NCBI GenBank assembly: GCA_040388375.1
Contig: JAZKBU010000004.1
Span: 186,001 to 250,000 of the forward strand
Source of the DNA: Bacteroidota bacterium
Lineage (GTDB): Bacteria; Bacteroidota; Bacteroidia; UKL13-3
Direction of reading: 5' to 3'
DNA: 64,000 bases
Both the position numbers and the translations under genes were made by a program. Below the pieces are notes generated by a model. It was not told the DNA's origin, did no database searches, and saw only the letters and a program-made list of their open reading frames with translations. The first letter of the stretch is position 1. Each line of letters opens with the position of its first letter. Positions 1 to 64,000 of this stretch are shown in pieces.

Positions 1-698
1 CTCAAATAGCTACCTGGCCCGATTTTATCCGTTCGGAAAAACAATGGGATTTTACCAAATCATGGCATTACATAAGTGTTGATTCAGGCAGAACAGTACA
101 ACAGGTACTTGACTCTACTGAAAAAATAGCCGGTGTAGACAATGTAATTGAAGCCATTGATTTAATGAAACGCATTTTAAAAAACGATGCTGCAGCTACC
201 AAATACTTACAAGACTTAGTTGATAAAAACCAAGCATCGCTGTTATCAAACTCCATTAAAGCTACAGCATTGGCTTTCTTGGTTCACTTTATTGGCGACA
301 TTCACCAACCTATGCACGTAGGTAAAACCAGCGACTTAGGCGGCAATACCATCAGTGTTTTATTCTTTTCCGACAAAACCAATTTACATTCCGTTTGGGA
401 TGGAGGCATTATTGAACAACAACAACTAAGCTTTAGCGAGTTTGCTGCCTTTGTAAACAAAGATCAGATGCCCAATAAAAAGATTTGCGAGAAAGACCCG
501 GTTACCTTATGGGCAACAGAATCAATATTGGTGCGCAATAAAATTTATACAGCCCTGTATGCTGCCAGTATTGACAAGAAAACCGAACTACCTGTATTAT
601 CCTACCAATACATACATGATTTTATAAGCCCTGTTGAACAACGCTTAGGAGCCGCAGGTTTCCGCGCAGCTTATGTAATGAATGAACTCTTTAAATAA
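1..698 (+). CDS. S1/P1-type nuclease, 3' part (5' end outside window)
   Basis: The reading frame is open from the window edge (first full codon at base 3), so only the C-terminal ~230 residues are present. The motif HFIGDIHQPMHVG and the downstream HSVWDGGII match the zinc-binding histidine/aspartate motifs of S1/P1 nucleases, which cleave single-stranded nucleic acids using a trinuclear zinc centre and are normally secreted. An internal ATG at 165 is not the true start, because clear family sequence (a WPDFIR and WHY region) precedes it. The stop overlaps the start of the next gene by 17 bases, so the two are probably co-transcribed. Family assignment is firm; substrate is not known. Confidence 0.88.
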   Translation, partial: QIATWPDFIRSEKQWDFTKSWHYISVDSGRTVQQVLDSTEKIAGVDNVIEAIDLMKRILKNDAAATKYLQDLVDKNQASLLSNSIKATALAFLVHFIGDIHQPMHVGKTSDLGGNTISVLFFSDKTNLHSVWDGGIIEQQQLSFSEFAAFVNKDQMPNKKICEKDPVTLWATESILVRNKIYTALYAASIDKKTELPVLSYQYIHDFISPVEQRLGAAGFRAAYVMNELFK

Positions 699-1413
699 TA
701 CCGCTGCTATCAATCTGCTTAAATTAAAATACTGCTGCTTTATTGTATGGCTTATAAGCTCATTTAATAGTGCAGCGCAGCAACAAAGCATTAGCATACA
801 AAGTAAATTATTGTATGCTAAACAAGTTTTAAAGCTAAACCAATGGCTTTATAATAGCCCGCATACTGATAGCATCATGCTTACCAATGTGCAGTTTTAT
901 TTATCAAAAATAGAACTGTTGAACAATGGTAAAATAGTATGGCAAGAACCCAACAGCTACCATTTACTATCGGCTGACGATTCTAACTCATTACGTATAC
1001 AACTTTCAACTCCTGCTAACATACCCTTTACCAGTATCCGCTTTCATATTGGTATAGACAGTGTCACCAATTATGCCGGAGCACAAGGAGGCGATTTGGA
1101 TCCCACAAAAGGTATGTACTGGACCTGGCAAAACGGATACATCAATTGTAAGCTGGAAGGTAAAAGCACGCAATGCAATACCCGATACAATGAATTTACT
1201 TTTCATATAGGCGGTTACCTGTTTCCGGACAATGCATTGCAAACAGTTAATATTCCTTGTAACAACACAAACACTGTTGATTTAAATATTGATATAACAA
1301 AATGGTTTGATGGTATTGATTTAAGCAAACAAAACCATGTGATGTCACCCGGCCAGGAAGCTGTTCTGCTGGCAAACAAACTAGTTACCTTATTCAGCAT
1401 TCCACAAAAATGA
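682..1413 (+). CDS. MbnP-like copper-binding family protein
   Basis: A secreted protein of 243 residues with an N-terminal hydrophobic stretch ending near AAQ. Residues 144-153 read GMYWTWQNGY, the signature I associate with the MbnP family, followed by an INCKLEG strand and an FHIGG motif. In the characterised methanotroph MbnP, a tryptophan is oxidised to kynurenine by the partner MbnH and then helps to bind copper; that this happens here is inferred. The gene overlaps the nuclease upstream (17 bases) and the di-haem enzyme gene downstream (ATGA overlap), so the pair is translationally coupled. Candidate modified tryptophans are W147 and W149. Family confidence is good; the chemistry is untested. 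Confidence 0.75.
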   Translation: MNSLNNTAAINLLKLKYCCFIVWLISSFNSAAQQQSISIQSKLLYAKQVLKLNQWLYNSPHTDSIMLTNVQFYLSKIELLNNGKIVWQEPNSYHLLSADDSNSLRIQLSTPANIPFTSIRFHIGIDSVTNYAGAQGGDLDPTKGMYWTWQNGYINCKLEGKSTQCNTRYNEFTFHIGGYLFPDNALQTVNIPCNNTNTVDLNIDITKWFDGIDLSKQNHVMSPGQEAVLLANKLVTLFSIPQK

Positions 1414-2432
1414 AAAATAAAGTATTTATTTTTATTGGTTTATGCCTGTTTCTGTTTGCCTTTACTGCTAAGGAAAAAGCATTGTTTGAAATACCTAAAA
1501 GCTGGCCGAAGCCCTATTATAATTTTGCTAAAAATAAACTGACAGCCGAAAAAATTCTATTAGGCCGTGTACTTTTTTACGACCCGATTTTATCGCGTAA
1601 CAATACCGTTTCGTGCGCTAACTGCCACTCGCCATATAATGCCTTTACGCATGTAGACCATGCACTAAGCCATGGCATAGATGACAGGATTGGTACCCGC
1701 AACAGTCCCGCTTTAATGAACTTAGCCTGGCACCCATCATTTATGTGGGATGGTGCTATTAACCATTTAGATATGCAGGCACTGGCACCCATTAGCAGCC
1801 ATACCGAAATGGATGAAAACTTTGTCAAAGCTGTCAATAAATTACAACAACAAAGCAAATACAAAACGCTTTTTTATAACGCCTTTGCCGATAGTATGGT
1901 TACCGGTGAAAGGACTTTAAAAGCCCTTTCACAGTTTATGCTTACCCTTGTATGTGCCAATACTAAATACGATAAAGTAATGCGCAAAGAAGACAGCTTT
2001 ACTGTTCAGGAAAACAATGGCTATGTGCTGTTTAAACAACATTGCGCTGCCTGCCATACCGAACCGCTGTTTACCAATTTACAATTTGAAAATAACGGAC
2101 TGCCCATTGATACTACTTTAAATGATTTAGGCCGCATGCGAATAAGTAAACTAACAAAAGATTCGTGCAAGTTTAAAGTACCTACCTTGCGCAATATTGA
2201 GTTTTCGTTCCCCTACATGCACGATGGTAGGTTTAAACGCTTACAGGAAGTATTAAACCACTACACACAAGGTATTCATCAAACGAGGACATTGGCTAAA
2301 CCATTACAAAAACCTATACTGTTAAACACCAATCAAAAGGTTGATTTAATTGCATTCCTGCTTACTTTAAGCGATAAAAGTTTTTTATTCAATCCGGCAT
2401 TTGCTTACCCTAAAGAGGCACTGAATAAGTAA
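1410..2432 (+). CDS. MbnH/MauG-like di-haem cytochrome c peroxidase family protein
   Basis: A 340-residue exported protein with an N-terminal hydrophobic segment and two haem c motifs, CANCH at 69-73 and CAACH at 212-216, in the spacing of bacterial di-haem peroxidases. Motifs such as GRVLFYDPILS, GTRNSPALMN, and FKVPTLRNIEFSFPYMHDGR are typical of the family. Its start overlaps the stop of the MbnP-like gene by four bases, which favours an MbnH-type partner that oxidises a protein tryptophan over a peroxide-scavenging enzyme. It would act in the periplasm and require haem c maturation. The family is certain; the MbnH role is inferred from the neighbour. Confidence 0.85.
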   Translation: MKNKVFIFIGLCLFLFAFTAKEKALFEIPKSWPKPYYNFAKNKLTAEKILLGRVLFYDPILSRNNTVSCANCHSPYNAFTHVDHALSHGIDDRIGTRNSPALMNLAWHPSFMWDGAINHLDMQALAPISSHTEMDENFVKAVNKLQQQSKYKTLFYNAFADSMVTGERTLKALSQFMLTLVCANTKYDKVMRKEDSFTVQENNGYVLFKQHCAACHTEPLFTNLQFENNGLPIDTTLNDLGRMRISKLTKDSCKFKVPTLRNIEFSFPYMHDGRFKRLQEVLNHYTQGIHQTRTLAKPLQKPILLNTNQKVDLIAFLLTLSDKSFLFNPAFAYPKEALNK

Positions 2433-2497
2433 GCAACAAAAGTTTAGTAATCCGAATATTATTAAAAATTTATAACAAGTATTCATTGTATAAAAAG

Positions 2498-2505
2498 TAT
2501 TTTCG
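2498..2505 (+). promoter_or_regulatory. Candidate -7 element of the YHYH gene
   Basis: TATTTTCG lies 17 bases before the start codon and fits the TAnnTTCG form of the Bacteroidota -7 element seen at better-supported promoters in this window. No convincing TTTG -33 element was found at the usual spacing, so this is tentative. Confidence 0.3.
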
Positions 2506-2522
2506 TAAAAGAAAAAAAACCT

Positions 2523-3878
2523 ATGAAAAAAACTTTTACTGCACTTTCCCTTTTGTTAATTGGTAGCATGCTACAAGCACAAACCAATCCGGCTATTTTA
2601 AACTGGCTGCAAAACAATACCACTACAGGCCGTCATTATGTGGCTGGTAACTCCACTCCTATTTCAGATGCTGCGTTGGCTAACTGTCAAAGTATAAAAT
2701 ACTCCGCTACTTCAGTGTATGTAGCTACCAATGGTATCCCCACTTATATTACAGGCCCTTTCTTAGACAATAATCCATCACTGGCTACTGCACAAAATGC
2801 TATTTTTAAACTGCCGTTAACGCCTGTTCAAAACACAGGTACGCCAACGGCTACAACCGGTGGTAATATTGGTTTATTTATTAATGGTGTTGCTTTGTTC
2901 GATTATAGGGATGGCGTTTCGTGGAGCAATGCAAGCCAGGCGCTTAAAGGTGGCCCTTTGGGCGGAATGGGTGACGGTGTTTGGAACAGAGATGCCATTG
3001 TAGCGGAACGTGCCGGCTTTGATTGTGCCAAAGCACATCCTGCTATGGGTAATTACCATCACCACCAAAACCCAAGTGCTTTTAGCTTAGATTTAAAAGT
3101 TATTTCAACGGTTTGTAACTTATATGCAGCTGATGGTTTGTATGCCATCGACTCTACCAAACATTCTCCTTTAATAGGTTTTGCCTACGATGGTTTTCCT
3201 ATTTATGGTGCTTATGCATATAAAAATGTAGACGGAACGGGTGGCATTGTAAGAATGAAAGCAAGCTATAGCTTAAGAAATATTACGACAAGAACTACTT
3301 ATTCAAACGGAACAACTGTAACCGCAGGACCTGATGTAAATACAACCTATCCGCTTGGATTATTCAGGGAAGATTACCTATACAATGCGACCAGTGCCAC
3401 AACACCTGATTATTTAGATGAACACAATGGCCGTTTTTGTGTAACACCCGAATACCCCAATGGTATTTACTGCTATTTTGCTACGGTTGATGAGAATTGG
3501 AATTCTGCTTATCCATACGTAGTGGGACCTACTTTTTATGGGGTAAAAGCGGCCGCAAAAGTGACAAGCATTACTGAAACAGTTACTACTTATACACCAA
3601 GCAGTACCTCCGTTAAAAATATAATTGATGCGTCAAAAATAAATGTATATCCAAACCCGGCAAGCGATGCAGTAGCTATTCAGCTAAACCATTTAACTAC
3701 CAATAATATTACAGTTGAGTTATATGACTTAGCAGGAAAATTATTACAAACAAATACTTTATACCAAGGCAGCACCATTGTACATTTTGATACACGTACG
3801 CTTTACGAAGGACAATACATCATCAAAATTATAGATGGCAATAAGGTTGTAAACAAAAAAATAATACTTACTAAATAA
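2523..3878 (+). CDS. Secreted YHYH domain protein with T9SS type A sorting signal
   Basis: A 451-residue protein with a signal peptide (cleavage probably after LQAQ at 20). Residues 115-240 carry the YHYH-domain pattern: GLFINGVALFDYRDG, a GNYHHHQNP histidine cluster (Y178-H181), and IGFAYDGFPIYGAY. The last ~75 residues (NVYPNPAS through VVNKKIILTK) form a typical type A T9SS C-terminal domain, so the protein is exported across the outer membrane and attached or released. The function of YHYH domains is not established; the histidine cluster is compatible with metal binding. It lies 90 bases after the MbnH-like gene in the same direction, which makes a shared metal-related role possible but unproven. 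Confidence 0.85.
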   Translation: MKKTFTALSLLLIGSMLQAQTNPAILNWLQNNTTTGRHYVAGNSTPISDAALANCQSIKYSATSVYVATNGIPTYITGPFLDNNPSLATAQNAIFKLPLTPVQNTGTPTATTGGNIGLFINGVALFDYRDGVSWSNASQALKGGPLGGMGDGVWNRDAIVAERAGFDCAKAHPAMGNYHHHQNPSAFSLDLKVISTVCNLYAADGLYAIDSTKHSPLIGFAYDGFPIYGAYAYKNVDGTGGIVRMKASYSLRNITTRTTYSNGTTVTAGPDVNTTYPLGLFREDYLYNATSATTPDYLDEHNGRFCVTPEYPNGIYCYFATVDENWNSAYPYVVGPTFYGVKAAAKVTSITETVTTYTPSSTSVKNIIDASKINVYPNPASDAVAIQLNHLTTNNITVELYDLAGKLLQTNTLYQGSTIVHFDTRTLYEGQYIIKIIDGNKVVNKKIILTK

Positions 3879-3997
3879 ACTTGCAACATAGGCTCCGGGT
3901 TTTGCTCGGGGCTTATGTAGTTTTAATTGGTTTGTATTTCTTACGCTTTTCTATTTTTATAGCCCCCAACACAGTAGAAAACCTTAAACAGTCCTGT

Positions 3998-4510
3998 TTA
4001 TTTTTTGCGTATATAATGCGATACGAAAGCATTTTTCCAATCTATCCAAAGGTTGTTTTCATCTATCCTGGTAATCTTATGAACATCAGAAAACTTACGT
4101 ATTGATTCTATCGTGGTAATAATCTCTTTATTCTCCGCTCTACAATAAAAACTAGAAGAATTATCTTGGCTGGTCCACGTTATTGGATTAGTAACTTCTG
4201 TTAAAATTTGTTTGCCCACAGAGTCTTTTGGTGAGGTTCCTTCATTAAAACTAAAATCAACATAACCAATGGAGCTATTATACCTGTCAAAACCACAATT
4301 ATCAATACATTTCGTAAATCGAATCAATGGAACCTGACTATAAAACCAACTAAAAAAAGTATCATTGGGTGTATTGTCATAAGCTCTATACACCTCAATC
4401 CATTCCCCGTTTAAATCAGGTACATTTCTTTGTGGCTCCGCTTCGTCATTATTGGTTTGTGTGCAAGCAGTAAACCCGAAAAATATAATTAGTATGTATA
4501 CACTTTTCAT
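3998..4510 (-). CDS. Small hypothetical lipoprotein
   Basis: A 170-residue protein with a short hydrophobic signal and a lipobox ending at Cys16 (GFTAC), so it is probably a membrane lipoprotein. The mature part begins after a short acidic linker and contains NGEW and later strands resembling the general lipocalin-like/DUF lipoproteins of Bacteroidota, but I cannot assign a family. It starts 5 bases after the stop of the upstream beta-barrel gene and is likely in one transcript with it. No catalytic motif is visible. Confidence 0.7.
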   Translation of the reverse strand: MKSVYILIIFFGFTACTQTNNDEAEPQRNVPDLNGEWIEVYRAYDNTPNDTFFSWFYSQVPLIRFTKCIDNCGFDRYNSSIGYVDFSFNEGTSPKDSVGKQILTEVTNPITWTSQDNSSSFYCRAENKEIITTIESIRKFSDVHKITRIDENNLWIDWKNAFVSHYIRKK

Positions 4511-4515
4511 GTTGC

Positions 4516-5112
4516 TTAAAATTTAAGTGTTATGCCTGCATTTAGCCTGCTGATTTTATTGGTACTCGCTTCTGCTGTAACACCAAAGTTTTCTGAAAAA
4601 TAATACCGGCCACCTAAAGTTAAGGGTAAACCAATATATAGTTTTGTTGCATCATAAGCCGCTGCTGTATTTGCATAATTATCCGGATCTGCTTCATACG
4701 ACCATGCTACCATGTGAAGTCCTGCTCCCGCATAAACATCTATTTTATCGCTGCTATTTCCTAAAAAATGAACAAGTACCCGACTGCCTACCCCATAACC
4801 ATCTCCGTTCCAGTTAATCTTCTCGCCTGAACCGTTTCCTTTGGTCACCTCTAACTTTGAATTGTTGTATGAAAAGGTACCACCTATACTCATCCAGCTC
4901 ATAATAGCATAATCCCAAGTAAACATGATAGAGGGTGTATTGGTTCCTGAAACCTTGGTTGGCAATTGATAATTAAAATCCTCGGTCATATAATCACTAC
5001 CGTAACTCAATCCTATTTGACAAGAAATAGCACTTTCTGCATGCTCATTCTGAGCAAAAGTATTTACTGCGTTTATTGCTAATAAACATACTATATAAAA
5101 TATCTTTTTCAT
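4516..5112 (-). CDS. Outer membrane beta-barrel protein
   Basis: A 198-residue protein with a signal peptide ending near TFAQ. It has alternating hydrophobic and polar strands, many glycines and aromatics, and a terminal strand LNAGITLKF ending in phenylalanine, as expected for an eight-stranded outer membrane beta-barrel (OmpA/OprF-like porin family fold). It lies between the lipoprotein gene (5 bases) and the delta-60 repeat gene (21 bases), all on the minus strand, suggesting a three-gene operon of envelope proteins. No specific function is visible. Confidence 0.75.
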   Translation of the reverse strand: MKKIFYIVCLLAINAVNTFAQNEHAESAISCQIGLSYGSDYMTEDFNYQLPTKVSGTNTPSIMFTWDYAIMSWMSIGGTFSYNNSKLEVTKGNGSGEKINWNGDGYGVGSRVLVHFLGNSSDKIDVYAGAGLHMVAWSYEADPDNYANTAAAYDATKLYIGLPLTLGGRYYFSENFGVTAEASTNKISRLNAGITLKF

Positions 5113-5133
5113 TGCTGATTACTTTTTTGCTTT

Positions 5134-6651
5134 TTAATGAATCAATAATTTTTGAGTAGAAACAACGCCATCCGCTATTACCTGCACCATATAAATACCT
5201 TTTGTTAATTCACCCAATGTTATATTCATTTCACTGGTATTTACAGACTCCCTTCTTATCATTTCTTTTCCTAATTTATCGGTAATTATTACCTTCATTT
5301 CATGAGCTTGTTCGCTTAGTTTTATGGTTGTTTCCAAGTTAGCCGGATTGGGGAAAATACTGGCTTTAACAGCTTCATTTATACTTGGGGTGTTTGTACC
5401 ACCACCACTTGTATTATTATACCTTAGCACCACATAATTGCAACTACCAGTGCATTTGTTTCCCGCTACAATTATTTTACCATTGCTTTGTACAGCCATT
5501 GCCTCAGCCCTGTCACCATCGGCTGTAGTTACGGAAGTAGTGGTAAAGCCATTTGTACCAAAAGTATTGTCAAGTGACCCATTGCTATTTAACCGGGCAA
5601 TAAAAAAATCGGTTGCAGAACTGTTTACGTATGTTGAACCTGAAACAATAATTTTTCCATTGCTTAGTGTTTTTATAGCCATCGCATAATCATTATTAGC
5701 GCCTATATTTATACTTGCTTTTCCTGCTGTTCCAAAGTCTGTATCTAAACTGCCATTGGTTTGAAGGCGCAATAATTTTAATTCAGAAGTAGTACCTGAG
5801 CCATAACTCATAACTACTTTGCCATCTGCCTGAACAGCAACAAGACATACATTTCCGCCAAAAATTGTCTCACTAATAACTAATTTACCTGTCGTATTAA
5901 AAGCTACATCAAAACTGCCATCAGCATTTAATTTTCCAATAGCGGGTTGGTTACTTGAATAACCACTGATAATAAATTTACCATCAGCCAGTATTTTTAT
6001 ATCGCTTAAAGTATTGAGCGATACGGGTGCAAAAGAAACACCAAGCAGTTTGCCATCTGTATCAAAGGTATTATCTAAACTGCCATCTGTATTGTATCTG
6101 GCTACTACATTGGCATTAAACATATCTGTTCCTCCTGAACCAATAATTACTATTTTTCCATCTGCCTGAATAACCACTTTACTGGCCACATCATTTGATG
6201 TGCCCTGAATATTGGTTGTTACTTTTCCATTTGTTCCAAAAGTATTATCAAGACTACCATTGGTGTTTAAGCGAATCAAAGCAATGTCGGTATGGTTGCT
6301 TATAATAGCCGAGCCAACTACTATCATTTTTCCATCTGCTTGTATAGCCATATCCAATGCATTGTCTGTTTTGGTACTAAAGTCAACAACTACAACTCCA
6401 TCGGTGCCAAAAGTATTATCTAATTTTCCATCGCTATTAAGGCGCACTATACAAAAATCGGTGCCACTGGCATCGCTCTTGGAGCCCGCTGTTACAATTT
6501 TTCCATCGGTTTGTATACTTACACCCTTAGCAGCGTAATTTCCTTCAGCCAATGCAATGCCATTGGTTCCAAAAGTTTGGTCTAATAAGCCATCCTGGCT
6601 AAAGCTTAAAAAAGGCAATAATGTTCCAATAATCAGTAATAGTTTTTTCAT
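5134..6651 (-). CDS. Secreted delta-60 repeat protein with T9SS type A sorting signal
   Basis: A 505-residue protein with a signal peptide (ending near LSFSQ). From about residue 20 to 415 it is built of repeats of roughly 50 residues with the cores LDNTFGTNG and QADGKI(V/I)V(A/V)GS, the delta-60 repeat pattern, likely a beta-propeller or beta-helix-like fold. The C-terminus (FPNPANLETTIKL to VVSTQKLLIH) is a type A T9SS sorting domain. It is the first gene of the probable operon with the beta-barrel and lipoprotein genes, and diverges from the sensor kinase gene across an 88-base gap that carries a 22-bp palindrome. Its ligand is unknown. Confidence 0.88.
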   Translation of the reverse strand: MKKLLLIIGTLLPFLSFSQDGLLDQTFGTNGIALAEGNYAAKGVSIQTDGKIVTAGSKSDASGTDFCIVRLNSDGKLDNTFGTDGVVVVDFSTKTDNALDMAIQADGKMIVVGSAIISNHTDIALIRLNTNGSLDNTFGTNGKVTTNIQGTSNDVASKVVIQADGKIVIIGSGGTDMFNANVVARYNTDGSLDNTFDTDGKLLGVSFAPVSLNTLSDIKILADGKFIISGYSSNQPAIGKLNADGSFDVAFNTTGKLVISETIFGGNVCLVAVQADGKVVMSYGSGTTSELKLLRLQTNGSLDTDFGTAGKASINIGANNDYAMAIKTLSNGKIIVSGSTYVNSSATDFFIARLNSNGSLDNTFGTNGFTTTSVTTADGDRAEAMAVQSNGKIIVAGNKCTGSCNYVVLRYNNTSGGGTNTPSINEAVKASIFPNPANLETTIKLSEQAHEMKVIITDKLGKEMIRRESVNTSEMNITLGELTKGIYMVQVIADGVVSTQKLLIH

Positions 6652-6705
6652 GATGATTTTGTTTGATTTGTACGGAACAAAAATCTAACCTTATTAAAAT
6701 TTGGT

Positions 6706-6727
6706 AAATACAGCATATGCTGTATTT
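6706..6727. promoter_or_regulatory. 22-bp perfect palindrome between divergent genes
   Basis: The half-site AAATACAGCAT is followed directly by its exact reverse complement. It sits 12 bases before the sensor kinase start and 55 bases before the divergent delta-60 gene. Fourteen bases of it recur with one mismatch just before the response regulator gene (9696-9709). It is probably a binding site for a dimeric regulator; NarL-type regulators bind such inverted sites, so autoregulation is a reasonable guess. Confidence 0.5.
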
Positions 6728-6739
6728 TTATAGCAGCCA

Positions 6740-9694
6740 ATGAAAAAAGTACTCGTCATTATTATTTCATTATTCAACCAGATATTGTTTGCGCAATTAC
6801 AGCGCAACTATACCACCTATAATGTAGACAATGGTTTGGCTCAAAATACGGTATGGGATGCTACCCATGATTATAAAGGTTTTTTATGGATTGGAACTGC
6901 CGATGGACTGAACCGTTTTGATGGATATAAAATGCACCATTACCGCCATGAAACAAATGATAGCAATTCTATTTATGGTACTACCGGGTTTAATTTTTAC
7001 GAAGACTCTTTAAACAATTTATGGGTTGGGCACGACAGGGGTTTAAGCATTTATAACCGGGTGAATAATACCTTCAATAACATTTTTAAAAACCCAAATG
7101 GAATAAGCATTATGGGGATAGATAATGATGGAATACTATGGGCAGTATCTGCTGCCAAATACATTTACGGATTTGACCTAAAAACCTTTCAATTAAAACA
7201 TACCGTTTTTGCAAACCAATACTGGCATAATTCATACGGGGCTCTTATTGCAAGCGTAAAAATAGGGTCTTCCTTTTTTATTGGTTTTTCAAGAAATACT
7301 ATCCTTCAATTTAAACCTCATTCTTTATCATTCCAACTCTATTCAACCCCTTTTCCAATCAATTCTACCATTCATTCATTAAGCGAAAATATGTTTTGCT
7401 CATTTTTAGGTAATAAGGCCGCTATTTTTACTGTTGTAAATGACTCTGCAATAATAAGCGTAAAGGAATATGCGAATGCAGATACGGCCTATTACCGTTT
7501 TAGTGGAGGTATTGTTTATAATCATAAATTATACGTTGGAGGCCAAGCAGGATTATTTGTATTTGATGCAAAAACCTTAAACTATGAGGAACACATTAGC
7601 TCTTTTGAATACAAACAAAATGACGCCTATCCTTATGTTCAAACAGTAAAAAAAGATGACAATGGCAATTTATATATATGCAGCAATGGAGGAGGGCTAC
7701 ATATTTATTCACCCTACAAAAACAAGTTTAAACATTATACAAACAACTCTCCCAAGAAAAGCTTATTCAAATCAATTACTACTACCAACGATGGGAAAAT
7801 ATTTGCGGGTTGTCATGCTGAAGGTTTTACTATTTTTGATTCCAATGGCTATTATGAAACATTTAAGCCTGAAGTAATGGCTCCTAATGCCACCGTTCAC
7901 GGTCTGTATAAATTGTCAGAAAATGAGTTGCTACTTACGCATTTCAACAGTATTTATAAATACAATATTAAAACAAGGAGTTATAAAAGTATACCTTTTG
8001 ATAAGGAGTTTTACGCTATTAACTACCCTTACTTCCAAAAAGTAGGCAATCAACTTTGGCTAAACAGAAATAACAGTGATGATGCGGCTATTTTCAATGT
8101 ATTTACCGACAAAAAAATACTTAGTATTCAAAATAATAATATTAACTGCCATATTAAGTTAAATCAAAACAGTGTTTTATTGGGTACCACAAAGGGATTG
8201 CTTTTGTATAATTTAAATACAAAAAAAACTAGCCCTACAAAAGTGCGGGATTTTGTTAAGTCAATACTGATTACTACCAACAATAAAATATACGTTAGCA
8301 CGATTGTTGGTTTGTATGTGTTAAACATAAATGGAGCAATTGAAGCCCATTACTCCTCCAACAATGGACTAAAAAACAATTTCATTTATGGTGCACTGGA
8401 GGATAATAATGGTAAAATTTGGTTTAGTCATAACCGAGGTATAAGCGTATTCAATCCTCAAACTGCTGCTTTTAAACATTATGGTGTAAACGATGGTTTG
8501 CAAAGCAACGAGTTTAATACAGGCGCCTATTATAAAGATGAAAAGGGGTTACTTTATTTTGGAGGTGTAAACGGAATAAATGTAATTGATCCAACCATTT
8601 TAACTGAAAACAAAAAAGTCCCTCAAATTGCCATCAATGAAATATTGTTAGGTGATATGCCTTATAAAAGTGATACGGCCTATAATGAAATTAATATTCT
8701 TACCCTTTCTTACTTAGAAAATACTTTGTCGTTTGATTTTTCTGCTTTGGAATTTAGCCAACCCGAAGACAATACTTACCAATATAAAATGGAAGGTATA
8801 GATGAAAAGTGGATTGAAAGTGGCACCAGACATTTTGCCCGTTATGCCAATTTACCTCCCGGCAATTATATATTTAAAATACTGGCTTCCAATGGCGATG
8901 GGCACTGGAACCCACAAGCCCGTGAATTGTTTATCAATATTATTCCTCCGTTTTGGCAACGAACATGGTTTTATGCACTGCTGTTTTTATTAAGTATTGC
9001 AGGTATTGGAAGCATTATACTGGTTTACATAAACCGCCAAAAAATTAAGTTAAAACGTGAGTTAGAAGTACAACATAAACTGGAACAAGAGCGCTCACGT
9101 ATTTCGCGCGATTTGCACGACAATGTAGGAGCACAACTTAGTTACCTTATTACCAATGTAGAGTGGATGTTACAACACCCCGACAGAATAAACAAAGAAG
9201 AGGAGCAGCTTCGCTTACAATCATTGAGCGAAGCCGGACGTAACGCTATTCTTACCTTGCGGCAAACTATTTGGGCCATTAGCCATACTGAATTAACGGT
9301 AGAAGATTTTGCCGACAGGTTTAAGCAATTTGCATTGAAAATGATTGAATTTAATACTGGCGTACAAGTACATTTTCAAGAGCATTTTATGCATACCAAA
9401 ACACTATCGCCTGCGGTAGCACTAAATATGTTTCGTATTTGCCAGGAGGCATTTAACAATTGTTTAAAACATGCCCGGTGCACCGTGATTAATATTCAAT
9501 TTGATAGTAACAGCGATTTTGTATTTACTTTTACCATTAACGATAATGGAGTTGGTTTTAATTGGGATGAGGCTAACCAAAAAGGACATTACGGCCTTAT
9601 TAATATGCAGGCTCGGGCAAAGGAAACGGAGGCTGAACTTATTATTAAGGCTGAAAAAGGAAAAGGAACTACCCTTATTTTACAACTAAAATAG
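6740..9694 (+). CDS. Propeller sensor histidine kinase (Reg_prop, Y_Y_Y, HisKA_3, HATPase)
   Basis: A 984-residue membrane sensor. After a signal peptide (to about FAQ19), residues ~20-640 form two-component-regulator propeller repeats (for example GFLWIGTADGLNRFDGYK and KIWFSHNRGISVFNP). A Y_Y_Y domain follows (to about 735), then a single transmembrane helix at ~743-763, a HisKA_3 dimerisation helix with ERSRISRDLHDNVGAQLS (phospho-acceptor H793), and an HATPase domain with NDNGVGF and GHYGLINMQARAKE. It signals to the NarL-type regulator encoded 16 bases downstream. The periplasmic propeller probably senses a ligand or protein at the cell surface. Unlike many Bacteroidota relatives it has no fused receiver domain. 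Confidence 0.93.
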   Translation: MKKVLVIIISLFNQILFAQLQRNYTTYNVDNGLAQNTVWDATHDYKGFLWIGTADGLNRFDGYKMHHYRHETNDSNSIYGTTGFNFYEDSLNNLWVGHDRGLSIYNRVNNTFNNIFKNPNGISIMGIDNDGILWAVSAAKYIYGFDLKTFQLKHTVFANQYWHNSYGALIASVKIGSSFFIGFSRNTILQFKPHSLSFQLYSTPFPINSTIHSLSENMFCSFLGNKAAIFTVVNDSAIISVKEYANADTAYYRFSGGIVYNHKLYVGGQAGLFVFDAKTLNYEEHISSFEYKQNDAYPYVQTVKKDDNGNLYICSNGGGLHIYSPYKNKFKHYTNNSPKKSLFKSITTTNDGKIFAGCHAEGFTIFDSNGYYETFKPEVMAPNATVHGLYKLSENELLLTHFNSIYKYNIKTRSYKSIPFDKEFYAINYPYFQKVGNQLWLNRNNSDDAAIFNVFTDKKILSIQNNNINCHIKLNQNSVLLGTTKGLLLYNLNTKKTSPTKVRDFVKSILITTNNKIYVSTIVGLYVLNINGAIEAHYSSNNGLKNNFIYGALEDNNGKIWFSHNRGISVFNPQTAAFKHYGVNDGLQSNEFNTGAYYKDEKGLLYFGGVNGINVIDPTILTENKKVPQIAINEILLGDMPYKSDTAYNEINILTLSYLENTLSFDFSALEFSQPEDNTYQYKMEGIDEKWIESGTRHFARYANLPPGNYIFKILASNGDGHWNPQARELFINIIPPFWQRTWFYALLFLLSIAGIGSIILVYINRQKIKLKRELEVQHKLEQERSRISRDLHDNVGAQLSYLITNVEWMLQHPDRINKEEEQLRLQSLSEAGRNAILTLRQTIWAISHTELTVEDFADRFKQFALKMIEFNTGVQVHFQEHFMHTKTLSPAVALNMFRICQEAFNNCLKHARCTVINIQFDSNSDFVFTFTINDNGVGFNWDEANQKGHYGLINMQARAKETEAELIIKAEKGKGTTLILQLK

Positions 9695-9695
9695 T

Positions 9696-9709
9696 GCATT
9701 TGCTGTATT
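9696..9709. promoter_or_regulatory. Second copy of the palindrome core before the response regulator
   Basis: GCATTTGCTGTATT here differs by one base from GCATATGCTGTATT at 6713-6726. It lies between the kinase stop and the regulator's first ATG (9711). The repeat before both genes of one two-component pair suggests a shared operator, although 14 bases of AT-rich sequence could recur by chance. Confidence 0.35.
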
Positions 9710-9710
9710 G

Positions 9711-10403
9711 ATGAATTACAACCATATGGAGACTTTTGATAGCAAAAAAAATAAAATCATGCACATTGCTATTGTTGATGATAAACAACCCAATAGGGTA
9801 TCGTTACAAGAAAAACTAAGTTTTCTGAAAGACATAAACGTTGTTTTTTTAGCCGCTAATGGCGAAGACTTTTTAAACCAGATAAAAGCACAAAAACAAA
9901 CCATTGATGTAGTGTTAATGGATATAGACATGCCCCTCATGAACGGCATAGAAGCCGTAAATATTGCTACCGGCTTATACCCTGATACCAAGTTTTTGAT
10001 GCTCACTGTTTTTGATGATGATGACAAAATATTTGAAGCCATTAAAGCCGGAGCCATTGGCTATTTGCTAAAAGATGAAAACGTAGATAAAATAATAGAT
10101 GCCCTTTGGCAAATTGTTGAATATGGAGGTTCGCCCATGAGCCCGCGTATAGCCCGTAAAGCATTACAGTTGTTAATGGGTGCCAAAATAGAAAAGAAAC
10201 AAGTAGAAGAAACTGTTTTATCACCACGCGAAATGGATATATTAAAGGGTTTGGTAGATGGTTTGGATTATAAAAGTGTGGCAGAAAAACTATTTATCAG
10301 TCCGCATACCGTTAGAACACATATTACCAAAATATACCAAAAGCTGCATGTAAACAGTAAAATACAAGCTGTTAACTTAGCCGTTAAAAACAGGTGGTTT
10401 TAA
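9711..10403 (+). CDS. NarL/FixJ-family response regulator
   Basis: The protein has an N-terminal receiver domain with acidic residues in AIVDDKQ, the phospho-acceptor aspartate in VVLMDIDMPLMNG (about D71 from this start), a threonine in MLTVFDDDDK and a lysine in GYLLKDEN, followed by a LuxR-type helix-turn-helix (LSPREMDILKGLVDGLDYKSVAEKLFISPHTVRTHITKIYQKL). Three ATG starts are possible (9711, 9726, 9759); 9759 gives the usual length beginning MHIAIVDD, and 9711 is kept as the longest. It is the cognate partner of the kinase upstream by position. Confidence 0.92.
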   Translation: MNYNHMETFDSKKNKIMHIAIVDDKQPNRVSLQEKLSFLKDINVVFLAANGEDFLNQIKAQKQTIDVVLMDIDMPLMNGIEAVNIATGLYPDTKFLMLTVFDDDDKIFEAIKAGAIGYLLKDENVDKIIDALWQIVEYGGSPMSPRIARKALQLLMGAKIEKKQVEETVLSPREMDILKGLVDGLDYKSVAEKLFISPHTVRTHITKIYQKLHVNSKIQAVNLAVKNRWF

Positions 10404-10489
10404 CAGGTAAATTGCTTTCGGAATAATTCTTAGGTTAGCATAGCAATAATACTTACCTTTCGCCCTTTATTTTTTACATTATCAATAAC

Positions 10490-10999
10490 ATGGCAATAGA
10501 AGCAAACAAAGTAGTAACGCTTAGTTACAAGCTATCAGACAATAAAACAGGAGTACAAATTGAAGAAACTTCTGCTGATAATCCAATGGTATTTTTATTT
10601 GGTTCGGGCGGACTTATTCCTGAGTTTGAAATAAATATACAAGGTAAAAACGTAGGCGATACGTTTGAGTTCTCCATCGATGCTGAAAATGCTTATGGAA
10701 ATCACCAGCCACAAGAAATTGGTAAAATTCCTGTTGATTCATTTTTTAATGAAGACGGTAAACTGGAAGAAGAATACGTGTACGTGGGTGCTTTGGTACC
10801 TATGACGGACCAGGACGGAAACCAATTACAAGGTGTAGTTGTAGACATTACTGACGAATACGTTGAAATGGATTTTAACCACCCGTTAGCCGGTATTGAT
10901 TTAAAGTTTGAAGGCAAAATATTGAATATACGCGAAGCCACACAAGAAGAATTAAGCCATGGCCATGCACATGGAGCAGACGGACACCACGACCACTAA
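10490..10999 (+). CDS. slyD: FKBP-type peptidyl-prolyl isomerase, SlyD-like
   Basis: A 169-residue cytoplasmic protein with the SlyD arrangement: an FKBP domain interrupted by an insert-in-flap domain, with GSGGLIPEFE, the AYGNHQPQ segment, and NHPLAGIDLKFEGKIL, all typical of the family. The C-terminal ~20 residues are histidine-rich (GHAHGADGHHDH), which in SlyD proteins binds nickel and other metals. It would act as a folding chaperone and proline isomerase. It stands alone, with a strong hairpin terminator 22 bases after its stop. The metal role is inferred from the tail. Confidence 0.9.
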   Translation: MAIEANKVVTLSYKLSDNKTGVQIEETSADNPMVFLFGSGGLIPEFEINIQGKNVGDTFEFSIDAENAYGNHQPQEIGKIPVDSFFNEDGKLEEEYVYVGALVPMTDQDGNQLQGVVVDITDEYVEMDFNHPLAGIDLKFEGKILNIREATQEELSHGHAHGADGHHDH

Positions 11000-11021
11000 T
11001 TAGGTTATTATAAATACTGAA

Positions 11022-11060
11022 AAAAAGAGGCAGGTTGAAAAATTCAACCTGCCTCTTTTT
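11022..11060. terminator. Bidirectional intrinsic terminator
   Basis: An 18-bp perfect stem (11022-11039 with 11043-11060, loop AAA) ending in a T run on either strand. It separates the convergent slyD and cytochrome c lipoprotein genes and can serve both. Confidence 0.9.
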
Positions 11061-11071
11061 ATATTGTGACA

Positions 11072-11461
11072 TTAGTTTTGGGGAGCTCCATTGGCTATCC
11101 AAATCATTATTTTTCTAATATTACAATCGCTCATTTTTTGTGTTTGATCCAATGGCATAGGTACTGCACCCGGGCTATGGTTAATGGCTTTTGCCACATG
11201 TCCGTTGTCAACTTCAGCTTTTAAAACGGTATAATCCTCCAAATTATATCCGCTGCCTTTGGTAGTATAAACACTGCTACCATGACAGCGTGAACAATTT
11301 TCAGTCAATACATTTTTAATGGTAATACTATAGGTAACCATTGCGGTATCGCACATTAAACTATCATTAGGCAATGGTTTTTCAATCACTACATTCTTCA
11401 TTGCATCGTGTTTGCAGGCAAATAACAACATTGTTAATATTATCAGTAAAAAAACTTTCAT
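11072..11461 (-). CDS. Small c-type cytochrome lipoprotein
   Basis: A 129-residue protein with a lipobox ending at Cys16 (MLLFAC) and a single haem c motif CSRCH at 56-60, preceded by the IKNVLTENCSRCHGS pattern typical of the N-terminal helix of cytochrome c domains; a methionine in GAVPMP may be the sixth haem ligand. It would be anchored in the envelope and carry electrons; its partner is unknown. The cytoplasmic membrane or outer membrane cannot be decided from the lipobox alone. It diverges from the CHRD gene. Confidence 0.82.
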   Translation of the reverse strand: MKVFLLIILTMLLFACKHDAMKNVVIEKPLPNDSLMCDTAMVTYSITIKNVLTENCSRCHGSSVYTTKGSGYNLEDYTVLKAEVDNGHVAKAINHSPGAVPMPLDQTQKMSDCNIRKIMIWIANGAPQN

Positions 11462-11596
11462 GCTATAGGTACGTATAAATTGTGTTTATGGTTTTAATGC
11501 TTTGACTTTCTTCCTACAACAGCTTCTTTTTTAAATGTAAAAATCCAAACTTGTATTGTTCCCGTATATGCATTCACAACATTAAAAAATACATAT

Positions 11597-13465
11597 ATGA
11601 AAAAAATAGTACACTCCCTTGTTACGCTTGCCTGCCTAACTATAGGTGTTAACGCAAGCAAAGCCGATCATTTGGCTGACCGATTAACTTTTTCTGCCCG
11701 CTTACAACCTGCTCCGGGTTTAACTTCTACTGGAAATGGCGTTGCCGCATTTATGCTTAACTCCACCCGCGATACGCTTTATTTTACTATTAGTGCCGCT
11801 AAACTAAGCAGCGCTATAACGGGTTACCATATTCACAACAACCGTACGGGTGGCAATGTTATTATTGATTTTGACGGAAAGGTATTAGGTAATACTGTTG
11901 GTAGTTTTTTAACTGGTACACAATTAAGTGGTTTATTAAACGACTTTATTCAAGGTAACTTATATGTAGCAGTGCATACTACCATTAATCCTGCTGTTGA
12001 AATTTTAGGCTTTGTTAAATTAGAGTCTGACTGGGGTTTTGCTGCTTCTTTAGACGGAACGCAAGCGGGTACTGGTTCAACAGCTATTGGCCATGCTGCT
12101 ATTAATTTTGGTATGAAAGGCGATACCGCTACCATACGAGTAGCTACCAACTTAAGCAATAAAATAAACGGTGTACATTTACACTTTGGTAAAATGGGAC
12201 AAAGTGGTGCTGTTGCCTTGCATTTAGAAGATTTAATAATGGCTGATAGTATATCGCTTGTTGGTGGTGTATCCATAGCTGCTGCTGACTGGACTCCTTT
12301 ATTGGCTTCGTTAATGGCTGACAGTATTTATTTAAACTTACATACGGCTGCTAACCCAGGTGGTGAAATACGCGGCCAGTTAAGAAGCTCTAAAAACTTA
12401 CGTTTTGATGCTTGGTTAAACAGTGCAGCTATTACTGCGGGTGGTGGCACTTTAGCTAAACCATCTATGGGTTATGGTGTATCTACTTTGTGGTTAAACA
12501 ACAGCATGGATACTTTACAATACCATGTGTTTTTTACGGGCTTAACCAGTCCGGCTAATGCTGCTCATTTTCACAATGCCGAAGCCAATATGAGTGGTGG
12601 TGTAGTAAAAGAAGTAACTGTGGTGGGTGGTAATATGATTTCGGGTATGTGGACCAAAACGGATGCTACCAATCCTTTAACGCCTATGTTATTAAGCGAA
12701 TTATTAAAAGGTAGCCTTTACTTTGTAGTACATACTGACAGCAACCCGGGTGGTGAAATACGCGGACAGGTTTACCGTTTAGCGAGAGAAGGCTTTATAG
12801 CTGAATTAAACGGCATGCAAGCAAGCACACCAAGTGGCGCACAAGGAACGGCTGTAGCCAGTTACGACCGCGACCGTACTAATTTACACAGCATGGTTGC
12901 ATTTGACGGATTACAAGGTACTGTTACTGCGGGGCATATTCACTTTGGTAAAGCCGGACAAGCGGGTGCAGTAGCTATGGATTTGGATCCGTTTACCAAT
13001 AACGGAAGCTACTTGTATTTAAAAGCCAATAACAACTTTAACAATACTACTTCTATAGCCATGAGAAGAAACGATAGTTCTTATGTTAACATACACACCT
13101 CCTCATTTGCCAATGGAGAAATAAGAGGTCAGTTAATGCGTTACTACCGCATTTCATCAGCTACTACTGATACTACCACAAGTACGGGTGTGAATGAAAA
13201 ATTAGTAAACAAATCTTCGTTAAATGTATATCCTAACCCTGCTGCTGCACAAACGCAAATAACTTTTGACAGTAAAGTAAGTGGCTCCGCTACTGTAGTA
13301 CTTTACTCAATTACAGGTGCTAAAGTGTTAACACTTACTCAAGCGGTACAAGCGGGTAATAACAATTATTCTATTGATTTAAGTAACTTAAACAATGGCA
13401 TTTATTTTATCAGTTTATCTATCAATGGTGAGTCGGTAAGCAACCATAAATTAATGAAAAACTAG
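11597..13465 (+). CDS. Secreted protein with four CHRD domains and T9SS type A sorting signal
   Basis: A 622-residue protein with a signal peptide (to about NASKA). Four successive CHRD domains of about 115-120 residues follow, at ~28-148, 150-265, 268-395 and 398-515. Each has the family markers G(Y/V)H(I/L)H..., a (L/I)Y(V/L)NxHT or VHT strand, and PGGEIRGQ (PAVEILGF in the first). The last ~75 residues (NVYPNPAA to SNHKLMKN) form a T9SS type A domain. CHRD domains are of uncertain function in bacteria; the conserved histidines suggest metal binding. It is monocistronic, with a hairpin terminator 27 bases after the stop. Confidence 0.9.
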   Translation: MKKIVHSLVTLACLTIGVNASKADHLADRLTFSARLQPAPGLTSTGNGVAAFMLNSTRDTLYFTISAAKLSSAITGYHIHNNRTGGNVIIDFDGKVLGNTVGSFLTGTQLSGLLNDFIQGNLYVAVHTTINPAVEILGFVKLESDWGFAASLDGTQAGTGSTAIGHAAINFGMKGDTATIRVATNLSNKINGVHLHFGKMGQSGAVALHLEDLIMADSISLVGGVSIAAADWTPLLASLMADSIYLNLHTAANPGGEIRGQLRSSKNLRFDAWLNSAAITAGGGTLAKPSMGYGVSTLWLNNSMDTLQYHVFFTGLTSPANAAHFHNAEANMSGGVVKEVTVVGGNMISGMWTKTDATNPLTPMLLSELLKGSLYFVVHTDSNPGGEIRGQVYRLAREGFIAELNGMQASTPSGAQGTAVASYDRDRTNLHSMVAFDGLQGTVTAGHIHFGKAGQAGAVAMDLDPFTNNGSYLYLKANNNFNNTTSIAMRRNDSSYVNIHTSSFANGEIRGQLMRYYRISSATTDTTTSTGVNEKLVNKSSLNVYPNPAAAQTQITFDSKVSGSATVVLYSITGAKVLTLTQAVQAGNNNYSIDLSNLNNGIYFISLSINGESVSNHKLMKN

Positions 13466-13491
13466 TTTATCAATAAAATAAGCTAAACCAT

Positions 13492-13528
13492 AAAAGAGGC
13501 GAGTTGAAAATTTCAACTCGCCTCTTTT
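13492..13528. terminator. Bidirectional intrinsic terminator
   Basis: A 17-bp perfect stem (13492-13508 with 13512-13528) with a T run on either strand, between the convergent CHRD and glycosyltransferase genes. Its stem resembles the terminator at 11022-11060 (GAGGCxxGTTGA in both). Confidence 0.88.
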
Positions 13529-13542
13529 TTATACTTCAAATA

Positions 13543-14331
13543 CTAGTTTAAATGGGCATACTTAGGATTGTGTGTGGTATGCCAATGGTGAAAAAAACTG
13601 GCCTGTTGGTTACGGATAATGGTATATTTTTCTTGATGAAACCTCAACCACAGTTCGGTGTCTTCATAACCCCAAGTGATATATTGTTCGTTTAGTCCAC
13701 CTATTTGTTCGTACGCTTTTTTGGTACAGGCAAACATGCCTTTACTTCCATACTGTTCCCATACGCCATTTTCTTTGGCCACTTTAACGGGCTTATTTTT
13801 AAACAGGAAAAAATAAATAGGAAACCAAACTGTTTTTTTACCTGTGTAGTTATTGCATAAACTCACTATGTTTTGGGGTAATGATAAATCGGCATCGCAA
13901 ATAAAAACAATAGGCGAGTTTGCCTGCGCTACTGCTTTGTTAAAACTATAGGAGCGGCTGAAAGCTCTGTTTTCGCTATTGAAAACCAGCTTGCCTTTCC
14001 ATTGCTGCCTGATAGCCGCCTGTAAATTTTCTATATCGTTTGAGTTACAATCAAAAACAGATAACTCTATTAATTCCTTGTTGGCAGCCTTATTTAAACT
14101 GGCTAACAGGTTGTTTAAATAATTATCGGAACGGTTGTATATACCGGTGCAAATGGAAACGGGTTGTAATGGCTTTTTAGGTACCAGTTGCCTGTATAAA
14201 AAGATAAGGATGCCTTGTATATCTGCATACAAAGTAAACCAGCTTACTTTACGTTGTGGTGCTTTAAAAACATACCAAAAAGGAAAACTAATAAACGTGG
14301 GTATTTTACTTTTCAGCTTTTTAACAACCAT
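13543..14331 (-). CDS. Family 2 glycosyltransferase
   Basis: A 262-residue protein with a GT-A fold: PVSICTGIYNRSDNYLNNLLASL at the N-terminal nucleotide-binding strand, SENRAFSRSYSFNKAV, the metal-binding-type motif FICDADLSLP, and a C-terminal GGLNEQYITWGYEDTELWLRF that matches the galactosyltransferase-like acceptor region. It transfers a sugar from a nucleotide donor, probably in surface polysaccharide synthesis, as the neighbouring flippase and epimerase genes suggest. No transmembrane segment is evident apart from a hydrophobic N-terminal region around residues 15-50. The donor and acceptor cannot be read from the sequence. Confidence 0.88.
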   Translation of the reverse strand: MVVKKLKSKIPTFISFPFWYVFKAPQRKVSWFTLYADIQGILIFLYRQLVPKKPLQPVSICTGIYNRSDNYLNNLLASLNKAANKELIELSVFDCNSNDIENLQAAIRQQWKGKLVFNSENRAFSRSYSFNKAVAQANSPIVFICDADLSLPQNIVSLCNNYTGKKTVWFPIYFFLFKNKPVKVAKENGVWEQYGSKGMFACTKKAYEQIGGLNEQYITWGYEDTELWLRFHQEKYTIIRNQQASFFHHWHTTHNPKYAHLN

Positions 14332-14462
14332 ATTATGCGCAAAGTAAAGGAGTCTTCGGTGTTTTAAAAATTTGCCTCTCTTTATTTATCAACTTTGATT
14401 TGATATACTTGTAAAATCATCCTATTAAGCATAAGCAAGCTATAAAGGTATTTATTTAGCCC

Positions 14463-15941
14463 ATGAGCAATACTGTTAAACCCACTTTATTTAATACTAC
14501 TGTATTTAATACTTTAGGTAAAATAGTGTTTTACTTGTTTATATTTTTTACCAGCTATTTTACTTCGCGCAGCCTCAGTAAAGCGGCCTTTGGTGAAATT
14601 CAATACATCATGCTTATTATTAATTTGTCGTGGTTGTTTTTAAACTTAGGCTTCCCGAATGTATTGGGTAGAAATTTTGCACAGGCTTTTTTAAACCATC
14701 ATGTAAAGGGTTTGCTTAAACTGGTTCGGTATGCAGTGTTAGCTATGGGTATTACTTTAGTCATCAGCATTGGGGTATTGCTTTTCTTGTTTTTAAATAA
14801 TTTAGCTGTAACCAATATGGGTATCATTATTATACTTGGTTGTTCGCAAATACTGTTAAGCTATTTGCAGGTACTGGTGCAAAGTGTGTATGCGTATAAA
14901 AAGGTTTTTATCATCAATGTTATTGTGGCTGTTGTTGGCATTTCTTTTTTAATGATGAGCCTTCCGCTTTATGGTGCTGGGGCTTATATATATACTTACT
15001 TATTGGTTAATGGCTTACTTTGTTTGGGTTATGGCAGCACTGTTTTTATGGCTGTAAAAACTACTACGGTTTTACCTAAAGCAAGCCATTTTGAATTGCC
15101 TTCTAGTAAAGCTATTTATAAAATGTCTTTGTATTTTGGTGTATCGGCTATACTGGCTACTATTGTTTGGCAACGGTTTGAGTTGAGTATTCTAAAAGAA
15201 TATATTGATTACAGCGAGCTGGCTGTTTATACCATTGCTTTCTCTGTATTGTCGTTATTTATGGAGCCTTTAAAACTGGCTACGGGTTCTTTGCTTTATT
15301 ATTTTGCGGGTATTGCCCACCACAAGGAACAAGCTTCTTTAACGTTTGAAAAATTCTTTAAACACTTTAGCTGGCTGGTTATATTTATTGGGGTGTTTAT
15401 TTACTTTAATGCGGAGCAAATTGTTACGCTTATTTACACTTATAAGTATGTGGAGTCGGCCTTGTATTTAAAAATATTATTGGTGGGTATGGTGCCGGGT
15501 ACTTGCAGCTATGTGGTTATGAATATGCATGTAGGTTTGGGTAAGTCAAGGTTTTTACTGGCGCAGGATATTGTTTGTGCTTTGCTGTTTTTAATTGGCT
15601 TGTATTTAGGTATACAAAACAATGGCTTAACGGGTGCAGCCTGGGCTAAGTCTATTGTTGTTTTGCTATCGGTAAGTTTGGGTCTTTGGTATACTTCGTT
15701 TCGCTTAGGGTTTAAAGTTCCTTACCTGTCCTTGCTCAAAGCTTTAGCGCTTACTTTTTTATTGATTGCTCCTTTTCAAGGTATATTGGAAAACAGTATT
15801 TTGTTTTTGTTTGGTAAGGGGGCTTTGTTATTTGCGCTGTATTTTGCGTTATCGTGGTACCTGCACCTCATAGACAAAACCTTGATAAAGAATACTTTAA
15901 ATCGCAGCAAAAAGGCTTTTACGGGGCTATTGGCTCGTTAA
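14463..15941 (+). CDS. Oligosaccharide flippase (Wzx/MATE-like polysaccharide transporter)
   Basis: A 492-residue integral membrane protein with about 12-14 hydrophobic helices spread over its length and the N-terminal pattern FNTLGKIVFYLFIFFTSYFTSRSLSKAAFGEIQ typical of polysaccharide biosynthesis (PST) flippases. It would move lipid-linked glycans across the inner membrane. It diverges from the glycosyltransferase gene across 131 bases and its 3' end overlaps the convergent epimerase gene by 23 bases. The substrate is unknown. Confidence 0.9.
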   Translation: MSNTVKPTLFNTTVFNTLGKIVFYLFIFFTSYFTSRSLSKAAFGEIQYIMLIINLSWLFLNLGFPNVLGRNFAQAFLNHHVKGLLKLVRYAVLAMGITLVISIGVLLFLFLNNLAVTNMGIIIILGCSQILLSYLQVLVQSVYAYKKVFIINVIVAVVGISFLMMSLPLYGAGAYIYTYLLVNGLLCLGYGSTVFMAVKTTTVLPKASHFELPSSKAIYKMSLYFGVSAILATIVWQRFELSILKEYIDYSELAVYTIAFSVLSLFMEPLKLATGSLLYYFAGIAHHKEQASLTFEKFFKHFSWLVIFIGVFIYFNAEQIVTLIYTYKYVESALYLKILLVGMVPGTCSYVVMNMHVGLGKSRFLLAQDIVCALLFLIGLYLGIQNNGLTGAAWAKSIVVLLSVSLGLWYTSFRLGFKVPYLSLLKALALTFLLIAPFQGILENSILFLFGKGALLFALYFALSWYLHLIDKTLIKNTLNRSKKAFTGLLAR

Positions 15942-16986
15942 TATAACCGGCAAGTTGTAACCAATGTTTGGTTTGCTGCATACACGTTTCCCAACTGTGG
16001 GGTGCTTCCCAACCTGCTAACACCTGTAACTCAAACTTTTTATTGGTGGTTAATACCCAATAAAAGGTAGCATCGGCTTGGTAAGGTGGTAATGGTTTGC
16101 TGTGGCTTGTGCCTCCTTTTCTTTTAGCTAGCTGTTGTTGTATAAAAACAAATAAACGCTGCGGAAAATAACTGGCAGTAAAGCGGCCTGTCTTCAGCTT
16201 TTTTATGCTTGTTAATAGGTTCCCTGAAAAAACATTATCTAATTCTTCGCTTATACTTTTGGGGTAAAAGGAAACTTCTTTTATGGGTATGGGTACTTTG
16301 CCTAAACAGCTACTTAATTCACTAATTACCTGTTGCCAACTTATGTTGTTAAACTCTGCCAAATGGTGAAACAATTGTTGCTTTTCGCTTTCTATAATGT
16401 ATTGAATGTAGGCAGTAATATTATCAATAAAGGTAATATTGGAATAACTTTTTTCGGGGCTTAATACGGGTAAGCTCCACGTAATGGCATCGGCTATGGG
16501 TTGTGTCCAGGAGTTGTTTCCTGCTCCCCAAACATTGCCTAAACGGATAATGGATAGTTGCTGTGAGGGAAAGGCGTTTACCAATTTGTTTTCCATATCT
16601 ACTTTTGAAAACACGTAGTTATAATCGGGACCTGTTTTAATGGCTGTGGGTTTGATGGGTTTATCTAAACCAAAACCAAATACGGCTATACTGCTTAAAT
16701 GGATTATTTGCGTGTGTGTATTGGAAAGCTTATGTATCAGTGTCAATAGGGCGCTGTTGTCTGTGGCTATTTTTTGGTGTGTATCTGACAGGTTATAGGC
16801 TGTATTAATAACTACATCAAAGGTATGGTTGCAATCGTTTAATGGCATGTAAACAACTCCGGCAACAGGAGGGGTAAGTATAGCAGCACCTCTGTACAAA
16901 GCGGTTACTTGGTAATGGGGCGCCAATGCTTTAACCAAATGCCGCCCCACATAACCGTTAGCTCCTATAATGGCTATTGTTTTCAT
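15919..16986 (-). CDS. NAD-dependent epimerase/dehydratase family protein
   Basis: A 355-residue extended short-chain dehydrogenase: Rossmann motif GANGYVGRHL at residues 8-17, the active-site serine strand HLSSIAVFGFG, and Y-V-F-S-K as the catalytic Tyr-x3-Lys. RLGNVWGAGNN follows, as in sugar epimerases. About 80 C-terminal residues extend beyond the core. Its ATG overlaps the stop of the Gfo/Idh/MocA gene upstream (four bases), so the two are co-translated and probably act in one sugar-modifying pathway. The exact substrate cannot be told. Confidence 0.85.
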   Translation of the reverse strand: MKTIAIIGANGYVGRHLVKALAPHYQVTALYRGAAILTPPVAGVVYMPLNDCNHTFDVVINTAYNLSDTHQKIATDNSALLTLIHKLSNTHTQIIHLSSIAVFGFGLDKPIKPTAIKTGPDYNYVFSKVDMENKLVNAFPSQQLSIIRLGNVWGAGNNSWTQPIADAITWSLPVLSPEKSYSNITFIDNITAYIQYIIESEKQQLFHHLAEFNNISWQQVISELSSCLGKVPIPIKEVSFYPKSISEELDNVFSGNLLTSIKKLKTGRFTASYFPQRLFVFIQQQLAKRKGGTSHSKPLPPYQADATFYWVLTTNKKFELQVLAGWEAPHSWETCMQQTKHWLQLAGYINEPIAP

Positions 16987-17924
16987 GCTTTATACAATGT
17001 TTCGAGTATCATACTCAGGTTTATAAAATCGGCTGCTTCTAAAAAGTTGGCTTCCTGTTTTACCAATATACTATCTAATTCTTGTTTAAAAGCTTCGCTC
17101 ATGTAGCTGATACAGCTATGTGCGGCTGATACCACAAAATGTCCGTTTGGGGTGGTAATGCTTATATTGGGTTTTATGCCTAAGGGTACTTCTATGATGC
17201 CAAACTCGTAATACAGCGTTATTTTATTGGCCAATGGCTCTAAGCGTGATAGCTTTAATGATACAGGTATATCGTTCACATCAAAAGTATAGGCTACTTC
17301 GTGGGCGGGTTCTGCTTTGTCTTTAACAGCTTGTTGTACGGTACAGTTGATGGGCGTTTTGGTCAAGCCTGTTACGTATAAAAAACTATCTAATACATGG
17401 GAGCCAGTATCTAACAACACACCACCGTATGGGTTTTGAAATACGTAACCTGAATGTGTTTTATAGCTAAAGCGTCCGCCTTCGCATAGTGTTGCTTTTA
17501 ATAGCTTACCTGTTTCATTGTTGGCAATGTATTCTTTGGCTAATGCTATACCGGGGAAAAACCTGCGTATATGGGCTACGTATAATTTGGCTTCCTGCTG
17601 CTCGGCTTGTTTTACCAAAGCTTCGGCATGCTCACGCAAATAAACAAAGGGCTTTTCGCAAATAATGGTTTTGCCTTTTGTAATGAGTTGCTGCAATAAA
17701 TCGAAATGGGTATGCGGTGGTGTGGCAATTATTATGATGCTTGTTTTTTCTGCAATAGCTGCCCAATCTACTTGCTGTACCTGGTATTGGTTAGCTACTT
17801 GTTGGGCATGCGCGGTATCTATATCGTAAAGCAGTATGGATGTAAAACCCAATGACTTTAATACTCTGATATAGAACATGGCTACTATGCTACCCGCACC
17901 TACTAAACCAACTGTTTTACTCAT
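16983..17924 (-). CDS. Gfo/Idh/MocA family oxidoreductase
   Basis: A 313-residue protein with an N-terminal NAD(P)-binding motif GLVGAGSIVAMFYIRVL and the family hallmark CEKPFVY in the middle of the Rossmann domain, followed by HIRRFFPG and the GGVLLDTGSHVLD segment of the C-terminal substrate domain. Family members oxidise or reduce sugar nucleotides and similar compounds. It is translationally coupled to the epimerase gene downstream and starts only 3 bases after the stop of the hypothetical gene upstream. The substrate is probably a sugar, by context only. Confidence 0.9.
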   Translation of the reverse strand: MSKTVGLVGAGSIVAMFYIRVLKSLGFTSILLYDIDTAHAQQVANQYQVQQVDWAAIAEKTSIIIIATPPHTHFDLLQQLITKGKTIICEKPFVYLREHAEALVKQAEQQEAKLYVAHIRRFFPGIALAKEYIANNETGKLLKATLCEGGRFSYKTHSGYVFQNPYGGVLLDTGSHVLDSFLYVTGLTKTPINCTVQQAVKDKAEPAHEVAYTFDVNDIPVSLKLSRLEPLANKITLYYEFGIIEVPLGIKPNISITTPNGHFVVSAAHSCISYMSEAFKQELDSILVKQEANFLEAADFINLSMILETLYKA

Positions 17925-17927
17925 GCT

Positions 17928-18959
17928 TTAAAACACAAAGTTAAAGGAAACATTGTACACCAAACCTCTCAGGTTTCGGTTCAGTTCATTTAAGGGCATA
18001 AAATAACTTGCCTTGTTATCTATTAAAACATGTTTTGATTTGAATAGCTCTAAGCCTAAACTGATATTGGCATTGGGAATAAAGTTACTGGTTTTATCGC
18101 CATTGGTATTGCTTATAAATCCGCCTATTTGGTAGCCGGTGTATAGGTTTAAGTATTTTCTTTTGCCACGCCCGAAATGTTTGGGGTAAAAGTCTTGCCC
18201 GAAATTTAAAAAGAACATTTCGCGTATGCGGCCTGTATCAATGTCGTTGGTTTTTTCATCTTTATACACGCCTAAAGTAAAATAGCTTTTGCCGCGGGTA
18301 AATAAATACTTACAGGCAAAACTCCGGTACATGCTGCTGCTTTGGCCTGCCTTCGGATTTTCTACAAACAAATAACCCATTTCGAAACCGGGCATGTTTA
18401 CAAATGATATTCTGCCTGATGAGCTGGGGGTACTTATTTCATCGTATATGCGCACACTCACCCCAACTGTTGAATCGTTGTTTGAAAACTCTCTCAGCAA
18501 TTTTTTTAACCTTTTTATGTTGCGCTCTGCTTCCTGCGCTCTTGATTGGTAATAGCTGGTTTCTTTTTTCTCCAAGGTAGCATTTTCTAATTTCGCTTTG
18601 TTTTCTTTGAGTGCTTCTTCTTCTTCGGCCAGCTCATCTTCTATCAATACTTTTTTATCACGGGTATTTTCTGCATTGAAATTGTTCTCGGTAATATAGC
18701 CTATTTTTTTACCTAATGAGTCTAAGGCAGACAGCTTGGTTTTATCTAACTCAAACTCGCCTAAAACCAAATATTCGTTTTGCTCGCTGCGTATTAATTT
18801 GGTGGCATTACGTGCAATAAATACATCTAATGCTTCTTTCGATTCTTTTAGTTTAGGTGTATAAATGGTTAGCTTTTTATTTAACTTATAGGTTTGTGCA
18901 TAGCTATTATTCAGTCCTAAAAAAACGCTTATAAGGACTAAGAGGATGTTTCTTTTCAT
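17928..18959 (-). CDS. Exported hypothetical protein with a coiled-coil segment
   Basis: A 343-residue protein with a signal peptide ending at about SYAQ22. Residues ~105-165 are rich in Glu, Lys and Arg with a heptad-like pattern (EDELAEEEEALKENKAKLE and later), so probably coiled coil. The C-terminal ~160 residues have alternating beta strands and end in NVSFNFVF, like an outer membrane barrel or barrel-like domain. It precedes the Gfo/Idh/MocA gene by 3 bases, so it is likely in the same transcript. I do not recognise the family. Confidence 0.65.
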   Translation of the reverse strand: MKRNILLVLISVFLGLNNSYAQTYKLNKKLTIYTPKLKESKEALDVFIARNATKLIRSEQNEYLVLGEFELDKTKLSALDSLGKKIGYITENNFNAENTRDKKVLIEDELAEEEEALKENKAKLENATLEKKETSYYQSRAQEAERNIKRLKKLLREFSNNDSTVGVSVRIYDEISTPSSSGRISFVNMPGFEMGYLFVENPKAGQSSSMYRSFACKYLFTRGKSYFTLGVYKDEKTNDIDTGRIREMFFLNFGQDFYPKHFGRGKRKYLNLYTGYQIGGFISNTNGDKTSNFIPNANISLGLELFKSKHVLIDNKASYFMPLNELNRNLRGLVYNVSFNFVF

Positions 18960-19124
18960 CGTTTACGAGGTTGAGTGAATTTGAAATGTTATATGCAATA
19001 TACTTCTCCCTGCGGGTTTAGCAAAAAAAGGTTGATTGGTTGTGGTATTGTTGATTGGTTTATGGATTGATTTGTTGGCGAATTGCTAAATGGTTGTATT
19101 GTTGTTTAGACATTGATGTATTAG

Positions 19125-19149
19125 CACGAGCGGATGCTTGCACTAGCTA
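19125..19149. repeat. Dispersed intergenic repeat, copy 1
   Basis: CACGAGCGGATGCTTGCACT followed by AGCTA. Related copies lie at 19291-19315, 20878-20902 and 21685-21709. The core is a near palindrome (GAGCG...CGCTC type). All copies are between genes. Confidence 0.55.
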
Positions 19150-19290
19150 AAGGCAATGGTTATGCATTGGCTTCGGGCTGTTCGTTCTTTTAAAACATTC
19201 GACCCCTAATGTGGTCGCATAAATTCGTTGCTTTATTTTGTTATTGATATTTGACCTTTTCAAGGTCATTGTTTCTGTATTTTATTATAG

Positions 19291-19315
19291 CAAGAACGGA
19301 TGCTCGCGCCAGCTA
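19291..19315. repeat. Dispersed intergenic repeat, copy 2
   Basis: CAAGAACGGATGCTCGCGCC followed by AGCTA, aligned without gaps to copy 1. A shorter related piece (ACGCGAACGGATGCG) follows at about 19320. Confidence 0.55.
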
Positions 19316-19348
19316 AGAAACGCGAACGGATGCGATTGGGTTTAGCCT

Positions 19349-19371
19349 TTGTTGGTGAAGAACACCAACAA
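19349..19371. repeat. Hairpin repeat family, copy A
   Basis: Arms TTGTTGGTG and CACCAACAA around the loop AAGAA. Flanking bases (AGCCT before, AATCATTTGTACTT after) are shared with copy B at 19551-19573, so the repeated unit is about 40 bp. Confidence 0.7.
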
Positions 19372-19443
19372 ATCATTTGTACTTTTTATCTATATGCTCG
19401 CGTCTCGCTACTGCTACGACCAGTATATAGCCAGGCCACAGAA

Positions 19444-19471
19444 AAAAGGCTTGCCATGTGGCAAGCCTTTT
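19444..19471. terminator. Hairpin terminator beside the truncated micro-ORF
   Basis: AAAAGGCTTGCC and its reverse complement around the loop ATGT, 12-bp perfect stem. The same hairpin follows the intact micro-ORF at 20982-21009. On the minus strand it lies directly after the reading frame. Confidence 0.7.
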
Positions 19472-19475
19472 ATAT

Positions 19476-19541
19476 TTAAAACATAAAGTTTATAATGAGT
19501 CCTATAGCTAATATGCTGCCAAATACAATGGCCATAATCAT
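19476..19541 (-). pseudogene. Truncated copy of a 32-residue membrane micro-ORF
   Basis: The frame MIMAIVFGSILAIGLIINFMF (21 residues, too long to be chance given its match) equals residues 12-32 of the intact copy at 21014-21112 with one substitution (S for T). The first 11 residues (MTDDKRQSRGN in the intact copy) are missing and replaced by hairpin repeat copy B, which begins within a few bases of the break. An ATG remains, so a shortened product is possible, but loss of the N-terminus suggests decay. Confidence 0.5.
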
Positions 19542-19550
19542 ATTCAGCCT

Positions 19551-19573
19551 TTGTTGGTGTTCTTCACCAACAA
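19551..19573. repeat. Hairpin repeat family, copy B
   Basis: Arms TTGTTGGTG and CACCAACAA around TTCTT, the inverted loop of copy A; flanks match copy A. It abuts the point where the micro-ORF copy at 19476-19541 loses homology to the intact one. Confidence 0.7.
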
Positions 19574-19746
19574 ATTATTTGTACTTAATTTCTTCCTCAC
19601 GAAGCCACATCGCCATTTTCAAATAAACATAAAATTAGCACGCTAAAACAACACTTTTCTTTTCAGGTTCGGATTGGCGGAGACAAATGCCTTTTGCTCT
19701 ATATACTCACTGGTAAAACGCGAACATCTGAATGTAACTTTAGCGG

Positions 19747-19769
19747 TTGGTGGTGAAGAACACCAACAA
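19747..19769. repeat. Hairpin repeat family, copy C
   Basis: TTGGTGGTG, AAGAA, CACCAACAA: one mismatch in the left arm compared with copy A, and different flanks. Confidence 0.6.
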
Positions 19770-19932
19770 GGGCGAACGAGTAAAGCAAACCATGGATACG
19801 AGAATTCACCCTCACTTGCGAATCGCAAGCAATAATTTTATCAATAGTTATAAACAAGGATTGTGTGCCTTTTCAAATAAATAGATTAATGACAAATAAG
19901 TATGCCAATAATAAAATTATTGGATTATTTAG

Positions 19933-19962
19933 TTAGTATTCTACCCAATTAACCTATTTTTG
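19933..19962 (+). promoter_or_regulatory. Promoter of the class I methyltransferase gene
   Basis: TATTTTTG (19955-19962) is an exact match to the Bacteroidota -7 element TAnnTTTG and lies 6 bases before the ATG at 19969. TTAG at 19933-19936 may be a weak -33 element (18-base spacing). The very short leader means a nearly leaderless transcript. Confidence 0.5.
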
Positions 19963-19968
19963 TAATTT

Positions 19969-20715
19969 ATGAAAAAGCTACCTCAACAACTTTATGCCTT
20001 ATATGAGAGCCAAAACACAAATGGAAAAACAGGCAGAGAAATTCCCACCTCAGGTTCAATTATGCTTGAGGAAGCGCGTTTTCTATACCAAAAAACCATA
20101 TCTGAAAAAGCACAAATAACCGCAGAAGCTGGTCTTGCATGTGGTGCTTCTACTGTTGCCTTCTGCCAAGCTCATATTGATAATAAAACAAATGGTACCC
20201 ATTTCTCTTTTGACCCAATGCAAACAACTGCGTTTGACGATGCTGGGCTAAAACTAGTAGAAGAAACAAATTTAAATACTCCACTAAAATTTGTGCCTGA
20301 ACCTTCTTATTCTGGTGTTGTTAATTATCTGTTGAATAAAAATATACAAATTGACCTTGCTTTCATTGATGGGTGGCACACTGTAGATTATAAAATTGCT
20401 GATGTTTTTCTTTTTGACAAAGTTTTAAAATCTGGTGGAATTATGGCTCTACATGATGGACATTTTCCATCAACGATTAAAAGTATTAAATACTTATTAC
20501 GGTACCGAGATTATACATTACTTTGGTCGGAAAGAGTAAAAGAAGAAAAGTTTCTTCGTTGTAAAGTTTTCTTCTTAAGGCGTATAATTAGGAATCCTTA
20601 TTTACTATTACAGCCATTATACTGGAAATTATACTGGAATAACTCTAGTGGACTAGTAATGCTTAGAAAGCAATCTAACAAGGAGCCTAACTATGATTTT
20701 TTTCGAAACTTCTAA
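19969..20715 (+). CDS. Class I SAM-dependent methyltransferase (Methyltransf_24 type)
   Basis: A 248-residue protein with AEAGLACGASTVAFCQAH as the SAM-binding glycine-rich strand region, SFDPM as the acidic strand, and LAFIDGWHTVDYKIADVFLFDKVLKSGGIMALHD, the pattern of Methyltransf_24/cephalosporin-hydroxylase-like enzymes. The C-terminal ~70 residues are basic and aromatic. It stands alone between two repeat-rich intergenic regions, unlike its packed neighbours, and may be an accessory gene acquired with them. Its substrate is unknown; surface glycan methylation is possible because of the polysaccharide genes nearby. Confidence 0.85.
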   Translation: MKKLPQQLYALYESQNTNGKTGREIPTSGSIMLEEARFLYQKTISEKAQITAEAGLACGASTVAFCQAHIDNKTNGTHFSFDPMQTTAFDDAGLKLVEETNLNTPLKFVPEPSYSGVVNYLLNKNIQIDLAFIDGWHTVDYKIADVFLFDKVLKSGGIMALHDGHFPSTIKSIKYLLRYRDYTLLWSERVKEEKFLRCKVFFLRRIIRNPYLLLQPLYWKLYWNNSSGLVMLRKQSNKEPNYDFFRNF

Positions 20716-20877
20716 CTTTTATATAAATCATATTATTTATGCCCCTTTTGTAAAATCCATCCTGCTTTCTTATGTTGTTTTATATCAGTTTTGGTTGAAA
20801 ATTGGTTGAATGGTTAATTTGTTGACAGGTAGTAAATGCCCTTTTGATTTTTAGCTGTTGTTGGTGTTCAATTATAA

Positions 20878-20902
20878 CACGAGCGGACGCTCGCGCTTTG
20901 TA
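20878..20902. repeat. Dispersed intergenic repeat, copy 3
   Basis: CACGAGCGGACGCTCGCGCT followed by TTGTA. The first 20 bases match copies 1 and 2 with few differences; the AGCTA tail is absent. Confidence 0.55.
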
Positions 20903-20981
20903 ATTTGTTGCAGCCGGAGGCTTTACTATATGCTCACTCACGGGACACGAGCGATTGCTGCTGTTCAAAAAATAGTTATAT

Positions 20982-21009
20982 AAAAGGCCTGCCGTATGGC
21001 AAGCCTTTT
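20982..21009. terminator. Terminator of the intact micro-ORF
   Basis: AAAAGGCCTGCC and GGCAAGCCTTTT around GTAT; 11 of 12 pairs form. It lies 4 bases after the micro-ORF stop on the minus strand. Confidence 0.7.
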
Positions 21010-21013
21010 ATAT

Positions 21014-21112
21014 TTAAAACATAAAGTTTATAATGAGCCCGATGGCTAATATGGTACCAAATACAATGGCCATAATCATATTACCTCGTGACTGTCTTTT
21101 ATCATCGGTCAT
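21014..21112 (-). CDS. 32-residue single-pass membrane protein (micro-ORF)
   Basis: A frame too short for usual gene calling, reading MTDDKRQSRGN then MIMAIVFGTILAIGLIINFMF. It has a charged N-terminus and one hydrophobic helix of ~20 residues, like many bacterial membrane microproteins. It is supported by its own terminator 4 bases after the stop and by a second, truncated copy at 19476-19541 in which differences are mostly at third codon positions (for example ACC/AGC change only one residue, ATC/ATA and GGG/GGA are silent). The upstream gap to the next ORF is 75 bases. Function unknown. Confidence 0.6.
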   Translation of the reverse strand: MTDDKRQSRGNMIMAIVFGTILAIGLIINFMF

Positions 21113-21187
21113 AAGTATGTTTATTAAAATGTGAATGGATAAAAAATAAGTATACAAGCTTTTTAGCCTGAATATCAACTTATATTC

Positions 21188-21565
21188 CTACAGCCTGTAA
21201 ACACAGAAAAAAATACGTTCGGGAAAATGGATATAGGCTTTTATTTTACCATTGTACAGTTGTAAAAAACCATACCGGCATAAGGAGAAAATGGCTTTTG
21301 AATGGTGGTAAATAAACGATTGTTCGGGTTTGGATTGACTACTGCTTTGTGTGCTAAACGGTCGCTGTAACTGAACGCCTGTGCTGTGTTCGAAAGCGGA
21401 TGTTTTTAATACACTTGTACTAAGCTGTGGAGGGGTTTGTGTTTTGGGAATAGCACTGTTTTGTAATTTGGGCTGCCCCCAATACAAAACAAATAGCGCT
21501 ATCAAAGCTATGCTTGTGCGTAGTATGTGTTTATTTCCTTTCAATGTTGCAATAATAGGGAACAA
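21188..21565 (-). CDS. Doubtful hypothetical membrane-anchored protein
   Basis: A 125-residue frame with one hydrophobic segment near residues 16-30 (TSIALIALFVLYWG) followed by a polar, serine- and glutamine-rich stretch. There is no ATG at the N-terminus; the frame would start at TTG inside a 10-bp perfect hairpin (21561-21570 with 21575-21584). I do not recognise a family. It may be a real but diverged gene or a chance frame in the repeat-rich region. Confidence 0.35.
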   Translation of the reverse strand: MFPIIATLKGNKHILRTSIALIALFVLYWGQPKLQNSAIPKTQTPPQLSTSVLKTSAFEHSTGVQLQRPFSTQSSSQSKPEQSFIYHHSKAIFSLCRYGFLQLYNGKIKAYIHFPERIFFCVYRL

Positions 21566-21584
21566 TTGCCTAATGGCAATTGTT
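21561..21584. repeat. Perfect 10-bp inverted repeat
   Basis: AACAATTGCC and its exact reverse complement around TAAT. No T run follows, so it is not an obvious terminator; it may hold a regulatory or transcript-end hairpin. Confidence 0.4.
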
Positions 21585-21684
21585 GGATTGTTAGATGGTT
21601 GACTTGTTTACAACCCGTAAACGCTCTTTTGATTTTAGGTCGTCCTTGGAAATTGTTGTTATAAACTACTTAACAATTACACGC

Positions 21685-21709
21685 CACTTGCGGACACTCA
21701 CACTAGCTA
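21685..21709. repeat. Dispersed intergenic repeat, copy 4 (diverged)
   Basis: CACTTGCGGACACTCACACT followed by AGCTA, the most diverged copy but with the same length and AGCTA tail as copies 1 and 2. Confidence 0.45.
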
Positions 21710-21727
21710 CGACAGTTGGGTATTCAC

Positions 21728-21763
21728 AAAAAAGCCACATTGAAAAAACAATGTGGCTTTTTT
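21728..21763 (-). terminator. Terminator of the acyl-CoA carboxylase gene
   Basis: A 15-bp perfect stem (21728-21742 with 21749-21763; core AAGCCACATTG) and a 6-base loop, with T runs on both strands, 20 bases after the gene's stop. Confidence 0.88.
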
Positions 21764-21783
21764 ATTAGTAACTTATTTCTTAC

Positions 21784-23403
21784 CTAGGCTCTGATAACGC
21801 CCGGCCTGAATTCTTTTTCTATTTTAGCATGGTTAGCTGCTTCTATACCCATACTGATCCATTTGCGTGTTTCTTTCGGATCAATAATAGCATCAACCCA
21901 TAAACGTGCTGCTGCATAATAGGGTGATGTTTGTTTGGTATACCTGTCGGTTATTGTTTTTAGTAATTCTGCTTTGTTTTCATCCGTAATAGTTTGCCCC
22001 TTTGCTTTTAAGCTGGCTTCTTCTATCTGCAATAAAACTTTGGCTGCCTGCGCTCCACCCATTACGGCAATGTTAGCATTGGGCCAGGCTGCTATTAATC
22101 GTGGGTCGTAAGCTTTGCCACACATGGCATAATTACCGGCTCCATAGCTGTTACCTGTTATAATGGTAAACTTAGGCACTACTGAGTTGGCTTGTGCATT
22201 TACCAGCTTGGCTCCATCTTTTATAATACCGCCATGCTCGCTACGACTACCTACCATAAAGCCTGTAACATCTTGTAAAAAAACCAATGGTATTTTCTTT
22301 TGGTTACAGTTCATTATAAAATGGGCTGCTTTATCAGCGCTATCACTGTAAATAACGCCTCCTATCTGCATCTCCACCGGATTGTCGGCAGCACTTTGTT
22401 TTGGCTTTTTGGCTTTTACCACCTGGCGGTTATTGGCTACTATACCTACTGCCCAGCCATCAACACGGGCATAACCACAAGTAATAGTTTTTCCATACAG
22501 TTCTTTGTACGGATCAAAACTACCTGCATCAACCAAACGTTCTATAATTTCCATTACATCAAATGGTTTGGTAAAATTGGCTACGGCTTCGTACACATCG
22601 TCCATTGATTTGGCCGGCTCAACCGGTGTAGCATGGTTAAAACCTGCTTTGTCAAAATCGCCAATTTTATCCATAATGCGTTTTATCCTGTCTAAACAAG
22701 CTGCATCGTTTTCAAATTTATAATCGGTAACTCCACTAATTTCGCAATGGGTGCTTGCGCCACCTAAGGTCTCATTATCTACATCTTCGCCAATGGCTGC
22801 TTTTACCAAATAACTTCCTGCTAAAAATATGGAGCCTGTTTTATCTACTATCATGGCTTCATCGCTCATAATAGGCAAATAAGCTCCACCTGCTACACAA
22901 CTACCCATTACTGCGGCAATCTGGGTAATGCCCATGCTGCTCATTACGGCATTGTTCCTGAAAATACGACCAAAGTGTTCTTTATCGGGAAATATTTCAT
23001 CCTGCATGGGTAAGTAAACGCCTGCACTATCTACTAAATAAATAATAGGCAGTTTGTTTTCCATTGAAATTTCCTGCGCACGTAAATTCTTTTTACCTGT
23101 TATGGGAAACCATGCACCTGCTTTAACGGTAGCATCGTTGGCTACTACAATACATTGTTTTCCACTTACGTAACCCATTTCTACAACCACTCCTGCTCCC
23201 GGGCAACCACCATGTTCTTCATACATTTCATAACCCGCCAATGCACCAATTTCTATACGCGGTTTGTCTTTATCAAACAAATAATCTACCCGCTCGCGGG
23301 CAAGCATTTTTCCTTTTTCCTTTTGTTTGGCAGCCGCTTTTTTTCCACCACCTTCGTAAATTTTTTCTAAGCGTTCGTTTAATTGTACTATTAAATTTTG
23401 CAT
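21784..23403 (-). CDS. Acyl-CoA carboxylase carboxyltransferase (beta) subunit
   Basis: A 539-residue protein of the biotin-dependent carboxyltransferase family. It has KMLARERVDYLFD at the N-terminus, GGCPGAGVVVEMGYVSGK, the oxyanion-type GGAYLP in AVMGSCVAGGAYLPIMSDE, and in the second half ITGNSYGAGNYAMCGKAYDP with MGGAQAAKVL. The segment DEIFPDKEHFGRIFRNNAVMSS is closest in my memory to methylcrotonoyl-CoA carboxylase beta subunits; propionyl-CoA carboxylase cannot be excluded. It transfers CO2 from carboxybiotin to an acyl-CoA. The biotin carboxylase subunit is not in this window, so the gene is not part of a local complex operon. Confidence 0.9.
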   Translation of the reverse strand: MQNLIVQLNERLEKIYEGGGKKAAAKQKEKGKMLARERVDYLFDKDKPRIEIGALAGYEMYEEHGGCPGAGVVVEMGYVSGKQCIVVANDATVKAGAWFPITGKKNLRAQEISMENKLPIIYLVDSAGVYLPMQDEIFPDKEHFGRIFRNNAVMSSMGITQIAAVMGSCVAGGAYLPIMSDEAMIVDKTGSIFLAGSYLVKAAIGEDVDNETLGGASTHCEISGVTDYKFENDAACLDRIKRIMDKIGDFDKAGFNHATPVEPAKSMDDVYEAVANFTKPFDVMEIIERLVDAGSFDPYKELYGKTITCGYARVDGWAVGIVANNRQVVKAKKPKQSAADNPVEMQIGGVIYSDSADKAAHFIMNCNQKKIPLVFLQDVTGFMVGSRSEHGGIIKDGAKLVNAQANSVVPKFTIITGNSYGAGNYAMCGKAYDPRLIAAWPNANIAVMGGAQAAKVLLQIEEASLKAKGQTITDENKAELLKTITDRYTKQTSPYYAAARLWVDAIIDPKETRKWISMGIEAANHAKIEKEFRPGVIRA

Positions 23404-23481
23404 GTTTTATTGTGGCTAATAACCATTAGTTAAAAGCTTATTGGGTTTATAATAATTGTAATGGGCTTAATATCTTTTTCG

Positions 23482-23511
23482 CAAAACTATCATTCAAAAA
23501 CTAATATCAAA
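23482..23511 (-). promoter_or_regulatory. Promoter of the acyl-CoA carboxylase gene
   Basis: On the minus strand, TTTG (23508-23511) is followed after 18 bases by TAGTTTTG (23482-23489), an exact TAnnTTTG. The leader to the ATG at 23403 would be about 75 bases. Confidence 0.6.
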
Positions 23512-23597
23512 ATTTATGTATCCTATATTTTAAATGAATCATTTATGGCTAAAAATCAATGGTAAAAATTGGAACAGGGTGTTATTTAAAATAAAGA

Positions 23598-23628
23598 TTT
23601 GCTTGTTATAAAGAAAAACTTACTTTCG
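23598..23628 (+). promoter_or_regulatory. Promoter of the SRP RNA
   Basis: TTTG (23598-23601), 19 bases, then TACTTTCG (23621-23628). The RNA's paired 5' end begins 5 bases later at 23633, the spacing expected from a -7 element to the start of transcription. Confidence 0.65.
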
Positions 23629-23632
23629 CAGC

Positions 23633-23732
23633 GGCAGGCTCTGTACGACCAGCTCCTTTTAATCCCCCAGGTCTTGATCGAAGCAAGGGCGTAAAGTTGT
23701 AGCGGTGCGATGCAGTAAGTCTGCCTTTTTTT
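23633..23732 (+). ncRNA. ffs: Signal recognition particle RNA, small bacterial type
   Basis: The ~93-nt RNA begins GGCAGGCTCTGTACGACC and ends GTCTGCC, whose ends pair (GGCAG with CTGCC), and is followed by seven T. The centre CAGGTCTTGATCGAAGCA aligns base for base in length with the E. coli domain IV core that binds Ffh; the shared bases CAGGTC and GAAGCA are conserved, while the apical loop is the UUGAUC type rather than GGAA. The segment GGTGCGATGCAG before the 3' strand is as I recall from other Bacteroidota SRP RNAs. It directs ribosomes making membrane and exported proteins to the translocon with Ffh, whose gene is not in this window. Confidence 0.88.
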
Positions 23733-23738
23733 ATGCCC

Positions 23739-24179
23739 TTACGATGAGTGATCGGATACAATAACCCATTCTCCATCTATTTTTTTAAATAGGAGTGTAA
23801 AATATCCTCCTAGGTTTCCTTTGTCTTTATCGCGTGTTAGTTGCCAGCGACCTACTACATAAGCCGCATCGCCTGTTAACACATCTATTTTAATGATTTC
23901 AAAATTAAGCATACCCATAGCCGCAGTATTGGGGTACGATTTTTTATACATGTTCAATGTATTTTTCCAGCCTTTGGTCAATCCTTTTTTGCCTACAAAC
24001 TCGAGGCTATCACTTTTCCAGTACGAAGCCATAAACCCTTCTATATGCCCTTTATTCCATTCGGTTTGTTGCTTAATTAAAATCTGGCTGATGCTTAGTT
24101 TTTCGGCTGTATAGGTTTGTGCAAACAAGTGGCTTGTTGCTATACCTACAAACGATAGGATAAAAAAAAATGCTTTCAT
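23739..24179 (-). CDS. Exported SnoaL/DUF4440-like protein
   Basis: A 146-residue protein with a signal peptide ending at about LFAQ. The mature part has the NTF2-like cone-fold pattern of DUF4440 proteins: QQTEWNKGHIEGFMASYWKSDSLEFVG, GWKNTLNMYKKSYPN, and a C-terminal LGGYFTLLFKKIDGEWVIVSDHSS. Such proteins may bind small ligands or act as enzymes, but no catalytic residue set can be named. It is convergent with the SRP RNA, whose T run ends 7 bases from its stop. Confidence 0.8.
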   Translation of the reverse strand: MKAFFFILSFVGIATSHLFAQTYTAEKLSISQILIKQQTEWNKGHIEGFMASYWKSDSLEFVGKKGLTKGWKNTLNMYKKSYPNTAAMGMLNFEIIKIDVLTGDAAYVVGRWQLTRDKDKGNLGGYFTLLFKKIDGEWVIVSDHSS

Positions 24180-24285
24180 ACTTATATACTTTTTGTTCTA
24201 TACAAATATAAAAGTCAATATGGTTTCTGCATGCTCGCTATTCACATGCTGAAAGTAAAGTAGTCGCTTTTATACTACTTTTATA

Positions 24286-25620
24286 TTAAGCAATAATGGG
24301 CCACAATTGTTCCATATAGGCTGCATCTTTTATTTTATCTTCTGCACCATCGGCAATAATTTTCTCTAATAATATATCGTTCTTTTTGCCCTGGCTTAAA
24401 GCATAACTGTATGATGAAAGACTAAAGGTGGTCAATTCGTATTGCGATTTAAATTTATCAGGATATAAATCGCTTAAATCATGCTCTATATGTTTTTTAT
24501 GCAGGAAATGTTTATCGCCTACTTTATCGGCCATTTCATAATAATTTTGAACGGCTAAATCAGCTATGGCATCTGCATTAGGCTTACGCAGGTTTTGGTA
24601 TTCATCAAATATTTTTGTCCAGTTGGGATAATACTTTTCTACACATTCATCAAACACTACTACATCTTCAAAACTGCAATTCATTCCCTGTCCGTAAAAC
24701 GGAACAATGGCATGTGCAGCATCGCCCATTAAAGCTAGCTTATCTTCTTTTACCCACGGAAAACATTTAACCGTAACCAGACTTGAGGTCGGGTTTACAA
24801 AAAAGTCTTCGGCCAAGGTTGGCATCAAGGCTACTGCATCCGGAAAATTGGTATTAAAGAAACTAACTACTTTTTCTTTGGTATCAAACTGGCTGAATCC
24901 ATATTCGCCTTCAAAAGGCATAAATAAAGTACAGGTAAAATCGCCTGTTGGATTAGGCAAAGCTATCATCATATAAGAGCCTCTTGGCCAAATATGCAAT
25001 GCTTCTTTATGCATTAAAAAGGAGGCATCGGGACCGGCTGGTATAATTAATTCTTTATAACCTACGTGCAAATAACTTTGCGAGTAATTAAACCTGTCGC
25101 TTACCTGCATTTTAGCCCTGGTGGCTGCAAAAGCACCATCGGTACCAATTATTCTATCGCTGTAAACTTCTTTGGTAGTACCATCTTCTAATTCGAAAAC
25201 ACTATAGCCTTTGGCTATATTTACATCAATACATTTGGCATTGAAATGTATATTTATATTGGAAAATTCATCGGCCAATTCAACCAACTTGGTATTTAAG
25301 CGGCCACGCGAAACTGAATTAATAGCCTGGCCTTCTTTACCATATGGCTGATAGGTAATTTCTCCTTTTACACTATGCATCATACGGCCAAACATTGGGA
25401 TGGCATCGTTTAAAACTTCTGCATCTAAACCAATTTTTGATAGGGCATTTAATCCGCGGGTTGACAAGGCTAAATTGATTGATTTGCCCGCATAGATTTT
25501 GTTTTTCCTCATATCGGGCCTGCGTTCAAATAAATTTACTTCAAAACCACGCTTAGCCATGTAAATGGATAATAAAGACCCTGAAAGACCTCCGCCAATA
25601 ATTGTAATTTTTTCTGCCAT
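24286..25620 (-). CDS. kmo: Kynurenine 3-monooxygenase
   Basis: A 444-residue FAD-dependent aromatic hydroxylase. It has the N-terminal dinucleotide motif IIGGGLSGSLLSIYMAKRG, FERRPDMRK, the GKSINLALSTRG segment typical of kynurenine monooxygenases, and the second FAD motif LALMGDAAHAIVPFYGQGMNCSFEDVVVFDE. It hydroxylates kynurenine to 3-hydroxykynurenine using NADPH and O2 in tryptophan breakdown or NAD synthesis. The C-terminus may be membrane-associated, as in the mitochondrial enzyme. No other kynurenine-pathway gene is adjacent. Confidence 0.92.
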   Translation of the reverse strand: MAEKITIIGGGLSGSLLSIYMAKRGFEVNLFERRPDMRKNKIYAGKSINLALSTRGLNALSKIGLDAEVLNDAIPMFGRMMHSVKGEITYQPYGKEGQAINSVSRGRLNTKLVELADEFSNINIHFNAKCIDVNIAKGYSVFELEDGTTKEVYSDRIIGTDGAFAATRAKMQVSDRFNYSQSYLHVGYKELIIPAGPDASFLMHKEALHIWPRGSYMMIALPNPTGDFTCTLFMPFEGEYGFSQFDTKEKVVSFFNTNFPDAVALMPTLAEDFFVNPTSSLVTVKCFPWVKEDKLALMGDAAHAIVPFYGQGMNCSFEDVVVFDECVEKYYPNWTKIFDEYQNLRKPNADAIADLAVQNYYEMADKVGDKHFLHKKHIEHDLSDLYPDKFKSQYELTTFSLSSYSYALSQGKKNDILLEKIIADGAEDKIKDAAYMEQLWPIIA

Positions 25621-25672
25621 TGTATTTGAATATATGAGTTGGTAAAAATACCTAAAAACTGTTGCAGTTTAG

Positions 25673-25691
25673 TTGATAATTATCAAAAATA
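25673..25691 (-). promoter_or_regulatory. kmo -7 element overlapping a 14-bp palindrome
   Basis: TTGATAA directly followed by TTATCAA (25673-25686) is a perfect 14-bp palindrome. On the minus strand TATTTTTG (25684-25691), an exact TAnnTTTG, overlaps it by three bases, with a leader of about 60 bases to the kmo start. A repressor bound there would block transcription. No clear -33 element was found. Confidence 0.45.
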
Positions 25692-25789
25692 CTATGCCTA
25701 ATAATCAGTGCTGGTTACGCTTTTGACATTCGTATTCAGCCAAATTATATTGGGCTTTGTTAAATTATTTTTACGGATTGCTTTTCTAT

Positions 25790-25820
25790 TTAGAAAAATT
25801 CTAAACAACTCATACATTTG
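25790..25820 (+). promoter_or_regulatory. Promoter of the 2OG oxygenase gene
   Basis: TACATTTG (25813-25820) is an exact TAnnTTTG, 17 bases before the ATG. TTAG at 25790-25793, 19 bases before it, may be a weak -33 element. Confidence 0.5.
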
Positions 25821-25837
25821 CTTTAAAATACTACTAT

Positions 25838-26626
25838 ATGAAATTAGTTAACAGCAGCCTGTTTACCCCGGAAAGTATAGCTAAAATGGCCGAAGAGTTT
25901 GACCACGCAAAACCTTACCGCCATTTGGTTATTGATAATTTTTTAGATGCTGACACCGCAGAATTTATGTTTAATAATTTTCCTAAGGAAGATGTGTTTA
26001 ACAAAAAATACAAAGGTGTTAACGAGTTTAAAGCTGAAGGCTCAAACTTTGAAGATTTCCCTGAAGTATTTACTCAAATGCGTGAGGAGTTACACAGCAG
26101 GGAGTGGTGCGAAATAATGAGTAAAATTACGGGTATTGATGGCTTATTTTCGGTACCTGATGCATTGGGTGGCGGATTACACCAAGGTGGTAATGGGAGC
26201 TTCTTGGATATTCATATAGACTTTAATATTCATGCTGACAGGGGCATTCACCGCAGGATAAATTTATTGATATTTTTTAACAAGGACTGGAAAGAAGAAT
26301 ATGGCGGGCATACTGAATTGTGGAATGCTGATATGACTAACCTTGATAAAAAGGTGTTTCCGGCTATGAACCGTTGTGTAATATTTGAAACCAACGAAAT
26401 AAGCTACCATGGTTACGATAAAATAAAATTACCTGAAGGTGTAACCCGTAAGTCGTTTTACGCATACTACTACACTACTTTAAGGGAAGATGCGGCTAAA
26501 TACCATGATACTGTATTTAAAGCAAGACCCACTGATAGTGCAGCTAAAAAAGCTTTAACACCTATAAAAGAGGGTGCAAAAAACTTTATTAAACGCCAAT
26601 TACGAAAACTCGGCATTACGCTTTAA
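25838..26626 (+). CDS. 2-oxoglutarate/Fe(II)-dependent oxygenase (prolyl hydroxylase-like)
   Basis: A 262-residue protein with the Fe(II) ligands HxD in FLDIHIDFNIH and a distal histidine in EISYHGY, followed by an RKSF arginine that would bind 2-oxoglutarate. NLLIFFNKDWKEEYGGHTELW is the typical strand region of the P4Hc family. It probably hydroxylates a protein or small molecule; related enzymes are found near glycan or peptide genes. The C-terminal 40 residues are basic. It is monocistronic. Confidence 0.85.
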   Translation: MKLVNSSLFTPESIAKMAEEFDHAKPYRHLVIDNFLDADTAEFMFNNFPKEDVFNKKYKGVNEFKAEGSNFEDFPEVFTQMREELHSREWCEIMSKITGIDGLFSVPDALGGGLHQGGNGSFLDIHIDFNIHADRGIHRRINLLIFFNKDWKEEYGGHTELWNADMTNLDKKVFPAMNRCVIFETNEISYHGYDKIKLPEGVTRKSFYAYYYTTLREDAAKYHDTVFKARPTDSAAKKALTPIKEGAKNFIKRQLRKLGITL

Positions 26627-26649
26627 GTTTATACTTATACCTTGTTATT

Positions 26650-26700
26650 AACCCTTTTTAAATTATGTATTGTATAAATATATTAATCTGAAAAGGGTTT
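26650..26700. terminator. Weak long-loop hairpin
   Basis: AACCCTTTT (26650-26658) can pair with AAAAGGGTT (26692-26700) across a 33-base AT-rich loop, followed by T's, between convergent genes. The large loop makes it a poor terminator. Confidence 0.4.
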
Positions 26701-26705
26701 TTTTA

Positions 26706-27128
26706 TTAGTCTCCTTTATCAAAAACCGGTTTTGCGCGTAGTTTCTTTGTTTGCGCCTTTGTTTTTTTTGTGGTTAAACGCTTTTCTACGCTTCCTTTAC
26801 TGGGCTTGGTTGTCTTGCGTAGTTTTTTTACGATGAAACATTTATTGATGAGCGCATAAATCTTTTTGATAGCAATCAATTTATTGGCCAGTTGGGTTCT
26901 TTCTGTTTGGCAAACAACCTGTATTAAACCATCAGCACTTATTTTATTGGCTAACTTTTCCTGAATAATTGTTTTATCCTGCGCAGTTAAAATAAGTGAA
27001 TTGGCTATATCAAAATCCAGTTGAACTTTGCTGGCAATTTTATTTACGTTTTGGCCCCCTTTACCTCCGCTCCTGCTTGTTTTGTAAACAAACTCGGCAT
27101 TCAGGTAAGGAGGACTAAAACGTGTCAT
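26706..27128 (-). CDS. arfB: ArfB-like peptide chain release factor domain protein
   Basis: A 140-residue protein with an RF-1-type domain carrying the peptidyl-tRNA hydrolysis motif GGKGGQNVNK, and a basic, lysine-rich C-terminal tail (KRLTTKKTKAQTKKLRAKP) as in ArfB/YaeJ, which uses it to enter the empty mRNA channel. It has no stop-codon recognition domain. It would release ribosomes stalled without a stop codon. It lies 27 bases after clpX on the same strand. Confidence 0.9.
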   Translation of the reverse strand: MTRFSPPYLNAEFVYKTSRSGGKGGQNVNKIASKVQLDFDIANSLILTAQDKTIIQEKLANKISADGLIQVVCQTERTQLANKLIAIKKIYALINKCFIVKKLRKTTKPSKGSVEKRLTTKKTKAQTKKLRAKPVFDKGD

Positions 27129-27155
27129 AGTAAGTAATAAAAAAACAGGGAGAAA

Positions 27156-28388
27156 TTAAGCGGCTTGAAATGTTTTGTATTTCAATGCTTCTATTTTTTG
27201 TTTGGCATAAGCCAGGCTTATTTCTATTTTACCTTTAGTAACCATATCAGGCGCTTCGTACATTAAATCAAGCATAATTGATTCGCAGATACTTCTTAAA
27301 CCGCGTGCACCTAATTTAAAATCGAAAGCTGTATCTACAATTAAATCTATTACCTCATCGGTAAAACTCAAATCAATTTTTTCTAAATCAAAAAGGTATT
27401 TGTATTGTTTGGCCAGCGCATTTTTAGGCTCGGTCAATATGTTGCGTAAGGCTTCTTTATCCAGTGGGTTTAAATGACACAATACAGGTAAACGACCAAT
27501 AATTTCAGGAATTAACCCAAAGCTGCGTAAATCGGCAGGACTAATGTATTGCAATAAATTAGTGCTGTTTACTTTGCTTAAATCTTCTTCGTTTTTAAAA
27601 CCAATGGCTTGTGTTTGTAATCTGCGGGCAATATGCCTGTCAATACCATCAAAGGCTCCACCGCAAATAAATAAAATGTTTGAGGTGTTTATCTGAATCA
27701 TTTTCTGATCAGGGTGTTTACGGCCTCCTTGTGGTGGTACATTGGCGGTTGTGCCTTCTAAAATTTTTAACAAGGCTTGTTGCACTCCTTCCCCGCTTAC
27801 ATCGCGTGTAATGCTTGGGTTATCGCTTTTACGGCTTATTTTATCTATTTCGTCAATATATACAATTCCTCTTTCGGCTGCCTCTACATTGTAATCGGCT
27901 GCTTGTAATAACCTGCTTAAAATACTCTCTACATCCTCGCCCACATAACCAGCTTCGGTAATTACGGTAGCATCGGCAATACAAAACGGAACATCTAAAA
28001 CCTTGGCCAATGTTTTTGCCAATAATGTTTTGCCCGTTCCTGTTTCGCCTACTAACATTACATTGCTTTTTTCAATTTCAATGTCGTTCTTTTTACTTTT
28101 TAGTAACAAGCGCTTAAAGTGGTTATATACGGCCACACTCAGTACTTTTTTAGCATCATCCTGACCAATTACATATTCATCAAGGTGCGCTTTTATTTGA
28201 GCCGGTCTTAGTAAATTTAATTTGTTGATGGGGGTTGATGTTTTAACTTCTTCATCCTCATTTATTATTCTATACGCTTGTTTAGTACAATCTTCGCATA
28301 TTAAGCCCTCTAAACCTGCAATTAAATATTGCACTTCACTTCTGCCTCGCCCGCAAAAAGAGCATTTGTCTTCGTTTTTCTTTGCCAT
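27156..28388 (-). CDS. clpX: ATP-dependent Clp protease ATP-binding subunit ClpX
   Basis: A 410-residue AAA+ unfoldase of normal length. The N-terminal zinc-binding domain has [11 protein letters not shown] and CEDC; then Walker A GETGTGKT, Walker [10 protein letters not shown], sensor and arginine motifs (GRLPVLCHL), and the AAA lid region with [11 protein letters not shown]. It feeds substrates to ClpP, whose gene is not here. A -7 element TATATTTG lies 40 bases upstream. Confidence 0.97.
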
Positions 28389-28427
28389 GAATTTTTTTTA
28401 CAGCTACTTTAAATAAAATTTAGCCTG

Positions 28428-28435
28428 CAAATATA
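28428..28435 (-). promoter_or_regulatory. -7 element of clpX
   Basis: TATATTTG on the minus strand, an exact match to TAnnTTTG, 40 bases before the clpX start. No clear -33 element was found. Confidence 0.45.
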
Positions 28436-28502
28436 CTAACAATCATACACTATAAATGTTCTTTTATGCCGGATAAATGCTTTTAGCTATTTTTAATGGT
28501 TC

Positions 28503-28754
28503 TTATTTTTTCTTTTTAACAGGCTTTTTCACTTCTGTTTTTTCTTCTTTTATTTCGGAAGCTTTGCAATTAGCACAAGGTGTATATTTTTCTTTTAAAG
28601 CTTGTTTTAGTTCTATTCCCTTTTTGCCTGTTTTGGCTAGGTTACAGTTTTTTGCATGGTATTTTTTACCTGTTTCTGTTACATATACCGTTTGTGCATT
28701 TAGTTGCACGTAACCCAATACTGTAAAAATAAGTGCTAATAAAACGTTTCTCAT
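28503..28754 (-). CDS. Small exported protein with a cysteine-rich zinc-binding pattern
   Basis: An 83-residue protein with a signal peptide to about LNAQ21. The mature domain has YHAKNC and YTPCANCKA, the H-x3-C and CxxC layout of the Ada-type metal-binding domain, and ends in a lysine-rich tail (KPVKKKK). It is common in Bacteroidota envelopes. Zinc binding is likely; function is unknown. Confidence 0.72.
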   Translation of the reverse strand: MRNVLLALIFTVLGYVQLNAQTVYVTETGKKYHAKNCNLAKTGKKGIELKQALKEKYTPCANCKASEIKEEKTEVKKPVKKKK

Positions 28755-28812
28755 ATCCGTTACTTTTTTTATTACGAAAATACTATTCGTGCACTTAAAT
28801 ACAAATAAGCCT

Positions 28813-28820
28813 TAGCTTTG
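28813..28820 (+). promoter_or_regulatory. -7 element of rsmA
   Basis: TAGCTTTG, an exact TAnnTTTG, 13 bases before the rsmA ATG. No -33 element is clear. Confidence 0.45.
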
Positions 28821-28833
28821 CCCAACTCAAAAA

Positions 28834-29634
28834 ATGAAAAAATTTTATACAAAAGAAAATAACAGGACAGATGTTAAAGCCAAAAAACATTTAGGACAAC
28901 ACTTTTTAAATGATGAAAACATTGCCTTTAATATCGTTGATGCCTTTACTCAATTTTGTACTACGCCTGATGTGCTTGAAGTTGGACCGGGAATGGGTGT
29001 ACTTACTAAATACCTGCTGCAACAAACCAAGTTTAAAACATGGGCTATTGAATTAGACAAAGAGTCTATTATATATTTAAAAGATAACTACCCAAACTTA
29101 GAAGACAGGTTACTGGAGGCTGATTTTTTAAAACTTCATTTTGCTAAAACGTTCCCAGGTAACTTTAGCTTAATAGGCAATTTTCCTTACAATATTTCTT
29201 CGCAAATTGTTTTTGCTTTAATTGACAATAAGGCCATTATACCACTTATGGTTGGTATGTTTCAAAAAGAAGTAGCGGAACGTTTGTCGGCTAAAACCCG
29301 TACCAAAAGTTATGGTATTTTAAGTGTGCTGACACAGGCTTATTTTAACGTAGAGTATTTGTTTACTGTTGATGAACATGTTTTTATTCCACCACCAAAA
29401 GTTAAATCAGGCGTGGTAAGATTAACCAGAAAAGAATCACAGTTAAACTGCGATGAGAAGGCTTTTAAACAAGTGGTTAAATTGGCCTTTAACCAACGCA
29501 GAAAAAAATTAAGCAATGCTATTCAATCTATGGTAAAAGATAAAGAGCAAATTGCTGATTACGCTGATAAAAGGGCTGAAGAATTAAGTGTAGATGACTT
29601 TGTGAACTTAACCAATATCTTATTTGCGAACTAG
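28834..29634 (+). CDS. rsmA: 16S rRNA dimethyladenosine transferase RsmA (KsgA)
   Basis: A 266-residue methyltransferase with KKHLGQHFLND at the N-terminus, EVGPGMGVLTKYL as the SAM-binding motif, and the catalytic NFPYNISSQIVF of KsgA/Dim1 enzymes. It dimethylates two adjacent adenines at the 3' end of 16S rRNA. The 3' end overlaps the convergent hybrid kinase gene by four bases. Confidence 0.96.
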   Translation: MKKFYTKENNRTDVKAKKHLGQHFLNDENIAFNIVDAFTQFCTTPDVLEVGPGMGVLTKYLLQQTKFKTWAIELDKESIIYLKDNYPNLEDRLLEADFLKLHFAKTFPGNFSLIGNFPYNISSQIVFALIDNKAIIPLMVGMFQKEVAERLSAKTRTKSYGILSVLTQAYFNVEYLFTVDEHVFIPPPKVKSGVVRLTRKESQLNCDEKAFKQVVKLAFNQRRKKLSNAIQSMVKDKEQIADYADKRAEELSVDDFVNLTNILFAN

Positions 29635-31937
29635 GCTATTATTTGTTTAATATAGTTTACTTCCTTTTCAATGTGCTCCATTAAATTGGAAATAATATAG
29701 TTATCAAAATTGTTTTGATACTCTAATGTAGCCGCGTGTTGAACCAGTTTAGGCAAACAACCCGATAAGGCTACTCCTTTTAATTTATGTGCCGTAGTGG
29801 TTATTTTTTCTAAATTGTTTTGTGCTAAACCATCTCTCAGGTCTTTTAGTATTTCATCAAAACTGCTTTTTATTATTTCAATAAAACTACTTACTATTTG
29901 TGTGTCGCCACCTAGGTTTTTTAATAAATCCTGTCTGTTAAAATGGGTAGTTATTGCCTCATTGCTTGGTGTGTTACTTTTTTCGCTTTTTAATGAAGAG
30001 TCGTTTACTTTAAGCCATCTTTCAATAACGGCTTCAATGTTTGCTTTTACTACGGGTTTACTAATATAGTCGTCCATTCCGGCTTGCAGGCACCTGTCTT
30101 TCTCTCCTTTAACCGTTCCGGCAGTTAAAGCAATAATAGGGATGCGTCCGGCCCTCTCTAACCCTCTGATAGCCGTTGCTGCTTCGTAGCCATTTACTTC
30201 CGGCATTTGCACATCCATTAATATTAAATGTGGTTGTTCGCGCTCAAAAATATCAATGGCTTCTTTTCCGTTTATAGCTTCGTAAATAGTAGCATTGGGT
30301 AAAACACCACCTACAATTATTTTGGCTAAAAACATATTTACCGGGTTATCATCAGCAATAAGTATTTTTAAGTTCTGGCTCTCATTGATAATATGGACAC
30401 TTTCTGTTTCCTTTACTTCTTCAACTACTAAATTATTAGCATTTAACTTAGCCAATGCATTAAACAGTTGCTGCATTTTTATTGGTTTAACCAGCCTTTG
30501 TCGTACTTCCAGCTCCTTACATGCTTCGTTTATCAATTCATCGTCTGATGAGCTGTAAAGCAGTATTATTGGTTGTTTAGTAATACCTATTTTGGCATTG
30601 GCACGAATCTGCCTGATGGTTTCAATACCATTCATTTCCGGCATATTGTAATCCATTAAAATAACATCGTAACAATTACCTGCACCTATCATTTCTACTG
30701 CTTTTATACCATCTTCGGCTAAGTCGGCATTTATCTTTTTAAGTGCCAGCATATCTTTTAATATTAAACGATTGTTGGTATTGTCATCTACTATTAACAC
30801 TTGTTTTATGTGGTCAAAATTCTGAAGGTTTGGCTCACTGCCTTCTAAAGCTTTAAAGCTTACATCAAAATAAAAGGTACTTCCTTTACCTATTTCGCTT
30901 TTCAGCAATAGCTTACTGTTCATTAAAGCCAGTAGTTTATTGGATATAGCTAAACCTAAACCTGTGCCACCATATTTACGTGTGGTTGATGCATCTTCCT
31001 GGGCAAATGCTTCGAATATTTTTTGTTTATTTTTTTCTAAAATACCAATACCGGTATCGCGTACGGAAAAACATAAAACGGTATCACCATCTGCATCTTT
31101 GGACATTACACTTACCTTTAATTCTATTTCACCTACTTCGGTAAATTTAACGGCATTGCTTAAGAGGTTTACTAAAATTTGGCGTAGCCTTACCGCATCG
31201 GCCCATACAAAACGGGGTACATTGGGTGCAATGTTTAATAAAACTTCTAATTTTTTTTGGTGTGCCTGATATGAAATAATATCAGCTACCTGATTTCCTA
31301 CCTCTAATAAATCAATCTTTTCTGACTCCAACTCTAGTTTTCCTGCATCTATTTTAGAAAAATCTAATATATCGTTTACTATATCCAATAATGAATTGGC
31401 CGATTGAAAAACGGCTGACATATATTGGTGTTGGGTACTGTCCAGCTTGGTTTTCATCAACAAATCGGTAAAACCAATAACCCCGTTTAAAGGAGTCCTT
31501 ATTTCATGGCTCATGGTTGATAAAAAATTGCTCTTGGCTTCGGCTGAGTTTTCGGCCAGCTCTTTGGCTTTAATCAAAGCCTCTTCCAATATTTTGCTTC
31601 GCTCTACCTGTTTTTCTAAAAAGCCTAAAATTAATATAATATCAACTTCATCTACTCCGTCCTTTATGTTGGTATTGCCCGAGTCGAGCGAGCGTATGAG
31701 TTGTTTAATTTTTAAAATAGATTGCTTATTGATATCATCTTGTTTTTTAAGGTCTAAAACAACTTTCTGATATTCTCTTTCACTTACTTCAAACGCATGC
31801 TCTGAAAGCTTCTTATCGCGCTCAAAAGTGTTATAATATTTGCTTACTGCATCTAAAAATGCAATAATATTTTGATCACCTAAATGCTCCGATGTTAGAA
31901 ATTTACTGATTTGTTTTTCTAAAGCTTTGTGATACAT
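29631..31937 (-). CDS. Hybrid histidine kinase: HisKA, HATPase, two receivers, HPt
   Basis: A 768-residue cytoplasmic kinase with no membrane helix. Residues 1-130 are largely helical and coiled-coil; then HisKA with SHEIRTPLNG (H144), HATPase with LRQILVNLLSNAVKF, DTGIGI and GGTGLGLAIS, receiver 1 with VDDN and VILMDYNMPEMNG, receiver 2 with IADDNPVN and LILMDVQMPEVNG, and a C-terminal HPt domain with TTAHKLKG. It has no sensory domain of its own and starts 3 bases after the stop of a FIST gene, which is likely its sensor. Phosphate would flow H to D to H as in phosphorelays; no output regulator is adjacent. Confidence 0.95.
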   Translation of the reverse strand: MYHKALEKQISKFLTSEHLGDQNIIAFLDAVSKYYNTFERDKKLSEHAFEVSEREYQKVVLDLKKQDDINKQSILKIKQLIRSLDSGNTNIKDGVDEVDIILILGFLEKQVERSKILEEALIKAKELAENSAEAKSNFLSTMSHEIRTPLNGVIGFTDLLMKTKLDSTQHQYMSAVFQSANSLLDIVNDILDFSKIDAGKLELESEKIDLLEVGNQVADIISYQAHQKKLEVLLNIAPNVPRFVWADAVRLRQILVNLLSNAVKFTEVGEIELKVSVMSKDADGDTVLCFSVRDTGIGILEKNKQKIFEAFAQEDASTTRKYGGTGLGLAISNKLLALMNSKLLLKSEIGKGSTFYFDVSFKALEGSEPNLQNFDHIKQVLIVDDNTNNRLILKDMLALKKINADLAEDGIKAVEMIGAGNCYDVILMDYNMPEMNGIETIRQIRANAKIGITKQPIILLYSSSDDELINEACKELEVRQRLVKPIKMQQLFNALAKLNANNLVVEEVKETESVHIINESQNLKILIADDNPVNMFLAKIIVGGVLPNATIYEAINGKEAIDIFEREQPHLILMDVQMPEVNGYEAATAIRGLERAGRIPIIALTAGTVKGEKDRCLQAGMDDYISKPVVKANIEAVIERWLKVNDSSLKSEKSNTPSNEAITTHFNRQDLLKNLGGDTQIVSSFIEIIKSSFDEILKDLRDGLAQNNLEKITTTAHKLKGVALSGCLPKLVQHAATLEYQNNFDNYIISNLMEHIEKEVNYIKQIIA

Positions 31938-31940
31938 AAC

Positions 31941-33083
31941 TTAATTCTCAGAAAAAGTGGTGATGGTCATGGTTTGGTTGTGCAGCTCGCATTTTGAAAA
32001 GCGGGTAAAAGGGCAAATTTCTCCGTACGAATAAAAGCCTGTAACATGGGTGTTATCGCCAAAAATACTATTGGAGGCCTCTACCTCTTCTTCTGTTCTA
32101 TCTTGTAAGACTAATTTTCTACCCACGCAGCTTATTAATAAAGCAAACTCGGGTTGTGCATCTTCAGTAGTGTTAAAGGTATTTTTAGCCGCCTCTGCCG
32201 AGCCGTCTATCAGCTTATCAAAATTTGCCTTCATTAACCTTACTTTACTTCCTTCCGGAATATTGCCGGCAAAGGTCATTGTCTTTTCGTTATTGTTAAT
32301 GCTCAAGATTGTTCTTACCAGCGTTTTTTCGCTGTCTTTTAGTTTTAACGACATGGGGAATAACAACGCGGAACCGGGAAGCTCTTTGCTATATTCGCCT
32401 AAATACTCTTTGTAAAGGTCTAAAGCATTTTTTCCATCTATTTCGTAAAGTACATTTTTATCTGATTTGGTAATGATTTTTTCGTTTCCAAATTCATTCC
32501 ATCCGCCTATTGAGCCATGCCCTATTTTTAAGGTGGTACCATAAAAACCAATGGCTATAATTTCGCCTGCTTTAGGTACTTCGTTTAAACCGGTAACTGT
32601 GCTTTGAAAATTAGCGCCATCGCCAGCCAAACCGCCCGTAATGGCTATATTGTTATGGTTCTCATTATTCAAACCTTCTACTAAGTCACTACCATTAATT
32701 ACCATCCCATCGGAAAAAACAAGTACTGACTGTAGTTCTTGTTTGGGTAAGGCTCTAAACAAAAAGGCTCCTGCTTCAAAACTATTTTCGTGTTCGCCTA
32801 TATTTGTTTTTATACATTTAACGGCATTTTTCTCAAACTGTAAGGCTGATACAACAATGGAGTTATCTAGTACTTCATTGGCCATAATTTCGCCTGCCGT
32901 TGATGATAATATGATATTTGCCTGAGGATAGTCTGATTTAAGCTTATTATATATATCAGCTTTGGCAATCAGCTCGCGTAAACCAAAAGCCAATACCAGC
33001 TGGCATTTAGTATTATTAAATTCATCATCTTTATTTATATGAGTCCATGATTCATTGATAAATTTTTGTTGCGAAATTTTCAT
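31941..33083 (-). CDS. FIST-domain sensor protein (NosP-like)
   Basis: A protein of 380 residues from the ATG at 33083 (a longer in-frame start at 33182 adds an unlikely 33 residues). FIST_N features include LVLAFGLRELI, IVVSALQFEKNAVKCIK, VLVFSDGMVINGSDLVEGLN and TGGLAGDGANF; FIST_C ends in VTGFYSYGEICPF and CELHNQTMTITTFSE, as in the family. In Pseudomonas the FIST protein NosP binds haem, senses nitric oxide and controls the histidine kinase NahK encoded beside it. This arrangement here is very similar in form; haem binding is inferred. The operon starts here and continues into the kinase. Confidence 0.88.
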   Translation of the reverse strand: MKISQQKFINESWTHINKDDEFNNTKCQLVLAFGLRELIAKADIYNKLKSDYPQANIILSSTAGEIMANEVLDNSIVVSALQFEKNAVKCIKTNIGEHENSFEAGAFLFRALPKQELQSVLVFSDGMVINGSDLVEGLNNENHNNIAITGGLAGDGANFQSTVTGLNEVPKAGEIIAIGFYGTTLKIGHGSIGGWNEFGNEKIITKSDKNVLYEIDGKNALDLYKEYLGEYSKELPGSALLFPMSLKLKDSEKTLVRTILSINNNEKTMTFAGNIPEGSKVRLMKANFDKLIDGSAEAAKNTFNTTEDAQPEFALLISCVGRKLVLQDRTEEEVEASNSIFGDNTHVTGFYSYGEICPFTRFSKCELHNQTMTITTFSEN

Positions 33084-33151
33084 AATAAAATAATTGTATT
33101 CGCAATGTATAAAAACTATTGATATATTGAAATAGCCTACTTTTTTAATAA

Positions 33152-33175
33152 AAAACGCGCCAATCAGCGCGTTTT
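33152..33175. terminator. Terminator between transketolase C subunit and the FIST operon
   Basis: AAAACGCGC and GCGCGTTTT around CAATCA, 9-bp GC-rich stem, with T runs on both sides; it ends the transketolase gene on the minus strand. Confidence 0.75.
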
Positions 33176-33188
33176 CTTTCATTTCTTA

Positions 33189-34145
33189 TTATGCTTTTCG
33201 GGCAATCGCTTTTAAAGCCTTCTCTACAATTTTATCGGCAGTTAAACCATATTTTACCATTAACTCATCTGGTGTACCACTTTCGCCAAAACTATCGTTA
33301 ACGGCAACCATTTCAACCGGTAACGGTGTGTTTAATGCAAGCAACTGGCAAATGCTATCGCCTAATCCACCATTCATTTGGTGTTCTTCTGCTGTTACCA
33401 CACAACCTGTTTTTTTAACACTGGCTAATACCGCTGCGTTATCAAGTGGTTTAATGGTATGTATATTTATTATTTCTGCGTTAATTCCTTTTGCAGCCAA
33501 TATATGGCCTGCTTCTATGGCTTTCCAAACCATATGGCCTGTTGCAAAAATACTTACATCGCTTCCTTCGTTTAAAGTAATGGCTTTACCTATTTCAAAT
33601 GTTTGGTTTTCGGGTGTAAAATTAGGTACAGCCGGACGCCCGAATCTTAAATATACAGGACCCACATAATCTGCTATAGCCATGGTAGCCGCCTTGGTTT
33701 GGTTATAATCGCACGGATTAATAACAACCATATTGGGTAACATTTTCATCAAACCAATATCTTCTAAAATTTGGTGTGTGGCACCATCTTCTCCCAAGGT
33801 TAAACCTGCATGCGATGCACAAATTTTTACGTTTTTATTGGAGTAAGCAATTGACTGACGAATCTGGTCATAAACCCTGCCGGTAGAAAAATTAGCAAAG
33901 GTGCCTGTAAAAGGTATTTTACCACCAATTGTTAAGCCTGCTGCTACACCCATCATATTGGCTTCTGCAATACCTATTTGAAAAAAACGTGTTGGAAAAT
34001 CTTTTATAAAAGCATCCATTTTTAATGAGCCTATTAAATCTGCACAAAGCGCAACCACGCTTTCATTGCTTTTTCCTAACTCATGTAAACCCGCGCCAAA
34101 TCCGCTTCTGGTATCTTTTATGTTTTGAACGTCAAACGTTTTCAT
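33189..34145 (-). CDS. Transketolase, C-terminal subunit
   Basis: A 318-residue protein equal to the pyrimidine-binding and C-terminal domains of transketolase. It has [38 protein letters not shown] (with the glutamate that activates thiamine diphosphate), and [16 protein letters not shown], and a C-terminal [21 protein letters not shown]. It pairs with the N-terminal subunit to make the enzyme that moves two-carbon units in the pentose phosphate pathway. Here the N subunit gene lies 2.65 kb upstream with two unrelated genes between, whereas the halves are usually adjacent. A hairpin terminator follows directly. Confidence 0.93.
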
Positions 34146-34247
34146 ATAAATTTATGGTATTGTTTTTTTATAAATTGCTTCGCAAAATAAACATAGTAAA
34201 AATAAAACGAGCTTTTTTTATTTGCTAATATTATGCACAATTAAAAC

Positions 34248-34283
34248 AAAAGGCCGTTTCTTATTGCTAAGAAACGGCCTTTT
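34248..34283 (-). terminator. Terminator of the lipoprotein gene
   Basis: A 16-bp perfect stem (34248-34263 with 34268-34283; core AAGGCCGTTTC) around TTGC, with T runs on both strands, 21 bases after the gene's stop. Confidence 0.88.
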
Positions 34284-34304
34284 AATAGTTTTAACCCTTT
34301 GGTT

Positions 34305-35255
34305 TTAGTTTTGGCAAATAATCACCACTTTGGTTGAACCTGTCGCGCTAGCTGAAATAGCCGTAAATTTAGCCAATCCAACTACACCCATAGCTGTTTT
34401 AAATGCATAAACTGAACCAACAGATAAGTTGGTTACTTTATCAGTTGAACCTGAAGTAAAATCGGTATTTATAAAAGCATCTTCTACTTTAGTGCCGTTT
34501 TTAATATTATCAAAATCAGCAGCAGTTAAAGTCGTTGTTTTGAACTTAGTATTGTTTTGTCTTGACCAGGTATTGATTTCGGTACCCCAGATTACTTTAG
34601 CTCCATTTGCATTAAATGGTGCTGCAAAAGCATTCTCATCAACAGTACCGTAGTAGTATACAAAATCAATTTTATCTGAATTAAAACGTGCAGTTCCGGT
34701 TGATCCGGGAGTATAGGTTTTAAAGTTATCGGCTAATCCTAAAAACTTGTATTCAATATTGGTGTTGTTTTGTGCACCTAATTCTATTTCGTTTGATACC
34801 ATTACTTTGTTGTCGTGAACAATAGTATAACTAATGCTGGCAGAAGTTGTTTTGCCTTTGGTATCTTTAAACGTAGCAGTTAAAGTAAACGTTGAATTGA
34901 TAGGTAATGTTAAACCCGAAACGATAAGCGAAACAGGAATTGAATCAATAAAACCGCCTCTACGTGAAGAATCAACTATATCATAAGAACCAAACCCAAC
35001 TATAGTAGAACCTACTTTAAGCTCCACTTTTGATGAATCAAGACTTGTACCTGCAGCAGGGTTTACGTTTATTTTTATAATAGGTATAGCAAAAAAGTTA
35101 GTTGTATCTAATGTACCTGTACCTAAATCGTCTGTTAAGCTAATAGTTGGCCCTGTACCTGTGTCTGTTGTTGTCCCTTCGTCTTTCTTGCATGATGATA
35201 CTACAAGTGTTGTAGCAAAAGCTGCAATGATTAATGTTTTGATTGTCTTTTTCAT
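34305..35255 (-). CDS. Hypothetical lipoprotein with Ig-like strands
   Basis: A 316-residue protein with a lipobox ending in VVSSCKK (Cys ~22) and a Thr- and Gly-rich linker. The rest is beta-rich, with repeated V-T and T-strand patterns such as FTLTATFKDTKGKTTSASISYTIVHD that resemble Ig-like folds. No catalytic motif is seen. It is on the same strand between the two transketolase genes and ends in a strong terminator. Family not recognised. Confidence 0.72.
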   Translation of the reverse strand: MKKTIKTLIIAAFATTLVVSSCKKDEGTTTDTGTGPTISLTDDLGTGTLDTTNFFAIPIIKINVNPAAGTSLDSSKVELKVGSTIVGFGSYDIVDSSRRGGFIDSIPVSLIVSGLTLPINSTFTLTATFKDTKGKTTSASISYTIVHDNKVMVSNEIELGAQNNTNIEYKFLGLADNFKTYTPGSTGTARFNSDKIDFVYYYGTVDENAFAAPFNANGAKVIWGTEINTWSRQNNTKFKTTTLTAADFDNIKNGTKVEDAFINTDFTSGSTDKVTNLSVGSVYAFKTAMGVVGLAKFTAISASATGSTKVVIICQN

Positions 35256-35363
35256 TTCTATATTTTTTTTATATTTTTATGTACCTATTACGATATAAAA
35301 ACTGTGCCAGTTTTATACGCTCTACAAATAAACAATAAATAAATCTATTTATTTGTCTGTATT

Positions 35364-36746
35364 TTAGTTTATTGTAATATTATTGGCTTGCCCGGAAATT
35401 ATTTTAAAATCTCTTGCAAAGGTATTGTTGCTTCTGGTAGCACCTTTTGCCCGGTAAATTAATTTGTAGTCGCCCGGTTGTAAAGTAATGTTATGTCTTT
35501 GTACATCTATAGGCAATTTATGAATCCAAACTAGTTCTCCTCTTATCATTTGGTATATATCCATATAATAGGCTTGCATTTGGTTGGTTATATTTAATTT
35601 GCCCGGTTGGGGTATTTGTATGGTTGTTACCATACTTTGGTCTATAGCTACATCTTTAAAATGCATACGGGGTAAAGTCAACACTTCTAAATCGTATTTA
35701 CCCACTATGTATTTCTCTTTTACATTGGCATTTTGTACATGCAAAATTTTATTTTCTTTTGCCTGTTTAACAATAAACTTAAGTGCTTCGTAATTGGTAA
35801 CACCATCTATTTTCACCAACAACTCTCCCTGGGGAGCATCTAACCCAATAATGGTATGTTTTCCCGCACTTACTATTATGTTTTCTTTAACTACTTGCGG
35901 AATGGTATGTACTACCAGTTTATATTTATACAATGGATCTAACTGCACGGTATCAGGATTACCTCTTTCGTTAATGGTATGCATGTAGTTATACAATAAC
36001 TGGCCATTGTCCATATCATAAAAACTCATGTTTACATTCGATTCTGTAGCCCTGCTGTATATATCGAGTAAGTTAACCTGAGCTGTGGTATTATTCAATG
36101 CCTGCGAAACAACTATATTCAATACATTGTTAAATTGCTCTTCGGTATTTGCATCATAATACCTACCCACACATTCAAATGCTTTTTGAAAATCAAGAGA
36201 ACTACCTAATCCAATAATAAATGGTTTTAAAATAACACCTTGGCTTTGTAATGCTTCTGATACTGCACATGGGTCTCCCTGGCACTCTTCTAAACCATCG
36301 GTAATTAAAATTATAACATTTCGTGTATTGGGTTCTTTTGGAAAGTCGTATGCGGCCTGTTGTAATGAATAAGCTATTAGGGTAGTTCCTTTAGGCGAAA
36401 TAGATTGTACGCGTTTTTTTAGTTCTGCATGGTTGTCTTTTCTAAACGAAACTTCTAACCGGGTATCTTTACAGTCTCTTTTATTGGGTGGTGAAGTATG
36501 TCCGTAAACACGCAAGGCCAATTCCACATTTTTTGCTTTTTCTAAGCTATCAACAATGTTTGAAAGTAAACGTTTGGCTACATTTATTCTGGAATCTTTT
36601 TCCATTCGGGCATACATACTTCCGCTTGCATCAAGCAAAAATAAAATACGTGTCTTTGTAGGGCGCATTACAGGTTGCGCCCAAAGCGTATTGAATAAAG
36701 TGCCTGTTAATACTAAACAAACAAGTATATACTTTCGCAAACCCAT
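35364..36746 (-). CDS. Exported von Willebrand factor A domain protein
   Basis: From the ATG at 36746 (a start at 36779 adds 11 residues before the signal peptide) it is 460 residues with a signal peptide (to about LWAQ). The vWA domain (~35-210) has the MIDAS motif LFLLDASGSMYARM, the TTLIAYSLQQA threonine and ILITDGLEE. About 240 further residues are beta-rich, with repeated 'NIT...QPGDYKLIYRAKG' strands. It probably binds metal and a protein partner in the periplasm or outside; no role is known. It starts 47 bases after the transketolase N subunit gene and is probably its own unit. Confidence 0.85.
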   Translation of the reverse strand: MGLRKYILVCLVLTGTLFNTLWAQPVMRPTKTRILFLLDASGSMYARMEKDSRINVAKRLLSNIVDSLEKAKNVELALRVYGHTSPPNKRDCKDTRLEVSFRKDNHAELKKRVQSISPKGTTLIAYSLQQAAYDFPKEPNTRNVIILITDGLEECQGDPCAVSEALQSQGVILKPFIIGLGSSLDFQKAFECVGRYYDANTEEQFNNVLNIVVSQALNNTTAQVNLLDIYSRATESNVNMSFYDMDNGQLLYNYMHTINERGNPDTVQLDPLYKYKLVVHTIPQVVKENIIVSAGKHTIIGLDAPQGELLVKIDGVTNYEALKFIVKQAKENKILHVQNANVKEKYIVGKYDLEVLTLPRMHFKDVAIDQSMVTTIQIPQPGKLNITNQMQAYYMDIYQMIRGELVWIHKLPIDVQRHNITLQPGDYKLIYRAKGATRSNNTFARDFKIISGQANNITIN

Positions 36747-36793
36747 TGTTTGTTTATATCCTATTCCGTGTAAACTCAAATTATATTGGTTAA

Positions 36794-37639
36794 TTAGTAA
36801 TCGCCCAATGTTTCGGGCAATTGTTGTAATGCTTTCGCTAATTCTTCATCGTTAGGCGATACACCATGCCATTTATGGCTACCCATCATATAGTCAACCG
36901 GGTATCCCATTTCTGTTTTCATCATAATAAAAATAGGCTGGCCTTTTCCGCTTAACTCCTTTGCTTGTTCCATTACTGAAATAATGCTTTCAAAATTATG
37001 GCCATCCATATGCAATACTTTCCAACCAAACGAAATCAGCTTGTCTTCAATATCGGCTCCAATACCCATTACTTTTTCGGTACTGCCGTCTATTTGTTGT
37101 CCGTTAAAATCAATGGTAACTATTAAATTATCAATTTTATGGTGTGCAGCAAACATAAAAGCTTCCCAATTCTGGCCTTCTTGTATCTCACCATCACCCA
37201 TTAAAACATAAACTAAATGCTTATCGTTATTCAGTTTTTTTGTTAATGCTGTTCCTGCTGCAACGGAAACACCTTGCCCTAATGAACCACTCGCAATACG
37301 AATACCCGGTAAATGTTCTGCAGTAGCAGGGTGACCTTGCAATCTGCTATCTATTTTACGGAAAGTGCTTAATTCACTTACTTCAAAATAACCTGAACGA
37401 GCCAAAGCACTATAAAATACGGGTGAAATATGTCCGTTCGATAAAAAGAATACATCTTCATTTATTCCATCCATGTTAAACGCAGGATTGTGTTTCATTA
37501 TGTGAAAATACATAGCTGAAAAAAAATCAGCGCATCCTAATGATCCACCCGGATGACCTGATTTTACTGCGTGTACCATACGTAAAATATCTCTACGCAT
37601 TTGACTTGAAATTGCTTGAAGTTGCTCAATTGTAGCCAT
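36794..37639 (-). CDS. Transketolase, N-terminal subunit
   Basis: A 281-residue protein with the thiamine diphosphate domain of transketolase: HPGGSLGCADFFSAMYF, GHISPVFYSALARSG, and the ThDP/metal motif GDGEIQEGQNWEAFMFAAH with DFNGQQ. It forms the active site with the C subunit encoded at 33189. Together they are of normal transketolase length (about 600 residues). The intervening lipoprotein and vWA genes are unusual for this pair. Confidence 0.93.
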   Translation of the reverse strand: MATIEQLQAISSQMRRDILRMVHAVKSGHPGGSLGCADFFSAMYFHIMKHNPAFNMDGINEDVFFLSNGHISPVFYSALARSGYFEVSELSTFRKIDSRLQGHPATAEHLPGIRIASGSLGQGVSVAAGTALTKKLNNDKHLVYVLMGDGEIQEGQNWEAFMFAAHHKIDNLIVTIDFNGQQIDGSTEKVMGIGADIEDKLISFGWKVLHMDGHNFESIISVMEQAKELSGKGQPIFIMMKTEMGYPVDYMMGSHKWHGVSPNDEELAKALQQLPETLGDY

Positions 37640-37755
37640 TGAAAATTTTTGTTTTTATGTTAATTAATGCGCACAAAGGTAATTAAGCCAATTGGTTTAG
37701 CCATATTTTTGTTTACACAATTTAAACCCTGTTTTACCCAAATGGGGTACGGTTT

Positions 37756-39195
37756 TTATTTTGCCTGGTTTTTAACAAAATCAAAAATAAACCTTACTCC
37801 TACGCCTGTAGCCATTTTACTTCTGTAACTGTCGTTTCCTGAAATAAAAGCTGGGCCGGCTATATCAAAGTGCATCCACGGGTAATCAATAAATTTTTCT
37901 AAGAATTTACCCGCAGTAATGGCTCCGCCAACGGGGCCACCAATGTTTTTCATATCGGCTATATCTGATTTAATTAATTTTCCGTAATCATCCCAGAAAG
38001 GAAACTCAACTAAACGCTCATGTGTATAATTACCACTTTCTTTCATGGCATTTTTTTCTTTTTCATCTGCGGTTCCCATGCAAACTATTCCGTATTGACC
38101 TATAGCGGCAGCGGCAGCTCCTGTTAATGTAGCAAAATCTAAAACCAGCTCAGGTGAATATTTTTTAGCATATGATAAAGCATCGGCTAATATTAATCTT
38201 CCTTCTGCATCGGTATTTAAAACTTCTACTGTTTTTCCATCAAACATGGTAATAACATCTCCTGGAGTATAGGCATTTTCTCCCGGGCGATTATCGGTAG
38301 CCGGAACCAATGCTATTACGTGGTAATTTAATTTGGCTTTGGCGATGGCATAAATAGCACAAGCTACAGCGGCTGAACCGGCCATATCACATTTCATGGT
38401 ATCCATGCTGTTGGCTGTTGGTTTTAAGCTTAATCCGCCTGTATCGTATACTACGCCTTTTCCTACTAAAACCAACGGTTTTTTGTTTTTAGGTTTAGCC
38501 GGCTTGTATTCCATAATGGTAAAAGTAGGTGGTATTTTACTTCCTAGATTTACTGCTAATAAACCGCCCATTTTCAAACTCTCAATTTGTTTTTTATTAA
38601 GTACTTCTACTTTAAAATTGGCGGCTTTTCCAAGTTTTTTAAATTCATTACTCAATGTAATCGCATTGATAATGTTTTGTGGTTCATTAACTAAATTACG
38701 AGCCTGGTAAACAGATTCTACCAGAATGTTTATTTGCTCAACAGCTTGTTTATTGAATTTGGTACTAACTATTGAAATGGTTTGTAGGGTATTTTCTTTT
38801 TTATCGCTTAAGTATTTAATAAACTGGTAATTGCTTAAAGCTATTCCTTCTGCTATAGCTAATACGCTTTCTTCGGTAATGCCGGTTTCGGCTATTTGAA
38901 TGGTATTGTATTTATGGGAGTTAACAGCCGCACAAACTTTATTGCCTAATGCCCTATATGATTCTAAGGCTGCAAATTTGTTTTTCTTTTCAAATTCTTC
39001 GCTTAACTGTATAAATACCAATCGGTCAAATTGATTGATGGTAATAAAGGTATCGGCAGCTTTTATCTTTTTATTAATGTATTGGCTTTCTTGTTTGCTG
39101 AAACCTAAAGCGTCCCATTTTGCTTTTTTATTGGTTACTATTAAAGTAGAGTTGGCTGTATTGGCTTTGTTTACTAAATTAATTTTAATGCTCAT
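37756..39195 (-). CDS. pepA: Leucyl aminopeptidase (M17)
   Basis: A 479-residue peptidase with the C-terminal catalytic domain markers VGKGVVYDTGGLSLKP, MKCDMAGSAAV and NTDAEGRLILADAL, which bind the two metal ions in M17 enzymes. The N-terminal ~170 residues are the variable domain. It removes N-terminal amino acids from peptides in the cytoplasm. It is separated from neighbours by over 80 bases on each side and is probably monocistronic. Confidence 0.94.
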   Translation of the reverse strand: MSIKINLVNKANTANSTLIVTNKKAKWDALGFSKQESQYINKKIKAADTFITINQFDRLVFIQLSEEFEKKNKFAALESYRALGNKVCAAVNSHKYNTIQIAETGITEESVLAIAEGIALSNYQFIKYLSDKKENTLQTISIVSTKFNKQAVEQINILVESVYQARNLVNEPQNIINAITLSNEFKKLGKAANFKVEVLNKKQIESLKMGGLLAVNLGSKIPPTFTIMEYKPAKPKNKKPLVLVGKGVVYDTGGLSLKPTANSMDTMKCDMAGSAAVACAIYAIAKAKLNYHVIALVPATDNRPGENAYTPGDVITMFDGKTVEVLNTDAEGRLILADALSYAKKYSPELVLDFATLTGAAAAAIGQYGIVCMGTADEKEKNAMKESGNYTHERLVEFPFWDDYGKLIKSDIADMKNIGGPVGGAITAGKFLEKFIDYPWMHFDIAGPAFISGNDSYRSKMATGVGVRFIFDFVKNQAK

Positions 39196-39277
39196 TGTAA
39201 ATATATTTTGGGCAAATATATTTTATACAAGGGCATTAACTACTTAATAAAAATAACAGTATTTGTAATTAGTAGTA

Positions 39278-39997
39278 TTAATCGTACAGTTCAAATTTTA
39301 TATCACTTTTGGTATAACCCAAGGTAACTAATCTTTCGCGTGCTTCTTTAATCATTGCACTCCAACCGCATATGTAAAAATAACAAGGTCTTTTATCAGC
39401 ATAAATATATTCATAAACTTCATGTACATAACCTGTTTTACCAGACCAAACATCACTTGTTTCACGACTCAATACCGGTATAAACTCAAATTGACTGTAC
39501 TGTTCAGCCAACTGCGCCATTTCTTCATAATAAAGCAAATCTTCTTTTTTTCTACTGCCAAAAATTATTTTTACAGGATAATGAAGTTTGTTTTTATTCA
39601 TTATATCATGTAGCATGCTTCTTAATGGCGCTATACCGGTACCGGTACATAAAAAGCATACTTCTCTATCTAATTCTTCGGGTAAGGTAAATTTACCCAC
39701 AGGGCCAGCTACTTTTACGATGGAGCCTACTACTATATTTTCCCATAAGTAAGGGGTTCCCTTTCCATCCGGATTTAATACAATGAGTAATTCAAACTCA
39801 TTGGTTCCATCAGGAGCTGATGCAATACTGTAGCTTCGGTAAGTTATTTTGGAATCTATGGGCAAGTCAATCATTACAAATTGGCCTGCTTTAAATTCAA
39901 ATTGGTTTAAATGATTAACTTTAAAAAAGAAACGTTTGGTAGTATTTGTTTCGTCAATAATTTTAACAATTTCAGCATCATAAAAGGTTTGTTTCAT
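39278..39997 (-). CDS. Ferredoxin/flavodoxin-NADP+ reductase-like flavoprotein
   Basis: A 239-residue single-domain FNR. It has the FAD motif TYRSYSIASAPDG (RxYS), the G-T-P-type loop around LNPDGKGTPYLWE, and the NAD(P) motif CTGTGIAPLRSMLHDIM followed by YFYICGWSAMIKEAR. It transfers electrons between NAD(P)H and a small carrier or oxygenase; it lacks a [2Fe-2S] domain. Candidate partners are not next to it. It is 82 bases upstream (in gene direction) of the aminopeptidase. Confidence 0.87.
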   Translation of the reverse strand: MKQTFYDAEIVKIIDETNTTKRFFFKVNHLNQFEFKAGQFVMIDLPIDSKITYRSYSIASAPDGTNEFELLIVLNPDGKGTPYLWENIVVGSIVKVAGPVGKFTLPEELDREVCFLCTGTGIAPLRSMLHDIMNKNKLHYPVKIIFGSRKKEDLLYYEEMAQLAEQYSQFEFIPVLSRETSDVWSGKTGYVHEVYEYIYADKRPCYFYICGWSAMIKEARERLVTLGYTKSDIKFELYD

Positions 39998-40075
39998 AAA
40001 ATAAAATCCTCACTTATGTTTATGTGAATTAACATTATTTTATCTAAACAAATCCGTTTTCACGGTTTTTTATTT

Positions 40076-41119
40076 TTACACATCAGTAAATTGTTTCAGA
40101 AAACGAACATCATTGATAAAAAATGTTCTCAAATCTTTGATATCAAATTTTAGCATGGTTATTCTTTCTATTCCCATTCCGAAAGCAAAACCGGTATATT
40201 CTTCCGGGTCTATATTACAGTTGACTAAAACATTTGGGTCTATCATTCCGCAACCTAATATTTCCACCCAACCACTATACTTGCAAATATTACAGCCTTT
40301 TCCTTTACAAATCTGGCAACTAATATCCATTTCGGCACTAGGTTCAGTAAAAGGAAAATAGCTTGGTCTGAAACGTACTTCTACATCTTCACCAAACATA
40401 TCTTTTACAAATGCATAAAGGGTTTGTTTTAAATCCGTAAAGCTTACATTTTTATCTATATAAATTCCCTCTATCTGGTGGAAAAAACAATTGGCGCGTG
40501 CTGATATGGCTTCATTTCTATAAACTCTTCCAGGCATAATAGCCCGTAAGGGCGGATTTTTTTCTTGCATTAACCTTACCTGAACTGATGAGGTGTGGGT
40601 ACGCAATGCAATTTCATTATCAATAAAAAAGGTATCCTGCATATCTCTGGCCGGATGATTCATTGGAAAATTCAATGCACTGAAATTATGCCAGTCATCT
40701 TCAATTTCCGGGCCTTCAGCTATTGTAAATCCCAGCTTGGTAAAAATTGCGACAATTTGATTTTCAACTATATTTAAAGGATGCCTTGAACCTACAATTA
40801 CTTGCTCAGCCGGTAAAGTATAATCGGTATTGCTTTCTTTCGAATTTGATTTTTTTGAAGTAAATTTATCAGTAGCTTCTTTTAGTTTTTCTTCTGCGCT
40901 ATTTTTTACAACATTCATCAATTTTCCTAAATCTCGCTTCATTTCATTAGGAACTTGCTTAAATTCTTCAAATAATTCACTTAAAATGCCTTTTCGTGAT
41001 AAATATTTTAAACGAAATTTTTCTAAATCTTCGCTCGAATTTATTTTTATCTCATGTAATTTTTGTTGAAGATCTTCTAACCTTTCTCTCATTGCAGCTT
41101 TTTTTAACGGAACAAACAT
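40076..41119 (-). CDS. pheS: Phenylalanine-tRNA ligase alpha subunit
   Basis: A 347-residue class II aminoacyl-tRNA synthetase subunit. It has the N-terminal coiled-coil (EDLEKFRLKYLSRKG), motif 2 region FRPSYFPFTEPSAEMDI, a CQICKGKGCNICKYSG zinc-like cluster typical of Bacteroidota, and motif 3 FAFGMGIERITMLKF. It charges tRNA-Phe with PheT, whose gene is elsewhere. An internal ATG at 41092 is a possible start; 41119 is kept. A small CCGT-ACGG hairpin lies just beyond its stop. Confidence 0.96.
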   Translation of the reverse strand: MFVPLKKAAMRERLEDLQQKLHEIKINSSEDLEKFRLKYLSRKGILSELFEEFKQVPNEMKRDLGKLMNVVKNSAEEKLKEATDKFTSKKSNSKESNTDYTLPAEQVIVGSRHPLNIVENQIVAIFTKLGFTIAEGPEIEDDWHNFSALNFPMNHPARDMQDTFFIDNEIALRTHTSSVQVRLMQEKNPPLRAIMPGRVYRNEAISARANCFFHQIEGIYIDKNVSFTDLKQTLYAFVKDMFGEDVEVRFRPSYFPFTEPSAEMDISCQICKGKGCNICKYSGWVEILGCGMIDPNVLVNCNIDPEEYTGFAFGMGIERITMLKFDIKDLRTFFINDVRFLKQFTDV

Positions 41120-41493
41120 ACAATTTCAAATTATAAAATTTAGCATTGGGCTATTCCCCACAGTCTATAAAGTAATTAAATATGTATATATAAAATTGTA
41201 ATAATAATAATAGCTGTGAATTGTTAGGATAAATTTATTTAAAAAACTTGTTTTCTAATTTATAAAATACTTTCAACAAGTTTGTTTTGTAGGAGTATTT
41301 GTAAACTAGTAGTTTATGGTTTTATTAACAGTATGTTAAATGCGACATTCACATGAATGTGTTTATAAAATGTCGCACTTAAAATGTTAGCTTTCTGTGG
41401 GCGTAAACTGTATAAGTAGGTACTTATTACTTATGAACACTTATTTATAAAAGCTATCTACGTTAATTAACATTTTTAAGGCCAATTATTACG
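41120..41493. other. 374-base intergenic stretch with a nested inverted repeat
   Basis: No gene supported. At 41341-41377, TGCGACATT and its reverse complement AATGTCGCA enclose an inner hairpin, CACAT and ATGTG around GA (41350-41361). There is no T run, so it looks more like a regulatory or binding structure than a terminator. The rest is AT-rich without recognisable elements. Confidence 0.5.
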
Positions 41494-43098
41494 TTATTGT
41501 TGATTAATTATATCGTTAATGTTAATGTTTTGTTCCAAGTCCCAATAGGCTCTTATATTAAATACCTGATTGTAATTAAAAACCCTTTCCGGTAGTAAAG
41601 TTTTAGATATGTCGCCATTGTCCCAAATGCCGTTATTATTTGAGTCTTCAATAATTTTTACTTTTAATTCTACCGGGTTTAAGTAATCCAGTTTAAGTTG
41701 TGTTGAATTCGTTATTTTAAACTCTCTCACCACTTCATTGGAATTTTTATTAATGAGCTGGAGTATGTAAATTTTGTTATTTGGTGTAAAACTTACATTT
41801 AAAATAAGGTTGCCATATTCCTTATTTTGTTTTATTACTACTGTTGATTGGTTGTTTTTATTAAAGTTTCCATAGATATCTACTAGAGTTGAATCTTTTA
41901 TTTTTATGGAATAATTGGTTCCTTCTTTCCAATTATGGAACAGGTTAAGTTCCATTTTATTAGTATCATTTATATTTAGCCATAATGGTTTTATTTTTAT
42001 TGTATCTTCTTTAAATTCAATGCTATCAATATTTATTTTTTGGTAAGGGTTACTTAGCTTTATTTTAAAGGTATCGCTAGGGGTTAATTCTGTTTTTGTT
42101 GAAACAGTAAATTCAGGTATGGGCGATTTTGCTTTGTTCTTTAGTTTTACCGTATAGTTGGTATCAGGTGTATTTATTGTAAATATACAGCTATCTAATT
42201 GGTTAGTAAATACTTTAATGGTATCAACATTATTGCTTCCAATAATTACCTTTTTATATAAATATTTTGATAATGAACTACTTATATTAAAATTAGTGGG
42301 TTTATATACCACAAAACTATATACGCCTTTTGAAGTTGATAAGGTATCTAACAGTTTATTTATTTTATATAAATTAGGTTTGAACAGATATAAATCAGTA
42401 TTCACAGGTTTAGTACTTGATACTATTGTTGATTTCGCAATAGCGACACTATCGTTTAAAGCGTACTTTATATCGGTGCCTTCTTTTTTATAAGCATAAA
42501 TCTTATATTCATCTGCAGGCATATTTTCAATTTTAAAAGTACCATCTGCTTTTGTTTTGGTAAAATACACCGGATTCGTTTTATAGATGGTAGTATCGGT
42601 AAATGTTGTAGCCTGGTAAAGGGCTACAATTACATCTGCCTGTACGGTATTTGTAAAAGCATTTTTAACTATACCGCTCACATAGTTACTATCAATATAG
42701 TTCCCTGTAGAAAATGTATAGGTTAAATTTTGCGATATGCTACTTTCATGGTTATCAGTTACTGCATTGCCGAAATTGATTGTATAGGTAGTAAATGGCT
42801 TTAGTGGTTCTTTAAATTTAACGGTAATTTCTTTGCCTGATATTTCATAAGCCGGGGAAATATTGGGTGGTGGGCTCATAACAATTTGACGTGCAGACTC
42901 TTTCAGTTGTATAAACTCATCAAATTTTATTTTAATAATTTGTTGATTTGTAGGAAAATTAACTGTTTTATTTTTAGGCTCTATGGCTAGTACTTTTGGC
43001 CCTATTTCGTCTTTGGGTCCACCTGTTGGTGCTACTATTTGTGCACAGGAAAAAATAAAAAGTAATAGAAAGGGAGTAATCTTTAAATATAATTTCAT
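41494..43098 (-). CDS. Lipoprotein with bacterial Ig-like (Big_5) domain
   Basis: A 534-residue protein with a lipobox ending at FSCAQ and the sequence APTGGPKDEIGPKVLAIEPKN, then a Big_5/SbsA Ig-like domain (FPTNQQIIKIKFDEFIQL through TYTFSTG), followed by ~400 residues of beta-rich, carboxypeptidase-regulatory-like and other repeats (TFKIENMPADEYKIYAYKKEG). It is in the run of minus-strand genes that begins at the M16 peptidases and starts 57 bases after the methyltransferase. Role unknown; an outer membrane surface protein is likely. Confidence 0.85.
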   Translation of the reverse strand: MKLYLKITPFLLLFIFSCAQIVAPTGGPKDEIGPKVLAIEPKNKTVNFPTNQQIIKIKFDEFIQLKESARQIVMSPPPNISPAYEISGKEITVKFKEPLKPFTTYTINFGNAVTDNHESSISQNLTYTFSTGNYIDSNYVSGIVKNAFTNTVQADVIVALYQATTFTDTTIYKTNPVYFTKTKADGTFKIENMPADEYKIYAYKKEGTDIKYALNDSVAIAKSTIVSSTKPVNTDLYLFKPNLYKINKLLDTLSTSKGVYSFVVYKPTNFNISSSLSKYLYKKVIIGSNNVDTIKVFTNQLDSCIFTINTPDTNYTVKLKNKAKSPIPEFTVSTKTELTPSDTFKIKLSNPYQKINIDSIEFKEDTIKIKPLWLNINDTNKMELNLFHNWKEGTNYSIKIKDSTLVDIYGNFNKNNQSTVVIKQNKEYGNLILNVSFTPNNKIYILQLINKNSNEVVREFKITNSTQLKLDYLNPVELKVKIIEDSNNNGIWDNGDISKTLLPERVFNYNQVFNIRAYWDLEQNININDIINQQ

Positions 43099-43155
43099 GT
43101 AAAGTTTGGTTGAAGCTTTTGTTTATAAAACAATATTTTAGGGTTTAAATTAGTT

Positions 43156-44046
43156 TTAAACCTTTTTTACTACAAAAAGTATACTTGAATACTCTTTGTT
43201 AAAAATAGCTCGTGTATTAGAGATTAATCCACTAATTGAGCCTCTCAACATTGACATATTATTTCCTTTATGAATTTCACTTCTCATGGAAATGTATGGC
43301 GCATCAAACCACAACGGTTTTTTAGCTACTATTTTAAACCCGTGTTTTTGCATTAACAGGTTAAAACTTTTTGTATTGAAGTGGTATAAATGACGTGGTA
43401 CATCAAAGCCATCCCAGTATTCTTTGTAATGTTTGCTATCCCAACTATTGGAGTTTGGTACTGCAATAAACATAGTTCCGTTTTGTTTTAGTAAATGATG
43501 CAATTCAACCATTCTTTCATTTAAGAAATGAACATGTTCCAATACATGCCATTGTGTAATTACATCGAATGATTCCTTAGGAAATGTATCTAACTTATTT
43601 TCGTTGACTACGTTGTAACCAAATTTTTCTTTTACATAACTGATGGCTTCATCGCTTACATCAACACCAACGGCATCAAAAGTTTTGTCCTGGATAACAC
43701 CATGTAAAAAATAACCTAAGCCACATCCTAAATCCATTAGTTTACCGTTGGAATTATATGTTTTAATAAGGTTTAGTTTGGATTGGATACTAAAATTTCT
43801 AACTATATCGTATATTTTGTACATGATACCCAAGCCTTCTTTTTTTCCTGCATGGGAAACATATTTATCTGATTGGTAATAGGGAGCTATTTCATCAACG
43901 GAAGGTCGTGGATTAGTAAATACAAAGCTGCAATTGCTGCATTGTTGTATAGTAAAATTTTGACCTGTAGCCACAAAGTCTTTACAAGTATGAAGGTTCG
44001 TAAAGCTGTTATTGCCACAAATTAAACAGGTTGTAATATTTTCCAT
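43156..44046 (-). CDS. Class I SAM methyltransferase with N-terminal zinc ribbon
   Basis: A 296-residue protein. Residues 1-45 hold two CxxC pairs (CLICG, CSNCS) as in a zinc ribbon, and residues ~100-210 form a methyltransferase domain with KLMDLGCGLGYFLHG, VGVDVSDEAI and ITQWHVLEHV. The combination is typical of C-methyl- or sugar-methyltransferase-like proteins in Bacteroidota, but the substrate cannot be told. It is 4 bases after mnmG in the same run. Confidence 0.86.
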   Translation of the reverse strand: MENITTCLICGNNSFTNLHTCKDFVATGQNFTIQQCSNCSFVFTNPRPSVDEIAPYYQSDKYVSHAGKKEGLGIMYKIYDIVRNFSIQSKLNLIKTYNSNGKLMDLGCGLGYFLHGVIQDKTFDAVGVDVSDEAISYVKEKFGYNVVNENKLDTFPKESFDVITQWHVLEHVHFLNERMVELHHLLKQNGTMFIAVPNSNSWDSKHYKEYWDGFDVPRHLYHFNTKSFNLLMQKHGFKIVAKKPLWFDAPYISMRSEIHKGNNMSMLRGSISGLISNTRAIFNKEYSSILFVVKKV

Positions 44047-44050
44047 AAAT

Positions 44051-45916
44051 TTATCGGCCCAAATGTACCATTAAAACGGAAATATCAGAAGGAGAAATAC
44101 CACTTATGCGTGCTGCCTGTCCTAAAGTCATAGGTTTTTGTTTTGTTAGTTTTTCTTTTGCCTCGCTACTTAGGTTGTGTATAGCTTTAAAATCAAAGTC
44201 TGAGTTAATAGAAACATTTTCCAGCTTATTCATTTTTTCAACCATCAACTGTTCTTTTTCCAGGTAGCCTTCATACTTCATTAATATTTCAGCTTGTATC
44301 ATAGCTTCCTGATTAAAACCCTGCATGAAATTTTGTACAATAGGTAATGAATTAATCATAGTGTCTAAATCAATTTGTGGGCGACTTAGTAACTGTATTA
44401 GCTTATAATTTTGTGGAATTTCAGCTGTATTTAATGCTGTAAGCATTGGATTTGCTTCGCTTGGCGTAATGGATGTTTTCTTAAAGAAGTCTATAATTTT
44501 ATTTGATTCAGCAATTTTCGATTCTACATTTTTCAATCTTTCATCGCTGGCCAAACCTATTGAATGGCCCAGTTTAGTTAATCTTACATCAGCATTATCC
44601 TGACGTAACATAATTCTGTATTCTGCTCTGGAAGTAAACATTCTGTATGGTTCATCAGTTCCTTTGTTAACCAAATCATCTATTAAAACACCTATGTATG
44701 CTTCATTACGCTTTAGTATAAAATCAGGTTTTTCGTTTAATTTATTGTGTGCATTTATACCTGCCATTAATCCTTGGCATGCAGCTTCTTCATATCCTGT
44801 TGTTCCATTTATTTGCCCCGCAAAATATAAGTTTTGAATTAAGTGTGTTTCAAGTGTTAGCTTTAATTGAGTAGGTGGAAAAAAATCATACTCAATTGCA
44901 TAACCGGGTCTAAACATTTTAACATTTTCAAAGCCAGGAATAAGTTTCATCGCTTTTAACTGAACTTGTTCAGGAAGCGAAGTTGAGAAACCATTTACAT
45001 ATATTTCTACTGTGTTCCAGCCTTCAGGTTCCACAAAGATCTGGTGTCTGTCTCTTTCGGCAAATCGATTAATTTTATCCTCTATTGAGGGGCAATATCT
45101 AGGGCCTAATCCTTTTATCCTGCCTGCATACATAGGAGAATCATCAAAGCCGGTTCTTAATATTTCATGAACGCTTTCATTGGTATAGGTTACCCAACAA
45201 GGTCTTTGATTGGTTACAGATGAAGTTACATTGCTATAAGAAAACTTGCCGGGATTTTCATCTCCTTCTTGCCTTTCCATTAGTTCATAATTGAGGCTTC
45301 TTCCATCTACTCTGGGTGGTGTTCCGGTTTTCATTCTGCCACTTTCAAACCCTAACTGAACCAGTTGTTCTGTAATGCCTGTAGCCGATTTCTCAGCTAT
45401 TCTGCCTCCTCCAAATTGTTTTTGCCCAATATGTATAATACCATTTAAGAATGTACCATTGGTAAGAATAACAGATTTTGAATAGATATCCATTCCCATT
45501 CCGGTTTTAACACCACAAGCCTTACCATCTTTTATAATGATTTCTTTCACCATATCTTGCCAGAAGTCAACATTTGGTGTTTGCTCTAGCATTTCACGCC
45601 AGTATTGTGAAAATAACATTCTGTCATTCTGAGCCCGTGGACTAAACATAGCCGGCCCTTTTGATTTATTCAGTATTCTGAATTGAATAGTTGACTTATC
45701 TGTTACAATACCAGAATAACCCCCAAGCGCATCTATTTCTCTAACTATCTGTCCTTTTGCAACTCCCCCCATGGCCGGGTTACAGCTCATTTGAGCTATT
45801 TTATTCATATCCATGGTAATGAGCAAAACCCTACTTCCCATATTTGCAGCAGCAGCAGCGGCCTCACAACCTGCATGCCCTGCCCCTACAACAATCACAT
45901 CGTATTTATCTAACAT
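44051..45916 (-). CDS. mnmG: tRNA uridine-5-carboxymethylaminomethyl modification enzyme MnmG (GidA)
   Basis: A 621-residue FAD protein of normal length with VVVGAGHAGCEAAAAAANMG, CNPAMGGVAKGQIVREIDALGG, GTFLNGIIHIG, AGQINGTTGYEEAACQGL, and a C-terminal SISPSDISVLMVHLG-like tail. It acts with MnmE to modify the wobble uridine of several tRNAs. Genes of this family often lie near the chromosome origin, consistent with the parS-like sites beside it. It starts 15 bases after ybeY. Confidence 0.96.
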   Translation of the reverse strand: MLDKYDVIVVGAGHAGCEAAAAAANMGSRVLLITMDMNKIAQMSCNPAMGGVAKGQIVREIDALGGYSGIVTDKSTIQFRILNKSKGPAMFSPRAQNDRMLFSQYWREMLEQTPNVDFWQDMVKEIIIKDGKACGVKTGMGMDIYSKSVILTNGTFLNGIIHIGQKQFGGGRIAEKSATGITEQLVQLGFESGRMKTGTPPRVDGRSLNYELMERQEGDENPGKFSYSNVTSSVTNQRPCWVTYTNESVHEILRTGFDDSPMYAGRIKGLGPRYCPSIEDKINRFAERDRHQIFVEPEGWNTVEIYVNGFSTSLPEQVQLKAMKLIPGFENVKMFRPGYAIEYDFFPPTQLKLTLETHLIQNLYFAGQINGTTGYEEAACQGLMAGINAHNKLNEKPDFILKRNEAYIGVLIDDLVNKGTDEPYRMFTSRAEYRIMLRQDNADVRLTKLGHSIGLASDERLKNVESKIAESNKIIDFFKKTSITPSEANPMLTALNTAEIPQNYKLIQLLSRPQIDLDTMINSLPIVQNFMQGFNQEAMIQAEILMKYEGYLEKEQLMVEKMNKLENVSINSDFDFKAIHNLSSEAKEKLTKQKPMTLGQAARISGISPSDISVLMVHLGR

Positions 45917-45927
45917 ATTTTATTCAA

Positions 45928-45943
45928 TGTTTCACGTGAAACT
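45928..45943. promoter_or_regulatory. parS-like site 1
   Basis: TGTTTCACGTGAAACT matches the bacterial ParB-binding consensus TGTTNCACGTGAAACA at 15 of 16 bases, with a perfect 14-bp palindrome. It spans the ybeY stop codon and the gap before mnmG. Confidence 0.8.
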
Positions 45944-46357
45944 TTCTATCTCTTTTAAGTAATAATTTTCTTTTCCCCTGATGGTTAAACTTTCTTGTTT
46001 CGTCTTGTCCTTGTATCCGCAAAGGTGCAATACACCGTGTATAATAACTCTTCTCAATTCTTTGTCAACGGTCACTTTTTCTGTCTTCGCATTCTCCTTT
46101 ATTCTGTCTATACTAATATATAGGTCACCTTCTATAGGCTCTCCTTTATCATTCAATTCAAAAGTTATAATATCAGTATAGTAGTCGTGTTGAAGCGCGC
46201 TTATATTTAAATCTAATAAATACTTATCACTACAGATATTTATATTAATAAACGAACAAGTAAATGCTTCTTTTTTTAGTGCATACTTAATCCAGTCTTT
46301 TAACATCTTTTTTTCTTTAATGGTATATGAAGTATCTATATTGTTAAATTGTATCAT
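45932..46357 (-). CDS. ybeY: Endoribonuclease YbeY
   Basis: A 141-residue protein with the metal-binding segment RVIIHGVLHLCGYKDKT. The usual YbeY motif has three histidines (H-x3-H-x5-H); here the third position is an aspartate (YKD), which I believe is common in Bacteroidota YbeY. It takes part in 16S rRNA maturation and ribosome quality control. The stop of the T9SS type B gene upstream is directly adjacent to its ATG. Confidence 0.92.
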   Translation of the reverse strand: MIQFNNIDTSYTIKEKKMLKDWIKYALKKEAFTCSFININICSDKYLLDLNISALQHDYYTDIITFELNDKGEPIEGDLYISIDRIKENAKTEKVTVDKELRRVIIHGVLHLCGYKDKTKQESLTIRGKENYYLKEIESFT

Positions 46358-48097
46358 TTATCTAATAACAGTTATTGTGCCGCTTTTTCTTAATTGTTTT
46401 CCATCTAAACCAATAATCTGGGCCTCGTACACATAAGTATCAGCGGCCACAAAGTTATTATTTTCATTAGTTAAATCCCAGCCTTGATTTAAATCGGAAA
46501 TGGTTTTAATAGCTGAACCCCACCTATTGTATATAATCATACTTGATTTACTATAGTCTATATAGACACCCACCGGTTTAAATACCCTGTTTTCAGTACT
46601 TGATATGACTCCGTCAGGAAAATACACAATTAGACCTCCTATTAAGCAAATCTCGTTTGATTTACTTTTATATCCTGTGTTTTTTTCTTGGCCAATTACC
46701 ATGTAGCAATATGAGTTACCAACGGTAAAACCGGCCCCTAAATCATCATTATAGAAACTGTCAAGTGTTTGTGCTATTTGGCTAAATGGATTGATAATTA
46801 TATCATTAACTCTTGTTTCTCTTAGTAAAGTATAGTTATCTACACCACTGTTCCACGTGAAATAGTGGTTCCAGCTTATCATGTTTTTAGTGGCTTGTTG
46901 GCTACCTTTAGCAACGATGTTAGTCGATGCAATTGTTGTGTCTTTGTATTCGGCACAAGTGTTTTTATTGATTACTTTATAAAAAACACGCTTATCACCA
47001 TTTTCGGTTAGGTCTTTAAATGTAAAAGGGCTTATTTGATTTTTTAGGGCTTTAAGATTAAAGAAGGAAATGTTGTCAAATGACTTTTGAATGATTAATG
47101 TGTCAATATCAGAGGTGTTATTTTTATTAATGATTAGTTCAATATTACCGCTTTCTAAAGATACTGCACTAATAATGATGGCTGTTGTATTATCTCTGAT
47201 ACCGCTTACCTTGGTTATAGTATTAGAGTTGCTTTTATAGTTATTGTTAATTGAATTGACTGCTGTAACATAATAAGTATAGGTATTATTCAGAGTAATC
47301 AAGTTGTCTGTATAGCTTAAACTTGTTCCGCTAACAGAGTCTACTAATATGTATGCGGTGTTATTAATGTTTTTGTAGATGTAATGCTTGTCTATATTAT
47401 TACCCCAGCCAACATATTTGCTCCAATTTAAAGAAATTATGTTTTTGCAAGTATCTATCTGGCTTTGCAAAAACATGGTTTTGTGGTAATCAGCTAAGTC
47501 GTATGACCATCTGTTGGTGCAGCTATCTACCGCAGCTATTACATATTTTAGACTTTCTTGCTGTGGGTTTCCACGTGAAACATTGTCTATAAAGAAGGTA
47601 TCGAGTATAGCATTTTTAACCAATGTATCGTTGTACAAGTCCATGTACCAGAAGCTTGGATAGGCGTTTTTCTCCCAGTAAATAATCGGCTCGTTGATAT
47701 TTGGATTAACAGAAACAAAGGCAATATTACTTTTAGGAAGTTTGAATACTGATACGTTTTGCGTATCGGTATAACAATAATTCTCTACCCCCCCGCAATC
47801 GCTTACTATTTGAATAAAATATTCCCAGTTTTTATTACTGGGTACATTTGCATTGCTATGATTAAATGAAAGCGTACCAATATTTGTTTGTGTGCTTAAC
47901 TGAACAAAAGGATCTGTTGTCTTATCACGGGCAAAAACTCTATATTCTTTAAATGTTCCACATGGAATAGCACCAGGTGTGTTCCAAAATAATTCATTAT
48001 CACTCCCAATTCTGCATACTCTCCTTATTTGCGAGCAGTTTTGGCCACTGCTTACATAGGCTATAAATAGGGATAATATGAAGAATATTTTTTTCAT
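46358..48097 (-). CDS. Secreted protein with T9SS type B (CHU_C-like) sorting domain
   Basis: A 579-residue protein with a signal peptide (to about SSGQ). Several fibronectin-III-like regions (for example YTDNLITLNNTYTYYVTAVN) precede a C-terminal gliding-motility-associated domain, VYFPDGVISSTENRVFKPVG to LRKSGTITVIR, including IIYNRWGS. Type B signals send proteins through T9SS, often to the cell surface. Two parS-like sites lie within this coding sequence. It is 3 bases downstream of the inactive M16 gene. Confidence 0.9.
   Translation of the reverse strand: MKKIFFILSLFIAYVSSGQNCSQIRRVCRIGSDNELFWNTPGAIPCGTFKEYRVFARDKTTDPFVQLSTQTNIGTLSFNHSNANVPSNKNWEYFIQIVSDCGGVENYCYTDTQNVSVFKLPKSNIAFVSVNPNINEPIIYWEKNAYPSFWYMDLYNDTLVKNAILDTFFIDNVSRGNPQQESLKYVIAAVDSCTNRWSYDLADYHKTMFLQSQIDTCKNIISLNWSKYVGWGNNIDKHYIYKNINNTAYILVDSVSGTSLSYTDNLITLNNTYTYYVTAVNSINNNYKSNSNTITKVSGIRDNTTAIIISAVSLESGNIELIINKNNTSDIDTLIIQKSFDNISFFNLKALKNQISPFTFKDLTENGDKRVFYKVINKNTCAEYKDTTIASTNIVAKGSQQATKNMISWNHYFTWNSGVDNYTLLRETRVNDIIINPFSQIAQTLDSFYNDDLGAGFTVGNSYCYMVIGQEKNTGYKSKSNEICLIGGLIVYFPDGVISSTENRVFKPVGVYIDYSKSSMIIYNRWGSAIKTISDLNQGWDLTNENNNFVAADTYVYEAQIIGLDGKQLRKSGTITVIR
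46849..46864. promoter_or_regulatory. parS-like site 2
   Basis: TGTTCCACGTGAAATA matches TGTTNCACGTGAAACA at 15 of 16 positions, inside the T9SS type B gene, about 920 bases from site 1. Confidence 0.75.
47567..47582. promoter_or_regulatory. parS-like site 3
   Basis: GTTTCCACGTGAAACA matches the consensus at 14 of 16 positions, with a perfect right half. It is 718 bases from site 2, in the same gene. Confidence 0.65.
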
Positions 48098-48100
48098 TAA

Positions 48101-49384
48101 TTATTGCTTGGCTCCAACAATAACGATGCTTAAGTCTTTTTCGTTAAGGTATTTATTTGCCAAATCTTTAATTTGACTTGCTTTCATATTTTTTATTATT
48201 TCAATAAAGTCATAAAAATAATCATAGGTAAGATTATAGTCCTTAAGTATTCTAAACCTGTCAGCCAAATTAAAAGGCCCTTCTGTGTTTCTTAGAAAAG
48301 AACCGAGTAAATAGTTTTTTGCTATTTGTAGTTCCTGTTCATCCACCAGCGTTTCTCTTAACGTTTGTATTTCTTTTAGTATTTCCTTTACGCCTAATTC
48401 AACCAACTCATTGTTCATTTCTGTATCAATGTACCATACTGCATCTTGTTGAAAGGCTTCTAAAGCCGAGTATATACCGTAGGTTAAACCTTTTTCTTCG
48501 CGTATGTTTTTCATTAAACGCGAACCAAAATAGCCTCCAAGAATGAGATTAAGTAATTGCATTTCTCTGAAATCCGGATGATTTCTATTGAAAAGCTTTC
48601 TTCCAACTCTTATTGAACATTGAACAGAGTTGGCTTTTTCAATAAATATGTTTTCACTTTGTGGTTTGTGAAGAGTATATTTTATGGTTTTAATACCCGC
48701 AGGTTTAAAAGAATCAGTATCGAAATGCTTTTGAACAATACTTATCGTATCACTGGCTAATAGCCCTGATACCAATAAATATTTGATTCCATTTTTATAG
48801 TTATTATGGTAAAAACTAAGCAAGTCCTCACGGCTGATAGTATTGATATCTTCTTCGGTAGCAAAAGAGCCATAGGCATTATCGCTTCCAAAAATATGCT
48901 GATTAAATGCTCGTCTTACTAAAAAGGAATTTCTTTGCTCATTTACATTTAACTTTTGAATGCTGTTTTTTTTATGAATACTTAAATCTTCTTCAGGAAA
49001 TATAGCATCGTTTAAAACGTCTATTACATATGGCAGGCAATTATCAAGGTGTTTTGTTAAGCAGTAAAGGGTAATTGTACTATCATCAAGGTTACATTTG
49101 GCTTGAAAATAAGCTCCAAAAAAGTCTAGATTTTCAGCAATTTCAGCCGCTGTATATTTACTGGTTCCTTCGCTTAATAATTGGGCTGTAAAGTTGGCCT
49201 GGCATTTTTTATTTTGATGGATAATACCTGCATTGAAAACAATATCTAATTTTAAAACAGACTCATTTCCTGCATTGATTGCATACAAATCTATACCATT
49301 TGATAAGCTATGGTTTTGGGCTTCTGTTATGCTATATTTACCAATTGGCTGTATGCTTGGCGGATTTTGTCTATTTAATATCAT
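48101..49384 (-). CDS. M16 family peptidase-like subunit, no HxxEH motif
   Basis: A 427-residue protein with the M16 fold (TAAEIAENLDFFGAYFQAKCN, LVSGLL, and the C-terminal R/Y pair region SRLMKNIREEKGLTYGIYSAL) but without HxxEH; its equivalent segment is FTAQLLSEGTSKY. This is the usual non-catalytic partner of two-gene M16 pairs. Its start overlaps the stop of the active gene by 14 bases. Confidence 0.9.
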   Translation of the reverse strand: MILNRQNPPSIQPIGKYSITEAQNHSLSNGIDLYAINAGNESVLKLDIVFNAGIIHQNKKCQANFTAQLLSEGTSKYTAAEIAENLDFFGAYFQAKCNLDDSTITLYCLTKHLDNCLPYVIDVLNDAIFPEEDLSIHKKNSIQKLNVNEQRNSFLVRRAFNQHIFGSDNAYGSFATEEDINTISREDLLSFYHNNYKNGIKYLLVSGLLASDTISIVQKHFDTDSFKPAGIKTIKYTLHKPQSENIFIEKANSVQCSIRVGRKLFNRNHPDFREMQLLNLILGGYFGSRLMKNIREEKGLTYGIYSALEAFQQDAVWYIDTEMNNELVELGVKEILKEIQTLRETLVDEQELQIAKNYLLGSFLRNTEGPFNLADRFRILKDYNLTYDYFYDFIEIIKNMKASQIKDLANKYLNEKDLSIVIVGAKQ

Positions 49385-50621
49385 TTTGTTTTGCTAGGTA
49401 ATAAAGGGTTGAACAATTGTTGGGATTGAATATTTTTTTTGCAACTTGAATAATATCGTCATCCTTTACATTCAGATACATTTGGGCTTCGTTATTTACT
49501 AAATCCACATCTTCAAGCACCCACGCATAAGCTAATTTCATGGCCCTATTAAGGGCACCCATGTTGTTAAACTCAATATTTGTTTCGGTCTTATTTTTTA
49601 TTTTTTCTAATTCATTTGGCAAAAGGCCATTTGAAATGAATTTTTCTATTTCTACATTAATAGCTTGTTCTGCAATCTCCATGCTAACCCCTTTGCTAGG
49701 CTTCCCTTCGATGAGCAGTAAACCAGCCTCTACATCCCCACTTATGTAAGCATCTAGCTCACTAAACAGGTTTTGTTTTTTTACTAGTTCTGTATAAAAA
49801 CGCGATGATTTACCATTTCCTAAAATATCTGTTAGCATATCGGCTGCATAATATGCCTGATCTTTTCGGGCAGGCATATGGTATGCTTTAACAATCATAT
49901 CAAGTGGCACATCGGCATGGATAGTTTCAAATCTTGCTTCTGTTTGCTTTGGTTCTTGCTGGTAGTTTGGCATGTTTAAATTTTGACCAGGAATTGGTTC
50001 AAACCATTTTTCTGCAAGGTTTTTACATGTGGTTAAATCTATATTTCCGGCAACGACTAAAACTGCATTGTTAGGACTATAAAAGTTTTTAAAAAAAGCT
50101 TTCACATCTTCTAAATTGGCATCTTCAATATGCTTAATTTCTTTGCCAATTGTTGGCCATGCATATGGATGAACTTTATAAGCCAATGGCAATATTTTTA
50201 ACCAAACATCTCCATAGGGTTGGTTTAAATAACGCTCTTTAAATTCTTCTATTACTACGTTTCTTTGTATGTCCAGACTTTCTTGGCTAAAGTCTAAACT
50301 TAGCATTCTGTCGCTTTCCAGCCAAAAGCCGGTTTCAATATTATGTGCCGGAAGTGTAAGGTAATAGTTGGTAATATCGTTGCTTGTAAAAGCATTGCTT
50401 TCGCCACCTGCGTTTTGAAGCTCTTCATCAAAATCTTCAATATTTACGGAGCCGCCAAACATTAAATGCTCAAACAAGTGAGCAAAACCGGTTTTGTTGG
50501 GGTCTTCGTGTTTGGAACCAACATTGTATAAAATATTTAATACACAGAGTTGTGTACTGTCATCAAAATGATGAATAACTGTAAGTCCGTTAGATAATTT
50601 AAATTGATTATAGTTGATCAA
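49371..50621 (-). CDS. M16 zinc metallopeptidase, catalytic subunit
   Basis: A 416-residue peptidase with the inverted zinc motif HLFEHLMFGGS and the third-ligand glutamate further on, plus ESDRMLSLDFSQESLDIQRNVVIEE, all typical of M16B. No ATG precedes the conserved start; translation must begin at TTG (50621). A TATTTTCG sequence on the minus strand at 50656-50663 is a possible -7 element. It begins a seven-gene run through 41494. Confidence 0.92.
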   Translation of the reverse strand: MINYNQFKLSNGLTVIHHFDDSTQLCVLNILYNVGSKHEDPNKTGFAHLFEHLMFGGSVNIEDFDEELQNAGGESNAFTSNDITNYYLTLPAHNIETGFWLESDRMLSLDFSQESLDIQRNVVIEEFKERYLNQPYGDVWLKILPLAYKVHPYAWPTIGKEIKHIEDANLEDVKAFFKNFYSPNNAVLVVAGNIDLTTCKNLAEKWFEPIPGQNLNMPNYQQEPKQTEARFETIHADVPLDMIVKAYHMPARKDQAYYAADMLTDILGNGKSSRFYTELVKKQNLFSELDAYISGDVEAGLLLIEGKPSKGVSMEIAEQAINVEIEKFISNGLLPNELEKIKNKTETNIEFNNMGALNRAMKLAYAWVLEDVDLVNNEAQMYLNVKDDDIIQVAKKIFNPNNCSTLYYLAKQNDIK

Positions 50622-50655
50622 ATTTGTAAATATTAAAGTTAAATTGTTTGTGATG

Positions 50656-50663
50656 CGAAAATA
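50656..50663 (-). promoter_or_regulatory. Possible -7 element of the M16 operon
   Basis: On the minus strand, TATTTTCG, 34 bases before the TTG start. No -33 element is clear. Confidence 0.3.
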
Positions 50664-50856
50664 GGAGAGACGCTAACAAGAATAGTGTACATTACTTAAC
50701 ACTATAACACACATTGTGTTTAAGAGTATAATTTATTTTACATCAAAGTTAAGTTTTTATTTGACTAAGAAAGAGTGAAAAGGTTGTAAATATTACTGAT
50801 AAATTATTCTTAATTAGTGCAGCTGCGTTTTAAAACCAAAAGGAATCGTGTTTATT

Positions 50857-50904
50857 TCGCTTTTAATGCGTTAAAATCGCTTTTATTGTCATTTCCTCGC
50901 TTTT
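50857..50904. repeat. Three TCGCTTTT direct repeats at 20-bp period
   Basis: TCGCTTTT starts at 50857, 50877 and 50897, exactly 20 bases apart, which places them on one face of the helix. They lie 235-280 bases upstream of the NDH-2 start and may bind a regulator cooperatively. Confidence 0.5.
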
Positions 50905-51107
50905 TTAATTTAATTCTATTAGGGGCGTTTATTTTAGGTTTTATATTGATTTAAACAGAAAGTACTTTATTTTAGATTATTTCATAAATATCTACATGCC
51001 AAATAATTAAAATAAGTGTAGAAGATTTTTCCCAATTCACTATGTTGATATAAAACAGTTTAAATAAGCTTATAATACTTGTAAACCTAATTTTAATTCC
51101 GCAAACT

Positions 51108-51137
51108 TTGCATTGCAAATAAATTATTGCATTGCAA
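51108..51137. repeat. Two TTGCATTGCAA direct repeats
   Basis: Identical 11-mers begin at 51108 and 51127 (19-base period); each is a near palindrome. The second ends directly before the NDH-2 ATG at 51139, so a bound protein could block transcription or translation start. Confidence 0.5.
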
Positions 51138-51138
51138 T

Positions 51139-52428
51139 ATGGATTATCAGTATCAAAGTATGCAGGCACCGCATCTTATTATCATTGGTGGTGGCTTTGC
51201 AGGTTTAGAGTTAATCAAAAAACTCAATAAGAAACCGATTAAAGTTACGGTTCTCGACAAAAATAATTATTTCAATTTTCAACCTTTAATGTATCAGGTA
51301 GCTTCCGGTGGTTTGGGCCCCGATGCTATTGCTTATCCGCTTCGAAAAATTATAGGCAGTATGCCCAATATAGCTTTCAGAATGGCTGAAGTGGAAGAGA
51401 TATTACCTGAAAAGAATGAAATAAAAACAAATATTGGTGAGTTTCATTACGACTATTTGTGTATAGCCACAGGAGCTCAAACCAATTTTTTTGGCAATGC
51501 TGAATTGGAAAAATACAGCATGCAGCTGAAGTCAATTCCTGATGCTTTGGACCTACGCAGTGATATTTTACAGGAGTTTGAAAAGGCATTGAGTGAAAGT
51601 AAAACGGGCGATATTGAACGGTTTTTAAATTTTGTAATAGTGGGTGCCGGGCCAACTGGTGTAGAAACAGCGGGTTCTTTAGCTGAAATAAAAAAGAATG
51701 TAATTCCTGCGGATTACAAGGAAATAGATGCCAGTAAAATGCAAGTGCATTTAATTGAAGCCGCTCCAAGAGTTTTAGCAGCTATGAGCGAAATTTCATC
51801 GAAAAAAGCACAACAGTTTTTGGAAGAATTAGGCGTTCATGTACAGGTGAATACTGCAGTACAGAATTATGATGTGCAAAGCGGGAATTTAACTTTAAGC
51901 AATGGAAGTGTTTTAAAAACGGATACGGTAATTTGGAGTGCGGGGGTAAAGGGAAAAACAATTCCCGGTATACCGGCTGATTTAATAGTTAGGGGCAACA
52001 GGTATAAAGTGGATGCTTTTAACAGAATAGAAACGCTAAAAAATGTTTTTGCCATAGGTGATATTGCTTATATGACAAGCGATACCGCTTTTCCAAACGG
52101 GCATCCAATGGTTGGAACTGTAGCGCAGCAACAGGGAGTTTTGTTGGGTAAAAATTTACTTAAATTAATAGACAACAAAGAGCTAAAACCATACAAATAT
52201 TTTAACCTGGGTAGTATGGCTACCATTGGCAGACATAAAGCTGTTTTTGAAATTTTTGGAATAAAAATGCAGGGTTATATAGCTTGGCTTGGTTGGATGT
52301 TTATTCATTTAATGTTGTTGGTAGGTTTTAGGAACAGGCTGGTTGTTTTTTTAAATTGGATGTGGAACTATGTAAGTTATCAGCGTGCTATTAGAATTAT
52401 TACCAGGCCCTTTATACCCAAAAAATAA
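51139..52428 (+). CDS. ndh: Type II NADH dehydrogenase (NDH-2)
   Basis: From the ATG at 51139 (an upstream TTG is less likely) the protein is 429 residues. It has the FAD motif LIIIGGGFAGLELIKKL, the NYFNFQPLMYQVASGGLGPDAIAYPLRK quinone-site region, the NADH motif FVIVGAGPTGVETAGSLAEI, and TVAQQQGVLLGKNLLK. The C-terminal ~60 residues are hydrophobic and amphipathic for membrane contact. It passes electrons from NADH to quinone without pumping protons. Confidence 0.94.
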   Translation: MDYQYQSMQAPHLIIIGGGFAGLELIKKLNKKPIKVTVLDKNNYFNFQPLMYQVASGGLGPDAIAYPLRKIIGSMPNIAFRMAEVEEILPEKNEIKTNIGEFHYDYLCIATGAQTNFFGNAELEKYSMQLKSIPDALDLRSDILQEFEKALSESKTGDIERFLNFVIVGAGPTGVETAGSLAEIKKNVIPADYKEIDASKMQVHLIEAAPRVLAAMSEISSKKAQQFLEELGVHVQVNTAVQNYDVQSGNLTLSNGSVLKTDTVIWSAGVKGKTIPGIPADLIVRGNRYKVDAFNRIETLKNVFAIGDIAYMTSDTAFPNGHPMVGTVAQQQGVLLGKNLLKLIDNKELKPYKYFNLGSMATIGRHKAVFEIFGIKMQGYIAWLGWMFIHLMLLVGFRNRLVVFLNWMWNYVSYQRAIRIITRPFIPKK

Positions 52429-52430
52429 GT

Positions 52431-53006
52431 ATGGAAAAGCTTAATATGGAAGTGTTTGACAAGTTCCCGGTGCTTAAAACAAAGCGGTTAACACTTAGAG
52501 AAATAAGAAAAGAAGATGCTAAACGTATTTATGATATGCGTTCGAATGGGCGTGTGAATGCATTTATAGCCAGGCCTGAAATGGATAAGCACGAAGATGC
52601 ATTGCGTTTAGCTGAACGCACCATTGAAGCTTACAATAACAAACAAGCCATTGGCTGGGCCGGTATATTGAGAGATAACAATGAAATTATAGGAACATGC
52701 GGATTTAATAGTATTGACAGGTTAAATTTACGGGCAGAAATTGGTGGAGAAATGGCTACCGAATATTGGGGTAAACATATAGCCATAGAAGCGGTTATAG
52801 CTATTATACAATTTGGTTTGGAAGAAATGAATTTGCATAGTATTGAGGCGAAGGTATCGCCTGATAATAGAGGCGCTATAGCTTTAATGGAACAGATTGG
52901 TTTTAAGAAAGAAGCTCACTATAAGGATCGTATTTATTTTAAAGAAAGGTTTTCAGATATGGCTGTTTTCACGTTGTTAAAAGGGAATGAACAATATGAT
53001 TTCTAA
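52431..53006 (+). CDS. GNAT family N-acetyltransferase (RimJ/RimL type)
   Basis: A 191-residue acetyltransferase with KTKRLTLREIRKEDAKRIYDM at the N-terminus, TEYWGKHIAIEAVIAIIQFGLEEMNLHSIEAKV and DNRGAIALMEQIGFKKEAHYKDRI, the acetyl-CoA binding and motif B of RimJ/RimL-like enzymes. Substrate unknown. It follows ndh by 2 bases and overlaps the next gene by 20 bases, so the three or four genes form an operon. Confidence 0.9.
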   Translation: MEKLNMEVFDKFPVLKTKRLTLREIRKEDAKRIYDMRSNGRVNAFIARPEMDKHEDALRLAERTIEAYNNKQAIGWAGILRDNNEIIGTCGFNSIDRLNLRAEIGGEMATEYWGKHIAIEAVIAIIQFGLEEMNLHSIEAKVSPDNRGAIALMEQIGFKKEAHYKDRIYFKERFSDMAVFTLLKGNEQYDF

Positions 53007-53343
53007 CGAACAGTTTAAAAAATATGCTCTATCATTTGCCGAAGTAGAAGAGGCACCACATTTTGAGCATAAAGCATATAAGGTAAAGAAAAAGATATTT
53101 GCAACCCACAATGCCATTGAGCGCAGGTGTTGTGTTAAATTAACTCCGGAAGAGCAATCAATGCTTTGTTTGGTAGATCCTAAAATTATTTACCCGGTAC
53201 CTAATAAATTTGGCAAGCAGGGATGGACTTTGGTTAACCTGAAACTGGTTAATAAGGAGATTTTAATGGGTGTTTTAATAGCAGCTTATTGTACTGTTGC
53301 TCCGCCAAAGCTGGCAGCAGTTTATTTAAATGAAGGAGAATAA
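52987..53343 (+). CDS. MmcQ/YjbR family DNA-binding-like protein
   Basis: A 118-residue protein with the YjbR fold pattern: FAEVEEAPHFEHKAYKVKKKIFA, CCVKLTPEEQ and the GWTLVNLKLVNKEILMGVLIAAYCTVAPP terminal helix. Family function is uncertain (CyaY-like fold). Starts at 52987 or 52996 are possible. It overlaps the acetyltransferase gene by 20 bases. Confidence 0.85.
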   Translation: MNNMISNEQFKKYALSFAEVEEAPHFEHKAYKVKKKIFATHNAIERRCCVKLTPEEQSMLCLVDPKIIYPVPNKFGKQGWTLVNLKLVNKEILMGVLIAAYCTVAPPKLAAVYLNEGE

Positions 53344-53363
53344 AGACTAACTAAGTTAAATTG

Positions 53364-54566
53364 ATGTTACAAAGAAAACTAGGTATTTACCCGTATCGTT
53401 ATGGTAACCGTTTAACGTTAATAGAAAGTGGGCACTTATTTTTCGATAAATTAGTGGATTTGATTGAGTCGGCAAAAGAAGAAATTCACTTTCAGCTATA
53501 TATTTTTGAACCTGATGCTACCGGGCGTATTATTGCTGATTTGCTGATAAAAGCAGCTGCAAGAGGTGTTAAAATTTATGTGGTACTTGATGCCTATGGA
53601 AGTAAGAATTTTAATGAAACCTGGCAAGAAGAATTTAGAAAAGCCGGGATAGCATTTTACTTTTATTCGCCTATAAAATTTGGTAATTATTTGCATATGG
53701 GTATGCGTTTGCACCATAAAATAATTTGTGTTGATAAGCGGCATGCTTTAGTTGGGGGCATTAATGTTTCAAACAATTACAGCCAATATACCGATGAAGC
53801 GCCCTGGCTTGATTTTGCTGTATTTATAGAAGGGAGTGTTATTATTGATTTGCTGCAAATTTGCTATAGTGTTTTACGTACGGTAAGAAAAGAAGAAAAA
53901 CATTTTTGGCGTAAAATAAAAGTTGTTGAGAAAGTTACTGAAAGTGAGCCAATAAAAGCACGGGTATTACAAAATAACTGGCTACAAGCTAAATTTGGCA
54001 TTTCGCGCCAGTATAAACAGAAAATAAGGGCAGCAGAAAAACAAATAACGTTAGTGGTTAGCTATTTTATTCCACCCATTTCGTTGAAGAGAATTTTAAA
54101 AAAGGCATCTAAAAGAGGGGTACAGGTCAATTTAATTTTAGGCGCGGTTTCGGATGTAGGTTTGGTAAAACACGCAAGCCAATATTTTTATGCTGATATG
54201 TTAAAATCCGGTATCAGGCTTTTTGAATGGAATAAAAGTGTATTGCATGGTAAACTCGCCTTGGTTGATAGCGACTGGATGTGCATTGGATCATATAATT
54301 TAAACCACTTAAGTGACTTTGGAAGTATTGAGTGCAATATAGAAGTTTTTGATGATGTGTTTTGTCAACAATCGCAATCGGCAATAGATGAAATAATCGC
54401 AAAAGGGTGTTCCAAAATTGAATTGTCGCAATTTAACCCAGGCTTTATGAAATGGAGGTTTTGGTACAATGCGCTGTGTTATTTTGCCGTTCGCTTACTT
54501 TTGGGGACTATGTTTTTTTTACAACACAGGCATTTAAAAAAGAACAAATATAAAAGCATGGTTTAA
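53364..54566 (+). CDS. Phospholipase D family protein, cardiolipin-synthase-like
   Basis: From the ATG at 53364 it is 400 residues. Two HKD motifs are present: HHKIICVDKRHALVGGIN and HGKLALVDSDWMCIGSYN, each at the usual spacing for PLD enzymes. There is no N-terminal membrane helix but a hydrophobic region (YNALCYFAVRLLLGTMFFL) near the C-terminus. It probably makes cardiolipin or another phospholipid at the membrane; cardiolipin synthases usually have N-terminal helices instead. Last gene of the ndh group. Confidence 0.85.
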   Translation: MLQRKLGIYPYRYGNRLTLIESGHLFFDKLVDLIESAKEEIHFQLYIFEPDATGRIIADLLIKAAARGVKIYVVLDAYGSKNFNETWQEEFRKAGIAFYFYSPIKFGNYLHMGMRLHHKIICVDKRHALVGGINVSNNYSQYTDEAPWLDFAVFIEGSVIIDLLQICYSVLRTVRKEEKHFWRKIKVVEKVTESEPIKARVLQNNWLQAKFGISRQYKQKIRAAEKQITLVVSYFIPPISLKRILKKASKRGVQVNLILGAVSDVGLVKHASQYFYADMLKSGIRLFEWNKSVLHGKLALVDSDWMCIGSYNLNHLSDFGSIECNIEVFDDVFCQQSQSAIDEIIAKGCSKIELSQFNPGFMKWRFWYNALCYFAVRLLLGTMFFLQHRHLKKNKYKSMV

Positions 54567-54981
54567 GTGTTTTATCTGCTAATTAAATTAGTCGATAAAC
54601 GATAAATGTCGCAATGCTTAAAAAGCTTTCATTTAATTGGTATTGAGGGTATAAAAGAGAGTCATTACTCTGCCATTTCTTCATTATGACAAATACATTG
54701 TTTTACTTGTCCCTTCGGATTTAAAATAAGTACTTCTGTTGCAATTAAGCTTTTTACACTTTTGTAAAATTCACTATCCCACTATCAATCCACTCATTGC
54801 TGATTAGGTTCATAAGCTTATTAATTGATGTATGGATTGATTTTTGTATGAATCCAAGCAACAAGGTTGTGACGATGTTTTAGCGCCTTAAAAGGGCTTA
54901 TAACGGGTTACGTCTGGCTAATTAAAAAAGGTGAGTTGTTAGGATATTTTTGGTTTGCATTTATCTTTAATGATTTCTTAA

Positions 54982-55006
54982 AGGCAGTGTATTTCTCTGC
55001 CTTTTT
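54982..55006 (+). terminator. Hairpin terminator with no known upstream gene on the plus strand
   Basis: AAAGGCAG and CTGCCTTT around a 9-base loop, followed by more T's. The nearest plus-strand gene ends 415 bases earlier, so it may end the PLD transcript after a long 3' leader or an unrecognised small RNA. Confidence 0.5.
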
Positions 55007-55028
55007 CATTAAACAATAGCTAAAAAAG

Positions 55029-55061
55029 AAAAGCCTCTATTGTTTTAAAATAGAGGCTTTT
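55029..55061 (-). terminator. Terminator of citrate synthase
   Basis: A 13-bp perfect stem (55029-55041 with 55049-55061; core AAGCCTCTATT) around a 7-base loop, 20 bases after the gltA stop. Confidence 0.85.
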
Positions 55062-55080
55062 AAGAAGTATTTTTTTAAAA

Positions 55081-56397
55081 TTACGATGTTGCTTTTTTAG
55101 CAGCAACTGTGTTTTTTAACCATTCATAGGTAACTGATTTAGGACGCTCTAAAGGTAACCCTAATGCTCTGTCCCATAAGAGAGATGCCATTACACCTAA
55201 AGCACGGCTTACACCGAATAAAACAGTGTAAAATTCATACTCAGCAAAACCATAGTGTAATAATAGCGCACCTGAATGCGCATCTACGTTTGGCCAAGGG
55301 TTTTTAATTTTACCGGTGTTTTCTAAAATAGGAGGGGCAACTTTATATATTTTCCAAACTATGTTTACCAATTGGTCGTCCGGCATGTAAGTTTTAGCAA
55401 ATTCTTGTTGTGCTGTGAAACGAGGATCTGTTTTACGCAATACTGCGTGGCCATAACCCGGTACTACTTTTCCTTCGGTTAAGGTTTTATGAATATATGA
55501 TGCAATTTGTTCTTCGGTTGGTTCGTGACCAATTTCTTCCTGCATGTCTTTTATCCAACGGATTACTTCCTGATTAGCTAATCCGTGTAATGGACCTGCA
55601 AGACCGTTCATAGCTGCTGCTAATGACAAATATGGATCTGATAAAGCTGAACCAACTAAATGTGTGGTATGCGCTGATACGTTTCCTCCTTCATGGTCAG
55701 CATGAATTACCAGATATAAACGCATTAGTTTGTAAAACTCGTTTTGGTCGTAACCTAACATGTGGGCAAAGTTTCCGGCCCAATCTAATTTAGGATCGGC
55801 AGCAATATGCTCATTGTTTTTATAAGTTCTACGGTAAATATAAGCTGCTACTATTGGTAAGCGGGCTAATAATGTACAAACGTCTTCGTAAGTATAATCC
55901 CAATAGTCTTTTTTGTTAATACCATCTTTGTATGCTTTAGCAAAAACAGATTCTGTTTGTAATGCATTAATGGCTATTGAAAACTGGGTCATTGGGTGGG
56001 TAGTTAAAGGCAAAGCATCCAATGCTGCAAATACGTGTGCAGGTACTTCTGCTCTTGTTGCCCAATCTGCCTGAATGGCTAATACATCATCGTAAGTTGG
56101 TAATTCGCCCAGTAACATTAAATAGAAAAGACCTTCCGGTAATGGTTCTGTTCCTCCCGGTACTTTTGGTAATAATTGGCGTAACTCCGGAATTGTATAA
56201 CCTCTGAAACGGATACCTTCATTTGAATCTAACAAAGAGGTTTCGGTTAATAAACCAATAATTCCTTTTTGACCTGCATATACATCTTCTACTGTAAAAT
56301 TGCCGAGAACCACATTTCCATTTTCTTTAACAAAATTTCTAATCTCTACCGCTAATGGAAGCGCTTTTTCTGCAAATTTGTTCTTTAAGTTACCCAT
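55081..56397 (-). CDS. gltA: Citrate synthase, mitochondrial-like type
   Basis: A 438-residue citrate synthase with the catalytic histidine regions HADHEGGNVSAHT and PGYGHAVLRKTD, AMNGLAGPLHGLANQE, and a C-terminal PNVDAHSGALLLHYGF. The N-terminal region (ETSLLDSNEGIRFRGYTIPELRQLLPK) is closer to mitochondrial than to E. coli-type enzymes. It condenses acetyl-CoA and oxaloacetate. A good promoter lies 50-80 bases upstream and a terminator follows. Confidence 0.95.
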   Translation of the reverse strand: MGNLKNKFAEKALPLAVEIRNFVKENGNVVLGNFTVEDVYAGQKGIIGLLTETSLLDSNEGIRFRGYTIPELRQLLPKVPGGTEPLPEGLFYLMLLGELPTYDDVLAIQADWATRAEVPAHVFAALDALPLTTHPMTQFSIAINALQTESVFAKAYKDGINKKDYWDYTYEDVCTLLARLPIVAAYIYRRTYKNNEHIAADPKLDWAGNFAHMLGYDQNEFYKLMRLYLVIHADHEGGNVSAHTTHLVGSALSDPYLSLAAAMNGLAGPLHGLANQEVIRWIKDMQEEIGHEPTEEQIASYIHKTLTEGKVVPGYGHAVLRKTDPRFTAQQEFAKTYMPDDQLVNIVWKIYKVAPPILENTGKIKNPWPNVDAHSGALLLHYGFAEYEFYTVLFGVSRALGVMASLLWDRALGLPLERPKSVTYEWLKNTVAAKKATS

Positions 56398-56445
56398 TTT
56401 TTATTTTATCAACTTTATTTTTAGTATATATTTATTAAAACCGTT

Positions 56446-56476
56446 CGAATTTAGTATTTGTTTTGATTTGCACAAA
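56446..56476 (-). promoter_or_regulatory. Promoter of citrate synthase
   Basis: On the minus strand TTTG (56473-56476), 19 bases, then TAAATTCG (56446-56453); the -33 element is exact and the -7 differs from TAnnTTTG at one base. The leader would be about 44 bases. Confidence 0.6.
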
Positions 56477-56525
56477 AAACCTTAAAAATATCAGATTTTT
56501 GTGATGCAATTTGTATAAGCAAGGT

Positions 56526-56936
56526 TTATTGTGCTCCGTGGTTAGCTTCAGTAATAACGTTACCTTCCATATCAATTACTTCTAGTTTGCCATTATATTT
56601 TACTATAGCTCTGCCATTTTTAAAAGCACCTATATAATCAAATTTGCATTCAATTACTTCTTCGCCTTGTTCGTTAATGTAGCCATATTTTCCACTGCGC
56701 ATTACTTTGGCTCTTCCGCCCTCAAATGGATAAATTTCTTCGTATTTACAAGGAATGAACTCTTCGCCCACTTCGTTAATATAACCTATTTTACCGGCCT
56801 TTACTACTTTGGCCTTGCCTTTTATAAAAGGATAAATAGCATCGTATCCTTTAGGGGCTTTCTTTTTTGATTGTGCTTGTGTATTAATAGTTACAGCACA
56901 AACCATTATAATTAAGGTTAATATTCTTTTATTCAT
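56526..56936 (-). CDS. Exported WG-repeat protein
   Basis: From the ATG at 56936 (a start at 56978 adds 14 residues before the signal) it is 136 residues: a signal peptide to about TQAQ, then three WG-type repeats (GKIGYINEVGEEFIPCKYEEIYPF, and two more). WG repeats are thought to mediate interactions; no specific role. It is convergent with nothing and lies 49 bases after the threonine aldolase gene. Confidence 0.82.
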   Translation of the reverse strand: MNKRILTLIIMVCAVTINTQAQSKKKAPKGYDAIYPFIKGKAKVVKAGKIGYINEVGEEFIPCKYEEIYPFEGGRAKVMRSGKYGYINEQGEEVIECKFDYIGAFKNGRAIVKYNGKLEVIDMEGNVITEANHGAQ

Positions 56937-56985
56937 AAATAGAGGGCGAATATGGTAAATAAGTTTTAAAAAAACCAAGTCTTTA

Positions 56986-58011
56986 TCAGTTAAGTTTTAG
57001 GGAGTTTAAATTTTTTGTTAAATTGTCGAAATCTTTCTCATTTATAGATAAATGCAATACAAACCTAAAAAGGCGGTTTCCCATAGTTGCTGCTTTTATG
57101 TTATTTATTTTTAATTGTTCCATAAAATTATCGAGTTGGATGTGTTCGGCTAATTGAAAAATAACAATATTGGTTTCAACAGGTAAAACATAAGTGGCTA
57201 TATTGGCTTTTTCTATTATTTCCGATATTATAACTGCTCTTTCGTGGTCTGTTTTTAAACGCTCTATATTATGTTGCAAAGCGTAAAGACCTGCTGCGGC
57301 TAAAAATCCGGACTGGCGCATACCTCCACCCATTACTTTGCGTAAGCGGGTTGCTTTTTCTATATGTTGTTTGCTTCCCAGTAAAAGGGAACCAACAGGA
57401 GCACCAAGGCCTTTGCTCAGACAAATGGAAATGGTATCGAATACTTGTCCGTATTGTTTAGGTGTTTCGTTTTTTGCAACCAAAGCATTGAATAATCTTG
57501 CACCATCAAGGTGTAGGGCTAAACCGTTTTGCTGACAAACGGCTTTAATAGCTTTTATTTCGTTAAAACTCCAGCAAGCTCCACCACCTTTGTTTACGGT
57601 GTTTTCTATACAAACTAATCTGGTAGTAGGGAAGTGAATATTACCGGGGTCGTTTATGTTTTCAATTACTTGTTGAGCCGTAAACTTACCCAAAATACCT
57701 TCTACCAAACGAACGGAACATCCTGAATTAAAACCTATACCACCGCCTTCATATAAATAAACGTGGGCCAGCTTATCGCAAATAATTTCATCGCCCGGTT
57801 GGGTATGTAGCTTTATAGCTATCTGGTTGGTCATAGTGCCGCTTGCGCAAAACAAGGCTGCTTCCATACCAAACATATCGGCTGCAAATTTTTGTAATTC
57901 GTTCACGGTTGGGTCTTCACCAAAAACATCGTCACCTACATGTGCTTTCATCATGGTATCAAGCATAGCTTTAGTAGGGGTAGTTACTGTATCACTTCTT
58001 AAATCAATCAT
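56986..58011 (-). CDS. ltaE: Low-specificity L-threonine aldolase
   Basis: A 341-residue PLP enzyme with [17 protein letters not shown] at the N-terminus, [29 protein letters not shown] and the Schiff-base lysine in [14 protein letters not shown]. It splits L-threonine and L-allo-threonine to glycine and acetaldehyde. It diverges from the inositol monophosphatase gene with an 81-base gap (or a 0-base gap if the longer start there is used). Confidence 0.94.
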
Positions 58012-58092
58012 ATGGGGTTATTTCAAAGTTTATTCCCCAAAACTAATTATTTAAATTATAAATATTGTAGCCTGTATGCTTATTTTGGCTGC

Positions 58093-58890
58093 GTGATAAT
58101 AAGTGAGAAATTATGCTACCAAGTTTGTGGAGCAGCAAAACAGGCGGGTTTGTTTATTATGCAGGAGCGTAAAGCTTTTAGCATGGATAAGGTGGAAACA
58201 AAAACCTTTAATCAATTGGTAAGCTATGTTGATAAAACCGCAGAGGAAATGCTGGTTGAAGCCCTGCAGAAAATAATGCCGGCTGCGGGTTTTATAACAG
58301 AAGAGGCAACCATTGCAACGGAACAAAAAGAGTTTATGTGGATTATTGATCCACTGGATGGAACCACTAATTTCATTCATGCTTTACCTGTATTTAGTGT
58401 AAGCATAGGCTTAATGCAAAACAATGAATTGTTATTGGGCGTGGTGTATGAATGTAACAGGGATGAAATGTTTTATGCCTGGCAGGGAAGCAAAGCGTAC
58501 TTAAATAATGAGGTTATTTATGTGAAGCAAAATGCGGAATTAAGTAAATCGTTATTAGCGACCGGCTTTCCTTATTATGACTTTGAAGTAATGGAAAATT
58601 ATTTATCGGCATTGCGTTATTTAATGGTAAACACACAAGGTATGCGCAGGATGGGTAGTGCAGCGGTTGATTTGGCTTATACTGCCTGTGGCCGCTTTGA
58701 TGGTTTTTTTGAGTATGGTTTACACCCTTGGGATGTGGCAGGTGGAGCTTTTATAGTGCAGCAAGCGGGAGGTAAATTATCAACTTTTAGTGGTGGTAAT
58801 GATTATGTGTTTGATAAAACGTTAATTGCATCGTCAGGGGCTTTATATGAACCTTTTTATGAGGTTATAAAAACACATTTTAAACAATAA
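58093..58890 (+). CDS. Inositol monophosphatase family protein
   Basis: The family core begins at residues ISEKLCYQVCGAAKQAGLFI. The GTG at 58093 gives a protein of 265 residues, the usual length; the ATG at 58012 gives a 27-residue N-terminal extension that abuts the start of ltaE and is unlikely. Metal motifs are FITEE, WIIDPLDGTTNFIHALP and the C-terminal WDVAGGAFIVQQAGG. It removes phosphate from inositol monophosphates or related compounds. 18 bases before the ABC transporter genes. Confidence 0.9.
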   Translation: MIISEKLCYQVCGAAKQAGLFIMQERKAFSMDKVETKTFNQLVSYVDKTAEEMLVEALQKIMPAAGFITEEATIATEQKEFMWIIDPLDGTTNFIHALPVFSVSIGLMQNNELLLGVVYECNRDEMFYAWQGSKAYLNNEVIYVKQNAELSKSLLATGFPYYDFEVMENYLSALRYLMVNTQGMRRMGSAAVDLAYTACGRFDGFFEYGLHPWDVAGGAFIVQQAGGKLSTFSGGNDYVFDKTLIASSGALYEPFYEVIKTHFKQ

Positions 58891-58908
58891 TATTAGTAAT
58901 AACAGGCT

Positions 58909-59682
58909 ATGGAACCAATAATAAGTTTACAAAACGTACAGAAAAGCTATGGAAGCAAACAAGTGCTTTCCGGTATTAATTTAACTATTTATCCGGGACA
59001 GGTTATTGGTTATATAGGAGCCAATGGTGCGGGTAAAAGCACTACGGTTAAAATATTGTGTGGTTTAATAAGCGATTTTGAGGGCGAAGTTTTGGTGCAT
59101 GGTATGAATGTAAAAACCGATGCTTTAAAAATAAAACAAAAAATTGGTTATGTGCCTGAGTTGGCCGAGCTTTACGAAGTATTAACTCCCCTTGAGTTTT
59201 TATCGTTTATGGCGGAGTTATATAGTATTGATTTGGATATAGCTCAGGAGAGAATGGTAAAAATGCTGACTGCTTTTGGTTTGGAAGCTAGTATGAATCA
59301 ACGGATGGATACTTTCAGCAAGGGTATGCGCCAGAAGGTTTTAATTATATCTGGTTTGTTGCACAACCCGGATATAATTATTTTAGATGAACCGTTGAGT
59401 GGTTTGGATGCCAATAGTGTTATTATAGTAAAGGAGCTTATCAGCAAACTGGCTAAGGAGGGTAAAACCATTTTTTATTGCAGCCATATGATGGATGTGG
59501 TAGAAAAGGTTAGTGACAGAATTGTTTTAATTAATAACGGAAAAGTAGTTGCTGATGGCAGTTTTGAAGAGTTAAAACAACAACAGGGCAACCAAAGCTT
59601 GGAACAAATATTTTCGCAACTGACTTATAAGGAAGGTAACACGAATGCTTCGGATGAATTAATGAGTGCTTTTAATGCTTAA
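58909..59682 (+). CDS. ABC transporter ATP-binding protein
   Basis: A 257-residue ATPase with Walker A GANGAGKST, a signature FSKGMRQKV and Walker B IIILDEPLSGLDA, plus the H-loop YCSHMMD. It resembles exporter ATPases of the ABC-2 type (drug or sugar export). It works with the 570-residue membrane protein encoded 11 bases downstream. Confidence 0.95.
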   Translation: MEPIISLQNVQKSYGSKQVLSGINLTIYPGQVIGYIGANGAGKSTTVKILCGLISDFEGEVLVHGMNVKTDALKIKQKIGYVPELAELYEVLTPLEFLSFMAELYSIDLDIAQERMVKMLTAFGLEASMNQRMDTFSKGMRQKVLIISGLLHNPDIIILDEPLSGLDANSVIIVKELISKLAKEGKTIFYCSHMMDVVEKVSDRIVLINNGKVVADGSFEELKQQQGNQSLEQIFSQLTYKEGNTNASDELMSAFNA

Positions 59683-59693
59683 TTTTTAACAGA

Positions 59694-61406
59694 ATGAATG
59701 TAATTGATAAATTCCTTGTTATGTTGGTTCTGCTCCCTGAAGGCTTTTTCCGCCAAATGGGTGTTGACACCAAACAGCTAAAAGCAATACTGACCACTAA
59801 AATTATGATGGGTAACAGAATGCCCAGTAGTTTCAGAGGTTTTAAAGCGGCAAAACCGGGTAAAACCTCTCAAATGCAAGGTGTAAGAAACATGATTATA
59901 TCAGTGTTTCTGGGTATGATGTTCCTGTTCTCTTTTTTTATTGGAGCTGATTATATTACTAAACTGAGTTTCTTTTTCTCCTTTTATATTTTCTTTTTGG
60001 CCTCGGTTTTAATAGCCGATTTCACAACTGTTTTAATTGATGTAAGGGATAATGCTATTATATTACCCAAGCCGGTTAACGATAGCACTTTTGTGGTTTC
60101 GCGCTTGTTGTACATTATAGTTTTTGTGACTAAAATAGTTATTCCGTTAACTTTGGTAAGCTTTGCTTTTATATTTTATACAGAAGGTTTCTGGGCATTT
60201 TTGGTATTATTCCTACTGGTTATATTGGCCACCTTGCTCACTATATTTTTAATTAATGCTGTATATATTCTGGTGTTAAAAATAACCACACCGCAAAGGT
60301 TTAAAAACATAATTTCTTATTTTCAAATTGTGTTTGCGGTAACGGTTTATGCAAGTTATCAGGTTGTACCTCGACTGATTTCAAAATCATCTATTAGCAG
60401 TTTTAGTTTAAAAGACTCCACTTGGGCTATGTTAACACCCCCTTATTGGTTTGCAGGTGCCTGGCAATATTTACATTCTTTTAATGGCGAATTGAAGTTA
60501 CTTACATGCCTTTTACTGGCTTTGGTGGTTCCTTTTTTAAGTATTTATGTAGTGGTAAAATATTTTGCCCCTTCGTTTAACCAAAAGCTGGCTATGGTTG
60601 GCAGTACTGGTGATGAGCCAACTGCGACAAACGCATTAAAACAACCTGAAACCAAGATAAAAAGCGATAAATACGCCAAATTCTTTAGTTTGCTAATTAC
60701 CAAAGCCGGGCCAGAAAGAATGGGCTTTTTGCATACATGGAAAATGACTGCACGAAGCCGCGATTTTAAAATGAAGGTTTATCCATCATTAGGATATTTG
60801 CTGGTTTATGCAGTACTTATATTTTTTAAGAACCCTGATGAGGGAGGTAAAGTTTCGTTACCGGACCCTAATTCTTTTATCTATATTTTTGTTATTTACC
60901 TGTGTAATTTTATACTGATAACGGCTTTAATGCAACTGAGTTTTTCTGATAAATACAAAGCCGCATGGATATATTATATAACACCTATTGAAAAGCCGGG
61001 AGCTTTGATACTAGGGGCAGTAAAGTCTATTATTGTTAAGTTTTATTTTCCTGTAGCGGCTCTTATTATTGGTTTGGCTTATTGGTTTGTAGGCATCAAT
61101 GCTTTGCCCAATTTTATTTTAGGTGTTTGTAACCAAATGCTTATTGTGTTTGCTATTGCGTTTATTACGTTTAATAATTTACCGTTTTCTGTTTTAGCCA
61201 GTCAAAAAGTAAAAGGCAGTGGTTTTATTAGAGGTCTTGCGAGTATGATTATTCCCTTTAGTGTGGGTGCTGTGCATTATGCCATCAGTGATTATTGGCC
61301 AATTGTTTTTTTACTGATTGTATTATCGTGTATTGCCATTTGGATGGCCATGGACTCTATTAAAAATAAAGACTGGAGCCGCATACGGGTTAGTGAAGAA
61401 AACTAA
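59694..61406 (+). CDS. ABC transporter membrane protein
   Basis: A 570-residue protein with about 12 hydrophobic helices, in two halves linked by a charged region (EPTATNALKQPETKIKSDKYAKF). The N-terminus has an amphipathic leader. It is the permease partner of the preceding ATPase. The substrate is unknown. The gene ends near a strong bidirectional terminator. Confidence 0.88.
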   Translation: MNVIDKFLVMLVLLPEGFFRQMGVDTKQLKAILTTKIMMGNRMPSSFRGFKAAKPGKTSQMQGVRNMIISVFLGMMFLFSFFIGADYITKLSFFFSFYIFFLASVLIADFTTVLIDVRDNAIILPKPVNDSTFVVSRLLYIIVFVTKIVIPLTLVSFAFIFYTEGFWAFLVLFLLVILATLLTIFLINAVYILVLKITTPQRFKNIISYFQIVFAVTVYASYQVVPRLISKSSISSFSLKDSTWAMLTPPYWFAGAWQYLHSFNGELKLLTCLLLALVVPFLSIYVVVKYFAPSFNQKLAMVGSTGDEPTATNALKQPETKIKSDKYAKFFSLLITKAGPERMGFLHTWKMTARSRDFKMKVYPSLGYLLVYAVLIFFKNPDEGGKVSLPDPNSFIYIFVIYLCNFILITALMQLSFSDKYKAAWIYYITPIEKPGALILGAVKSIIVKFYFPVAALIIGLAYWFVGINALPNFILGVCNQMLIVFAIAFITFNNLPFSVLASQKVKGSGFIRGLASMIIPFSVGAVHYAISDYWPIVFLLIVLSCIAIWMAMDSIKNKDWSRIRVSEEN

Positions 61407-61508
61407 GCATTTATAGAGGAAATATTGAAGTGCGACAAATGCATTAAAATGTTTTAATGGTTTGTTTTTTAGGGTTTTAAAGCAGTTTTTTAGCGGATGA
61501 ATCTGAAT

Positions 61509-61548
61509 AAAAAAACAGCAATAGCTTTTACAATATTGCTGTTTTTTT
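61509..61548. terminator. Bidirectional intrinsic terminator
   Basis: A 15-bp perfect stem (61509-61523 with 61534-61548; core AACAGCAATA) with a T run on each strand between the ABC permease and the convergent SDR gene. Confidence 0.88.
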
Positions 61549-61566
61549 TGACATAATTGGGTGTTT

Positions 61567-62328
61567 TTACAACATCATTCCACCGGAAACTTCTATTCTT
61601 TGGGCGTTAATCCAACGGGCTTCATCGGTGCATAAAAAGGCTACCACACCTCCAATATCTTCTGCTTTTCCTACTCTTCCCAGCGCTGTTGCCGAGGCTA
61701 TGGAATCGTTTAAATGTTTGTTGTCTCTTACTGCACCATTTCCAAAGTCAGTTTCAATGGCTCCGGGAGCAACTACGTTTACCCTTATTTTGCGTTCGCC
61801 TAACTCTTTTGCTAAATACTTAGTAAGTGTTTCAATGGCTCCTTTCATGGAAGCATAGGCAGCGTAACCGGGAAATGAAAAACGGGCCAATCCGGTAGAA
61901 ATATTGATAATGCTTCCTCCGTCTTCCAAGTGTGGTAAAGCTTTTTGGGTAAAAAAGAAAACACCTTTGAATTGAATATTCATCAGCGTGTCAAACTGTT
62001 CTTCGGTAGTTTCGGCAAAAGGTACATGAATACCAATGCCTGCATTGTTTACTAAATAGTTGAATTTGTTGGTGTTGAAAGTCTGGCTTAATACTTTTTG
62101 TACCTCGGTAAAAAAGGGTTCAAAGCTTTTGGTATCAGCTACGTTTAGCTGCAGGGCTACCGCTTTTTGCCCCATGCTTTCCATTTGTTTTACAACAGCT
62201 TCGGCTTCTTCTTTTTTGCTGTTGTAGGTAAGTATTACATCTATTCCTTTTTTGGCCAGGTTTAAAGCCATGTCTTTACCTAAGCCGCGGCTTCCACCTG
62301 TAACTATTGCAATTTTATTTTGTATCAT
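61567..62328 (-). CDS. Short-chain dehydrogenase/reductase (SDR)
   Basis: A 253-residue classical SDR with the cofactor motif TGGSRGLGKDMA, NNAGIGIHVPF, the catalytic serine strand IINISTGLARF and Tyr-x3-Lys in YAAYASMKGAIE. Short segment WINAQRIEVSGGMML at the end is typical. The acidic-poor GG motif suggests NADP(H). The substrate is unknown. It lies 67 bases after an AraC regulator gene, with a candidate operator between, and ends near the shared terminator. Confidence 0.92.
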   Translation of the reverse strand: MIQNKIAIVTGGSRGLGKDMALNLAKKGIDVILTYNSKKEEAEAVVKQMESMGQKAVALQLNVADTKSFEPFFTEVQKVLSQTFNTNKFNYLVNNAGIGIHVPFAETTEEQFDTLMNIQFKGVFFFTQKALPHLEDGGSIINISTGLARFSFPGYAAYASMKGAIETLTKYLAKELGERKIRVNVVAPGAIETDFGNGAVRDNKHLNDSIASATALGRVGKAEDIGGVVAFLCTDEARWINAQRIEVSGGMML

Positions 62329-62349
62329 TTTTGTATTGAATTAATGATA

Positions 62350-62357
62350 CAAACGTA
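62350..62357 (-). promoter_or_regulatory. -7 element of the SDR gene
   Basis: TACGTTTG on the minus strand matches TAnnTTTG exactly, 22 bases before the SDR start. The expected -33 position has no TTTG, as at activator-dependent promoters. Confidence 0.5.
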
Positions 62358-62378
62358 GTCTGGATATTTAGTTAAATT

Positions 62379-62413
62379 ATGGTGACAGTTTCAGTTTAAA
62401 TGGTGACAGCTTC
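62379..62413 (-). promoter_or_regulatory. Direct repeats in the SDR promoter, candidate AraC operator
   Basis: ATGGTGACAGTTTC (62379-62392) and ATGGTGACAGCTTC (62400-62413) differ by one base and start 21 bases apart (two helical turns). They would cover about -35 to -70 relative to the start inferred from the -7 element. AraC-family activators bind such direct repeats. The distal copy runs over the end of the AraC gene. Confidence 0.55.
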
Positions 62414-62794
62414 CGATTTTTTAAGTAAAAACAATTCCCGGTATTGTTTTGGTGTTTGGTTGGTGAATCGTTTAAAAAACTTGGTAAAGTTGGAAGGGTC
62501 GTAGGTAAGTGAAGTGGCAATGTTTCCTATTGATTCTTCATTTTTTTCTATCATTGATTTGGCAATGGTCAGAATTTTTTCTTCAAAAAAGTAACAAGGT
62601 GCTTTGCCCGTGGTAAGTTTAATGGTATTGCTTAAATGGGTTGGATGAATATGCATGATATCGGCAATGTCCCTTATTTCAAACATTTCGAGGGTGCGCC
62701 CATCGGTAATATCCAATAAATGCTTGTCTATCTCCTTTAAAAAAGTAGCCGTTATTTCGTGTTGGCGCGATAGTATTTTTTTAGGTATGGTCAT
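62396..62794 (-). CDS. AraC-family transcriptional regulator
   Basis: From the ATG at 62794 (a TTG at 62809 adds five residues) the protein is 132 residues, little more than the DNA-binding domain: two helix-turn-helix motifs, with IRDIADIMHIHPTHLSNTIKLTTG and IGNIATSLTYDPSNFTKFFKRFTNQTPKQYRE, the second being the conserved AraC signature. With no ligand domain, it may sense through a partner or act constitutively. It lies 25 bases after the VOC gene. Confidence 0.9.
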   Translation of the reverse strand: MTIPKKILSRQHEITATFLKEIDKHLLDITDGRTLEMFEIRDIADIMHIHPTHLSNTIKLTTGKAPCYFFEEKILTIAKSMIEKNEESIGNIATSLTYDPSNFTKFFKRFTNQTPKQYRELFLLKKSEAVTI

Positions 62795-62819
62795 TTGTTT
62801 GGTTAACAAGCAATGGGTT

Positions 62820-63242
62820 TTATAGTTTCAGGTTGTCGTTTTCGTCAAGTTCCCAAAACGGATTAAAAGCTACTTCAAACAAATACCCGTCAAGGTCTTT
62901 AAAATAGCCACTGTAACCACCCCAATATACTTGCTGGGCGGGTTTTATAATGGTAGCACCTAATTGTTTTACTTTTAATAAAACATCGTCTACTTCTTTT
63001 TCTGACTTAGCATTGTACGAAATAGTTAAACCATTGAATGCTGAAGGTGTATAAGGCAAGGTAGTATCTTCGGCTAATTCTGCCCGTGGGTGCAAGGCCA
63101 ATGTTATTCCACCTAAAGGAAATAAAGCTAAGCCATCCATGCTTTTATCGGACTTTTTCCATCCAAGCCCTGTTTCATAAAAATGAAGCGACTTTTCAAA
63201 ATCGTCAACGCCAAGCGTTATTAAGTTTAGTTTTTGTCTCAT
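62820..63242 (-). CDS. VOC (glyoxalase/bleomycin resistance) family protein
   Basis: A 140-residue protein with two VOC beta-alpha-beta units: LNLITLGVDDFEKSLHFYETGLGWKK and the C-terminal YWGGYSGYFKDLDGYLFEVAFNPFWELD. The usual metal ligand positions are a histidine or glutamate; the GYLFEV glutamate is present. Function unknown. Probably the first gene of an operon with the AraC regulator. Confidence 0.88.
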   Translation of the reverse strand: MRQKLNLITLGVDDFEKSLHFYETGLGWKKSDKSMDGLALFPLGGITLALHPRAELAEDTTLPYTPSAFNGLTISYNAKSEKEVDDVLLKVKQLGATIIKPAQQVYWGGYSGYFKDLDGYLFEVAFNPFWELDENDNLKL

Positions 63243-63383
63243 TTTGTAGTTCGAATATAGTTATTGAACTAAAAAATGCAAATACCGCTTATTCCGTTTT
63301 GCCTTTAAAAGCAGTGTAAATAGCCATGGCATGACACCCGTATTTTATAGAAACAAGTATAAAACCAAAGTACTTGCTTAAAT

Positions 63384-63418
63384 AAAAAGCCACATCTACT
63401 TAACAGATGCGGCTTTTT
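63384..63418 (-). terminator. Terminator of the lipase gene
   Basis: AAAAAGCCACATCT and AGATGCGGCTTTTT around ACTTAAC; 13 of 14 pairs form (one A-C mismatch). It lies 16 bases after the lipase stop. Confidence 0.75.
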
Positions 63419-63434
63419 GATGGCTGTATATGAT

Positions 63435-64000
63435 TTAAGCGGGCATAAAGCTTTGGTATACCATTTGGTAATAAGTGCTTGCATGGTGTTGGTACAAAGC
63501 CTGCGTTGCCCATGGAGCAACAAGTGGAATATGTGTAAGTGCGGGTTGGTAAGTACCATTAATAGGGTTGATACCAAAACTTGGTTGAAGATAAAAATTT
63601 AATCCGGGAGGGTTTGTGCCTGTAGTAGCATTGGCTTTGGAAAAAAGGTCCATTAATAGCGCGTATGACCCCGGGTCTATACTCAATTCACTGTAAATAT
63701 TGGTAATGTCTGAAGGCACAGGCGCTTGGTTTATATTGGCAGGACCCACTAAAAAGGGTGCTATATCTAAAGTGTTTGGTATGCGCCAATTAAAAGCAGC
63801 ATTTGGATTCAAATGATCAACGTAATCGTTAAAATTGGTACCTCCGGCTGTTAAACCTGCAAACGACCACATAGCCATATTACAATAGGTATTTCCATTA
63901 AACAATATAGCATTTAAGTAGCTAAACATTACGGGTGTAAGTGTACCGCCTAAACTATGCCCTGTAACATAAATATAAGCATCGCTGTTATTGGCTATTG
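63435..64000 (-). CDS. Lipase (class 3-type fold), 3' part only
   Basis: The frame continues beyond the window edge, so the N-terminus is missing. About 188 residues are seen. Near the start of the visible part is YVTGHSLGGTL, the nucleophile elbow (GHSLGG) of class 3 lipases, so the catalytic serine is present. Aspartate and histidine candidates follow (for example DLFS, HHAS near the end). Lipid substrate is likely; the exact class cannot be told without the N-terminus. Confidence 0.82.
   Translation of the reverse strand, partial: IANNSDAYIYVTGHSLGGTLTPVMFSYLNAILFNGNTYCNMAMWSFAGLTAGGTNFNDYVDHLNPNAAFNWRIPNTLDIAPFLVGPANINQAPVPSDITNIYSELSIDPGSYALLMDLFSKANATTGTNPPGLNFYLQPSFGINPINGTYQPALTHIPLVAPWATQALYQHHASTYYQMVYQSFMPA

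Follow-up and report, generated by a model that had tools for sequence, protein, structure and literature searches.

A probable two-gene FIST sensor-kinase module from a widespread subfamily in a Bacteroidota genome

A FIST protein and a hybrid histidine kinase, encoded side by side in the genome of a Bacteroidota bacterium, form a FIST-kinase module that belongs to a widespread subfamily. Both genes lie on the minus strand of the window, the whole 64,000-nucleotide stretch of DNA that was analysed. The kinase begins with a helical domain (the N-domain) that recurs in the partners of related FIST proteins. A reasonably probable account of the pair is a two-gene sensor-kinase module in which the FIST protein docks on the N-domain and governs a phosphorelay, with haem or nitric oxide (NO) as the favoured signal. 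The module probably works like the NosP systems, yet it is not an orthologue of NosP/NahK.

The FIST sensor gene (31941-33083, minus strand) encodes 380 residues from an ATG at 33083, and an alternative upstream ATG lengthens its open reading frame (ORF) to 413 residues. Pfam FIST scores 146.1 bits on the protein (cut-off 23.2) and Pfam FIST_C 128 bits (cut-off 28.5), placing the N domain of FIST at residues 28-218 (32430-33002, minus strand) and the C domain at residues 220-358 (32010-32426, minus strand). This is the one FIST match in the window's genome. An AlphaFold2 model of the protein (pLDDT 95.0, pTM 0.92) resembles the FIST region of human FBXO22 (8ua3, 8s7d) with Z of 20.7-22.1 and an rmsd of 3.3-3.4 over 255-269 residues, and gives weaker matches to chorismatases and cyanuric acid hydrolases (Z 11.6-15.0). 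Neither the window FIST nor its profile retrieved a FIST homologue when the PDB was searched by sequence; comparison of folds did retrieve one. In the accessible portion of a report on the FBXO22 structure, its FIST fold is likewise likened to chorismatases and cyanuric acid hydrolases, and an obvious ligand pocket is described as absent from its FIST region, a point against the sensor account (PMC11185555). Elsewhere in the window, transketolase is encoded as two genes, the C-terminal and N-terminal halves by Pfam (33189-34145 and 36794-37639, respectively), with two genes between them, one encoding a VWA domain and the other giving no match in Pfam.

The kinase gene (29631-31937, minus strand; 768 residues) is separated from the end of the FIST ORF at 31941 by three bases, exactly as the first-pass annotation had it. 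The description of its product as a hybrid kinase with two receivers and an HPt is also confirmed by Pfam, which finds HisKA (31341-31538; residues 134-199, His144), HATPase_c (30858-31199; residues 247-360), a first receiver stretch of approximate limits (30453-30803; Asp429), a second receiver (30024-30365; residues 525-638, Asp575) and Hpt (29718-29882; residues 686-740, His717), all on the minus strand. The acceptor motifs SHEIRTP, LMDYNMP, LMDVQMP and AHKLKG are present, and the protein possesses the full set of elements expected of a hybrid phosphorelay kinase: HisKA, HATPase, receiver, Hpt and the acceptor residues. A Pfam search at an E-value of 0.001 finds no domain upstream of residue 134.

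The same annotation had described the kinase as having no input domain, and here it needs correction. Residues 2-85 (31683-31934, minus strand) match a domain that the partners of related FISTs have in common. A profile built out from residues 1-100 of this kinase scores 86.0 bits on it (i-E 1.1e-26, residues 2-85) and a second model, a 35-row alignment, scores 93 bits; both models include the window, making its own score circular, and support for the N-domain therefore comes from its recurrence in other genomes. A Pfam search with the N-domain returned noise only, and no Pfam entry was found for it. In a model of a 96-residue piece (pLDDT 91.3, pTM 0.61), the domain consists of a short helix (3-12) and a long helix (21-88).

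The N-domain recurs in company with FIST genes. An N-domain partner lies just downstream and on the same strand for 125 of 138 subfamily FIST ORFs in 144 loci, against none of the nine other FIST ORFs in those loci, a count over phylogenetically non-independent loci (L096 and L153 are the same gene, and L158 and L160 look like near-duplicates). The gap between FIST and partner is at most 10 bases in 96 of the 125 pairs. The 144 loci comprise the window, 63 stretches from genomes or plasmids, and 80 named loci; together they hold 147 FIST ORFs of at least 300 residues, 142 of which have a same-strand ORF of at least 100 residues close downstream. Subfamily membership means a score above 350 bits with the subfamily profile (138 of 147), and the 80 named loci, being the best 80 of 580 confirmed stretches and found with a subfamily profile, are members by construction. 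The window kinase, which carries the N-domain by profile and stands beside a subfamily FIST, is accordingly counted as a FIST-partner kinase. Thirteen subfamily FISTs are without an N-domain partner: one stands at a contig end (L128), two are the first FIST of a tandem whose second FIST is partnered (L139, L150), H-NOX and its kinase accompany two more (L174, L176), and the remaining eight are beside some other gene or have no neighbour. Both tandems (L139:5938-10330, L150:2250-6525) run FIST, small HPt-like ORF, second FIST, N-domain kinase; Pfam calls Hpt in the small ORF of L139 and calls none in that of L150.

The coupling is also seen on the scale of whole genomes. When the 35-row model was searched against 296 genomes of the phylum and its hits compared with 88 FIST matches, 34 of 39 N-domain matches fell within 1.5 kb of a FIST gene, or 17 of 22 once the 17 rows of the model itself are excluded; in many genomes the search scored no more than a portion of its first-look candidates (17 of 27, for example), so unlinked copies may be under-counted. 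The five FIST-distant matches are in G204 (27 kb), G191 (48 kb), G308 (about 3.4 kb from a weak FIST of 30.5 bits on the opposite strand) and, as weak matches, the window's own genome (G000, 27.1 bits) and G091 (22.2 bits). The match in the window's genome (G000:C6:81835-81954; L304:3818-4660) lies in a 280-residue kinase with no FIST beside it and has scores of 27.1 and 24.3 bits. The distant copy in G204 (L305:3998-5815) belongs to an additional N-domain kinase, which lies some 27 kb away from the one linked to FIST in that genome.

Outputs attached to the N-domain are diverse. Domains were scanned in 120 of the 125 partners, after incomplete or identical ones were dropped. Among these 120 distinct complete partners, HATPase_c occurs in 110, HisKA in 105, a receiver in 75, Hpt in 21, a SpoIIE phosphatase in six, and GGDEF plus EAL in two; the partner in L123, with PAS and GAF domains, lacks a named output. 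In L024, L026 and L027, the FIST partner is a fusion of the N-domain to a SpoIIE-type phosphatase and not a kinase (SpoIIE was read from Pfam for L024 and L026, and L027 is 59% identical to L024). With the N-domain constant and the outputs varied, a docking role is its simplest reading, and it is probably a docking site for FIST. Such a domain of about 84 residues would offer a direct contact site that is open to testing, tie FIST to outputs besides kinases, and help to separate NosP-type proteins from the wider FIST family.

A working model can be drawn from this arrangement. The soluble, likely cytosolic FIST protein would be the sensor and would dock on the helical residues 2-85 of the kinase, the long helix running towards the dimerisation helices, and docking would set kinase or phosphatase activity. 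Phosphate would pass from His144 to a receiver Asp, then to His717 of the Hpt, and finally to a response regulator whose gene lies elsewhere and which may be a sigma-54 (NtrC-type) activator of the sort seen near many relatives. The signal would most likely be haem or nitric oxide, perceived by a FIST subfamily other than that of Pseudomonas NosP. Of the 138 subfamily FISTs, 25 have a sigma-54 response regulator no more than 4.5 kb away, always on the same strand; four of these 25 supplied the regulator profile. No response regulator gene stands next to the pair in the window. Elsewhere in its genome (G000:C6:361583) is a homologue of the sigma-54 regulator with 56% identity and 541 bits, the next best scoring 278 bits; it is a guess that this protein receives the phosphate. 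Computation establishes the pairing of the genes, the N-domain with its coupling to FIST, the order of the domains and the fold, and the docking, the way control runs, the sequence of the relay and the ligand are inferred.

Sensing of nitric oxide, as proposed in the first-pass annotation, gains plausibility from H-NOX neighbours and a Legionella-type operon. An H-NOX gene is adjacent at six subfamily loci, and at five of these it shares a single same-strand run of genes with the FIST. In Lutibacter agarilyticus (L174) and a Chitinophagales MAG (L176), the order is FIST, H-NOX, HNOBA kinase, with the N-domain kinase replaced. In an uncultured bacterium of unstated phylum (L171), H-NOX, kinase, FIST and N-domain kinase stand in a row, and the same four genes are separated by gaps of a few bases or less in L310 (G138) and L311 (G157). 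The sixth locus, from a Flavobacteriaceae MAG (L164), has an H-NOX pair close to FIST on the opposite strand. H-NOX adjoins four of the best 80 of 580 loci against 0.016 expected, well beyond chance; the expectation is calculated for 4-Mb genomes, stretches of 13 kb and 9 genes among 148 genomes and takes signalling genes as unclustered, and flanks of 4 kb on either side were available for 57 of the 82 named subfamily FISTs. The phylum sample has few H-NOX genes (9 genes in 8 of 148 genomes), and two of the nine are beside a subfamily FIST. The subfamily is present in four of the eight H-NOX genomes as against 34 of 296 (0.007), a comparison between samples of 148 and 296 genomes that takes no account of kinship. 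The available part of a review already mentions that, in one group of H-NOX, FIST genes lie nearby (PMC8738867). In G180, a sigma-54 response regulator, H-NOX and an HNOBA-type kinase stand in a row with no FIST (L313:4964-11568), and this locus is the H-NOX counterpart of the FIST loci.

These neighbourhoods make NO sensing through FIST in Bacteroidota open to testing. They also invite a broader and rather unlikely proposal, in which the N-domain would be a portable FIST docking plug that drives kinases, SpoIIE phosphatases and c-di-GMP enzymes, and in which Bacteroidota would possess a two-input NO circuit (N-domain, H-NOX and sigma-54 regulator) controlling transcription, not c-di-GMP. The window's genome has no H-NOX match, and neither NirK nor NosZ exceeds its cut-off there. 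Across the phylum, genomes with and without the subfamily show no clear link to nirK (7/34 vs 40/262, p 0.45), to nosZ (16/34 vs 82/262, p 0.08) or to either gene (20/34 vs 107/262, p 0.06), and co-occurrence with denitrification was dropped as support for NO.

Two residues stand out in the FIST alignment, in which nearly all of the 129 subfamily rows were picked for having an N-domain partner. Cys319 (32127-32129, minus strand), in the motif SCVGR, is constant in all 129 subfamily rows and all 11 NosP-like rows, and an SCxGR-type motif occurs in 137 of the 138 subfamily FISTs. His368 (31980-31982, minus strand), in LHNQTMT, is present in 123 of 129 subfamily rows and 10 of 11 NosP-like rows and is the only histidine frequent in both. 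The HNQT motif containing His368 is missing from six of the 138 members, through replacement of the histidine by Q or Y (L150, L169, L178, L192) or absence of the motif (L043, L093); if His368 is the ligand, then not all members bind haem that way.

A link to a system with a reported ligand runs through Legionella. The Legionella NosP reported to bind NO (PMC11237717, as far as the accessible text goes) probably belongs to the window's FIST subfamily. One genus has a FIST in 14 of 22 genomes, 57-81% identical to the protein of a L. anisa plasmid, and 13 of these 14 FISTs have an N-domain partner; from that identity, we infer that the genus is Legionella. The FIST gene of the L. anisa plasmid has the same length as the span given for Legionella nosP in the available part of PMC11237717 (1167 bp). 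The gene order in L254 is FIST, kinase, REC-PAS-GGDEF-EAL. A Legionella anisa plasmid typed as conjugative (L083) carries a subfamily FIST without an adjacent kinase.

Could the two genes of the window be unrelated neighbours, paired by accident? Genus mates (G003, G004, G006) pair FIST with a very different kinase of 1720 residues, as an accident might, yet these kinases likewise begin with the N-domain, and the FIST/partner arrangement recurs across several phyla. With 125 of 138 subfamily pairs and 34 of 39 whole-genome matches near a FIST, chance pairing was ruled out, and an accident is scarcely credible. The opposite reading, that the pair is a straight NosP/NahK orthologue and senses NO exactly as in Pseudomonas, draws on the shared gene order and FIST domains and on Cys319 and His368, both common to NosP-like proteins. 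It also draws on the kinase of one NosP-like locus (L243), residues 12-85 of which give the best N-domain match across the 11 such loci (12.9 bits, i-E 0.0037), a weak match at the N-terminus from which remote kinship of the kinase N-termini may be suspected. Against it, the NosP model NF041558 scores 54.2 bits on the window FIST (cut-off 450) and the NahK/ErcS model NF041832 166.8 bits on the kinase (cut-off 400). None of the 296 phylum genomes exceeds the NosP cut-off, the highest score being 326.8 bits (G341); 2 of 274 genomes in the class of a gammaproteobacterial locus pass it. An unrooted, quick-search tree of 74 FIST rows, in which the NosP-like clade is a meeting point of long branches, groups the 11 NosP-like rows in a clade of their own without the window (SH-aLRT 100) and places all 38 N-domain rows in a separate 52-row clade (SH-aLRT 100), together with 14 rows for which no N-domain partner was detected. 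The NosP-like set is limited to these 11 rows (L240-L249, L124), two over the cut-off and nine at 260-413 bits; the window FIST lacks the His at 194 and 242 and the Cys at 273 (window numbering) of this set. The partner in NosP-passing L241 starts like NahK (157.5 bits) and has no N-domain match. Straight orthology was rejected on the model scores and the separate clade, and it is a very improbable reading. Of the NosP/NahK-like label in the first-pass annotation, what survives is a FIST protein encoded with a kinase that it probably controls; the Pseudomonas type, with its own clade and its own kinase start, is not supported.

The nature of the signal is the more evenly contested matter. The FIST protein may sense something other than NO or haem, perhaps a reactive electrophile that Cys319 would trap, or else a small metabolite; H-NOX would then bring the NO signal to the same regulator by its own route. 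Such a signal would suit the constancy of Cys319, the loss of His368 in some members, the lack of a clear association with nirK or nosZ, and the resemblance of the FIST fold to cyanuric acid hydrolases and chorismatases, which are enzymes of small organic molecules. The accessible text of PMC13316043 also describes a reactive cysteine, Cys326, in the FIST region of FBXO22, which may or may not be the counterpart of Cys319. This alternative is possible and somewhat doubtful, given that FIST and H-NOX share one same-strand run in L171, L174, L176, L310 and L311 and that the Legionella NosP reported to bind NO (PMC11237717, available part) is probably a member of the window's subfamily. Haem or NO is the favoured ligand of the window FIST, a tentative choice that may prove right.

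In the titles and abstract openings of the open-licence papers listed, no such module was found in this phylum, and the window pair is best placed by comparison with systems known from elsewhere. The FIST region of FBXO22 (8ua3, 8s7d) has the same fold as the window FIST, but with 14-15% identity and in a eukaryotic ubiquitin-ligase subunit. H-NOX with its HNOBA-type kinase is similar in pairing a soluble sensor with a dedicated kinase, is found next to this FIST module at several loci, and L313 has it beside the same kind of sigma-54 regulator; it differs in sensor family (HNOB) and in the N-terminal domain of the kinase (HNOBA). The Pseudomonas NosP-NahK system (NF041558, NF041831/NF041832), represented here by genomes that pass or approach the NosP model and not by the Pseudomonas protein itself, shares with the window a FIST beside a kinase, the FIST domains, Cys319 and His368; the window pair differs in its separate FIST clade, its scores far under the cut-offs and its different kinase N-terminus. 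NosP is reported to bind and control its adjacent kinase (PMC12570481, accessible portion). In the same portion, Burkholderia pseudomallei NosRPK is described as a system in which NosP binds NosK and controls its autophosphorylation, NosK having about 130 N-terminal residues from which a known sensory domain is absent (PMC12570481). The window pair is likened to NosRPK by this description, and its output is unlike the HD-GYP regulator given there for NosRPK (PMC12570481). Legionella NosP-NahK-NarR probably has a FIST of the same subfamily with an N-domain kinase, whereas the window kinase is an Hpt phosphorelay hybrid with no adjacent c-di-GMP enzyme.
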